Positions 1 to 38,419 of a DNA stretch of 38,419 nt are shown here, in pieces. The DNA is from Henriciella sp. (GTDB lineage Bacteria > Pseudomonadota > Alphaproteobacteria > Caulobacterales > Hyphomonadaceae). Location of the stretch: the NCBI GenBank assembly GCA_012960415.1, contig DUBH01000013.1, forward strand, positions 1 to 38,419, written 5' to 3'. A program made the translations under genes and the position numbers. Each line of letters begins with the position of its first letter. Within the stretch, counting starts at the first letter, position 1. The notes under the pieces are model-generated. The model searched no databases and was not told where the DNA came from. It saw only the letters and a program-made list of their open reading frames with translations.

Positions 1-706
1 TTTCGAGCGTGGTGTTGAGATGAGTGGCGAGCCGGTCGAACTCATCTCCCGAGCCCTGCACGGGTGCGCGGACATAGAGGTTGCCTGCGACGACCGCCTC
101 CGTGGTGCGGGTCAGCTGTTCGGCGCGGCGGGCGGCATAGCGGGAGATAAAAATGCCGCCAATCAGTGCGAGAAGCACACCGATGGGTGCGGCAGTTGTC
201 ACAGCCTGCGTGATCCGGCGAACAATGCGGCCACGTTCGCCGGTTTCGATCGCGACCAGAAGGACATTGCCATTTGGAAGGCGGACAATGCGGCCTTCGG
301 CTTCAGTAAGGCCCGGTTCTGCCCCCGGGCGTGGGATTTCGATTGTCAGGCTGACATTGCTTACGTCGCCCACAGTGGCAGGCGGTGTTACAGGCAAGTT
401 CGGAAAGTCGCCGATGAGGCGTTCGCCGTCAGGGGTTTCCAGCTGGTAGCGAAACGGCGCGCCTGGCACGAGTGCGCGCTCGATCAGCGACTGCTCAAGC
501 CGTTCCATACCGCCGGTATAATAGGCAAGCTCCAGCGCGCCCATTTCAGCTTCAAGGCGTTGGTCGGCCTCTGCACGCAGAGAGCCGACCGTTGCCTGGA
601 AAAGGTAAGAAAGAAGAAGAAAGGAAAAGAGGCCGAACAGGACCGAGTAGACCAGCGCAAGCCGGAACGTTGTGGTCCGGACAAATGCGAAACGGCCAGA
701 TTTCAT
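1..706 (-). CDS. Sensor histidine kinase, N-terminal part (C-terminus outside window)
   Basis: This is the N-terminal 235 residues of a membrane sensor kinase. The reading frame is open from an ATG at 704-706 to the window edge, so the kinase core is not visible. It starts with a short basic stretch, followed by a first membrane segment (about residues 15-38, LVYSVLFGLFSFLLLSYLF). A periplasmic sensor region of about 120 residues follows, then a second membrane segment (about 170-187, APIGVLLALIGGIFI) and a HAMP-like linker (about 190-235). The ATG overlaps the stop of the upstream response regulator in an ATGA arrangement, so the two are translationally coupled and very likely cognate partners. 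The degP gene lies upstream in the same direction, which suggests an envelope-stress role (inference). The ligand is not recognisable. Confidence 0.85.
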   Translation of the reverse strand, partial: MKSGRFAFVRTTTFRLALVYSVLFGLFSFLLLSYLFQATVGSLRAEADQRLEAEMGALELAYYTGGMERLEQSLIERALVPGAPFRYQLETPDGERLIGDFPNLPVTPPATVGDVSNVSLTIEIPRPGAEPGLTEAEGRIVRLPNGNVLLVAIETGERGRIVRRITQAVTTAAPIGVLLALIGGIFISRYAARRAEQLTRTTEAVVAGNLYVRAPVQGSGDEFDRLATHLNTTLE

Positions 707-1377
707 CCTTGCAGGCAGTAACCTGCGCCGCGAACAGTCTGCAAGAGCTGCTCGTCGAAATCCTTATCGATCTTGGCGCGCAGGCGCGAGACGTGGACGT
801 CGATCACGTTGGTCTGGGGGTCAAAGTGATAGTCCCAGACCTTTTCAAGAAGCATGGTGCGGGTCACGACCTGTCCGGCATGACGCATCAGGAATTCAAG
901 AAGGCGGAATTCACGCGGCTGCAGATCGATCTTCTGACCTTCCCGCCAGACCTTGCGGGCCAGCAGGTCCATTTCAAGGTCAGCAACCTTGAGCTTGGTG
1001 ACAGGCGGATCGCCCGTCGTCTGACGACGGCCGAGCGCTTCGACGCGAGCGGCAAGCTCCTGCGGCGCGAAAGGCTTGGCAAGATAGTCATCGGCACCCG
1101 CTTTCAGGCCCTCGACGCGGTTGTCGACATCCGAAAGGGCGGAGAGGAAGAGGGCCGGCGTCTGCCCGCCCCCGTTCCGGTATTCCTCGACGAGCTTGAG
1201 CCCGTCCTTCTCAGGAAGCATCCGGTCCACGACCAGCGCATCAAACTCGCCCTCGCGAGCCTGGATGAGTCCGTCTGCGCCATTCTCAGCGACGGAGACC
1301 TCATGACCAGCCTCTGAGAGGACCTGATTGATGAACTTCGCATGCTCGCGATCATCTTCGATGACTAGAACCCGCAT
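703..1377 (-). CDS. OmpR/PhoB-family response regulator
   Basis: This 224-residue two-domain regulator has a receiver domain (about 1-115) with the acidic pair at residues 8-9, phospho-acceptor Asp51 (DALVVDRMLP) and conserved Lys101 (LAKPF). A winged-helix DNA-binding domain follows (about 125-222), with the typical ending RGAGYCLQG. It belongs to the OmpR/PhoB class, which binds direct repeats as a dimer after phosphorylation. Its stop overlaps the ATG of the downstream sensor kinase by 4 bp. Only 23 bp separate it from the degP stop, so degP, regulator and kinase probably form one operon. The regulon cannot be read from the sequence; autoregulation of degP is a reasonable guess. Confidence 0.93.
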   Translation of the reverse strand: MRVLVIEDDREHAKFINQVLSEAGHEVSVAENGADGLIQAREGEFDALVVDRMLPEKDGLKLVEEYRNGGGQTPALFLSALSDVDNRVEGLKAGADDYLAKPFAPQELAARVEALGRRQTTGDPPVTKLKVADLEMDLLARKVWREGQKIDLQPREFRLLEFLMRHAGQVVTRTMLLEKVWDYHFDPQTNVIDVHVSRLRAKIDKDFDEQLLQTVRGAGYCLQG

Positions 1378-1400
1378 GAACCGGATCTCCTATCTGGGCG

Positions 1401-2945
1401 TCAGTCCGACGCTGCCTCGCTAATGTCGGCAGTAACGAACAGTGTCCGCTGACCGTTCCGCACAGCGAGGAGCAGCTTGTCGCGGCCCTTCGCTTTCATG
1501 TCAGCGATCGCATTTTCAAGATCCGCGACAGAGCTCAGCGGAGCGCCTGCTGCGCTGAGGATCGCCATACCGGCACGAAGGTCGTACTCGGCAAGCGGGC
1601 TGTCGCTATCGACACCCGAGATCATCAGGCCAGCCTCATTTGAGCCCAGACCGAGCGTGCGACGGTCGGTGTCCGTGAAGGGACGAAGTGCGAGGCCAAG
1701 CGGGCCATCCTTCGCAGAGTCGGCGGAATTCTGCTCGGTCGAGCTGGAAGAGGACGAGGCGATCTCGTTCGGGTTCTCCGGCCGCTCGCCGACCTTCACA
1801 TTGACAGTCCGCTGCTCGCCGCCGCGAAGGACAGTGAACGTATTGTCAGAGCCTGCAAGCAAGCCGCCGACGAGGCGCGTGACAGAGGTTGCGTCCGTCG
1901 TGTTCGTGCCATTGACCGAAAGAATGATGTCGCCGCGCTGCAGACCGCCGGACTGGGCCGGGCTGTCTGGATTGACGTCAGCGATGATTGCACCGCGAGC
2001 CTCTTCAAGACCCTGAGCGTCTGCCATGTCTTCAGTGACGTCCTGAATGGTCACACCAAGCCAACCGCGCGAGACGCGGCCATCCTGGATCAGCGCATTG
2101 GTCACGGTCACGGCCAGCTCAGCCGGAATGGCAAAACCGATGCCGACCGAACCGCCTGTTGGCGAAAAGATTGCGGTGTTTACGCCAACGACGCGGCCCT
2201 GAAGGTCAAAGGTCGGGCCGCCCGAGTTACCGCGGTTGATGGCTGCGTCGATCTGCAGGAAGTCGGTGTAAGGGTTGTTGCCGCCAAGTTCCCGGCCGTC
2301 AGCCGAAAGGATCCCTGCCGTCGCCGTGCCCCCAAGACCAAACGGGTTGCCGAGGGCAACGACCCAGTCGCCGCGGCGAAGCTGCGTGTCGGTCTCGAAC
2401 TCGACGAAGGGGAATGGCCCCTCTTCGGTGACACGGATCACGGCGAGGTCTGTCTGCGTGTCCGTACCGACCAGTTCGGCCGCAAGCTCACGCCCGTCTT
2501 CGAGCACGACTTCGATCTCGGTCGCGTCCTGAACGACGTGATTGTTGGTGACGATGTAGCCTTCTTCGGAGATGAAGAAGCCGGAACCGAGCGAGCGCGC
2601 CTCACGCGTCTGCGGCTCGTTCTCCATTTCCTCTTCACGCTCGCGCATATAGTCGTCGAAGCCAGGAAGGCCGCGGAAGCGTTCGAAGAATTCTTCCATA
2701 TTGCCCATGCCGCCGACTTCGCGTTCGGAAACGACGTTCACGCTGACCACCGCGGGGCTTACCTTCTCGATGAGGTCTGCAAAACTCATCGGCGCCCCAG
2801 CAGGCGGCTCGATCGAAATCGGCTGTCGTGCGTCAGCCTGCTGATAGAGGGCCGGGGCGTAGACCAGAGCACCTGCGCCAGCAGCACCAAAGACAGCGGC
2901 GACGAGGGCCTGTTTCGACATAGAGATCGCTTTCATATTCCTCAC
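1401..2945 (-). CDS. degP: Periplasmic serine endoprotease, DegP/HtrA (Do) family
   Basis: This is a Do-type protease and chaperone of the periplasm. Numbered from the GTG at 2943-2945, a membrane or signal segment spans about residues 13-34. The catalytic triad is His136 (TNNHVV), Asp166 (TDLAVI) and Ser241 (GNSGGP). Two PDZ domains follow, at about 290-380 and 410-510, consistent with DegP/MucD length. The start is uncertain. The GTG has a GGAG only 3 nt away. An ATG three codons downstream (2934-2936) has the same GGAG about 12 nt upstream and would give a cleaner signal peptide. The Gln/Glu-rich loop after residue 80 resembles the LA loop. The gene is the first of an operon with a response regulator and sensor kinase. 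It lies behind the cytochrome c maturation genes, an arrangement known from rhizobia. Confidence 0.95.
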   Translation of the reverse strand: MRNMKAISMSKQALVAAVFGAAGAGALVYAPALYQQADARQPISIEPPAGAPMSFADLIEKVSPAVVSVNVVSEREVGGMGNMEEFFERFRGLPGFDDYMREREEEMENEPQTREARSLGSGFFISEEGYIVTNNHVVQDATEIEVVLEDGRELAAELVGTDTQTDLAVIRVTEEGPFPFVEFETDTQLRRGDWVVALGNPFGLGGTATAGILSADGRELGGNNPYTDFLQIDAAINRGNSGGPTFDLQGRVVGVNTAIFSPTGGSVGIGFAIPAELAVTVTNALIQDGRVSRGWLGVTIQDVTEDMADAQGLEEARGAIIADVNPDSPAQSGGLQRGDIILSVNGTNTTDATSVTRLVGGLLAGSDNTFTVLRGGEQRTVNVKVGERPENPNEIASSSSSSTEQNSADSAKDGPLGLALRPFTDTDRRTLGLGSNEAGLMISGVDSDSPLAEYDLRAGMAILSAAGAPLSSVADLENAIADMKAKGRDKLLLAVRNGQRTLFVTADISEAASD

Positions 2946-3013
2946 ATACTCCTCAGAATTTCTTGACTCGAATATTGTGCCTAATCCTCAGTGTGTACCA
3001 GTCCACAGACTGA

Positions 3014-4285
3014 TTAAACATCGGTTAGACTTGAATTTTTCGGTTTCGCGGAAACCGTATTTGACTGCGACTTCCGTTCAATTGCGCTGCGCACCCTGCT
3101 GCCCGATTCGAGCGTCCTGTGTACGGGGCATCTGTCGGCTATCTCCAGCAGGCGCGCAAGCTGATCATCGTCCACGGCGCCCTCGATCGAAACCGTACGG
3201 GTGAATGTGTCGATCTTGTCGGCCTCAACGCAGTCTGTGCAGTCCTCAGCGTGTTCGCGCTTATGGTCTACGGCGACGCTTATATGGTCCACCGGCCAGC
3301 CTTTGCGGTCTGCATACATGCGAAGGGTGATGGAGGTGCAGCCGCCGAGCGCCGCAGACAGCATCGAGTAAGGATCGGGACCGGTGTCGCTGCCGCCAAG
3401 CTTGCGCGGCTCGTCAATAATCTGGCGAAAACCCCGGGTGATCACTTCGTTCTGATAGGGGCCAACACCCTGGGTTTCGCGGACCAGAACGCCCTCGCCA
3501 CGGAAGTCTTCGCGTCCCTCCACCTCGGGCAAGACATAACGTTCTGCCCAGCCAGCGATGACGCCAGCCGCAAAGTCGGTGTCTTCATCACGGTCAAGGA
3601 AATGGGAGGCATCATCGAGGCTGACAAAGCTCTTGGGATGGCGCGCCTCCATGAAAAGTGCGGTCGCATGGTCGACGCTGACTTCTTCATCGCCCGGCGC
3701 GTGAAGGATCAATATTGGCAGACGAAGTCCGGAAATGGCCTGCCCGACCTGCGCTTCCCGCAAGTCTTCAAGCAGCGCCTTGGTGATGGTAAATGGACGC
3801 CCGCCAAGCTTTACCTCGGCAGATCCATCGGCTTCGGCGCGCTCCCCGCCGTCGCCGAACTGGCTTATAACGTGAGCTGCCTCAGCGGGCTCGGCGATGG
3901 TGACCAGCGCTTTCAGTGTGTCGATGCCCGAAGCGGCTACAATAGACGCCGTGCCACCTAGCGAATGGCCAACCAAGAGGGACACTGGCCGCCCCTGCCC
4001 TGCCATCCACGACGCTGCGGCATGGATATCGGCGACATTGCTGGAGAAATCGGTGTCGGCAAACTCGCCCTCCGACTCCCCTATTCCGGTGAAATCAAAT
4101 CGCAGGACACCAATGCCGTGCTGAGCCAGCGCCCGCGACAGGGCGACTGCTGCGCGTGACTGTTTGGAGCAGGTGAAACAATGAGCGAAGATGGCCCAGC
4201 CGCCAAAACGGCCAATCGGATGTTCGAGACGGCCGGAAATCGTCTGGCCAAGGCTGCCTTCGAAACTCACCCTCTCGCTATACAT
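3014..4285 (-). CDS. Bifunctional alpha/beta-hydrolase and OsmC-family protein
   Basis: This 423-residue protein joins two enzymes. Residues about 1-250 form an alpha/beta-hydrolase with nucleophile Ser108 in GHSLGG, an acid candidate Asp199 (APGDE) and His228 (DASHFL). Residues about 262-400 form an OsmC/Ohr-type domain with the two redox cysteines Cys316 (LGGCTSITLRMYA) and Cys386 (DRCPVHRTLE). OsmC proteins reduce organic hydroperoxides through these cysteines; the substrate of the hydrolase half is unknown. The fusion is a known architecture. The start ATG has a GAGGGAG Shine-Dalgarno 5 nt upstream. The last 20 or so residues extend beyond the usual OsmC end, and their DNA carries a perfect inverted repeat at 3041-3057. 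The gene sits between ccmH and degP, and I see no functional link to haem transfer. Confidence 0.9.
   Translation of the reverse strand: MYSERVSFEGSLGQTISGRLEHPIGRFGGWAIFAHCFTCSKQSRAAVALSRALAQHGIGVLRFDFTGIGESEGEFADTDFSSNVADIHAAASWMAGQGRPVSLLVGHSLGGTASIVAASGIDTLKALVTIAEPAEAAHVISQFGDGGERAEADGSAEVKLGGRPFTITKALLEDLREAQVGQAISGLRLPILILHAPGDEEVSVDHATALFMEARHPKSFVSLDDASHFLDRDEDTDFAAGVIAGWAERYVLPEVEGREDFRGEGVLVRETQGVGPYQNEVITRGFRQIIDEPRKLGGSDTGPDPYSMLSAALGGCTSITLRMYADRKGWPVDHISVAVDHKREHAEDCTDCVEADKIDTFTRTVSIEGAVDDDQLARLLEIADRCPVHRTLESGSRVRSAIERKSQSNTVSAKPKNSSLTDV
3041..3057. repeat. Perfect 7-bp inverted repeat in the 3' end of the hydrolase-OsmC gene
   Basis: CGGTTTC (3041-3047) and GAAACCG (3051-3057) form a perfect 7-bp stem with a 3-nt loop. 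It lies inside the last codons of the hydrolase-OsmC gene, about 100 bp before degP begins. No T-tract follows on the minus strand, so it is not a textbook terminator. It may be a 3' RNA-stabilising structure or chance. Confidence 0.4.
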
Positions 4286-4365
4286 ACCGTCTCCCTCAAC
4301 ACCTTTGCGCCTTTAACGGAGATAGGCGCGCGAGGGAAAAGTTGCCAGCCGTCAGACCGAATGCC

Positions 4366-4773
4366 TCAATTGCTGTCTTCTGGGGCGACGGCCTCGACGC
4401 GCCCGGATGTCCGGCGGTTGCGGCTGATCACGAAGGCGAGCACACCGCCCGCGAGCAGGAAAATGAATGGCGCCCCCCAGAGCAGGAAGCCGCCTATCCC
4501 GCGTGATGGCGGGCGGAAGAGCACAAAATCGCCATAGCGCTCTGCGAACCAGGTGCGGATTTCCTGATCGGTCTGACCTTCCGCGACCATGGCCCTGACC
4601 CGCTCTCGCATATCGGCGGCGATGTCCGAACCGGAATTGGAAATCGGCTCATTCTCACAGGCAACGCAGCGGATCTCTCGCATCAAATCCTGTGCGCGCG
4701 CCTCTTCCTGTGGGTCCGCAAGCGGGCCTTCAGCGGCAAAGAGAACGATCAGGGATGCGAGGATAGCTTTCAT
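4366..4773 (-). CDS. ccmH: Cytochrome c maturation protein CcmH (CycL)
   Basis: CcmH is a membrane-anchored thiol reductase that keeps the CXXCH haem-binding site of apocytochrome c reduced for the CcmF/H haem ligase. The 135-residue protein has an N-terminal signal or anchor (residues 1-19), the periplasmic three-helix domain with redox motif Cys36-Val-Ala-Cys39, and a C-terminal membrane helix (about 97-118). The motif reads RCVACENEPISNS where many homologues have RCxxCQNQSI, a mild deviation. The sequence EGQTDQEIRTWFAERYGDFV is typical of the family. The start overlaps the ccmF stop by 4 bp. No ccmG lies between ccmF and ccmH, as is normal for the alphaproteobacterial cycHJKL layout; ccmABCDG must be elsewhere. 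Confidence 0.94.
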   Translation of the reverse strand: MKAILASLIVLFAAEGPLADPQEEARAQDLMREIRCVACENEPISNSGSDIAADMRERVRAMVAEGQTDQEIRTWFAERYGDFVLFRPPSRGIGGFLLWGAPFIFLLAGGVLAFVISRNRRTSGRVEAVAPEDSN

Positions 4774-6674
4774 CCGTCAGCCTCTTTCACTCGTGTCTTG
4801 CGCCCGAACATGCTGAGAAAGGCGCCGAGACCGATCAGGATCGTCCCCAGATAGATGAGATCAATGAACGGGTTGAGGAAGACCTCAAACGTCCAGCGCG
4901 TCTCGCCCTGCGTATTCCTGCGGCCATCGCCGAGCGCGACATAGAGATCGGCAAGACCTGTCTTGTGGATTGCGGTCTCTGTCGTTGGCATCTGCGCGGC
5001 TGGATAGAAGCGCTTGTGGGGTTGCAGCTCTGTGACTGTGCCGCCGCGCCGGGCCGTAAGTGTTGCACGTTCGGCGTACCAGTTCGGTCCTTCGATACTT
5101 TCCACATCGTCGAGCGTCAGCTGCCAGCCTGCCACATTGGTTGCCTGGCCTTCCTGTAGCGCGATCGTCGTATGCGCGCGGCCCGATGTTTCCAGCACGG
5201 CGCCCATGACGAAGAAACCAAGGCCTGCATGTGCAAGGGTCATCCCCCAGACGCGGGCTGGCATCTTGCCAAGGCGCTGTACCGTCTTGGCGCGCCGCCA
5301 GATTTCGATCGCAGCGCCCGCGATCAGCCAGACCGCAATGGCAAGACCGATACCTGCGAGAAGTGGAATATCGAACGGGCCAATCCCTGCGAGCCAGAAG
5401 ACTGCGACTATGCCAGCAAAGGCCGCCGCCCATTTCCAGAGCGAGGACAGGTCCGCCTTGCCCCAACTCCAGGCCTGCACGATCGGCAAGGCAATGAGTG
5501 CAAGCGACATGATCGGGGTGAAGGTCAGATTGAAGTAAGGCTCACCGACGGACATGGTCTCACCTGCGGCCTCGGCGATGAGCGGGAAGAGCGTGCCGAG
5601 CAGGACGGTCGCCGTCGCGACGATCAGGACGAGGTTGTTCCCCATGAGCGCGCCTTCCCGACTGCCGGTCGTCCAGTCAGGGCCTGCCACGAGCTTACCG
5701 GCGCGTAGCGCAAACAGAAGAAGCGCGGCGCCACCAAATACAAGAAGACCTGCGAGCAGCAGAGAGCCACGCAAGGGATCGACGGCAAAAGCGTGCACCG
5801 ACGTCAGCACGCCCGAGCGCACGAGAAAGGCGCCGAGCATGGAAAAGCAGAAGGCCAGCACGGCGAGGAGCGCCGTCCAGACACCGAAGCTTCCGCGTTT
5901 CTCGGTGACGATCACTGAATGGAGCAAGGCCGCGCCGATCAGCCACGGCATGAGACTCGCATTCTCAACCGGGTCCCAGAACCACCAGCCGCCCCAGCCA
6001 AGCTCATAATAGGCCCAGTAGCTGCCAAGCGCGATGCCAAGGGTCAGGGGCATGAAGGCAGCAAGCGCCCAGAGGCGCGCGGTGCGGGCCCAGACCCGGT
6101 CAATCCGGCCTTCGATGAGGCCAGCCGCCGCCAGCGCGAAGACGAAGGAATAGCCGACATAGCCAAGATACAGCATGGGCGGGTGGGCCGCGAGCGCAGG
6201 GTCCTGCAGAAGCGGGTTGAGCCCTGCTCCCTGAAGAGGGGCCGGGTCGAGACGGGTGAAGGGCGAAGACGCGAGCAGGAGGTAGAGGAGCGCGCCAGCG
6301 TTCAGCAGGCCTTGCACGCCAAGCGCACGCGCCTCGAATACCGGCCGTCCGGTCGACATGACTTTAGCCGCCACCGCGCCAAAACCGATCCCGACGAGGC
6401 ACCAGAGCGCCATGGAGCCTTCGTGGTTCCCCCACGTACCCGCAATCTTGTAGACGAAGGGTTTCAGGGTGTGGGAGTTTGCCGCAACAAGCTGGACTGA
6501 GAAATCGGACGTTGCGAAAGCGACCACCAGTGTCGCGAAAGCAATGGTCATTGCCCCAAATGCGACGATCGCAGAAAGACCCGCCGCGCGGCGCTGTCCC
6601 ATCAGCCCCTGCCCAGCCTGAAAGAAGCTCAGGATCAACGCAAGGAACGCCGCAAAGTGGCCTGCTTCAATCAT
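4770..6674 (-). CDS. ccmF: Haem lyase subunit CcmF (CycK)
   Basis: CcmF is the polytopic inner-membrane protein that receives haem from CcmE and, with CcmH and CcmI, attaches it to apocytochrome c on the periplasmic side. The 634-residue product has many hydrophobic helices over its whole length. The tryptophan-rich WWD signature is at residues 227-238 (WGGWWFWDPVEN). Conserved histidines include those in the WGNHEGSM motif (about 81-88) and LAAHPPMLYLGYVG (about 161-174). The length is typical of the family (about 640-660). It overlaps ccmE upstream and ccmH downstream by 4 bp each, so ccmE, ccmF and ccmH are one translationally coupled operon. Confidence 0.96.
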   Translation of the reverse strand: MIEAGHFAAFLALILSFFQAGQGLMGQRRAAGLSAIVAFGAMTIAFATLVVAFATSDFSVQLVAANSHTLKPFVYKIAGTWGNHEGSMALWCLVGIGFGAVAAKVMSTGRPVFEARALGVQGLLNAGALLYLLLASSPFTRLDPAPLQGAGLNPLLQDPALAAHPPMLYLGYVGYSFVFALAAAGLIEGRIDRVWARTARLWALAAFMPLTLGIALGSYWAYYELGWGGWWFWDPVENASLMPWLIGAALLHSVIVTEKRGSFGVWTALLAVLAFCFSMLGAFLVRSGVLTSVHAFAVDPLRGSLLLAGLLVFGGAALLLFALRAGKLVAGPDWTTGSREGALMGNNLVLIVATATVLLGTLFPLIAEAAGETMSVGEPYFNLTFTPIMSLALIALPIVQAWSWGKADLSSLWKWAAAFAGIVAVFWLAGIGPFDIPLLAGIGLAIAVWLIAGAAIEIWRRAKTVQRLGKMPARVWGMTLAHAGLGFFVMGAVLETSGRAHTTIALQEGQATNVAGWQLTLDDVESIEGPNWYAERATLTARRGGTVTELQPHKRFYPAAQMPTTETAIHKTGLADLYVALGDGRRNTQGETRWTFEVFLNPFIDLIYLGTILIGLGAFLSMFGRKTRVKEADG

Positions 6675-7096
6675 GAAGTGGCCTGGCGAGCGTTCTTCAG
6701 TTCGCGCGGCTGATAGTTTTCATCATGCTTGGCGAGGATGTTCTCCGCGGTGAACGCGCCCGTCTCGTCGAAGCGTCCTGTGGCGACCACGCCCTCGCCT
6801 TCGCGGAAGAGGTCCGGGACGACACCGGTATAGCTGACGGCAAGCGTCTCGCCCGACCCATCCTCGATCAGAAAGGTCATGTCGGCGCCGTCGCCATATT
6901 CGATCGAATCAATCTGGACCCAGCCGCCGATCCGCACGCGCTTGCCAGCATCAGGTTGTCCCTGCTCGGCCAGCAATTGCGGCGTATAGAAGAGGTCGGC
7001 GTGCTGCCTCAGCGCCACAGCTGACAGCGCGACGGCGCTTACCAGAAGCACGCCGGCGATGGTCACGCCCCAAAGTCGTTTTGATCTCGCTCTCAT
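6671..7096 (-). CDS. ccmE: Cytochrome c maturation haem chaperone CcmE (CycJ)
   Basis: CcmE binds haem covalently in the periplasm and delivers it to CcmF. The 141-residue protein has a short cytoplasmic N-terminus, one membrane anchor (about residues 9-30) and a beta-barrel (OB-fold) domain. The haem-binding motif is LAKHDENY, with His124 and Tyr128. The C-terminal tail is short. It is the first gene of the ccmE-ccmF-ccmH unit; its stop overlaps the ccmF start by 4 bp. The promoter must lie in the 110 bp between this gene and the divergent NTF2-like gene, where I see no convincing consensus. Confidence 0.95.
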   Translation of the reverse strand: MRARSKRLWGVTIAGVLLVSAVALSAVALRQHADLFYTPQLLAEQGQPDAGKRVRIGGWVQIDSIEYGDGADMTFLIEDGSGETLAVSYTGVVPDLFREGEGVVATGRFDETGAFTAENILAKHDENYQPRELKNARQATS

Positions 7097-7206
7097 AATG
7101 AGCGCGTTTTAGTCGATACTGCAGGGTTTGACACTGCGACCGAAACATCCAGACTGCTCGCGGGTTATCGCAAGCCTTGTAGAGTTTAAGCCCTGAGAGG
7201 TTCGAC

Positions 7207-7551
7207 ATGCCGCAATTCCCTCATCTCTGGGACATCGAGAAGCAGCTCTGGACCGGTCCCGCCGACGACTATGACAAGCTGATGGCGGAAAACTGCGTCA
7301 TGGTTTTTCCCCTGCCCGCTGGCATTCTCTCACGCGATGCGATTATCGAAACGGTGAAGATGGCGCCACGTTGGGATGATGTTGAGCTCGACCATGTCAG
7401 CGAAATCCAGTCCAGCGAATCGACCGTGACACTCGCCTATGTCGGGCGCGGCCTCAAAGGCAGCGACACGTACGAAGCCTATTGCAGCTCTACCTATGTC
7501 TGTACGGATGGCGACTGGCGCATCGTTCAGCACCAGCAGACGCCGGCCTGA
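7207..7551 (+). CDS. Small NTF2-like/SnoaL-fold protein (DUF4440 type)
   Basis: This 114-residue soluble protein has the NTF2-like pattern: an N-terminal helix (LWDIEKQLWTGPADDYDKLM), a short hydrophobic strand, a central acidic segment and a C-terminal strand with the DUF4440-type ending DGDWRIVQHQQTP. Such proteins serve as small-molecule enzymes or ligand-binding modules, and no catalytic residues can be assigned here. A GAGG element lies 6 nt before the ATG. It is the only plus-strand gene in the first 23 kb and separates ccmI from ccmE, which are neighbours in rhizobial genomes. Its TGA abuts the reverse-complement stop of ccmI, forming TGATCA. Confidence 0.8.
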   Translation: MPQFPHLWDIEKQLWTGPADDYDKLMAENCVMVFPLPAGILSRDAIIETVKMAPRWDDVELDHVSEIQSSESTVTLAYVGRGLKGSDTYEAYCSSTYVCTDGDWRIVQHQQTPA

Positions 7552-8145
7552 TCAGTCTTCTGTTTCGCGCGCTTCGCGTGCCGCGTCCGCTTCAGCGCGC
7601 ATGGCATTCAGCATGGCGCGGCGAGGGTCGTCCTCCGGCAGGTCTGCGAAGACACGCTCCCAATGGGCCTGCGCCGCGTCGAGGTCGCCTGCCTGATAGG
7701 CTGGCATGGCGGCGAGAATCCCTGCGCGCGTCTGCGAATTGTCGAGCCGCCATGCACGGTCGTAAAGGCGCGCGGCAGGCTCTGTGATCATGCCGCCATC
7801 GCGGGTCACAACAGCGTCAGCAAGGCCGATCAGCGCCGGAATATGATCCGGGTCGCGCCGGAGCGCAGACTGGAAGGCGCGCAAGGCGTCATCCGTCCGA
7901 CCCTGTGCGCGCAGCAGCACGCCGATATAGTATTGGGGCTCGGCCTCATCCGGGCGCTCGCGCGCTGTGCGCTGCAGGCGTGCCAGCATCTCACCGGGCG
8001 ACAGATCTTCAGCGGGCCGTGACGCAATCTCAGCCTCGCGGTCTGCATAGGGCTGGTCTGGCAGCAGTGGCTGGCCCTTCAGCAAGTAGGCACCGCCAGC
8101 GAGCAGTGCCGCTGCACCCATCCATAAGAGCGTCGCGTGTTTCAT
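7552..8145 (-). CDS. ccmI: CcmI/CycH-type TPR protein of cytochrome c maturation (short form)
   Basis: CcmI chaperones apocytochrome c to the haem ligase by binding its C-terminus through TPR repeats. The 197-residue product has one N-terminal membrane segment (about residues 5-24). After a linker there are TPR units: about 69-103 (AEPQYYIGVLLRAQGRTDDALRAF and following), about 104-140 and about 141-175. Classical CcmI has two membrane helices, a leucine-zipper loop and about 350-400 residues, so the N-terminal module is reduced here. The ATG overlaps the stop of the upstream sensor kinase (TGA/ATG, 8142-8145), so ccmI is translationally coupled to the two-component genes. The family call rests on the TPR pattern plus the ccm context. 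Confidence 0.78.
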   Translation of the reverse strand: MKHATLLWMGAAALLAGGAYLLKGQPLLPDQPYADREAEIASRPAEDLSPGEMLARLQRTARERPDEAEPQYYIGVLLRAQGRTDDALRAFQSALRRDPDHIPALIGLADAVVTRDGGMITEPAARLYDRAWRLDNSQTRAGILAAMPAYQAGDLDAAQAHWERVFADLPEDDPRRAMLNAMRAEADAAREARETED

Positions 8146-9572
8146 TGGCCGCGCAACGTGATCGTGGCGCGAAGGCCGCCAAGAGGGCTCTCGGACAGGT
8201 CCAGCCGTCCGCCGTTCATTTCAGAGATGTCGGCCACAATGGACAGGCCAAGGCCCGTACCCGGCGCGGTCTCATCAAGCCGGACACCGCGCTGGAGTGC
8301 GGCTTCCCTGGCTTCGGGGGCGAGCCCCTTGCCGTCATCATCAATGTGTATGTGCATGAGGCCGTTCTGACCGCGGCTGCAGGAAACTTCAACGCGCGAA
8401 TTGGCCCACTTGCAGGCATTCTCCATGAGGTTGCCCAGCATTTCTTCTAGATCCTGCTGCTCGATCCGGGCCACCCTGTCGGCGGCAATTTCAGTCGCGA
8501 CGGTGATGTTTCTTGATTCGAACAGGCGGTTCAGAAGGCGCGCAAGACCTGCCGCAACAGGTGCGATTTCAGTGCGCACGCCCAGCGCCTCGGACCGCGC
8601 TGCCGCCTGGGCGCGCTTGAGATAGTGCTCGACATTGGCGCGCATGGATTCGGTCTGGCGCCGGACAACATCATCAAGGCCTGTATCGCCCGTCGCTTCG
8701 TTGCGCAGCACGGCGAGCGGTGTTTTCAACGCATGGGCAAGGTTGCCGACATGGGTCTGCGAGCGTTCGACGATCTTGCGATTGCTATCGAGAAGCTTGT
8801 TAAGCTCATCGGTCAGCGGGACGACTTCAGCTGGATAGTCGCCGTCCAGCCGCGCCCTGAGGCCCTCGCTGATTTCCGCAATGTGCGCCTGAACCCGGTC
8901 AAATGGCCGAAGCGCCATGCGCAAACCGATCCACAGCGCCAGAAGCGTACCGCCCGCCAGAGTCGCCATCGCCACAAGCAGGATGAGGCGCAGCTGATTG
9001 GCGCCATCATCTGTCACCGCGCGGTCTGCTGCAGCCATCAGAAGGATGGGATTGTCGCGGTTCGGAACGGTTATGGAACGGACCGATACGCGCAAACGCT
9101 CATCATTCGGACCGTCCGTATTGCCGTATTGGGTTTCACCAGGTTGGGCGAGCGCTGCGTCCGCAAGTCCCCGTGGGAGCGGCAGCGGCCCGTCCCAGAC
9201 ACTCTGGGAGCGGATGTCGTTTCCAAAGCTACCATCTTCCTGGATAGCGATCATCGCCCAGTACCGACCCGATAGGGGAAGCTGGAAACGCGAGTCGCTT
9301 GGAAGCCGCTCCGGGATATCCACGACCCGCCCATCAGGAAGAATTTCGAGGGCGCGCGGCAAGGTGACGAGTGTGGAATCAAGTTCCTGCTGCAGGATGC
9401 GCACCGTCTGCGTGCGATACGCCGCGGTCATGGCAATCACGCCGCCAACAACGACGATCAGGCTCCAGACAATGGCGCCGAGAAACAGGCGGCGAGAAAG
9501 CGACAGGCTCGGCTTGGCCTGCTGTGCCGTGTCGCTCACTTTTGCGTCGCCAGTTTCGGACTGATCAGGCAA
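8142..9572 (-). CDS. PhoQ/FeuQ-like sensor histidine kinase
   Basis: This inner-membrane sensor kinase has two membrane helices (about residues 29-52 and 195-216 from the TTG start used here) flanking a periplasmic sensor of about 140 residues. A HAMP region follows. The H-box is LAHALKTPLAVL, with phospho-accepting His280. The ATPase core has an N-box (LGNLMENACKWA), G1 box (DDDGKGLAP) and G2 box (GTGLGLSIV). The start is ambiguous. An ATG at 9618-9620 lies inside the regulator gene. The TTG at 9570-9572 has an AGGTGA 11 nt upstream and an 8-bp overlap with the regulator. A GTG at 9537-9539 is also possible. The next gene is ccmI, overlapping by 4 bp. The order regulator-kinase-cycH recalls feuPQ-cycHJKL of rhizobia (from memory). 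Confidence 0.9.
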   Translation of the reverse strand: MPDQSETGDAKVSDTAQQAKPSLSLSRRLFLGAIVWSLIVVVGGVIAMTAAYRTQTVRILQQELDSTLVTLPRALEILPDGRVVDIPERLPSDSRFQLPLSGRYWAMIAIQEDGSFGNDIRSQSVWDGPLPLPRGLADAALAQPGETQYGNTDGPNDERLRVSVRSITVPNRDNPILLMAAADRAVTDDGANQLRLILLVAMATLAGGTLLALWIGLRMALRPFDRVQAHIAEISEGLRARLDGDYPAEVVPLTDELNKLLDSNRKIVERSQTHVGNLAHALKTPLAVLRNEATGDTGLDDVVRRQTESMRANVEHYLKRAQAAARSEALGVRTEIAPVAAGLARLLNRLFESRNITVATEIAADRVARIEQQDLEEMLGNLMENACKWANSRVEVSCSRGQNGLMHIHIDDDGKGLAPEAREAALQRGVRLDETAPGTGLGLSIVADISEMNGGRLDLSESPLGGLRATITLRGQ

Positions 9573-10248
9573 GGCCCGCTGTCTCACCTTCCGGCACGAC
9601 GAGGCGGTAGCCGAGGCCACGCTCCGTCTGGATGCGGTCGGTGCCTATCTTCTTGCGAAGTCGGCCGATGAAGACCTCGATCGTGTTGGAGTCGCGATCA
9701 AAGTCCTGATCGTAGATGTGCTCGACCAGTTCGGTGCGCGGCACGACCCTGCCCTGATGGTGCATCAGGTAAGACAGGACGCGATATTCATGCGCGGTCA
9801 GCTTCACAGGGCGACCATTAACCGTTGCCCGGGCGGCGCGGGTGTCGACCCGGAGGCTGCCTGCTTCCAGCGCGGCGGCCGAATGACCCGTGGCCCGGCG
9901 CAGCAGCGCGCGAAGGCGTGCCAGAAGCTCTTCGGTGTAAAACGGCTTGGTCAGATAGTCGTCGGCGCCAGCATCGAAGCCAGCGACCTTTTCACTCCAG
10001 CGGTCGCGTGCCGTGAGGATCATCACAGGGAAGTCCTTGCCGTCATCGCGCCAACGCTCAAGGATGGTCACACCGTCCATCTTGGGCAAGCCAAGATCGA
10101 GAATGACAGCATCATAAGGCTCTGTATCGCCAAGGAAGTGTCCGTCTTCGCCATCGGCGGCAAGATCAACGGCATAGCCCGACTGGGTCAGGGCATCGGC
10201 AAGCTGCCGGCGAAGATCTGCATCGTCTTCAACAACAAGAATTCGCAT
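9565..10248 (-). CDS. PhoP/FeuP-like OmpR-family response regulator
   Basis: This 227-residue transcription regulator has a receiver domain (about 1-115) with acidic residues 8-9, phospho-acceptor Asp51 (DAVILDLGLP) and Lys101 (LTKPF). A winged helix follows (about 130-220) with the PhoP-like segment HIYDQDFDRDSNTIEVFIGR and the ending RGLGYRLV. It is the partner of the overlapping sensor kinase gene. The PepSY protein gene ends 10 bp upstream and is presumably in the same transcript. A hexamer direct repeat with 11-bp period (10595-10611) lies ahead of that operon and is a candidate autoregulatory site. Whether it senses metal ions, peptides or osmolarity cannot be told from the sequence. 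Confidence 0.93.
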   Translation of the reverse strand: MRILVVEDDADLRRQLADALTQSGYAVDLAADGEDGHFLGDTEPYDAVILDLGLPKMDGVTILERWRDDGKDFPVMILTARDRWSEKVAGFDAGADDYLTKPFYTEELLARLRALLRRATGHSAAALEAGSLRVDTRAARATVNGRPVKLTAHEYRVLSYLMHHQGRVVPRTELVEHIYDQDFDRDSNTIEVFIGRLRKKIGTDRIQTERGLGYRLVVPEGETAGLA

Positions 10249-10258
10249 AAATGTGTAC

Positions 10259-10570
10259 CTAGCTAACGCTTATGATCCGACCAGTCTGTGCGTTGATCGT
10301 GAACTGTACGAGTTCACCCTGACGCGTCGTCCAGTCGATGACATAAACTTTTTGTCCGTTCCTATCAAAGAGGCCGACGAAACGGCGCATCTCGCCTCCA
10401 TAGCGCGACTCGATAGGACGTAGAATGTCCTTCAACGGAAGTATCTCTCCACGCTCACGCGCATTGCGTGCGTCATCTGCCGTGAAGGAATTGCTCCACT
10501 GCCCCTGTGCCGTGGCACATGGCGAGAAGGCGGCAAGGCCAACGCAGAGAGAAAGAATGATCCGTTTCAT
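10259..10570 (-). CDS. Secreted PepSY-domain protein
   Basis: This 103-residue protein has a clear Sec signal peptide (MKRIILSLCVGLAAFSPCATAQG) and then a single PepSY-like domain with the typical C-terminal pattern VYVIDWTTRQGELVQFTINAQTGRIISV. PepSY domains are thought to bind or inhibit peptidases or modulate envelope sensors. Small periplasmic PepSY proteins are often encoded beside PhoPQ-type systems, so it may tune the kinase downstream (inference). It is the first gene of the PepSY-regulator-kinase-ccmI unit. I see no Shine-Dalgarno before its ATG. A possible -10-like CATAAC lies only 7 nt upstream, so a leaderless or near-leaderless mRNA is possible. Confidence 0.82.
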   Translation of the reverse strand: MKRIILSLCVGLAAFSPCATAQGQWSNSFTADDARNARERGEILPLKDILRPIESRYGGEMRRFVGLFDRNGQKVYVIDWTTRQGELVQFTINAQTGRIISVS

Positions 10571-10594
10571 ATGACGGGTTATGCACTACCGGCC

Positions 10595-10611
10595 CTGAAT
10601 ACATGCTGAAT
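10595..10611 (-). promoter_or_regulatory. Candidate response-regulator operator (hexamer direct repeat, 11-bp period)
   Basis: On the minus strand ATTCAG-N5-ATTCAG occurs 25-41 bp before the PepSY start codon. Direct hexamer repeats spaced 5 bp (one per helical turn) are the classical recognition layout of OmpR/PhoP-family regulators. This operon encodes such a regulator. If the promoter -10 is the CATAAC near the ATG, the repeat lies over or just upstream of the -35 region, as at activated promoters. The assignment is by layout only. Confidence 0.45.
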
Positions 10612-10646
10612 GGGAAGAGCGGAGTTTAGTCAGAATTCAAGACGGC

Positions 10647-11507
10647 TCAACGCTGGCGGGCCCATTCGCGAAGGCCTTCATCCTTCGGATCTTCCAGCGT
10701 AACCTCCAGACGGGCATAGAGATGCCCCGGCGTATCCTTGTACTGCACGCCTTTATTGCGAAGACGAAGCACCATCCCCGTATTGGCACCTTCGGGCACT
10801 TTCAGGGTCACTGTGCCAGCAGGCGTTGCGACCTCGATATTGCCGCCAAGCACCGCCGTCTTGAGGGGCAGTGGCACCGACATCCGCAGATCAGCCCCTT
10901 CGCGTGTCCAGGTCTTGCTCGGGCGCACATGAAGCTCCAGGAGCGCGTCGCCCGGCGGGCCGCATGTCTGCGATGGCTCGCCCTGGCTTTTCAGGCGCAA
11001 CACCTGGCCGGTGGCAACACCGGGCGGGATGGAAACATTCAGGCTCTTATTATCGGCCATCGTCATCTGGCGTTTCGCGCCGAGGACCGAGTCCTCAAAC
11101 GAAATGTCGACGCGGTAGCGGATATCGGCGCCCTTGCGCGGCCCTGCCCTGCGTCGCTGCCCGCCGAACATGCCAGAGAGGATGTCCTCGAACGGATCGC
11201 CCTGGAACGAGCCGCCCTGCTGACGGAACCCTCCGCCGAAGCCGCCCCCATAGCCGCCGCCTGCGTTGGCAAAGCCAGTCGGGTTGCCATCGGCATCGAT
11301 CTCGCCCCGGTCGAACTGGGCGCGCTTTGCCTCGTCACTCAGGATTTCGAAGGCCGCTGACGCTTCCTTGAAAGCGTTCGCTTTCTTCTCATCATTCGGA
11401 TGAAGGTCGGGGTGAAGCTCCTTGGCCTTCTTGCGATAGGCCTTCCGGATCTCCTCGGTCGAGGCAGATTTGGTCACACCGAGTGTCTGATAGGGATCGC
11501 GGGTCAA
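10647..11507 (-). CDS. DnaJ-family co-chaperone (CbpA-like, class II)
   Basis: This 286-residue J-protein has an N-terminal J domain (residues 4-67) with the HPD motif at 32-34. A Gly/Phe-rich linker follows (about 80-105, GGGYGGGFGGGFRQQGG), and then the two beta-sandwich substrate-binding domains (about 125-280). It lacks the CXXCXGXG zinc-finger repeats of classical DnaJ, so it belongs to the CbpA class. It stimulates DnaK ATPase and delivers clients. The start appears to be TTG (11505-11507) with only a weak ribosome binding site. It follows the GTA cluster by 42 bp in the same direction; a role in GTA assembly is conceivable but not shown. Confidence 0.92.
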   Translation of the reverse strand: MTRDPYQTLGVTKSASTEEIRKAYRKKAKELHPDLHPNDEKKANAFKEASAAFEILSDEAKRAQFDRGEIDADGNPTGFANAGGGYGGGFGGGFRQQGGSFQGDPFEDILSGMFGGQRRRAGPRKGADIRYRVDISFEDSVLGAKRQMTMADNKSLNVSIPPGVATGQVLRLKSQGEPSQTCGPPGDALLELHVRPSKTWTREGADLRMSVPLPLKTAVLGGNIEVATPAGTVTLKVPEGANTGMVLRLRNKGVQYKDTPGHLYARLEVTLEDPKDEGLREWARQR

Positions 11508-11549
11508 GGACGTCTTTCTCTTTGTTCACACTGAGAATCCAATGCCTAG

Positions 11550-14500
11550 TTAGAGTGCGCCCGCGCCGATTGAAACCCACCTGCCTAAACGTCCATCAGC
11601 TGCGACTTCCGCGATACGCAGCTCATTCACCGAAACCTCCAGTGCCACAGCCGATTCCGGCGTCCTGAAATTCACGACCTCTGTGCCGTCTCGCAGGCCG
11701 ACGACCTCGAACAGGCGCGGCCCGGTCGGGTCCGGCAGATCCCAACTATCAGGGATGTCCGGCGCGCAGGCGAGCCAGCTTACCTGCATTCCCCCAGCTG
11801 TTTGCTTCGCCCGCAGCTGAGCGACCGGCCAAGGCAGCCCGGCCCTGCCTTCATGCCTGAAGACTTGCGGGTCAGACCCACCAGCCCGCCAGTGCATCTC
11901 GATACCGACTTCGTTGCGACTGAGCGAAGACGGCTCGAGCGCGTCATCGACGAGGACGACAAGCGCGCTCTGCTCTGCTTCGGCGGGTACGGACCCATTA
12001 ATCCCCCGAAGAAGCCCGGAGAGACGCCAGCTCCCATCCTCCTGCAAGTCTGACATTTGGAAGGATAGCGCTTCCCACCCGTCCTCGCCCTGCACCAGCA
12101 GCGTGTTTGCACCGGCGAGCACTGTTTCAGGCTCAGCGCTGGAGACTTCACCGCCAAATAGCTCAAGCGCTATCTCTGAGGCCTCATCCCATCGGTGCGC
12201 CGGTCCCGCAGATAGCGGCGCACCGATGGACGAAGGCGCTGGCACGGATGCCCGCACCGTCATTCCGCCAAGACTCCGCCCGGCTTCGACGGGGACAGGT
12301 CCGCCCCATGGTGATCCGGTTGCTGCGACCAGCGGACCGTTGGCTGACTTGCCTGGCAAGACTGGTGCATCGATCAGGATGAGTTCGGGCGTCGCTGGCA
12401 GGCGCGCGGCGGTGCCAGTGTCCGGCACAGAGCCAGCAAGCACAGACAACGCCTCCAGCGGCCGCGACAGCTCGACGTTGCGCGCGATGCCGTCATCGGT
12501 GATGTCATCTATCACCCACTCGCCGGGCAGCGTCTCGACCGATATCCGGTCGCCGGGCTCCAGAGCCAACAGGTGCGGTGGCAGAGTGAGCGATGCGCGC
12601 TCGCTCTCCACCGCCGCATTCAGCAAGTCGCCCGCCACGCGGGTTGCCTCAGCCTCCGACATGAGGAGCGGCAGGCTGGTTTCGATGCGGTAGCGCGCGT
12701 CGCCGTCCGAAATACGGGCATGCGCCACCGCAGGGGCATAGACGCCATTCGCACTGATATGGGTGAGCGTCAGATGCCCCGGCCGCTTGTCGAGCAGGAC
12801 ATGCGTCATGGATGGCCCATCCCCGGCCATCTCACCGGCTGCGACGGTCAGCGCGGCATTCTTGGCAGCTGGCTGCAATGAAAGTCCCGCTCCGCTCTCG
12901 CGGCAGCTGAACCGGTGCAGCGCCTGAAGTGGCTCCACCACCGACCGGAGCGTCGAAAGCGCTGGCACGACGAAACCTTCTACCAGCCCGTCAAGACTGT
13001 TCGCTTCTATCTCTACGCCCGACATGGCCGACAGGTCTTCGATCACGGCAGAGAGCGGCACTAGACCTGCCCGCCCGTTCAGCCAGTGACCGAGCGACCA
13101 GTTCGGACCATCGCTCCAGACGTCGTCACGAACGGGAAAATCAGGCCATGGGCGCGCGTCCCACGCCCACGCAAAGGCGGCATCGACGAATGGCTGCGCC
13201 TGCCAGAAGGAGAGCGACACTTCCAGCGCCCGACGCTGCAGCACATCATTGCGCGAACCGTCCGAAAAATGCGGCAGCGCGCTCTCGGAGCTTTTCGGGT
13301 CATAGAAAACATTCGGCGCATTTGTGCCCCGGTCGACGGCCGGAAAACCGATCTCCATGAGGCGGACGGGTTTCAGGCCGGGCGTCCAGCTGGTCGCCGT
13401 CGACGACCGGATGCCGCCCGGCCTCGGATAGTGAGACCGGCCCCACCAGTTCTCGATATCGTTCTGCCGGAAAATCCAATGCTCTCCGTGGGTACTATCT
13501 ACGATCGGCGTTCGCTCCTGCGCCGCGCGTGCCTCCGCTGAGGCGTAGTACCAGTCATAGGCCTCACCGCCCTGTAAGTTGGCTGCGAGATAGGCAGCGT
13601 CCGAAGCTCCTTCAAAACCCGCCAACGCATCAAGGTGATCTGACCCGCTGCGCCAGTCGCTGAGTGGCGGGTACCAGTCCACGCCGACAAAATCCAAATC
13701 CGGTGACGCCCAGAGCGGGTCGAGCGGAAAAAGCACGTCGCCCGATCCGTCCTGCGGGACATAGGCGCCATATTCAGTCCAGTCCGCCGCATAGGAGATG
13801 AGCGTGTCCGGCCCGAGAATGGCGCGTGCCTCCGCCGCAAGATCGATGAGCGCCTCAACGAATGGAAACACTCCGGTTTCATCGCGAAGACGAGTGAGCG
13901 CGACCATCTCGCTACCAATCAGGAAGGCATCGACACCGCCAGCCTCGGCGGCAAGGCGCGCATGGTGGAGAATGAAGTGGCGATAGCCGAACGCACCGTC
14001 GGTGCCGATGAAGGCCTCGATCTCTGTGCGCACCGCCGCTGTCCCGTCCAGCAGCGAAGTAATTCGCCCGCGCCACGGAAAAGCGCCCTGCTTTGCCCCG
14101 CCATAGGGGTCGGCCAATCCGTTTCCGGGCGGAATGTCCATCAGCAGGAAAGGCGATAGCGTGACCTCAAGTCCGTCCGCTTTCATTTGCGCAATCGCCT
14201 GCAGGACTGATCTGTCCGCCGGCGTCCCGCCATAGTTCGCCTTCCCGCTGGACTGGCTGACCAGCCGCGCCTCAGCACGAGAGAGACCCGCAACCTCCCA
14301 GCCAAAGGGGACGCTCGCACGGTCTCGTGTCTCGACACCAGGCCGGATGCGGCACGTACCTGCGCGAAGGTCATCCCCAAACCAGGCGACGGTGAGTGCC
14401 GCGCGGCGAAGCTGCGGAAAGTCATCTTGCGCCTGCGCCAACGACTGAGAGAAATTGGCCGCGCCTGCCGGATTATTCATGTTGAGCGGCGTCTCGATGC

Positions 14501-15218
14501 CCGGAAAGCGCCGTTCACGGACGATCTCTGTCGCGTAAGCGAACTCGCCGGTAGCAGGGATGATGTTCAGCCCTTCCACGACGCGCCCAAGACTGCCGTC
14601 ATCTTCCAGCGCGCGGAATACCTCGAAGCTAAGCTGCGGCAAGCGATTGCCGAAGCGGTCCAGCGGCAAGTCCTCGAAGACGATATAGGCCGTCCCGCGA
14701 TAGGCTGGCGCGTTGCCTCCGCCTTCCACCGCCTCAATCAGCGGATCTGGAAGCTGGCTCTCATCGCCGCGATAGAAGCGGTAATTGATGTCGGCGAGCG
14801 CCAGCACCTCGCCATTCGCCCAGACACGCCCGAGACGGGTGAGGGCGCCCTGCGCGATCGCGACCGCGAAGCTCACCGAATAGCTGTAGTCATTCAGCTT
14901 CGGACCGCCCTTTCCTGCAGATCGCTCGCGTCGTTTTTCCTTGAACCGGGCCGCCCAGATGACCTGTCCGCCGACCCGCGCGCGTCCATAGACAAGCGGC
15001 AGGCCCGCACCCTCGCGGCTTTCCATCAGATGCAGCGCGCTCATTCGCGGACCGTGAACGTCGCTGGCGAAAGCGCTGTCCACGGCCCGGCCCGCAAGCC
15101 CGCCCAGTGCGCCGCCAAGGGCAGCGCCTGAAATCTCCGCCCCCAGCAGGTTGAGACCGCCCGGCAGGAGCGCGCCGCCAAGGGCCTGGCCGGCCTGCGA
15201 TAGAATGATCTGTCCCAT
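11550..15218 (-). CDS. GTA gp15: megatron / host-interaction tail-fibre protein (TIM-barrel-like)
   Basis: This is the largest GTA protein (1222 residues), forming the baseplate megatron at the tail tip, equivalent to RcGTA g15. I place the start at the ATG 15216-15218. It has a GGAGG about 10 nt upstream and lies 5 bp after the g14 stop; upstream in-frame codons would overlap g14. The N-terminus is a Gly/Ala-rich amphipathic segment (GQALGGALLPGGLNLLGAEI). Residues about 270-640 fit the GTA TIM-barrel-like domain (FVGVDWYPPLSDWR, HFILHHARLA, EIGFPAVDRGTN). The remainder fits the phage-tail domain found in this family. The frame is open over its full length with no sign of decay. Confidence 0.93.
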   Translation of the reverse strand: MGQIILSQAGQALGGALLPGGLNLLGAEISGAALGGALGGLAGRAVDSAFASDVHGPRMSALHLMESREGAGLPLVYGRARVGGQVIWAARFKEKRRERSAGKGGPKLNDYSYSVSFAVAIAQGALTRLGRVWANGEVLALADINYRFYRGDESQLPDPLIEAVEGGGNAPAYRGTAYIVFEDLPLDRFGNRLPQLSFEVFRALEDDGSLGRVVEGLNIIPATGEFAYATEIVRERRFPGIETPLNMNNPAGAANFSQSLAQAQDDFPQLRRAALTVAWFGDDLRAGTCRIRPGVETRDRASVPFGWEVAGLSRAEARLVSQSSGKANYGGTPADRSVLQAIAQMKADGLEVTLSPFLLMDIPPGNGLADPYGGAKQGAFPWRGRITSLLDGTAAVRTEIEAFIGTDGAFGYRHFILHHARLAAEAGGVDAFLIGSEMVALTRLRDETGVFPFVEALIDLAAEARAILGPDTLISYAADWTEYGAYVPQDGSGDVLFPLDPLWASPDLDFVGVDWYPPLSDWRSGSDHLDALAGFEGASDAAYLAANLQGGEAYDWYYASAEARAAQERTPIVDSTHGEHWIFRQNDIENWWGRSHYPRPGGIRSSTATSWTPGLKPVRLMEIGFPAVDRGTNAPNVFYDPKSSESALPHFSDGSRNDVLQRRALEVSLSFWQAQPFVDAAFAWAWDARPWPDFPVRDDVWSDGPNWSLGHWLNGRAGLVPLSAVIEDLSAMSGVEIEANSLDGLVEGFVVPALSTLRSVVEPLQALHRFSCRESGAGLSLQPAAKNAALTVAAGEMAGDGPSMTHVLLDKRPGHLTLTHISANGVYAPAVAHARISDGDARYRIETSLPLLMSEAEATRVAGDLLNAAVESERASLTLPPHLLALEPGDRISVETLPGEWVIDDITDDGIARNVELSRPLEALSVLAGSVPDTGTAARLPATPELILIDAPVLPGKSANGPLVAATGSPWGGPVPVEAGRSLGGMTVRASVPAPSSIGAPLSAGPAHRWDEASEIALELFGGEVSSAEPETVLAGANTLLVQGEDGWEALSFQMSDLQEDGSWRLSGLLRGINGSVPAEAEQSALVVLVDDALEPSSLSRNEVGIEMHWRAGGSDPQVFRHEGRAGLPWPVAQLRAKQTAGGMQVSWLACAPDIPDSWDLPDPTGPRLFEVVGLRDGTEVVNFRTPESAVALEVSVNELRIAEVAADGRLGRWVSIGAGAL

Positions 15219-15223
15219 TGGTA

Positions 15224-15655
15224 TCAGTCCTCCAGACCAGGAAATGAGAAAGCGCCCGCAATGCGCCGCCGCCACCAGGGCACCAGCCGGGTCGCGCACA
15301 CGCTGCGGCCCCAATAGGCGTGGATGATCGTGTCAGCGCAGGTCGCGATGGCGCAGTGCTTGGCTACGCAGCCTGCGCCCATGCGAAATATCAGGACGTC
15401 GCCAGCCTCGGCTACGCCGATCGGAATTTCCCGCAACCACGAACGCCCTGCTTCAAGCAGCGTGTCTTCATTGCTGATGTCGGCCCAGTCTGGCGTATAG
15501 GGCGGCACGGAGATCGGTTCCGCCCCGACAAGCTCGCGCCAGACGCCGCGAACAAGGCCGAGGCAATCAGCCCCTGCGCCGCGTCGGCTCGCCTGATGCT
15601 GATAAGGCGTGCCCAGCCAACCGCGTGCGGCCTTGACGATGTCGGCGCGTCTCAT
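15224..15655 (-). CDS. GTA gp14: NlpC/P60 cell-wall peptidase
   Basis: This 143-residue peptidase belongs to the NlpC/P60 family and is carried at the GTA tail tip, where it is thought to cut peptidoglycan during DNA delivery (RcGTA g14). The nucleophile is Cys31 in GADCLGLVRGVW. The general-base histidine is probably His100 (VAKHCAI), with a further His at 112 (TIIHAYWG). It starts in a 4-bp overlap with the g13 stop. The g15 start lies 5 bp after its own stop, and its last codons carry the Shine-Dalgarno of g15. All catalytic positions are intact. Confidence 0.93.
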   Translation of the reverse strand: MRRADIVKAARGWLGTPYQHQASRRGAGADCLGLVRGVWRELVGAEPISVPPYTPDWADISNEDTLLEAGRSWLREIPIGVAEAGDVLIFRMGAGCVAKHCAIATCADTIIHAYWGRSVCATRLVPWWRRRIAGAFSFPGLED

Positions 15656-16293
15656 CGACGGCCTCCGTCATTGCCTGTCGCGGCAGGCCCGGAGAGCATG
15701 AAATCCTGCCCAGGCAGATGCGGAAACCCGCGATAGTTTTCCGCATTCGAGAACACATCGCGGCAGGTCTCGAACCGCTTGTCGCAGGTCTGCCCTTCGA
15801 CGCCCGTAAGGCCGCACCTTGCATCACCTAGCGCCGCATCGCATCGGCGCGAGACGAGACGCCCCACGGGCCGCTCAAGCTCCGCTTTCAGCGAAATCAG
15901 CTCGGCCTCAAATTGATCGCCGCGCTGCGTGATCTCACTCAGAAAGCCTGCCCAGACGAGGTTGTGATCATCGGTCGACTGCCAGTCCACGCGGTAGACA
16001 TGCACGCGGGCCCGGGTCCATAGACCCGCAGCAAGGTCAGCCTGTGTCAGAGCGTCGGCGACGAGCGCGCCTTCACCGCTTGCCCGTCCGGGTCGCAACC
16101 CACCAGCAGTTTCAAACCTCGCCGCCGAAAGGGCCGCGCCGGGGCTGTAGGTCACGCCGCCAAACGTCAGTACACGGTCATGATCCGTCAGGCCGACCGT
16201 GACCCCGTCTCGCCGCTCCAGTCGCCAGCAGAGGCAGGTGGTCGACGCGCCGCTTGCAAGCCTCGCCTCAAACGCTTCGTTTATCTGTTTCAT
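15652..16293 (-). CDS. GTA gp13: baseplate hub protein (DUF2163, Fe-S cysteines)
   Basis: This 213-residue hub protein is equivalent to RcGTA g13. The family ends with a conserved cysteine cluster that binds an iron-sulfur centre in the RcGTA particle. Here the cysteines lie in SRRCDAALGDARCGLTG (about 149-161), GQTCDKRFETCRDVF (about 169-178) and the following NAENYRGFPHLPG, all intact. The N-terminal half carries the DUF2163 pattern (TCLCWRLERRDG, LGFTDHD-like GLTDHDRVLTF). It overlaps g14 by 4 bp and is separated from g12 by 12 bp. Confidence 0.93.
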   Translation of the reverse strand: MKQINEAFEARLASGASTTCLCWRLERRDGVTVGLTDHDRVLTFGGVTYSPGAALSAARFETAGGLRPGRASGEGALVADALTQADLAAGLWTRARVHVYRVDWQSTDDHNLVWAGFLSEITQRGDQFEAELISLKAELERPVGRLVSRRCDAALGDARCGLTGVEGQTCDKRFETCRDVFSNAENYRGFPHLPGQDFMLSGPAATGNDGGRR

Positions 16294-16305
16294 GATGCGC
16301 CCCGC

Positions 16306-16926
16306 TCAGAAGATCTCTACCAGGGGCAGGCTCACCACCCGCCCGAACCCGGCCGTCTCGAAGCTCACTTCGAGGGCGTCCGTGTCGAAGCGCACGGGCC
16401 AGTCATATTCGAAGCCTGCTGTGAGGATGGCGCCCTCTTCCGGGGCAACATCAAAGGCGACCTCGCCCGTCACCTCGTCCACCTCCCAACCGCTCAGAAG
16501 TTCAGCGCCATTCACGCCAATGCGCACGCTATTCGCGGTAGGTTTCAGGACCGGGCGCTCAAGGCCGCCATCAGCCATGATCAGCTGGAATACGGTGCGG
16601 GTCCCGTCGCCTATGCCAATCGCTTCATCATTGGGCGACACCGCCATGCCAGGCGCCGCGCTGGAGAAGGCTGCCGGGTCGCGAAACCGAAACCCGGACA
16701 AGCGCCCACGCCGCGCATTGAAGAAGCTGACCAGACTTTCGAACGCTTCGACACTGAGCGGCGGTGTCACCACGTCCCAGCGCCTCTGAGGACGCGACCA
16801 GCGGGCATTGCGCACTTCCTTGCCGCTCGACAGCACCAGAGTCTCGGTCTGCCAGACAGGCCCGCTGGTAGAGCCAAATCCGGAGGGCACCGGCAGGCGG
16901 CATTCGTGAAAACCGGCGAGGCTCAT
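16306..16926 (-). CDS. GTA gp12: distal tail protein (DUF2460)
   Basis: This 206-residue protein is equivalent to RcGTA g12, which forms the distal tail ring joining the tail tube to the baseplate. DUF2460 markers visible here are the N-terminal FHECRLPVPSGFGSTSGP, the central RRWDVVTPPLSVEAFE and NARRGRLSGFRFRDPAAF. The C-terminus ends in a DTDALEVSFETAGFGRVVSLPLVEI strand pattern. The start overlaps the stop of the tape measure gene by 4 bp. The frame is intact and the length is as expected for the family. Confidence 0.92.
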   Translation of the reverse strand: MSLAGFHECRLPVPSGFGSTSGPVWQTETLVLSSGKEVRNARWSRPQRRWDVVTPPLSVEAFESLVSFFNARRGRLSGFRFRDPAAFSSAAPGMAVSPNDEAIGIGDGTRTVFQLIMADGGLERPVLKPTANSVRIGVNGAELLSGWEVDEVTGEVAFDVAPEEGAILTAGFEYDWPVRFDTDALEVSFETAGFGRVVSLPLVEIF

Positions 16927-17294
16927 GTGAACCTCCGCCCGATTGCGGCGGCTTTCGCCACAGCCTTGGAAAGCTCGCGTGTCGATGCGGCTTGCCTGGC
17001 GCCCACACCTGATCGCGGAAGATTGAAGGTCAGCGATGTGCCCGCCGCGCCAATGCCGGCCCGCGCGAGCGCAGCCTCGGCAGCAATGCTAGCTAAGTCG
17101 GCCAGCACCGCCCGCGTCATCTGCGAGAAGTCGAGCTCGCCAGATCGCGCGGCGCGCGACAGGGCCGCTTCTATGCCTGCGCCTGCCTCGCTGAAGGCTG
17201 CCTCGAGCGACGCTGCCGCGGCCTGTCCTGGACCGTCTGCGAGCGCGGCGAGCGCATCGCCTGCGCGGTCCAGCTCTGTCGTAAAATCATCCAT
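16923..17294 (-). CDS. GTA gp11: tail tape measure protein (short)
   Basis: This gene is in the tape-measure position between the tail chaperone gene and the distal tail gene. The product has only 123 residues from the ATG at 17292-17294, which overlaps the g10.1 stop by 8 bp (ATGGATGA). RcGTA g11 is about 219 residues. The sequence is alanine-rich and helical (ALAALADGPGQAAAASLEAAF; ALADLASIAAEAALARAG), as expected of a tape measure. The C-terminal segment has the conserved GTA-like ending KAVAKAAAIGRRFT. An upstream in-frame start (17312) would add six residues. The name rests on position and composition more than on sequence similarity I can verify. Confidence 0.78.
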   Translation of the reverse strand: MDDFTTELDRAGDALAALADGPGQAAAASLEAAFSEAGAGIEAALSRAARSGELDFSQMTRAVLADLASIAAEAALARAGIGAAGTSLTFNLPRSGVGARQAASTRELSKAVAKAAAIGRRFT

Positions 17295-17472
17295 TCGCCT
17301 CAGTCCTTTCATCCGGACGTGTTTTCATCATCAGGTCGAATTCCTTGCGCGGCAGCGCCGGACCGGAAGGGGTCGTCAGCGCGCGCCACTCTCGAAGGCT
17401 CAGTTTCCAGAATTGTGCGGGCACGATCCCCATCAGCGCCGCCGCGCGCAGCATTTCATTCCACGCCAGCAC
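17287..17472 (-). CDS. GTA gp10.1: tail assembly chaperone
   Basis: This small protein (61 residues) matches the GTA tail assembly chaperone pattern: LAWNEMLRAAALMGIVPAQFWKLSLREW, with a conserved Trp near the start and the FW...LT/SxxEl motif. I favour the GTG at 17470-17472 because a GGAGG lies exactly 6 nt upstream inside the g10 coding region. The alternative ATG at 17454 follows the g10 stop and would lose the conserved Trp. It overlaps g10 by 17 bp, and I see no slippery heptamer in the overlap, so independent initiation is more likely than frameshifting. Confidence 0.82.
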   Translation of the reverse strand: MLAWNEMLRAAALMGIVPAQFWKLSLREWRALTTPSGPALPRKEFDLMMKTRPDERTEANG

Positions 17473-17746
17473 GGAACGCCTCCGCTACGGCCGCCGCAGC
17501 GGCGGCCGGCTGGATGTCGAGCGATGCCAGTTCGGCAGGCTCAAAATGCTCACCGCCGCCTTTCATCAGTATGGAAACGAGCCGTAGAAGCTCCGCTGCC
17601 GACAGCCGCCTCATGCGCGCCTGTAGGTCTGCCAGCGATGCACACCCGAAGGCGCTCTCGATCTCTGCCAGCGCACCGAGCGTCAGGCAGAGGACCCGCT
17701 TCTGGCCGGCCACGTCCAGGCTCACTTCTCCTCGCGCGCGGTTCAT
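17456..17746 (-). CDS. GTA gp10 family protein
   Basis: This 96-residue protein of the GTA-gp10 family is encoded between the tail tube and tail chaperone genes. Recognisable features are the start MNRARGEVSLDVAGQKRVLCLTLGALAEIESAFG and a helical centre (SLADLQARMRRLSAAELLRLVSIL). An Ala-rich tail (IQPAAAAAAVAEAF) closes the protein. Its position next to a tail chaperone suggests that the two act on the tape measure together, as lambda gpG/gpGT-type partners do, but that is inference. It begins 20 bp after the g9 stop and overlaps g10.1. Confidence 0.85.
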   Translation of the reverse strand: MNRARGEVSLDVAGQKRVLCLTLGALAEIESAFGCASLADLQARMRRLSAAELLRLVSILMKGGGEHFEPAELASLDIQPAAAAAAVAEAFRAGVE

Positions 17747-17766
17747 GCGCTTGCCTCGAACGTGAT

Positions 17767-18162
17767 CTATCCTGCGCTTTGCAGATCGATCGAGAAGGTC
17801 GCCTCACCATCAAAACTGGCTGCCCAGCCAAGCTGCGCGATCTGGAACAGGCCCGTGAAGTCGCCAAAGCCCGGCACGCAGAGCTTGAAGCTGCAGAGCT
17901 CCCCTGACAGGAAGACCGCCCGAAGCCGGGCGTCGCTGGCCGCGTCCTTGAAAAGCCCTCGTCCTCGCACGCGCATGGAGCGCAGCCCTGCGTCGCCGAG
18001 CAGTTCACGCCAGCCACCCGGGCTGTCCATGCTCGTTGCGTCGACACTCTTCTGCTCGAGGTCGAAACTGCTCGTGCGGATGCCCGCCACTGTCGTGAAC
18101 GTTTCCGGCATTGCGCTATCGGAAATCTTAATCAGGACATCGCGTCCTCTTTGCCCGCTCAT
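17767..18162 (-). CDS. GTA gp9: major tail tube protein
   Basis: This 131-residue tail tube subunit is of the TP901-1 major tail protein type and equivalent to RcGTA g9. The N-terminal pattern GQRGRDVLIKISDS matches the family. The conserved segments KSVDATSMDSPGGWRELL and GRGLFKDAASD support the call. The protein has the beta-rich, small-residue composition of tube proteins. It overlaps the g8 stop by 4 bp. It should be one of the most abundant tail proteins, yet it lies in the same tightly packed operon as low-copy genes. Confidence 0.92.
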   Translation of the reverse strand: MSGQRGRDVLIKISDSAMPETFTTVAGIRTSSFDLEQKSVDATSMDSPGGWRELLGDAGLRSMRVRGRGLFKDAASDARLRAVFLSGELCSFKLCVPGFGDFTGLFQIAQLGWAASFDGEATFSIDLQSAG

Positions 18163-18593
18163 GTGCCCGCCCCCTCAAGTATGAACCGTACACGGAGGAT
18201 ACCGCGAAACTCGCGAAGATCCGGCGTGCGCATTACGTCGCTATAGAGCGTCTGGGACAGCACACTTCGCAGCCCGTCAGCGGCAAAGGAAAACGCATCC
18301 AGCACCCGGCGCAACTCGCTCAGAATGCGCATCGCCTCGGCCCGTCCACCCATCCGGCTTCGAAGGCCAAAGGTCAGCGTATGAGCGCTACCTGCGTGGC
18401 CTGCACTCCCGTTTGGACGCACATCGTGGCGTTCCAGCTCGACGCAGGGAAAGACGGGCTCATCGCTTTCGCCATCGAAGATCCGCGCCGGGTTTCCGAG
18501 GTAAGCCTGAACACCAATGTCGCTGCGTAGGACCGCCATCACGGCAAGCTGAAGCTCTGCCTCAACGCCTGAGGGGAATGTCGCCGCGCTCAT
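18159..18593 (-). CDS. GTA gp8: tail terminator protein (DUF3168)
   Basis: This 144-residue DUF3168 protein is equivalent to RcGTA g8, which caps the tail tube at the head-tail interface. Family marks are GVEAELQLAVMAVLRSDIGV, ARIFDGESDEPVFPCVELERHDVRP and the C-terminal REFRGILRVRFILEG. Its ATG directly overlaps the g6 stop (18590-18593). In RcGTA a separate g7 (stopper) lies between g6 and g8; here no space exists for it. The frame is intact. Confidence 0.91.
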   Translation of the reverse strand: MSAATFPSGVEAELQLAVMAVLRSDIGVQAYLGNPARIFDGESDEPVFPCVELERHDVRPNGSAGHAGSAHTLTFGLRSRMGGRAEAMRILSELRRVLDAFSFAADGLRSVLSQTLYSDVMRTPDLREFRGILRVRFILEGAGT

Positions 18594-19138
18594 AGCCGCA
18601 CCTCGCGGCGCGCCGAGATGATCGCCTCTGCAGCGTCCGGCACGACGACATCAGTGCTGCCACGCCGGTAGGCGGCGTCCGCCATGACCAGCAGCGCGAG
18701 CGACAAGTCTTCTGGTACGTCCGCCGCGCCGCCGAACCCGGCAATGAAATCGACCTCCACCCGCGCGCCTGCCTCTATCGCTGGCAACCAGCTGCCTTGG
18801 CGCAGGCACAGTCGCTGACCATCCAGCACGAAGCGGCTGGTGAGATCGGTCTCCACCTCCCCCACCACGCTTCGGACAGACACAAGCTCGCTGACAGGCC
18901 CCGCGGGCAGCCTGACCCCTGACCTCGCCATCAGGTCGCGAGGCCAGACCGCGAAGCTCCACCGCAGCGTCCGGCGCACCAGGCACAGCCCGGCTTGCGT
19001 TTCCAGCGCCGACCGCGCCCCGGCAATGAGCGAGGTCACCAGCTCATCTTCGCCGTCATGCCCGATGCGCAGATATGATTTCGCCTTTGAAAGAGACACA
19101 GGCTCTTCGTCTGGCGGTGTGATAACCGTCAGCGTCAT
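18590..19138 (-). CDS. GTA gp6: head-tail connector (adaptor) protein
   Basis: This is the head-tail adaptor (phiE125 gp8-like / gp6-like family), which forms a ring beneath the portal. I place the start at the ATG 19136-19138 (182 residues), because homologues begin with a short strand followed by PP..EPVSL.KAK.YLRI, exactly as in MTLTVITPPDEEPVSLSKAKSYLRI. An upstream GTG would add 15 residues reading into the intergenic hairpin region. The body shows DGEDELVTSLIAGARSALETQAG and a C-terminal helix ending SARREVRL. It follows the capsid gene after 109 bp, one of only two sizeable gaps in the GTA cluster. Confidence 0.9.
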   Translation of the reverse strand: MTLTVITPPDEEPVSLSKAKSYLRIGHDGEDELVTSLIAGARSALETQAGLCLVRRTLRWSFAVWPRDLMARSGVRLPAGPVSELVSVRSVVGEVETDLTSRFVLDGQRLCLRQGSWLPAIEAGARVEVDFIAGFGGAADVPEDLSLALLVMADAAYRRGSTDVVVPDAAEAIISARREVRL

Positions 19139-19207
19139 AATCGTTTTCCATCTATTGAAAGCTGCCTGCCCGACGGGCGACACGCGCGGTCGCCTTACGG
19201 GGCGGTA

Positions 19208-19233
19208 TCAGCCTGCGATCCCTCGCAGGCTGA
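19208..19233 (-). promoter_or_regulatory. Strong RNA hairpin just downstream of the GTA capsid gene
   Basis: On the minus strand TCAGCCTGCGA and TCGCAGGCTGA form a perfect 11-bp stem closed by the tetraloop GGGA, a GNRA-type loop. It begins 15 nt after the capsid stop codon. No T-tract follows, so it is not a standard intrinsic terminator. The likeliest role is to protect the 3' end of the capsid message or to reduce read-through into tail genes (inference). Confidence 0.6.
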
Positions 19234-19247
19234 CTTTGCTGACCGCG

Positions 19248-20423
19248 CTAGAAGACCATGGCCTTTATGGCGTCGAAGTTCTGGACGCCGCCGCCCACAC
19301 GTTTGGTCGTGTAGAACAGGACATATGGCTTGGCCGAGTAAGGATCGCGCAGGACCTGCGCGCCCTGCCGGTCAATGATGAGATAGCCGCGCCGGAAGTC
19401 ACCAAAGGCGATCGCTGCATTGCCCGTACCGATGTCCGGCATGTCTTCCAGCTCGGTGACTGGATAGCCGAAGATCGTCTGGCCTTCCCCATTCATGCCA
19501 GGGCGCCAGAGATAGCGACCATCGGAATCCTTCAGCTTACGGACGGACGCGACGCTCTTGCGGTTCATCACGAAGCGGCCATTGGAGCGGTACTGGCTCT
19601 TCGGCGTCTGGATGAGGTCGATGATCTGGTCGCCCGCATCGCTGGCGGTGAAGTCGCCCGCGACCGAGCCGATCTTGCCCCAGACATGGCTCGCCTCAGC
19701 GACAACATCATAGTCGAGGAAGCCTCTCGGCTTGCCGTCGCCATCACCTATCACAAAGGCTGCGCTCTCCTGAATGGAGAAGGCCGCCTCGACCTCATCG
19801 GCCAGCCAGGCATCGACATCGGCATAGCTGTCATTGAGCAGCGTCTGCGTTGCTGCTGGCATGGCATAGAGCTCACCTGCAGGAAATTCGAGCAGGCTGA
19901 GGCCCGCTGTCGTCGTTTGCGCACGCGCCCCCGTTTCAGCGACCCAGGCAGCACCGACACCGAGGCTGACAGGCTTGCGGTAAACGCCTGCCGTCGTCTG
20001 GCGCACACCTGCGATCTGGCGCATGGGCGAGGCCTGCATCAGCCTTGCCTCAATCAGGCGGTCAAGCTCCGGCGGCGCGGTATAGCCGCCCTGATCATCA
20101 GTGCCCGCGGACAGGGACTTCACGTCCAGACGCGCAAGCCCGCTTTCGTCGCCGCTGCGCAAATAGCGCAACCAGGCCTCACCCTGCTCCGTGCCAGATA
20201 GTGCCGGTGAGGCCTCGTCAGGGCGCGCCGCTTTCAGGCTGATCTCATCGAGGCGCCGGTCCAGCTTTTTCAGCTTTGCATCCAGCAGCGGATCATGCGT
20301 GCCCTTCGCCTCGATCTCGGCAAGGCGCTCATCATTGGCCTGCTTATAGGCCTCGAATGCCGCCATCACGTCGGCTGTTGCAGCAGTGCCTGCCTCGGCT
20401 GCCATCTTTGTTTCCTTGGTCAT
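19248..20423 (-). CDS. GTA gp5: HK97-fold major capsid protein
   Basis: This 391-residue HK97-family capsid protein is equivalent to RcGTA g5. The N-terminal 90 or so residues are a helical, charged delta/scaffold region (ADVMAAFEAYKQANDERLAEIEAK...LDRRLDEIS) expected to be removed by the prohead protease. The mature shell domain follows, with YTAPPELDRLIEARLMQASPMRQIA, GAAWVAETG, LYAMPAATQTLLND, AFVIGDGDGKPRGFL and the C-terminal FGDFRRGYLIIDRQG...YVLFYTTKRVGGG. An AAGGAG ribosome binding site lies 4 nt before the ATG, the best in the cluster, fitting a high-copy product. It starts 12 bp after g4 and is followed by a strong hairpin. Confidence 0.96.
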   Translation of the reverse strand: MTKETKMAAEAGTAATADVMAAFEAYKQANDERLAEIEAKGTHDPLLDAKLKKLDRRLDEISLKAARPDEASPALSGTEQGEAWLRYLRSGDESGLARLDVKSLSAGTDDQGGYTAPPELDRLIEARLMQASPMRQIAGVRQTTAGVYRKPVSLGVGAAWVAETGARAQTTTAGLSLLEFPAGELYAMPAATQTLLNDSYADVDAWLADEVEAAFSIQESAAFVIGDGDGKPRGFLDYDVVAEASHVWGKIGSVAGDFTASDAGDQIIDLIQTPKSQYRSNGRFVMNRKSVASVRKLKDSDGRYLWRPGMNGEGQTIFGYPVTELEDMPDIGTGNAAIAFGDFRRGYLIIDRQGAQVLRDPYSAKPYVLFYTTKRVGGGVQNFDAIKAMVF

Positions 20424-20435
20424 TTTTCTCCTTCC

Positions 20436-20846
20436 TCAGGCCGCCCGCGCGGCCCCTCCAATCTGTGTGAACCGGGCGAGTGGCTGCATCGGCGCCGCCA
20501 CCAGCGAAATCTCGACAAGGTCGACGTCGATGAGGTCCCGCCCGCCTTCAGGTCGCGGCTTCCAGAGCCGCGCGCGAAATCCGATAGACAGGCCGGAAAG
20601 ACCTGCCCTCACCGCACTTGAGGCGGCACCGCCATCAATCAGTCCACGGACGAAAAGACCGCGACCATCTTCGACGAGGCGTGTCCAGCGCCCGGCAATT
20701 GCGCCAGACCGGTGCTGCAGCAGCATCGGCACAGCGCCCGCGCGCAGGCTGCGCGCAAACGCTCCGGCCCTCACTACGTCGCCAGACAGATCCGCAGCGC
20801 CAAACAGGGCCGCATAGCCTTCAACCAGAAGCAGCGCGGTTTTCAT
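20436..20846 (-). CDS. GTA gp4: HK97-family prohead protease
   Basis: This prohead serine protease (136 residues, family S78-like) should cleave the capsid scaffold region during maturation. The catalytic residues seen are His45 in MLLQHRSG and Ser87 in LSGLSIGF. The ending VDLVEISLVAAPMQPLA contains the conserved L.EIS.V..P signature. It overlaps g3.5 by 4 bp and precedes the capsid gene by 12 bp, the usual order. All catalytic positions look intact. Confidence 0.94.
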   Translation of the reverse strand: MKTALLLVEGYAALFGAADLSGDVVRAGAFARSLRAGAVPMLLQHRSGAIAGRWTRLVEDGRGLFVRGLIDGGAASSAVRAGLSGLSIGFRARLWKPRPEGGRDLIDVDLVEISLVAAPMQPLARFTQIGGAARAA

Positions 20847-21067
20847 GGCTTCGCCTCCAGCCGGGCTTCAATCCGGTCCAGCTGGTTCTCGATCGCCTCG
20901 AGATGCGCTTCCACTCGCGCCAGTCGCTCGGCGACCGGGCGTGCAATGTCCGCGCGCTGTTCCAGCATGGAAATCCGCTCTGCTGCAGCCCCCGCCCAGA
21001 CGAGCGCCCCGCCCGTCTGCAGCGCGAGCGCCAGTATGAAACCGGCCGTTATCTTGCGCTCAATCAT
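20843..21067 (-). CDS. GTA gp3.5-type small membrane/coiled-coil protein
   Basis: This 74-residue protein sits where RcGTA has g3.5, between portal and protease. It has one hydrophobic N-terminal segment (TAGFILALALQTGGALVWAGAA, residues 7-28). A heptad-like helix follows (ISMLEQRADIARPVAERLARVEAHLEAIENQLDRIEARLEA, about residues 32-72), predicted to be a coiled coil. The function in GTA production is unknown to me. It overlaps both neighbours by 4 bp, which argues that it is truly translated. Confidence 0.82.
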   Translation of the reverse strand: MIERKITAGFILALALQTGGALVWAGAAAERISMLEQRADIARPVAERLARVEAHLEAIENQLDRIEARLEAKP

Positions 21068-22179
21068 CGACTGAGCCCCGCCAGAGCGCGCTTTTCTTCG
21101 GTGGTCAGGAAACTCGCCGCCTCAAGCCGCGCCCACAGCGCATCCCGCTCACCGGAGAAGGCCGGTACGTCTTCAAGGTCCGGGCGCACCTCGACATCAT
21201 CGAACCGTCCCGACAGCCAGACACTCAATGCGTCGGCAACCTTGTGCACCAGAGGCAGCACCGTCAGGCGCCAGAAGGCGAGGTTCGCTTCCTTATAGGT
21301 CGCATAGGTATTGTCGCCCGGAATGCCGAGCAGCATGGGTGGTACCCCGAAGGCGAGCGCGATCTCCCGCGCGGCCGCATGGCGCGTGCCTGCAAAATCC
21401 ATCTCTGCGGGCGATAGCGACATCGGCTTCCAGTCGAGCCCGCCATCGAGCAGAAGCGGACGCCCGGCGTTCGCCGCACCGGAATGCGCGTTTTCCAACT
21501 CTTCCTTGAGACGATCGAATTGCGACGGCGTCAGGCCCGCTCCCTCGCCGTCATAGACCAGCGCGCCAGAGGGCCGCGCCGCATTCTCGATCAGCGCCTT
21601 CGCCCAGGCCGCCGCACCATTGTGAAGGTCCAACGCCTTGCGCGCCGCCGCCAATGGCGAAAGCCCCATCACGCTGTCTGAAGGATGATAGAGTTTGAGG
21701 TGGAGCACAGGGCTCCAGCCATCAGCCTCACGATAGATGATCCGCTCGCCGCGGCGCTTGCGCACCGCCCAGCCAATCAGGCCGCCCTCGCTATTCGTCT
21801 GCGGGCGGACGGTGTCCGCGCGCAGCCCGAAAAGGCCTTTGGGCGCAGCCTCTCCGGCAAGAGTCACGGCCTCGGCCCAGGCATTGCCCGTAATCTGCAG
21901 GTCGCCATAAAGCCGCTCAAGCAGCACCCTGCCTGCCTCATCCGGTGACGGCCGCGCCAGCAGCGCGCTGACATCCTCGTCATTCGTCGTCAGCGGAATG
22001 GAGGCGGCCGCCTCTGCAATCATCCGCACACACCGATAAGCGATCGCGTTTCCAGCATAGCCGTCGCGCATCAGCGCGCTCGCATCCTGGCCGCCCCAGC
22101 CTGCGCCTGGCAGGCTCGCCAGCGCAATGAAAGAGGTTTGCGCCGAACGCGTCTCGACTGTCTGCCAGGGCCATCTCAT
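21064..22179 (-). CDS. GTA gp3: HK97-family portal protein
   Basis: This 371-residue portal protein forms the dodecameric DNA gate of the head, equivalent to RcGTA g3. Family features are AYRCVRMIAEAAASIPL near the N-terminus, LERLYGDLQITGNAWAE and VLHLKLYHPSDSVMGLSPLAAA. The C-terminal segment ALAFGVPPMLLGIPGDNTYATYKEANLAFW is the typical portal motif, followed by VHKVADALSVWL. An AAGGAG about 11 nt upstream of the ATG is the likely ribosome binding site. The gene begins 170 bp after the end of the terminase frame, an unusually large gap for this cluster, and overlaps g3.5 by 4 bp. Confidence 0.95.
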   Translation of the reverse strand: MRWPWQTVETRSAQTSFIALASLPGAGWGGQDASALMRDGYAGNAIAYRCVRMIAEAAASIPLTTNDEDVSALLARPSPDEAGRVLLERLYGDLQITGNAWAEAVTLAGEAAPKGLFGLRADTVRPQTNSEGGLIGWAVRKRRGERIIYREADGWSPVLHLKLYHPSDSVMGLSPLAAARKALDLHNGAAAWAKALIENAARPSGALVYDGEGAGLTPSQFDRLKEELENAHSGAANAGRPLLLDGGLDWKPMSLSPAEMDFAGTRHAAAREIALAFGVPPMLLGIPGDNTYATYKEANLAFWRLTVLPLVHKVADALSVWLSGRFDDVEVRPDLEDVPAFSGERDALWARLEAASFLTTEEKRALAGLSR

Positions 22180-22349
22180 CTAACACCGCTCTCCTTCGCT
22201 TGGGGCATGCCGCTTGGGCGCGCTCCCTGTTTTTCAGCGTTGATGGAGTTCTAGCCGGGAGGGACCTCCGGTCGGACGAAATGGCTGGTCATCAATACCG
22301 GCGGTAGATTCTTTCGGGACGCACCACCCTCCGTCCACGTATGAAGCTC
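22180..22349. other. 170-bp non-coding gap between terminase and portal genes
   Basis: This is the largest gap inside the GTA cluster. I find no plausible reading frame in it. It contains an imperfect inverted repeat around 22252-22268 (CCGG/CCGG arms with a bulge) and the portal ribosome binding site at its portal-proximal end. It could hold a secondary promoter or be the remains of a lost gene; nothing in it is diagnostic. Confidence 0.5.
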
Positions 22350-23606
22350 TTAAAGCGGTCGAATACAGGGCTGACGCCCTGTGGCCGCCTCCAGTGTCGT
22401 GATCGCCCACACCAGTGCATCTACCCTGTCAGGCGAGCCCTGCATCGCGCCGCTGCCAAACTGCAGCATTTCTTCTTCCAGTTCGGCAAACTGCCCCGCA
22501 TGCGACACGCGCCCGCGCTCATAGAGGGCGATAACGGGCGCGGCGCGCGCTGCCTTGGAAAGCCGCGCATGCACCAGCTGGATCGGCACATCGCACCCGC
22601 CCGACCGCAGGACGGAGCGGACCAGCTCACCGCCCTGATTGGCCTCGGCCACGATCCGGCTTGCCCCCATACGGACAGCCAGCGTCACGGCGGCTTCGGC
22701 CTATACGGCAGGCGATTTCCCTTGAAGCGTCGCATCCTCCAGAACCCAGTATTGACCCCCGCCACCGGCCGCATTGGTCGCGCCTGCCGCTAACAGGCCG
22801 CAGGCATCAGCGCCTTCTCCGATACTGACAGGCGGGTCGACCGCGACGATGATGTCACCGAGTTTTGGCGGCGGCCTGCCAGCGCGCGCGGCCAGCAGCA
22901 TGGCGCGTGTCCAGAAAACACCGTCCTCGGCCTCCAGAAACTCGCCCTCCAGCTCCTGACGGCCAAGACGGGTGCCGCCCATGCGCGCCTCGATATGAGA
23001 GATGAATGCAGGCGACAGGAAGTCGGCATTGTCCCGTGTGGCGCTTCGCGTGACGGCCACCCCGCCCTCAGTCATCAGCTGACGGATTAGCGGCGTTCGC
23101 CGCGGCGTCGTCGTTATGACAGCGCGCGGATGCCGCCCGAGCCGCAGGCCCAGCTGCAGCATCTCGAACGTATCCTTGTCCCGTTTCCAGGCGGCGACCT
23201 CATCGCACCAGGCTCCGTCAAACTGCGGGCCGCGCAAACTGTCAGGGTCTTCAGAGGAGAAAGCCTGCGCCACCGCGCCATTTGGCCAGACCAGCCTGCG
23301 GCGAGAGCTTTCATAGACAGGCAGCGCTTCGTCCGGCCGCGCGATGTGGCAGAGCCCGGACACCCCGTCGATCATCGTCTCGCGCACATCATGCAGGGTC
23401 GGGCCAACCAGCGCGATGGAACGAAGCCCGCCGAACAGCGCGCCAAATCGAACCCATTCAGCCCCTGCCCGTGTCTTGCCAGACCCCCGCCCACCAAGCG
23501 CCAGCCAGCTATTCCAGTCACCAGTGGGCGCACACTGGGGGCCACGCGCCGTCAGCACGAATGGCAGGGCCGCATCGCCCGCCAGCTCATTCACTGTATC
23601 TGTCAT
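22350..23606 (-). pseudogene. GTA gp2: large terminase (TerL), interrupted by an in-frame amber codon
   Basis: TerL packages DNA into the GTA head with an ATPase and a nuclease domain. From the ATG at 23604-23606 the frame reads 301 residues, hits TAG at 22701-22703, and continues in the same frame for a further 116 codons to TAA. The N-terminal part has Walker A GGRGSGKT (residues 38-45), Walker B ending WCDE (133-136), the coupling TTT (165-167) and the first nuclease Asp257 (IVAVDPP). After the stop come the rest of the RNase H-like nuclease: EANQGGELV and DRVDALVWA. The stop sits in GKSPAV*AEAA, where the family has SPxxWA, so TAG replaces TGG. Truncation would leave the ATPase but remove most of the nuclease. 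Read-through, suppression or sequencing error are the alternatives. Confidence 0.88.
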
Positions 23607-23698
23607 CGCCCGAAGAGTAGATGCGCAGCCAATACGGTCGGAGAGATTGCCGCCCCGCCCTATCCTGCTAAGGTCGCGAGCGTGGGGAGAAAGCCGAC

Positions 23699-23854
23699 AT
23701 GTTCCTGTTCTTGCTCTGGTGGTGCGTTGATGACCACCTTGCGGCCGCGCTTGAAACGCCGGGCCTCGGCACGCTTCCGATCTGGGTCCCCCTGATCCTG
23801 TCACTTGCCTTCAGCTTCACGCTGCAGGGCGCGGTGAAGAAGCGTAAGGATTGA
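23699..23854 (+). CDS. Small membrane protein (51 residues) ahead of the acyltransferase
   Basis: This short gene is transcribed away from the GTA cluster. A GGGAGA ribosome binding site lies 8 nt before the ATG. The product begins with an aromatic hydrophobic stretch (MFLFLLWWCVDDHLAAALE) and has a second hydrophobic segment (WVPLILSLAFSFTL, about residues 29-42). It ends with a basic tail (KKRKD), suggesting membrane insertion with the C-terminus inside. Its last codons carry the AAGGA Shine-Dalgarno of the following acyltransferase gene, whose GTG begins 2 bp after the TGA. That tight coupling is the main reason to believe it is real. I do not recognise a family. Confidence 0.65.
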   Translation: MFLFLLWWCVDDHLAAALETPGLGTLPIWVPLILSLAFSFTLQGAVKKRKD

Positions 23855-23856
23855 CG

Positions 23857-24486
23857 GTGACTGCCGTCTCCCCACTTTCGAGGACGCGGCCCGCACCCTC
23901 AGACAACTCATTTGCCGTCTCATGGGTCTGGCGTCAGGTCTGTGCCCTCATTCTCTGGGCCGGTCGCTGGAAGCTCAAGGGCGACTGGCCACTTGCCGAG
24001 AAAGTCGTCCTCGTCGCCGCACCGCACACCTCAAACTGGGATGGTTTCTGGATGCTGATGGCAGCCGGCTATTACCGGGTGAAGCTCCGCTGGATGGGCA
24101 AGAAATCCCTCGTCGATCACCCGCTCGGCGGCTTTATCCGCTGGCTCGGCTGCGTGCCTGTCGACCGCGATGCCGCTGGCGAATTCGTCGAGCAGATGGC
24201 TGAGGCGTTCGACGCTGCTGACAAGCTCGTTCTCGCCGTCGCACCGGAAGGCACGCGTGCGGGCACCCTCGTCTGGAAGAGCGGCTTCTATCGCATTGCC
24301 CTTCGCGCCAAGGTGCCCCTGCTCATCACCGTCCTGGACTATGGGTCACGCACCATCGCGGTGCGCGGCCTCTTCCAGCCAACAGGCGATTACGACGCCG
24401 ACCTGCCAGCCATCCGCGCATATTATGCCGATGCCGAGGGTCGGCATCGTCTGAAGTTTTCAAAGGCTGAGGACAGCAAGCCCTAG
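23857..24486 (+). CDS. Lysophospholipid (1-acylglycerol-3-phosphate-type) acyltransferase family protein
   Basis: This 209-residue PlsC-like acyltransferase transfers acyl chains to a glycerol- or lysolipid-type acceptor at the cytoplasmic membrane. The catalytic HX4D box is HTSNWD (His57, Asp62). The acceptor-binding motif PEGTR is at about 130-134, preceded by GWLGC/VPVDR-like residues RWLGCVPVDRD. A hydrophobic N-terminal segment (VWRQVCALILWAG) probably anchors it. I choose the GTG at 23857, which has AAGGA at a 6-nt spacing; a TTG two codons earlier overlaps the preceding stop. The 3' end shares CTAG with the convergent oxidoreductase gene. The exact substrate is unknown; the short size resembles the family acting on small lysolipids or ornithine lipids. 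Confidence 0.88.
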   Translation: MTAVSPLSRTRPAPSDNSFAVSWVWRQVCALILWAGRWKLKGDWPLAEKVVLVAAPHTSNWDGFWMLMAAGYYRVKLRWMGKKSLVDHPLGGFIRWLGCVPVDRDAAGEFVEQMAEAFDAADKLVLAVAPEGTRAGTLVWKSGFYRIALRAKVPLLITVLDYGSRTIAVRGLFQPTGDYDADLPAIRAYYADAEGRHRLKFSKAEDSKP

Positions 24487-25502
24487 TTCGGCTCGGACAC
24501 CTGCACGACCAGCTTGCCAAGGTTCTTGCCTGTGAAAAGCCGCTCCAGCGAAGATGGCGCGTTTTCAAGGCCGTCGACCACATCTGTCTCGAACTTGATC
24601 TTGCCTTCCATAAGCCAGCCAGCCATGGCCTGCATGCCTTCGGCGAAGCGTTCGATATAGTCGGTGACGATAAAGCCTTTCAGCGTGACGTGCCGCATCA
24701 GCAGCATAGAGAAATTATAAGGCCCCGGCACCGGGTCAGTCGCATTGTATGAAGAGATCAGACCACAGAGCGGCATGCGCGCAAAATCATTCAGGCGCAT
24801 CAGGATTGTGTCCATGATCTCGCCGCCGACATTCTCGAAATTGATATCGATCCCGTTCGGGCAATGGCGGTCGAGCGCCGCGCCGACGTCTTCTTTCTTG
24901 TAGTTGATCGCGGCGTCGAAGCCTGCCGTTTCGGTCAGCCATTTGCACTTGTTGTCAGAGCCAGCAATGCCGACGACGCGGCAGCCCTGAATCTTGGCGA
25001 TCTGGCCAACCATGGAGCCGACGGCACCCGCAGCAGCAGACACCACGACCGTCTCGCCCGGCTTCGGCTTGCCGATATCCATCAGGCCGAAATACGCCGT
25101 CATCCCTGTCATCCCGATCGGGCCCATGAAGGCCGTTAGCGGCACACCGGGCAGCTCTGGCAGCTTGTTGACCTCAGCGCCCGGCTTCACCTGATAGAGC
25201 GACCACTGGCCAAGCCCGGTATTGACGATATCGCCTGCCCTGAGACCATCGAAACGGCTTTCCTCGACGACGGAGATACCGCCGCCGCGCATCGGATCGC
25301 CAATCTGGACGGGCGGCATGTACTGCTCGCGGTCCGACATCCAGATACGGTTGGTCGGGTCCAGCGACAGATAGATTGTCCGCAGGCAAACCTCGCCATC
25401 CTTCAGGTCAGGCACCGGGCTTTCAACCAGATCGAGGTCGCCCTCGCCCACATCGCCGACTGGCCGCTTCTTCAGGATCCAGGTCTTGTTCACTCGTGCC
25501 AC
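24483..25502 (-). CDS. NADP-dependent medium-chain oxidoreductase, CurA/alkenal-reductase type
   Basis: This 339-residue zinc-free MDR enzyme is related to the NADPH-dependent curcumin, 2-alkenal and leukotriene B4 reductases. It shows the N-terminal catalytic domain with LSLDPTNRIWMSD and the GMTGMTAYFGL motif. The Rossmann dinucleotide site AAAGAVGSMVGQIAK is at about 153-167, with downstream G(S/C)DNKCKWL for the NADP phosphate, and then INYKKED and FENVGGEI. No zinc-ligand cysteines are present. The start is GTG at 25500-25502, because an exact GGAGGAG lies 6 nt upstream; an ATG seven codons earlier would bury that site. It reduces activated C=C bonds, probably in aldehyde or ketone detoxification. 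Confidence 0.9.
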   Translation of the reverse strand: MARVNKTWILKKRPVGDVGEGDLDLVESPVPDLKDGEVCLRTIYLSLDPTNRIWMSDREQYMPPVQIGDPMRGGGISVVEESRFDGLRAGDIVNTGLGQWSLYQVKPGAEVNKLPELPGVPLTAFMGPIGMTGMTAYFGLMDIGKPKPGETVVVSAAAGAVGSMVGQIAKIQGCRVVGIAGSDNKCKWLTETAGFDAAINYKKEDVGAALDRHCPNGIDINFENVGGEIMDTILMRLNDFARMPLCGLISSYNATDPVPGPYNFSMLLMRHVTLKGFIVTDYIERFAEGMQAMAGWLMEGKIKFETDVVDGLENAPSSLERLFTGKNLGKLVVQVSEPN

Positions 25503-25648
25503 GGCTTGCTCCTCCAGCTTCATCTATGTTCTGCCGCGCTTAACGCGCAGCATCTCTGATACGCTTGAAGCGCAGAAGGCACGGCCGGATCAATGCTGAC
25601 CTGACGGGAAGCTGGGGGGCACAGGGCATGGCCCGCCCTCAAGAACGA

Positions 25649-26569
25649 CTAGTTGGTCGTTCCAGTCACTGCATCGACCGGGATGTCGTAGTGGCGCGCA
25701 CAGAACTGGCAGTCGACGCCCAGCGTGCCGTCATCCTCCGCCATCTCCCGCAGCGACTCGTCTGGCATGCCTGCCAGCGTATGGCGCAGCCTTTCTTCAT
25801 TGCAGGTACAATTGTCGTCCAGAGGCTCTGGTGACTGCATCCGCACACCGCCCTCATGGAACAGGCGGTAGAGAAGGTCCTGCGCAGGCAGTTCTTCTGA
25901 GCACAGCTCATCAGGCTCAAGGGTGTTGAAGAGTGCCATCGCCTCGCGCCAGCCCTCATCTGTATCACCGCGCGCGTCATCGCCAGCCATTTTCTGGATC
26001 ATCATGCCGCCAGCATGCCATTCGCCTGCCGCGTCGCGCTTCACTGTAAGCGCGAGACCCGTCTGCACCTGCTGCGACTGATGGAAATAGTCTTCGGCGC
26101 ACTCTGCCAGAGACCCTTTCACCAGGGGCACGATGCCCTGATAGGGCTGAACATTGCGATTATCCTGGATGATGATCAGCGCCAGCGCGCCTTGCGGACC
26201 GAAAAGCTGCGGCATGTGCGGCTTCTCTCCGCGGTTTACATTTTCCAGATAGGCCCAGCGTTCGGCCTCATAGCGCGAATAGGCGCGCACGCTGCCATCG
26301 GTGTTGTACTCGCCGACCATCATTGAGACGGGCCCGTCGCCCTCTGCCTGCGCGAGGATACGCCCCTGAAACTTCATGGCAGACCCGATCAGCGTGGACA
26401 GCAGAACGGCCTCACCGAGGATTTCTCCAAGATGGTCTGGATAGGCGTGACGCTGTAGTATTGGCGACAGGGAACGTGGCCCCATACGCACAATGCGCCC
26501 GGTAATCGGTAAGGCGTCAGAAGTGAATGCAGCCACGAAATCATCTTGCGCTGGTGATACTGAGCTCAA
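25649..26569 (-). CDS. hslO: Hsp33 redox-activated chaperone
   Basis: This 306-residue Hsp33 is a cytoplasmic holdase switched on by oxidative unfolding. The zinc-binding redox switch is complete: Cys254-Thr-Cys256 and Cys287-Gln-Phe-Cys290, the CXC...CXXC pattern. The N-terminal core shows LGEAVLLSTLIGSAMKFQGRI and QAEGDGPVSMMVGEY. An internal SLAECAEDYFHQSQQ segment matches the family. The start is TTG (26567-26569) with a GAGGA 6 nt upstream. It lies 146 bp upstream of the oxidoreductase in the same direction, so both may belong to an oxidative-stress group (inference), and it is divergent from the GGDEF-EAL gene. Confidence 0.95.
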   Translation of the reverse strand: MSSVSPAQDDFVAAFTSDALPITGRIVRMGPRSLSPILQRHAYPDHLGEILGEAVLLSTLIGSAMKFQGRILAQAEGDGPVSMMVGEYNTDGSVRAYSRYEAERWAYLENVNRGEKPHMPQLFGPQGALALIIIQDNRNVQPYQGIVPLVKGSLAECAEDYFHQSQQVQTGLALTVKRDAAGEWHAGGMMIQKMAGDDARGDTDEGWREAMALFNTLEPDELCSEELPAQDLLYRLFHEGGVRMQSPEPLDDNCTCNEERLRHTLAGMPDESLREMAEDDGTLGVDCQFCARHYDIPVDAVTGTTN

Positions 26570-26769
26570 TTTCAGTCCTCGCTATCTCTCGTTTTCGCGC
26601 GTCATGTGGCGGCTTGCATGTCCACAGACAAGAAGCAGGCTGCAGGCCCTGAAGACCGGCTGAATGCCTCGGTATTACCGAATTCGATGAAATCGCACAT
26701 ATGCCCGAAAGCGCAATTTAAGCTCAATTGTCTAAGCCGGGGTCCCAGTAGACTAAAAAGGACGTCGCC

Positions 26770-28737
26770 GTGCTTTCCAACCTGCGTTCATTCCTGACAC
26801 TTGAGCCAGAAGACGTCGAAGTCAACCGCGCCCGGTACGCGGCCCTCAGTAAGCAAATACCGCTGATGTACAGCATCCTTGGTATCAACCTGCTTGGCCT
26901 GTCCCTGACGCATTTCGGCTCGGCACCAGACCTCATGACAGTCTATCTGCCAGCCGTCATGCTTGGCTTCATGGCACTCAGGGCATGCAAATATCTGCGG
27001 ACGCGCAACATGACGCTGACCGACGCACAGATTTTCTCCAGCCTTCGCAACACCATCCTGCTTGTTGTGCCGGTTGGTGCCATCTTTGGTGTCTGGGGAA
27101 TCCTTTTCCTGCCATTTGGCGACACCGGCCAGAACGCCCAGGCCATTTTCTTCAATGCCGTCTCGGTATCAGCCTGCGCTTTCTGCCTCGTCCATTTGAG
27201 GCAAGCCGCCATACTCGTGCTGGCAACGGTAACGCCGTTGACGTGTATCCTGCTGTTCTCTCAGGGCTCGTTTGCCTACACGTCGGTTGCCTTCAATCTC
27301 GCACTCGTATCCGTCGTGCTGGGGCATATTCTCATCAGTATCGAACGCGACTTCGTTCAGCTGGTTGAGCAGGAGCTTGAGCATGGGCGCCAGCGCAACA
27401 AGCTTCAGGCCTTGTCGGAAGAAAACCACCGGCTTGCCAACACGGACAGCCTGACCTCCCTGCCAAACCGCCGCCAGTTCCTGTTCGAGATCGACGAACT
27501 GGTTGAGCAATGCTCCGGCAGCGAGTGCACCTTCGTCGTCGCCCTGCTCGACCTTGATGGCTTCAAGGCGGTCAACGACGTTTTTGGTCACCCGGCCGGT
27601 GACGCAGTGCTGATCGAAACGGCGAGCCGCCTTACTGAAGCGTTCGCTGATTATGACGTCACAGTTGCCCGTCTTGCGGGCGATGAGTTTGGCCTGCTGA
27701 TCCGTAGCCAGCTGAGCGATGAGGTCGTCACGAAAATCGCGCGTCAGGCCTGCGAGATGCTTCGTGTGCCCTATGATTTCGACGATGGCTCTGCGAACCT
27801 GTCAGCAACCATAGGCCTCGCACGCTTTCCGCAAACCGCCGACACGCGCAGTCACCTCTTCGACCGCGCCGACTACGCACTTTATTACGCAAAACATCAT
27901 AACAAGTCCGAACCGGTCTTCTTCTCTCAGGAACATGAGCGCCTTGTCTTCGAGAATAGCGCCATTGAGCAGGGCCTGCGCCATGCCGACCTCGAAAAAG
28001 AAATGTCGGTGGAGTTCCAGCCAGTCCTCGATCTCAACAGGGGGCACACGTCCGGCCTGGAGGCGCTTGCTCGCTGGTACTCGCCAACCCTAGGAAATGT
28101 TCGCCCCGACCGCTTCATCCAGATTGCCGAGAATTCCGGCATCATCGGCCGGTTGAGCGAAACCCTGTTCCGCAAAGCCGTCACCGAAGCCTGCCATTGG
28201 CCGGGTGAGCTAACGCTGAGCTTCAACCTGCCAGCCGTCAGCCTCAACACGCCGGGCGCTGTCTCCCGTCTCCTCTCCATTGCCCGCAAGGCCGGCTTCC
28301 CGGTTTCTCGTCTCGTCTTCGAGATCACCGAGTCTGCCGTTCTCAAGGATTTTGAAAGCGCGCTCGACGTGCTGGAAGAGATCAAGGCAGCTGGCGCACG
28401 CATCGCCATCGACGACTTCGGGACCGGCTTCTCCAGCCTCGCCTATGTTCACCGCCTGCCAATCGACGCGCTCAAGGTTGACCGCAGCTTTGTCAGGGAT
28501 CTGACCCACAACCAGAAAAGCGCGAACGTGCTTCGCTCAATCCTCGACCTGTGCGAAAATATGGGACTGTCCTGCGTCGTCGAAGGCGTCGAGACGCAGG
28601 AACAGTTCGACCTTATCAGTGACCTTGGCGCCGGCCAGATACAGGGTTTCTACTATTCGAAGCCACTGTCTGGCGGCGACACCCAGATGGTCCTGCAGAT
28701 CGAGTTTCACGACCAGCTCATGTCGCTCGCCAGCTAG
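26770..28737 (+). CDS. Membrane-bound GGDEF-EAL cyclic-di-GMP signalling protein
   Basis: This 655-residue protein has an N-terminal membrane domain of about five or six helices (residues about 30-190), a coiled linker, a GGDEF domain (about 222-380) and an EAL domain (about 400-645). The diguanylate cyclase signature is AGDEF (303-307) with the first Gly replaced by Ala, a substitution tolerated in some active cyclases. No RXXD inhibitory site is seen upstream of it. The phosphodiesterase residues look intact: EAL (431-433), Asn in SFNLP, FEITES, DDFGTGF (548-554), Lys569 and VEGVET. It is therefore at least a likely c-di-GMP hydrolase. The start is GTG with AAGGA 7 nt upstream. Confidence 0.94.
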   Translation: MLSNLRSFLTLEPEDVEVNRARYAALSKQIPLMYSILGINLLGLSLTHFGSAPDLMTVYLPAVMLGFMALRACKYLRTRNMTLTDAQIFSSLRNTILLVVPVGAIFGVWGILFLPFGDTGQNAQAIFFNAVSVSACAFCLVHLRQAAILVLATVTPLTCILLFSQGSFAYTSVAFNLALVSVVLGHILISIERDFVQLVEQELEHGRQRNKLQALSEENHRLANTDSLTSLPNRRQFLFEIDELVEQCSGSECTFVVALLDLDGFKAVNDVFGHPAGDAVLIETASRLTEAFADYDVTVARLAGDEFGLLIRSQLSDEVVTKIARQACEMLRVPYDFDDGSANLSATIGLARFPQTADTRSHLFDRADYALYYAKHHNKSEPVFFSQEHERLVFENSAIEQGLRHADLEKEMSVEFQPVLDLNRGHTSGLEALARWYSPTLGNVRPDRFIQIAENSGIIGRLSETLFRKAVTEACHWPGELTLSFNLPAVSLNTPGAVSRLLSIARKAGFPVSRLVFEITESAVLKDFESALDVLEEIKAAGARIAIDDFGTGFSSLAYVHRLPIDALKVDRSFVRDLTHNQKSANVLRSILDLCENMGLSCVVEGVETQEQFDLISDLGAGQIQGFYYSKPLSGGDTQMVLQIEFHDQLMSLAS

Positions 28738-28738
28738 A

Positions 28739-29941
28739 CTATTTCACCCACGCTCCCGGCGCATTTGACCGGTAGCCAAGGGCGCGGTAGGCCGCGTCGA
28801 TGAGAGACTGGCCGCGCTCATTCATCAGCAGTCCGAGGCCCATCTGCGACATCGTATAGCTGAAGGCCAGACCGCATTCCGGATCGGCAAAGCCGATATG
28901 GCCACCCGCGCCGACATGGCCGAACGCTTCCTTGCCGATAATGGCCGACTGCGCCTGTGCCCCCGGAAGCGCGCGGTTGTCCATCGACTTCATGAAGCCA
29001 GACGCAAACCGCGTCGGCACCAGAAGCGTCGCATCACGCTGGGTTGCGGTCGACACCATCGACATGGCCGCCACACGATCCCTTGAGACAAGCGAGCCAT
29101 CATTCATGGCTAGCGGCGTGTACATGGCGACTTGCCCGCGCGCATTGGAAATGCCGCCAGCGCCGCCAATTTCAGCCTTGTGGGCATCCTTGTCATTGGC
29201 GCCCCAGCCGCCATTGTTCAAGAAAGACAGGGCCTGGATTGAGGTCGGGTCCCCCATCAACAGTCCTGCAAAATCAGAGACCGGATCACCTTTCTGCGGG
29301 ATGTAAGGCAGGATATCTGCCATGTGCGGTTCAACGCCGTCAGGCAGGCCGATCCAGAATTTCGCCCCCGTTGGCCCTGCCACTTCGTCGGCAAAGAACT
29401 GACCCAGCGACTTGCCGGAGACGCGGCGCACAAGTTCGCCAACCGTCCAGCCGAAATTGACCATGTGATAGCCGTTGCGCGTGCCCGGCTCCCACCAGGC
29501 TGGCTCATCTTCCATGCGCTTGATCATATAATCCCAGTCGAGAAAGCCCTTCTCTTTCACAGGCTCCCGCAGGGCCGGAATGGCGCTCTCATGGTTCAGC
29601 ATCATCTGTACGGTGGTCTTCTCCTTTCCGGCCTTCGCAAACTCAGGCCAGTACTTGGAGACCGGCGCCTGCAGCTCAAGCTCGCCGCGGTCGATCAGGA
29701 TATGCGCACAGATCGCCGTTGCCGCCTTCGTGCAGGAAAAGACGATGGACACCGTATCCTCACGCCATTCATCGCCCGTCTTCACATCCGCAACACCGCC
29801 CCAGAGGTCGACCAGCGTCTCACCGCCAACACTCAGGCAAACGGATGCGCCCTTCTCGCCGCGCTCGGCAAAATTGCGCTCGAACTCTTCGCGCACTTCT
29901 GCAAACTTCGGATCGCAATGCCCGTGGACCTGACCTGACAT
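28739..29941 (-). CDS. Serine hydrolase, beta-lactamase/EstB-like family
   Basis: This 400-residue penicillin-binding-protein-fold hydrolase is of the type often annotated as class C beta-lactamase-related esterase. The catalytic SXXK is Ser69-Cys-Thr-Lys72 in VFSCTKAAT. Tyr158 in NGYHMVNFGWTVGEL is the likely second catalytic residue, and FGHVGAGGHIGF near residue 345 fits the third motif. No signal peptide is present, so a cytoplasmic esterase or amidase is more likely than an antibiotic-resistance enzyme. A GGGAGG lies upstream of the ATG. Its stop is 1 nt from the stop of the convergent GGDEF-EAL gene. Confidence 0.9.
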   Translation of the reverse strand: MSGQVHGHCDPKFAEVREEFERNFAERGEKGASVCLSVGGETLVDLWGGVADVKTGDEWREDTVSIVFSCTKAATAICAHILIDRGELELQAPVSKYWPEFAKAGKEKTTVQMMLNHESAIPALREPVKEKGFLDWDYMIKRMEDEPAWWEPGTRNGYHMVNFGWTVGELVRRVSGKSLGQFFADEVAGPTGAKFWIGLPDGVEPHMADILPYIPQKGDPVSDFAGLLMGDPTSIQALSFLNNGGWGANDKDAHKAEIGGAGGISNARGQVAMYTPLAMNDGSLVSRDRVAAMSMVSTATQRDATLLVPTRFASGFMKSMDNRALPGAQAQSAIIGKEAFGHVGAGGHIGFADPECGLAFSYTMSQMGLGLLMNERGQSLIDAAYRALGYRSNAPGAWVK

Positions 29942-30025
29942 GATGCTCGTTCCTCCCTCTTCTTTTGACGCGGATATGAAACGAGCGCCCTGACGATATC
30001 AAGCAGAGAGATTACTGACGCAGGG

Positions 30026-30631
30026 TCAGCTGAAGAAGACGAGATAGGTCGCAAAGCCGGCGAACAGCAAAAGGCCGCCAACAAAGATCTCGACATCATA
30101 CTTCTTGAGAAGCTTCTCGGCGCGCTGACCGACGATCATCACGAGAGTGGCAATGACGAGAAACCGTATTGAACGCGACGCGGTGACCGCCACGGTGAAC
30201 AGCAGTACCGAAAAGCCCGCTGCGCCTGCAGCCGCCACGCCGACCTGAAACGGGAACGGCGTTACGCCGATCATGAACAGGGTCGTGAAGCCGTCATCTC
30301 TCAGCTTCTGAAGCGTTGCATCATAGGTTTCCTGCGCGCCAAACATGGAGATCATCGGCTGCAGCAGATCATCCGCCAGAACCGCGCCCAGCCAGTAGAT
30401 CAATAGGCCGCCCAGCACATTGCCGAGCAGTAGCGCCAGTGCGACAAGCCAAGCCTGTTTGCGCTTCATCACCATCATCGGAATGTAGACCGGCTCCATC
30501 GGAACAACGACGAAGCTTCCTTCAAGAAAACCGACAAGAACAGCGATGGGATAGAAGAGCGGCCCCTTGGCCCAGGATGCAATTCTGGCCCGTACGGACT
30601 GGTCGGGCTGCTCTGTCAGGGTCTCCGTCAT
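30026..30631 (-). CDS. DedA/VTT-family (YqaA-like) membrane protein
   Basis: This 201-residue polytopic membrane protein starts at the ATG 30629-30631; the longer frame upstream reads into the divergent promoter region. The VTT/SNARE-associated pattern is visible: a first segment with FLEGSFVVVPMEPVYIPMMV, then a helix with LLLGNVLGGLLIYWLGAVL. The re-entrant proline-rich stretch GVTPFPFQVGVAAAGAAGF follows, and two final helices. The E/P and R residues typical of YqaA-type proteins are present (SRSIRFLVIA). These proteins are linked to lipid scrambling or ion-coupled transport across the inner membrane; the specific substrate is unknown. It is probably co-directional with, but not coupled to, the serine hydrolase. 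Confidence 0.83.
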   Translation of the reverse strand: MTETLTEQPDQSVRARIASWAKGPLFYPIAVLVGFLEGSFVVVPMEPVYIPMMVMKRKQAWLVALALLLGNVLGGLLIYWLGAVLADDLLQPMISMFGAQETYDATLQKLRDDGFTTLFMIGVTPFPFQVGVAAAGAAGFSVLLFTVAVTASRSIRFLVIATLVMIVGQRAEKLLKKYDVEIFVGGLLLFAGFATYLVFFS

Positions 30632-30769
30632 GCATTCCAAACGGTTGGTGGAACCGCGATGTTCCCTTGGGCACTGGCAAAGCGGGAAGGCATCCATGCC
30701 GCTGTATTGACCTGCCAGTGCGGTGACCTACCTGCGCTGAGGCCGGGTGCAGGAGGAAGGTTCCAAGCC

Positions 30770-32080
30770 ATGTCCGAAACAACGCTCGACAAGGCCTACC
30801 GTATGCTGACGTCAGACGATGACGGACGCGTCTGCCGCGATATTCCCGAAAGCGCCTGCAACGACCAGCCTCGCAACTTCATCACCCATATCGCATCGCT
30901 CGGTGCGACCAAGACGGCCGATGGTCTGATTGATCCCAAGCTTGTCCTGTCATGGCTGCTGACCCAGCTCGGCGCGCCAGCCGTTTTCATCGGTCTCCTC
31001 GTCCCCGTCCGCGAGTCCGGCGCGCTCCTGCCACAGCTTCTGACCGCCGCCAGCCTGCGGCGGCTATCAAAGCGCAAGTGGGCCTGGAGTGTCGGTAGCG
31101 CCATCCAAGGCCTCAGCGCTGCCGCGATCGCCCTTGCCGCCATCTTTCTCGACGGTGCGGCAGCAGGCATTGCCATCGTCAGCGCGCTGGGCGTCCTCGC
31201 CCTTGCTCGCAGCGTCTGCTCGGTGACCTATAAGGATGTGCTCGGCAAGACCGTCTCCAAGGCCCGCCGCGGCACCGCGACCGGTACGGCCAGCTCGCTC
31301 GCGGCCTTCTTCGTCATCATCTTCGGGGCGATCCTTGCCACGGGAACCCTCTCGCGGATGCCAGTCGTCCTCGCCGGCCTGCTCGTCGCGGCAGGTCTGT
31401 GGCTTCTCGCGGCCGTGCTCTTCTCCACCTTGCAGGAAGAAGCAGGCGCAACCGAGGGCGGCGCCAACCCGCTATCGGCCGCGATGGAGAATTTCGGGCT
31501 TCTCGCCAAGGACGCGCAGCTTCGCCGGTTCATTGCGACCCGCGGCCTGTTGATATCGACCGCGCTTGCCCCGCCTTTCATGGTTGCGCTCGGCTCGAAT
31601 GGGGACGCTGAAAACGCATTTGGGGGCCTCGGTCTCCTCGTCATCGCATCGGCGGGCGCCTCTCTGCTGAGCTCGTATGTCTGGGGACGGCTTGCGGATC
31701 GTTCGAGCCGGAAAGTGCTGATCTTCTCGGCCATCGCGGCCAGCGTTGCCCTCGCCGCGACACTTGCCCTCAACGCGCTCGGCCTGCTGACCTCTGTCTG
31801 GGGTCTGCCCGCCGTAATCTTCGCGCTGATGCTCGCCTATCAGGGCGTGCGCCTCGGACGCTCCACCCACCTCGTCGACATGGCGACCCAGGACACGCGC
31901 GCCGCTTATACGGCCCTCTCCAACACGATCATTGGCCTGCTCCTTGCCGCAGGTGGCGCCTTCAGCCTACTGGCCGAATATGCCGGCGTTTCGGTCGTGA
32001 TCGGCGTGCTCGCCGCGATGAGCGCGCTGTCCGTACTGGCCGGTCTTGGTCTTGAAGAAGTTCAACAAAAAGACGGTTAG
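30770..32080 (+). CDS. Major facilitator superfamily transporter
   Basis: This 436-residue MFS transporter has an unusual N-terminal cytoplasmic stretch of about 55 residues containing CRDIPESACNDQPRNF. Roughly twelve hydrophobic helices follow. A half-conserved MFS loop is seen between halves (WGRLADRSSRKVLI), and the N-terminal half has RRLSKRKWAW. I start at the ATG 30770-30772, which has an AAGG 9 nt upstream; the longer frame extends into the divergent region. The substrate cannot be inferred. Its TAG overlaps the TAA of the convergent AI-2E-type gene by 4 bp. Confidence 0.86.
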   Translation: MSETTLDKAYRMLTSDDDGRVCRDIPESACNDQPRNFITHIASLGATKTADGLIDPKLVLSWLLTQLGAPAVFIGLLVPVRESGALLPQLLTAASLRRLSKRKWAWSVGSAIQGLSAAAIALAAIFLDGAAAGIAIVSALGVLALARSVCSVTYKDVLGKTVSKARRGTATGTASSLAAFFVIIFGAILATGTLSRMPVVLAGLLVAAGLWLLAAVLFSTLQEEAGATEGGANPLSAAMENFGLLAKDAQLRRFIATRGLLISTALAPPFMVALGSNGDAENAFGGLGLLVIASAGASLLSSYVWGRLADRSSRKVLIFSAIAASVALAATLALNALGLLTSVWGLPAVIFALMLAYQGVRLGRSTHLVDMATQDTRAAYTALSNTIIGLLLAAGGAFSLLAEYAGVSVVIGVLAAMSALSVLAGLGLEEVQQKDG

Positions 32081-33318
32081 GTAATCGCCGGTGCCAAACG
32101 GTCGTCTTCATCGTCATCGGCTATTTCATCGACTGTCGACTCCTCTGGATCCGCCAGCTCGTCCTGCGAAATTGCATCAGGCGCGGCGCAGGCATCTGAC
32201 CCTTCATCGTCCAGTGCTTCGTTGACGATGGCATTGTCGTCCGGGTCGCATTCGGTGCGCCCCTGCAGGAAAGTATCCAGCCAGGAAAGCTCTGGCGTGC
32301 GCTCAGTGAAAGCTTTCAGCGCGATCAGCATTGGCGTCGACAGGAACATGCCGACGAACGACCAGAGCCAGGCCCAGAATGCGAGCGACAGGAACACGGC
32401 CACTGCATTCAGCTTCAGCCTGCGCCCCACGGCGACCGGCGTCATGAATTGGCCTTCAGCGGTATTGATCAGCCAGTAAACGAAGGGCGGAGCCAGCGTC
32501 ATGAACAGGCTGTCGAAGGTGACCAGCGCCATTATGAAGGCAAAGCCGATCCCCGCCAGCGACCCCACATAGGGAATGAAGTTCAGTGCAAAGGCGATGA
32601 CCCCGAAAAAGACCGGGTCAGGCATGCCAAGCGCCCACATGGCAAGGCCAATAACGACACCAAGAACGAGGTTGATGACGAAGATGGTCAGGAAGTAGGT
32701 CGAAAGCTGGTTCTCCACCTCCCGGGCAATACCTACCGAGGTCCGCTTGCGCGACGCTGTCGGCATGACGCGGACGAGCTTCTCATAAAACATGTCGCCT
32801 GAACCGATCAGGAAGGTCGCGAGCACAATCGCCAGTGCAGCCTGACCCAGCACGTAAGGCGTCGTCTCTGCCCACAGGCTGAAGATCCCTTCCTCGCGAA
32901 CGACGACGCGTTCAGGGCCTTGATTGTTGGCCTGCATCTCCTCGATCTGTTTGCCAGCCTCGCGGACCGGTTCCAGCACACCGGAAATCTCCTGGAGGCG
33001 CTCCTGGATCCTGTTCATGATCTGTGGCTCGTCGCTGAGAATGGTCGCGAGCGAGTTGGAGATAACGTAGAGAGTGACGAAGGCGGCCAGGCAGAAGACC
33101 GTCATGATTATGGCCGCAGCAAAGGCGGGCCCGATCCCTGCCTTGCTCATCCACCGGCGAACGGGGCTGAAAATCAGCGCGAGGAAGACGGCAAATACGA
33201 CGGGAATGAAGAAGGACTGCGCGAAGGAAAGAGCCCCCACCGCCATTAGCACAAACAGCCCGATAATGGCCCAATGTGTGGCCGGCTCGACCTTGCCTGA
33301 CAGAATACCGCTTTTCAA
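32077..33318 (-). CDS. AI-2E-type (PerM/TqsA) membrane permease with acidic C-terminal tail
   Basis: This 413-residue member of the AI-2E transporter/PerM family has an N-terminal pair of helices (HWAIIGLFVLMAVGALSFAQSFFIPVVFAVFLALIFSPV), a periplasmic-type amphipathic region (ISNSLATILSDEPQIMNRIQERLQEI) and a C-terminal bundle with IGLAMWALGMPDPVFFGVIAFALNFIPYVGSL. The NFIPYVG motif is diagnostic. The last 60 or so residues form a strongly acidic tail absent from typical members. Family members export quorum signals or exchange Na+/H+; the function here is open. The start is TTG (33316-33318), with AGGG 4 nt upstream. Confidence 0.9.
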   Translation of the reverse strand: MKSGILSGKVEPATHWAIIGLFVLMAVGALSFAQSFFIPVVFAVFLALIFSPVRRWMSKAGIGPAFAAAIIMTVFCLAAFVTLYVISNSLATILSDEPQIMNRIQERLQEISGVLEPVREAGKQIEEMQANNQGPERVVVREEGIFSLWAETTPYVLGQAALAIVLATFLIGSGDMFYEKLVRVMPTASRKRTSVGIAREVENQLSTYFLTIFVINLVLGVVIGLAMWALGMPDPVFFGVIAFALNFIPYVGSLAGIGFAFIMALVTFDSLFMTLAPPFVYWLINTAEGQFMTPVAVGRRLKLNAVAVFLSLAFWAWLWSFVGMFLSTPMLIALKAFTERTPELSWLDTFLQGRTECDPDDNAIVNEALDDEGSDACAAPDAISQDELADPEESTVDEIADDDEDDRLAPAIT

Positions 33319-33414
33319 ATCGCCCTACCCGGATTGCTCACCTCCTGGCGCCAGTGCCGGGAGCTTCATCCGATAACGGGCCACCGGCGGGAGCGTTCCC
33401 GTGCGCGGCTGCGC

Positions 33415-33972
33415 CTAGTCTGCGGGGCGTGCCGCTTGCGCCTCAATCTCGACGCGCCAGCCTGGACGGATAAGGCCAGCGACCTCCATCACCGCGCGCG
33501 CCGGTTTGTTCGGCTGCTCAGGCGTGCCGAAATACTGCGAGTAGCCTTCCATGAAGCCCGCAAAGTCCAACCGTCCTCCCGTCGCCTCATCGCCAACCAG
33601 ATAGACGCGCATCATCACGATATCGCCGAGCGACCAGCCTGCATTCTCCATCCGGTTTCGCATCTCGTCGAGCACGGTCTCGGTCTGGCGCTTCGTGTCG
33701 CCATAGGCTTCGCGGCTATTTGGGTCTGCGTCAGGGTCAACAACCTGAGGGACGATACCGCTCACATACATCGTCTCGATATTGCCAGAGGTCTCGACCG
33801 CCATGGAAATGGGAAAGTCGGACCCGGGTATCGCAATGCGGTTGACCACGCCCGGCCCTTTCGCCTCGCCGCTCGCCCCAGCCACGCCCTCTTCGCCAGC
33901 GCCGCCACACGCTGCGACCAGTGCAGCTGCCGTGACAACGGTGCCTGCGCTCCGCAAATCCCAAAACTTCAT
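33415..33972 (-). CDS. RidA-family (YjgF/UK114) protein with lipoprotein signal
   Basis: RidA enzymes hydrolyse reactive imines and enamines released by amino-acid metabolism. This 185-residue version carries a lipoprotein signal peptide (TVVTAAALVAACGG, lipobox LVAAC with Cys22) and a Gly/Ala/Glu-rich linker before the RidA domain (about 45-183), so it should be anchored in the periplasm. The active-site arginine is probably Arg159 in KPARAVMEVAGL, followed by VEIEA. The flavin oxidase gene ends 9 bp upstream, so the two form an operon. Amine oxidation by the exported oxidase yields imines, the substrate class of RidA. Confidence 0.9.
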   Translation of the reverse strand: MKFWDLRSAGTVVTAAALVAACGGAGEEGVAGASGEAKGPGVVNRIAIPGSDFPISMAVETSGNIETMYVSGIVPQVVDPDADPNSREAYGDTKRQTETVLDEMRNRMENAGWSLGDIVMMRVYLVGDEATGGRLDFAGFMEGYSQYFGTPEQPNKPARAVMEVAGLIRPGWRVEIEAQAARPAD

Positions 33973-33981
33973 GCTCGTCCC

Positions 33982-35553
33982 CTAACCTGCTCTCGTACGC
34001 TCGTGCACCTGCGCAACCGCATGGTGCGATGATCTTATAGCCGCTTCCATCCACGCGCCAATCGGGCTGAGGTGCTGGCCGGCAAAGACCACCGGGCCGT
34101 CCCCTTCCATCACAGCATCTATGCTTTCTTTGCTTGGATGATCGCTTTCATTCTCGCTCGCCCACGCGCCCATCGTATGAGGCACATGGGCCCAGTTCAC
34201 ACCGGCAGGCCTTCGAAGCTGCACCGCCTTGCCGGGGTGGATGCGGTCTACTGAGGCACGCGAGGCCGCGAACTGACCATCCCAGCTCATCGCAGCGAAG
34301 CGCTCTGACTGGTCGGCGAAATTATAGGTTCCGATCAGCACGCCTTCACGGGCCTGGAAGTCGCCGCTCGGATACCAGGCCATGTTGGAGTCGCTGTCGA
34401 CGAAGGATATACCGCCATAGATGTACTCGTCGGTTTCCCAGAAGCGCGGCGACTGCCAGGCAACCTTACCTGCGGCGCTATATCTGAACGCGCCAATTCC
34501 CTGCTGCACGGGCGCGGACAGGCCCGTCTGCAGCTTCTGCACGATCGAGAATGGCAGCGTGCAGACACAGAAATCAGCATCGATCGCTGCACTGGTGCCA
34601 TCCTTCTTGTCATAGAGAATGCGCACACCGTCACCGCTGCGGCCGAAATAACTGACCCGGACGCCATATTCGATTTCACGGCGAAGACGCGCGGCAAAGG
34701 CGTAGGGAATGGCATCCATGCCATCGACCGGTTGAAGCATGGTCGCCTGCTGGAACAGCCCCTCGGTAAAGAGCAGGTTTCCGGCGAGCGAACCCTCGGC
34801 AATCAGTTCGGTCAGCGGGATGGCTGCGCGCGGGGTCGCTGAGGCGTTGAGGACCGTTGGCTCGACTTCGAAGCCACTACGGTCGCTGCCTGCATAGACC
34901 TGTCCGCTGCCTAACGCCCCGTAGACGGAGAGAAAGTCCAGCAGCCTTTCCTTATCCTGCGCCGACAATTCGCTATCGAGCGCGCCCTTACCAGCGACCT
35001 TGGCCAACAGTTCGCTCACTCCGCCGCGCAGGTCATTCTTGACCTGTCGATGGTCGACCGGGATGCCATTGCGCAGTTTCGAACTCACGAATTTGGACGC
35101 GCCGCTCTCATTGACGAGCGCTTCGAGCCGCACACCAAACTCCCGGCAATAATCCAGCACGCCTGTATGAACTGAGGGGATCCGCGCCGCGCCAGCGTTG
35201 AAATAGTGGCCCGCATCAAAGCTGCAGCGCTGCGGCGGCAGGTGGTCATGCTCCAGCACGCTGCCCCGACGCACCGTCCAGATCCGTCCTCCAGGACGCT
35301 CGCGCGCCTCCAGGGCGGTGACCTCATATCCCGCCTTCTTCAGCTCGTGCGCAGCAACCAGCCCCGCAATACCTGCGCCCAGGATGACGACGCGCTGCCC
35401 GGCCCCATGCATGGCATCGGCTTCTGGCGGGCCACGATACGGACCAGCCTCAGCGACCAGCCCCAACGCCTCCATCGCTGTGTAAGCCCCGGCGACCCCC
35501 ATCACCCGGGAAAAATTCCAGATCACATCGCGTCTAGAAATCGACTGGCCCAT
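33982..35553 (-). CDS. Tat-exported flavin monoamine/amino-acid oxidase
   Basis: This 523-residue FAD-dependent amine oxidase family protein has an N-terminal SRRDVIW twin-arginine motif at residues 6-12, followed by a moderately hydrophobic stretch, which suggests Tat export of a folded flavoprotein. The dinucleotide-binding motif GAGIAGLVAAHEL starts at residue 59, then EARERPGGRIWTV (GGR at 88-90). The C-terminal FAD motif is VVFAGQHLSPIGAWMEAAIRSSHHAV. It oxidises a primary or amino-acid amine to the imine with release of H2O2; the substrate is unknown. A G-rich ribosome binding site precedes the ATG. It is the first gene of an operon with the lipoprotein RidA. Confidence 0.9.
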   Translation of the reverse strand: MGQSISRRDVIWNFSRVMGVAGAYTAMEALGLVAEAGPYRGPPEADAMHGAGQRVVILGAGIAGLVAAHELKKAGYEVTALEARERPGGRIWTVRRGSVLEHDHLPPQRCSFDAGHYFNAGAARIPSVHTGVLDYCREFGVRLEALVNESGASKFVSSKLRNGIPVDHRQVKNDLRGGVSELLAKVAGKGALDSELSAQDKERLLDFLSVYGALGSGQVYAGSDRSGFEVEPTVLNASATPRAAIPLTELIAEGSLAGNLLFTEGLFQQATMLQPVDGMDAIPYAFAARLRREIEYGVRVSYFGRSGDGVRILYDKKDGTSAAIDADFCVCTLPFSIVQKLQTGLSAPVQQGIGAFRYSAAGKVAWQSPRFWETDEYIYGGISFVDSDSNMAWYPSGDFQAREGVLIGTYNFADQSERFAAMSWDGQFAASRASVDRIHPGKAVQLRRPAGVNWAHVPHTMGAWASENESDHPSKESIDAVMEGDGPVVFAGQHLSPIGAWMEAAIRSSHHAVAQVHERTRAG

Positions 35554-35753
35554 ATCGCCCCCTCAGAGGACAAATCTCACGCCAGCCGATCAGCCCTGGC
35601 TAGCAAATCCTCCATTTGGAGCAGGAAAATCGGCACGCTGACCAAATTTTGTGATGCGCCGGGCAGCACATGCTCTTGGAAATTTACATGGCGTCACCAG
35701 TTGACACAAAACTGTCACGCTGCTTCAGCGAGCCGCAGTCTCAGGAGTTCGAC

Positions 35754-36497
35754 ATGTCCGCCGTTCTCAGCGCCAGTGCGCGTGCTTTGCTCGCCGTTGC
35801 ATCGACCATGCTTTTCATTACCGGCGTTGCAGAAGCCCAGAACACCTCATCCGTGTCCGGACCAACTGTTTCGGCTGGAGACAGGGAAGTTGAGTATCGC
35901 CTCGGCTGGGTGCCGGGTACGGACGGCCGCGACGCGGATTTTCGCCACCGGTTCGATTTCGGCCTCTCCCTCAGTGAACGAACTGCCTTCAAAGTCTTCG
36001 CCAATTTCGACGACAATCCCGGCGGCGATTTCAGCTTTGGCAATCTCAACGCCGAATACCTTATCGAGCTTTCGCCAGAGGACGCGCCATTCTGGCAGAC
36101 CGGCATCCGCTTCGATGGTCGGCTCTCTGACGGGTCCAATCCCGACAGGCTGGGTTTCAACTGGCTGAACCAGTGGAAGCTGCCCGCCCGCCTTCGCGCC
36201 CGCGCCCACTTCATCGCCACGCATGAAATCGGCAGCAATGCAGCCGACACGGTCGATTTTGAGCTCCGCTCCAGCCTGATCTGGAAAGCTAGCGACGACT
36301 ACAGCCTCTCACTGCTGAGCTTCACCGACCTCGGCAACACGGATGACTTCGGCGCCGAAGGCCGCGGACATCAGATCGGTCCCGCGATTGATGGCAGCTT
36401 CGGGAACGGCATCGGCTGGACCCTCGGCACGCTATTCGGCGTCACAGACCGCGCCGCCGATCACGATATCCGATTCTGGATCAGCAAAAGCTTCTGA
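35754..36497 (+). CDS. Probable outer-membrane beta-barrel protein (unrecognised family)
   Basis: This 247-residue protein starts at the ATG 35754-35756, chosen because an AGGAG lies 7 nt upstream and a signal peptide follows (ALLAVASTMLFITGVAEAQ). The mature part is rich in alternating aromatic/polar strands (VEYRLGWVPG, HRFDFGLSLSERTAFKVFANF, FWQTGIRFDGRL, VDFELRSSLIWKASDDYSLSLLSF). It ends in RFWISKSF, the C-terminal aromatic residue expected of outer-membrane barrels. I do not recognise a named family. It is transcribed divergently from the amine oxidase operon. The 200-bp gap between them contains short palindromes (35610-35621, CTCCATTTGGAG) that could be operators. Confidence 0.7.
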   Translation: MSAVLSASARALLAVASTMLFITGVAEAQNTSSVSGPTVSAGDREVEYRLGWVPGTDGRDADFRHRFDFGLSLSERTAFKVFANFDDNPGGDFSFGNLNAEYLIELSPEDAPFWQTGIRFDGRLSDGSNPDRLGFNWLNQWKLPARLRARAHFIATHEIGSNAADTVDFELRSSLIWKASDDYSLSLLSFTDLGNTDDFGAEGRGHQIGPAIDGSFGNGIGWTLGTLFGVTDRAADHDIRFWISKSF

Positions 36498-36543
36498 CCG
36501 CTTGCCCTTGCGTCCCCATTAGACAGCGCCCCTGCCTCTGCTA

Positions 36544-36569
36544 CTCAATTCCTCAACAAAGGAATTGAG
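36544..36569 (+). promoter_or_regulatory. Perfect 10-bp hairpin in the leader of the enoyl-CoA hydratase gene
   Basis: CTCAATTCCT (36544-36553) and AGGAATTGAG (36560-36569) form a perfect 10-bp inverted repeat with a CAACAA loop, ending 10 nt before the hydratase ATG. No T-tract follows, so it is not a plain terminator of the upstream gene. As RNA it would hide part of the GAGGGAG ribosome binding site. As DNA it looks like a dimeric repressor operator. Confidence 0.55.
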
Positions 36570-36579
36570 GGAGCAGGCA

Positions 36580-37326
36580 ATGACGTTGAAAGTGGAAAAA
36601 AGCGACGGCGTCTGGACGGTCAAGTTCAACCGGCCAGAGCGGATGAACGCCATCAATGAGCCAATGTCGGTAGAGCTTCTGGAGCTCTTCGAAGGCCTCC
36701 GGCGCAATGAAGATGTCCGCATTGTTATCCTCACCGGCGAAGGTCGCGCCTTCAATGCGGGCGCAGACCTCAAAGCAGGCGGCACACCCGAAGCCCTGCG
36801 CGACGGTCCGCGCGGTGACTGGCGCCTGCGCGATACAGTCAAGGCGATGCGCGCCTGCCCGCAGCCGATCATCTCTCTCGTGAACGGTGCGGCCGCCGGC
36901 GGCGGTCTCGCTCTCGCGCTCGCCAGCGACATCATCGTCGCCGCCAAGGGCGCATTGCTGGTGCCCGCCTTCATCAAGATCGGTCTTTCGGGCTCAGAGC
37001 TTGGCGTCAGCTGGCGTCTCCAGCGCACCATGGGCATCTCGGCCGCGCGCGAGTTTCTTTTCACTTCACGCCCGATGAGCGCCGACAAGGCGCTGGACCA
37101 TGGCATTGTCTCTGCCGTCGTCGAGCCCGACGAACTCATGGCCTATGGCAACCAGCTTGCCACCGAAATGCTGCAGGCAGCGCCGGACGCCCTGCGCGTC
37201 ACCAAGCGAACGCTCGATGCCGCGCTGGAAATGCCCGACCCTGCCCTGCTGATGGAGCTCGAAGAACGCTCCCAGTCTTCCTTCGTCCGGCGCAATATCC
37301 GCCAGCGAAAGTCAGAGACCAGCTAG
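36580..37326 (+). CDS. Enoyl-CoA hydratase/isomerase (crotonase) family protein
   Basis: This 248-residue crotonase-fold enzyme starts at the ATG 36580-36582 with a GGGAG upstream. Oxyanion-hole motifs are present: AFNAGADLKAGG (about 56-67) and VNGAAAGGGLALALASDI (about 100-117). The region where rat enoyl-CoA hydratase has its two catalytic glutamates reads FIKIGLSGSELGVSWRLQRTMG. The first Glu is not in the usual place, so hydration of crotonyl-type substrates is not certain; isomerase or other crotonase activity is possible. The C-terminus is a short helical trimerisation region. It lies after the outer-membrane gene and shares CTAG with the convergent alcohol dehydrogenase. Confidence 0.9.
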   Translation: MTLKVEKSDGVWTVKFNRPERMNAINEPMSVELLELFEGLRRNEDVRIVILTGEGRAFNAGADLKAGGTPEALRDGPRGDWRLRDTVKAMRACPQPIISLVNGAAAGGGLALALASDIIVAAKGALLVPAFIKIGLSGSELGVSWRLQRTMGISAAREFLFTSRPMSADKALDHGIVSAVVEPDELMAYGNQLATEMLQAAPDALRVTKRTLDAALEMPDPALLMELEERSQSSFVRRNIRQRKSETS

Positions 37327-38419
37327 TCGAACATCACCACCTGGCGGGCGACCGTGCCCTTATTGTCCTTGAGGTTCTGCAGCGCACCCGTAATCCCGTC
37401 GAGGCCGATCCGGTCAGAGACAAGATCGTCAAGATGCAGGCGGCCCTGCTTGTAAAGCTCGATCAGGCGCGGGAAGTCGACCCGGAACCGGTTCGAGCCC
37501 ATGACAGCGCCCTGCAGCCGCTTCTCGGTCACCAGAAGCTCAATCCCCGGCACTTCGATATTCACCCCAGGCGGGATCATGCCGATAATCGTCGAGACGC
37601 CGCGTGGGCGCAGCATCATGTAGGATTGCTCGGCCGTCTGCTTGAGGCCGATACACTCGAATGAGTAATGCACGCCGCCGCCGGTCAGCTCTTTGACCTG
37701 CTCGACCGGGTCGCCATTTTTCGGATTGACGAAATCGGTCGCGCCAAACTTCTTGGCCATCTTCAGCTTGTCGTCGGAGAGATCAATCGCGATGATCCGG
37801 CTCGCCCCGGCAATCGCGGCACCGTTGATTGCCGACAGGCCTACCCCGCCGCAGCCGACAACAGCGACCGTTGAACCCGGCTCGACCTGCGCGGCATGAA
37901 ACACCGATCCGACACCGGTAATCACACCGCACCCGATCAGCGCGGCCCGGTCCATCGGCATCTCAGGGTCAATGGCGCAGAGCGTATTCTCATGCACCAG
38001 GATCTGCTCAGCAAAGGAGGAGAGATTCAGGAACTGGTTGAGCTTTTCCTTGCCCGCATAAAGCCGCGGCGCATCATCCTCAGCGCGCTGGAAGAGCGGC
38101 CTGTTCACCGTATGGCAGACCGACATATGGCCGGTCAGGCAGAACTCGCACGTGCCGCAGAAGGGCGAGAGAATGGAGACCACATGGTCGCCGGGCTTCA
38201 CGGCCGACACCATGCTGCCCACCTGCTCGACCACGCCCGCGCTCTCATGGCCAAGGATTGTCGGCAGTTCGTGTGGGAAGGCCCCATCCCAGAAGTGCAC
38301 GTCGGAATGGCAGACGCCGACCGCCTTGAGGCGCACCAGCACCTCACGCGGCCCCGGCTTGGAAATCGAGACCTCTTCAATCGACAGCGGCTTGTTCGGC
38401 TCGCGCAGTACGGCAGCTT
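37323..38419 (-). CDS. Zinc-dependent alcohol dehydrogenase (5' end outside window)
   Basis: This zinc MDR alcohol dehydrogenase continues past the right edge. The frame is open to position 38419 and reads AAVLREPNKPLSIEEVSISK upstream of the first internal GTG, so that codon is not the start. Catalytic zinc ligands are seen in VGVCHSDVH (Cys), LGHESAG (His-Glu) and IGCGVITGVGSV (Cys). The structural zinc lobe has its four cysteines in CGTCEFCLTGHMSVC. The NAD(P) site is VVGCGGVGLSAI with acidic residue IAIDLS, favouring NAD. It resembles the class III/aryl-alcohol group, often annotated Rxyl_3153-like. The visible 365 residues are nearly the full length of the family. Confidence 0.93.
   Translation of the reverse strand, partial: AAVLREPNKPLSIEEVSISKPGPREVLVRLKAVGVCHSDVHFWDGAFPHELPTILGHESAGVVEQVGSMVSAVKPGDHVVSILSPFCGTCEFCLTGHMSVCHTVNRPLFQRAEDDAPRLYAGKEKLNQFLNLSSFAEQILVHENTLCAIDPEMPMDRAALIGCGVITGVGSVFHAAQVEPGSTVAVVGCGGVGLSAINGAAIAGASRIIAIDLSDDKLKMAKKFGATDFVNPKNGDPVEQVKELTGGGVHYSFECIGLKQTAEQSYMMLRPRGVSTIIGMIPPGVNIEVPGIELLVTEKRLQGAVMGSNRFRVDFPRLIELYKQGRLHLDDLVSDRIGLDGITGALQNLKDNKGTVARQVVMFD

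What the first reader, a model, noticed from the sequence alone, without database searches (positions are those of the whole stretch)
22350..23606. GTA terminase gene carries an in-frame amber codon at a conserved Trp position
The terminase frame is continuous from 23606 to 22350 except for one TAG at 22701-22703. Walker A, Walker B and the first nuclease Asp lie before it; the rest of the nuclease lies after it in the same frame. The context GKSPAV*AEAAV fits the family pattern SPxxWA, so a single G-to-A change (TGG to TAG) explains it. All other GTA genes are open. Either packaging was lost very recently while the structural genes still look intact, or the stop is read through or suppressed, giving low-level full-length TerL and a way to throttle a lethal system, or it is a sequencing error. 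If real, particles might assemble empty.
Basis: partly seen in the sequence, partly recalled or inferred. Interest (0 to 1): 0.8.

Follow-up and report, generated by a model that had tools for sequence, protein, structure and literature searches.

The report
Decaying gene transfer agent with stops
A marine bacterium's gene transfer agent, a tamed phage that ships host DNA between cells, carries a premature stop in its DNA-packaging gene and a newer one in a tail gene, so it looks like an early stage of ordinary gene decay.

Summary
The stop is real: the terminase (g2/TerL) frame of an RcGTA-like cluster in a Henriciella-group genome is open from 23606 to 22350 except for TAG at 22701-22703, at a Trp position kept in 79 of 81 distinct sequences. 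A second assembly, an IMG/VR contig from a Guaymas Basin plume metagenome (one mismatch in 12,347 bp), has the same TAG, so a plain assembly error is unlikely. So terL broke first, g9 later. No CTA-anticodon tRNA was found among 40 tRNA hits, and TAG is the conserved natural stop of four other window genes. A sibling, H. barbarensis, has its own terL frame break. Among 105 family genomes, GTA remnants, deletions and fusions are common, but a broken terL with portal, capsid and g15 near full length is rare (2 of 55). dN/dS shows no relaxation in terL, so the stop is recent. Best reading: recent stepwise GTA loss, a kind of decay already in print. Readthrough throttling is not excluded but has no positive evidence.

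The parts
22350..23606 (-). g2 / terL, large terminase, interrupted
22701..22703 (-). internal TAG in terL, codon 302; relatives have Trp
   Evidence: same TAG in IMG/VR contig L131/L171
23472..23495 (-). Walker A (GGRGSGKT), before the stop
   Evidence: motif name recalled; coordinates counted by hand
23199..23216 (-). Walker B region (GAWCDE), before the stop
   Evidence: motif name recalled; coordinates counted by hand
22836..22838 (-). first nuclease Asp (IVAVDPP), before the stop
   Evidence: catalytic role recalled
22644..22646 (-). second nuclease acidic residue (IVAEANQGG), after the stop
   Evidence: catalytic role recalled
22419..22421 (-). third nuclease Asp (PDRVDAL), after the stop
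   Evidence: catalytic role recalled
21064..22179 (-). g3 portal, open
20436..20846 (-). g4 prohead protease, open
19248..20423 (-). g5 major capsid, open, natural stop TAG shared by six siblings
17456..19183 (-). g6, g8, g9 and g10 (connector, tail completion, tail tube, GTA-gp10)
17767..17769 (-). second premature TAG, in g9, eight codons before the siblings' TGA; that TGA overlaps the g10 start (ATGA)
11550..17312 (-). g11 to g15 (tape-measure-like, distal tail, hub, NlpC/P60, megatron), open

Best explanation
This is an RcGTA-like gene transfer agent cluster in the early, stepwise phase of loss. A nonsense mutation arose recently in terL and is shared by two near-identical assemblies; a second nonsense mutation, in g9, is in this genome only. 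The truncated TerL keeps the ATPase domain and the first nuclease Asp but lacks most of the nuclease, so it should be unable to cut and package host DNA, and gene transfer should be lost. By analogy with the RcGTA small-terminase mutant, induced cells would make immature DNA-free heads, mostly without tails. Lysis may continue if the lysis genes lie elsewhere, as in R. capsulatus, so the allele may lose the benefit without escaping the cost. Shown: both stops, their distribution and order, and no relaxed selection yet in terL. Inferred: loss of packaging, the particle phenotype, and continued lysis.
For: Same terL TAG in a second assembly with 1 mismatch in 12,347 bp. Trp kept in 79 of 81 distinct sequences. 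A second stop in g9, absent from that assembly and from six siblings. Three plausible internal stops in 241 genes, two of them in the GTA. A separate terL frame break in H. barbarensis and frequent deletion, fusion and remnant clusters in the family. Only one terL match in the genome. No CTA anticodon. Pseudogenisation of GTAs in several alphaproteobacterial lineages is in print (PMC10883770, passages).
Against: terL is not under relaxed selection: own-branch omega 0.075 against 0.068, and 0.061 against 0.038 after the stop. That fits a very recent stop but also a gene still in use. Elsewhere G018 also has three flagged internal stops relative to this genome, in 245 genes, so species-specific stops are not unique to the GTA. 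I cannot show that the metagenome contig comes from different reads. The g9 stop removes only eight residues and may be tolerated. No experiment was possible.
Confidence: 0.87

Rival explanations
1. Sequencing or assembly error: the real terL codon is sense.
For: No reads were available; the genome is a draft of 86 contigs; I cannot exclude that the metagenome contig was built from the same reads.
Against: The TAG is in two assemblies that differ at another site. The two clearest stops both fall in the GTA, not scattered over 241 genes.
Confidence: 0.05
2. The stop is read through or suppressed at a low level, giving a little full-length TerL and throttling a lethal system.
For: No relaxed selection after the stop (omega 0.061, 2dlnL 0.54). 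The reading frame is otherwise open.
Against: No CTA anticodon among 40 tRNA hits, though the draft may lack some tRNA genes. TAG is the conserved stop of four other window genes, the capsid gene among them. The five closest siblings have no such stop. The position is almost invariant Trp, so an inserted residue may not work. A second stop in g9 points to decay.
Confidence: 0.04
3. Split terminase: translation restarts at GTG 22688 and the nuclease part works in trans.
For: A 112-codon frame starts at GTG 22688, just after the stop.
Against: No clear ribosome-binding site before it (by eye). The same GTG is an ordinary Val codon in the four closest siblings. The break lies inside the nuclease domain and separates its first acidic residue from the other two.
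Confidence: 0.02
4. Adaptive change of use: the group keeps the cluster for DNA-free particles.
For: Two of the six closest genomes (this one and H. barbarensis) have separate terL lesions while portal, capsid and g15 are near full length, and g3-g5 show purifying selection.
Against: The g9 stop. In RcGTA, loss of the small terminase leaves heads almost without tails (PMC6854486, section 8). Other clusters in the family decay in capsid or g15 or by deletion.
Confidence: 0.02

Closest known systems
RcGTA of Rhodobacter capsulatus (head-tail cluster, g2 TerL)
   Same: Gene content and order g2 to g15, GTA megatron g15, and a TerL with Pro and Cys ten residues apart, as reported for GTA-type TerLs (PMC7947584, passages).
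   Different: terL and g9 carry premature stops; no g1 (small terminase) was identified here.
Pseudogenised or lost GTA clusters in alphaproteobacteria (PMC10883770, passages)
   Same: Inactivated GTA genes in a lineage whose relatives keep them; proposed there as recent cheater lineages or their outcome.
   Different: Here the lesions are two point stops in an otherwise near-complete cluster, and their order can be read. A terL mutant may still lyse, so it need not be a cost-free cheater (inference).
RcGTA g1 (small terminase) deletion mutant (PMC6854486, section 8)
   Same: Packaging complex lost while capsid and portal remain; the likely model for the phenotype.
   Different: That was a laboratory deletion of the small terminase, not a natural stop in the large one.
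Caulobacter GTA terminase deletion (PMC9632790, passages)
   Same: Loss of the terminase, portal or capsid gene removed the GTA-dependent gain in survival after DNA damage.
   Different: Laboratory strain; a whole gene was removed.

Membership tests
RcGTA-like gene transfer agent | Head-tail gene order g2-g15 with the GTA megatron | tested here: met
   (NF048004 GTA_megatron over its cut-off)
RcGTA-like gene transfer agent | Fixed chromosomal place shared with relatives | tested here: met
   Same flanking genes (hsp33, adh; cbpA, PepSY, regulator) in six sibling genomes
RcGTA-like gene transfer agent | GTA-type TerL residues (Pro and Cys ten residues apart) | tested here: met
   DPPVSIGEGADAC against PMC7947584 passages; matched by spacing, not by alignment to RcGTA
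RcGTA-like gene transfer agent | Packages random host DNA | not testable with these tools
   Needs particles; predicted to be lost
Terminase_6 large terminase | Complete ATPase plus nuclease in one open frame | tested here: not met
   Both domains recognisable but split by TAG
Pseudogene in a decaying GTA | Disabling lesion absent from close relatives | tested here: met
Pseudogene in a decaying GTA | Relaxed selection (raised dN/dS) | tested here: inconclusive
   terL not raised (2dlnL 0.07; 1.26); g12-g14 raised nominally (2dlnL 6.28), one of 15 overlapping gene sets tested, not significant after correction
Amber readthrough or suppressed gene | Suppressor tRNA or TAG tolerated elsewhere in the genome | tested here: not met
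   No CTA anticodon among 40 hits; TAG is a conserved natural stop; no run of internal TAGs in 241 genes

The most novel reading that the evidence does not exclude
This Henriciella group may be losing DNA packaging before structure: two of the six closest genomes have separately broken terL, one by a stop and one by a frame break, both within the nuclease domain, while portal, capsid and g15 stay near full length and terL shows no relaxed selection. The cluster might be kept for DNA-free particles or for the ATPase half alone, or the stop might be read through at a low level.
Probability: 0.05. Interest if true: 0.8.

Novelty: new member of a known kind. Interest (0 to 1): 0.32.

Why it matters
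How a lethal, altruistic system such as a GTA is kept or lost is an open question. A natural terL stop with nearly all else intact, plus a later stop in g9 carried by only one of two near-identical assemblies, gives a rare look at the order of loss. It also offers a natural test of whether cells that cannot package DNA still pay the cost of lysis, which decides whether such mutants are cheaters or merely broken.

Tried and rejected
Genome-wide amber suppression: no support. A spare terL: one match only, to Terminase_6N and to a sibling TerL; other terminase families were not searched. A restart product: no clear ribosome-binding site (by eye). A rule that terL breaks first: not supported in the family, where other clusters have a stop in the capsid gene (G026), internal stops in g15 (G011, G122), a frame break in g15 (G103), a stop in the portal gene (G117), or deletions that leave terL open.

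Not counted as lesions: g15 stops reported that fell within the first 31 query positions or at the last one (G022, G108, G127, G111, G123, G110), those of G114 and G033 that did not reappear, the one of the two G011 stops near position 25, and the TAG in G015 terL, which lies at position 400 of 418, near the natural end. A first version of the genome comparison was swamped by antisense frames and was replaced. A small terminase upstream of terL was sought among short conserved frames without a convincing candidate. Solved structures: the C-piece had no match; an intact sibling TerL matched only T4 gp17, weakly (E 0.028). Paper searches: 'gene transfer agent' with 'Henriciella' gave none; with 'Hyphomonadaceae' two; with 'nonsense' and 'terminase' one, the Caulobacter GTA study. 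PMC13236601 was looked at for terminase mutants; its two passages were reference-list entries. PMC8190135 only lists the metagenome. No structure was predicted.

Full report
What was checked. The window is contig C13 of a 3.52 Mb, 86-contig genome. Its nearest relatives are Henriciella species: G004, G017 and G014 have contigs of the same lengths as H. algicola, H. marina and H. barbarensis. The minus strand holds an RcGTA-like cluster, g2 to g15, from 23606 down to 11550. The terL frame has one internal stop, TAG at 22701-22703. The piece before it matches Terminase_6N and the piece after it Terminase_6C.

The codon. Aligned to the sibling G004 protein, 114 loci cover this column, 81 of them distinct by sequence: 79 have Trp, one is this gene, and one (G019) is a terL-g15 fusion misaligned there. 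The set mixes genome, metagenome and viral-collection loci. All five closest siblings (G004, G018, G017, G014, G002) have a Trp codon.

Not a simple artefact. An IMG/VR contig (L131/L171) of metagenome 3300001683 matches the window over 12,347 bp with one mismatch and has the same TAG. Three papers hold that metagenome number; passages of one tie it to Guaymas Basin plumes (PMC4962555). I cannot tell whether this genome was assembled from the same reads, so this is strong but not final.

A second stop. The one mismatch lies at 17769. There this genome has a TAG in g9, the tail tube gene, eight codons before the TGA that all six sibling genomes use; that TGA overlaps the g10 start. The metagenome contig and all six siblings have a sense codon. 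The terL stop is thus shared and older, the g9 stop private and younger. Of 22 window genes whose ends were compared, g9 was the only one that ends short of all siblings.

Suppression. The genome search gave 40 tRNA hits. ARAGORN typed 39 of them, none with anticodon CTA; the 40th, on contig C82, reads CCT by eye from its sequence. TAG is the natural stop of hsp33, adh, the capsid gene and the PepSY gene, at the same codon in all six siblings, which there use TAG in most cases. In 241 gene comparisons with G018 over contigs C32, C83 and C13, 15 genes had any stop in this genome: 10 in the first 12% of the frame, where the start is uncertain; one (PepSY) upstream of the conserved start; one in a weak frame; and three plausible internal stops: terL, g9, and a TAA at codon 810 of an 860-codon gene that was not followed up. 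The reverse comparison, 245 genes, flagged three internal stops in G018, none in the GTA. By hand, taking about 12 of the 241 genes as GTA genes, two or more of three stops falling there has a chance of about 0.007.

Selection. Maximum-likelihood codon models on six genomes gave an own-branch omega of 0.075 for terL against 0.068 elsewhere (2dlnL 0.07); 0.083 against 0.074 before the stop and 0.061 against 0.038 after it. The 95% upper limit for the whole gene is about 0.14 by interpolation. If sites evolved freely after the stop, it is younger than roughly a tenth of the branch (hand calculation). A five-genome fit gave 0.079 against 0.051 (2dlnL 1.26), and flanking genes 0.030 against 0.031. 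g12-g14 were raised (0.150 against 0.081, 2dlnL 6.28): nominally significant, but one of 15 overlapping sets tested. The H. barbarensis branch of terL was not raised either (0.048 against 0.075).

Relatives. H. barbarensis (G014) has its own terL lesion, a one-base frame break nearly 40 codons before the codon discussed here. Of 105 family genomes, 82 have a terL match. In 55, portal, capsid and g15 each match over at least 80% of the query (stops allowed); 53 of these have an open terL, and the two that do not are this genome and H. barbarensis (hand-copied lists; in G005 the terL counted as open is only 48% identical and probably another phage's, its GTA terL being cut by a contig end). In 13 genomes early cluster genes lie close to the 3' part of g15 with the middle missing (G003, G007, G019, G028, G066, G069, G073, G075, G076, G083, G086, G091, G094), some as in-frame fusions (G019, G073, G086). 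Others keep only remnants. Point lesions also occur in capsid (G026), portal (G117) and g15 (G011, G122, G103). GTA decay is thus common in this family and not specific to terL; some of these genomes are fragmented drafts, so single cases may be assembly faults.

Mechanism. TerL cuts and translocates DNA. The truncated protein keeps the ATPase domain, which binds the small terminase in R. capsulatus (PMC6854486, passages), but lacks two of the three nuclease acidic residues (roles recalled). In the R. capsulatus g1 mutant, heads with portals form, no DNA is recovered and tail peptides are almost absent; the lysis genes lie elsewhere and are expected to be unaffected (PMC6854486, section 8). 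In Caulobacter, deleting the terminase, portal or capsid gene removed the GTA-dependent gain in survival after DNA damage (PMC9632790, passages). So this allele should abolish transfer but perhaps not lysis. Rho-dependent polarity from the untranslated stretch could also lower g3-g15, and the g9 stop could weaken coupling to g10; both are inference. Lysis and regulatory genes were not sought in this genome.

Known or new. Pseudogenisation and loss of GTAs in several alphaproteobacterial lineages, and their reading as possible cheaters, are in print (PMC10883770, abstract and passages). Models of GTA maintenance treat defective alleles and their replacement (PMC6209664, passages). This is a new member of that known kind, with the useful extra that the order of two lesions can be read.

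Verdict. A real, recent inactivation in a decaying GTA, not a demonstrated control switch. Interest is modest, 0.32.

Noticed in passing
window 17767-17769 (-): Second premature TAG, in g9, absent from the near-identical metagenome contig and from six siblings. Made part of the finding.
   Followed up: yes
L006:1479-2735 and L115 (G014, H. barbarensis): Independent one-base frame break in terL, nearly 40 codons before the codon discussed here, in the same nuclease domain.
   Followed up: partly
L177-L187, L200, L201: In 13 family genomes the middle of the GTA cluster is missing and early genes lie close to the 3' part of g15, some as in-frame fusions (G019, G073, G086). Why the g15 end so often remains is not explained; ascertainment may play a part.
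   Followed up: partly
L114:1600-7000 (G017, H. marina) against G014: H. marina and H. barbarensis are 96-100% identical over more than 5 kb upstream of and into the start of terL, then drop to about 67-88% inside the GTA, where H. marina is closer to this genome. This looks like a recent exchange between species with one end inside terL.
   Followed up: partly
window 15224-16926 (-), g12-g14: Own-branch omega nominally raised (0.150 against 0.081; g14 0.133 against 0.048); not significant after correction.
   Followed up: partly
L190, L189, L198, L192, L205: Single lesions in other GTA genes: capsid TAG (G026), internal g15 stops (G011, G122), g15 frame break (G103), portal stop (G117).
   Followed up: partly
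G000 contig C32 against G018:C1:2639185-2641764: A TAA at codon 810 of an 860-codon gene, the one plausible internal stop outside the GTA among the compared genes.
   Followed up: no
L129 (G000:C82:1653-1711): A tRNA hit that ARAGORN did not call; read by eye it has anticodon CCT (Arg), with A+T-rich sequence on one side.
   Followed up: partly
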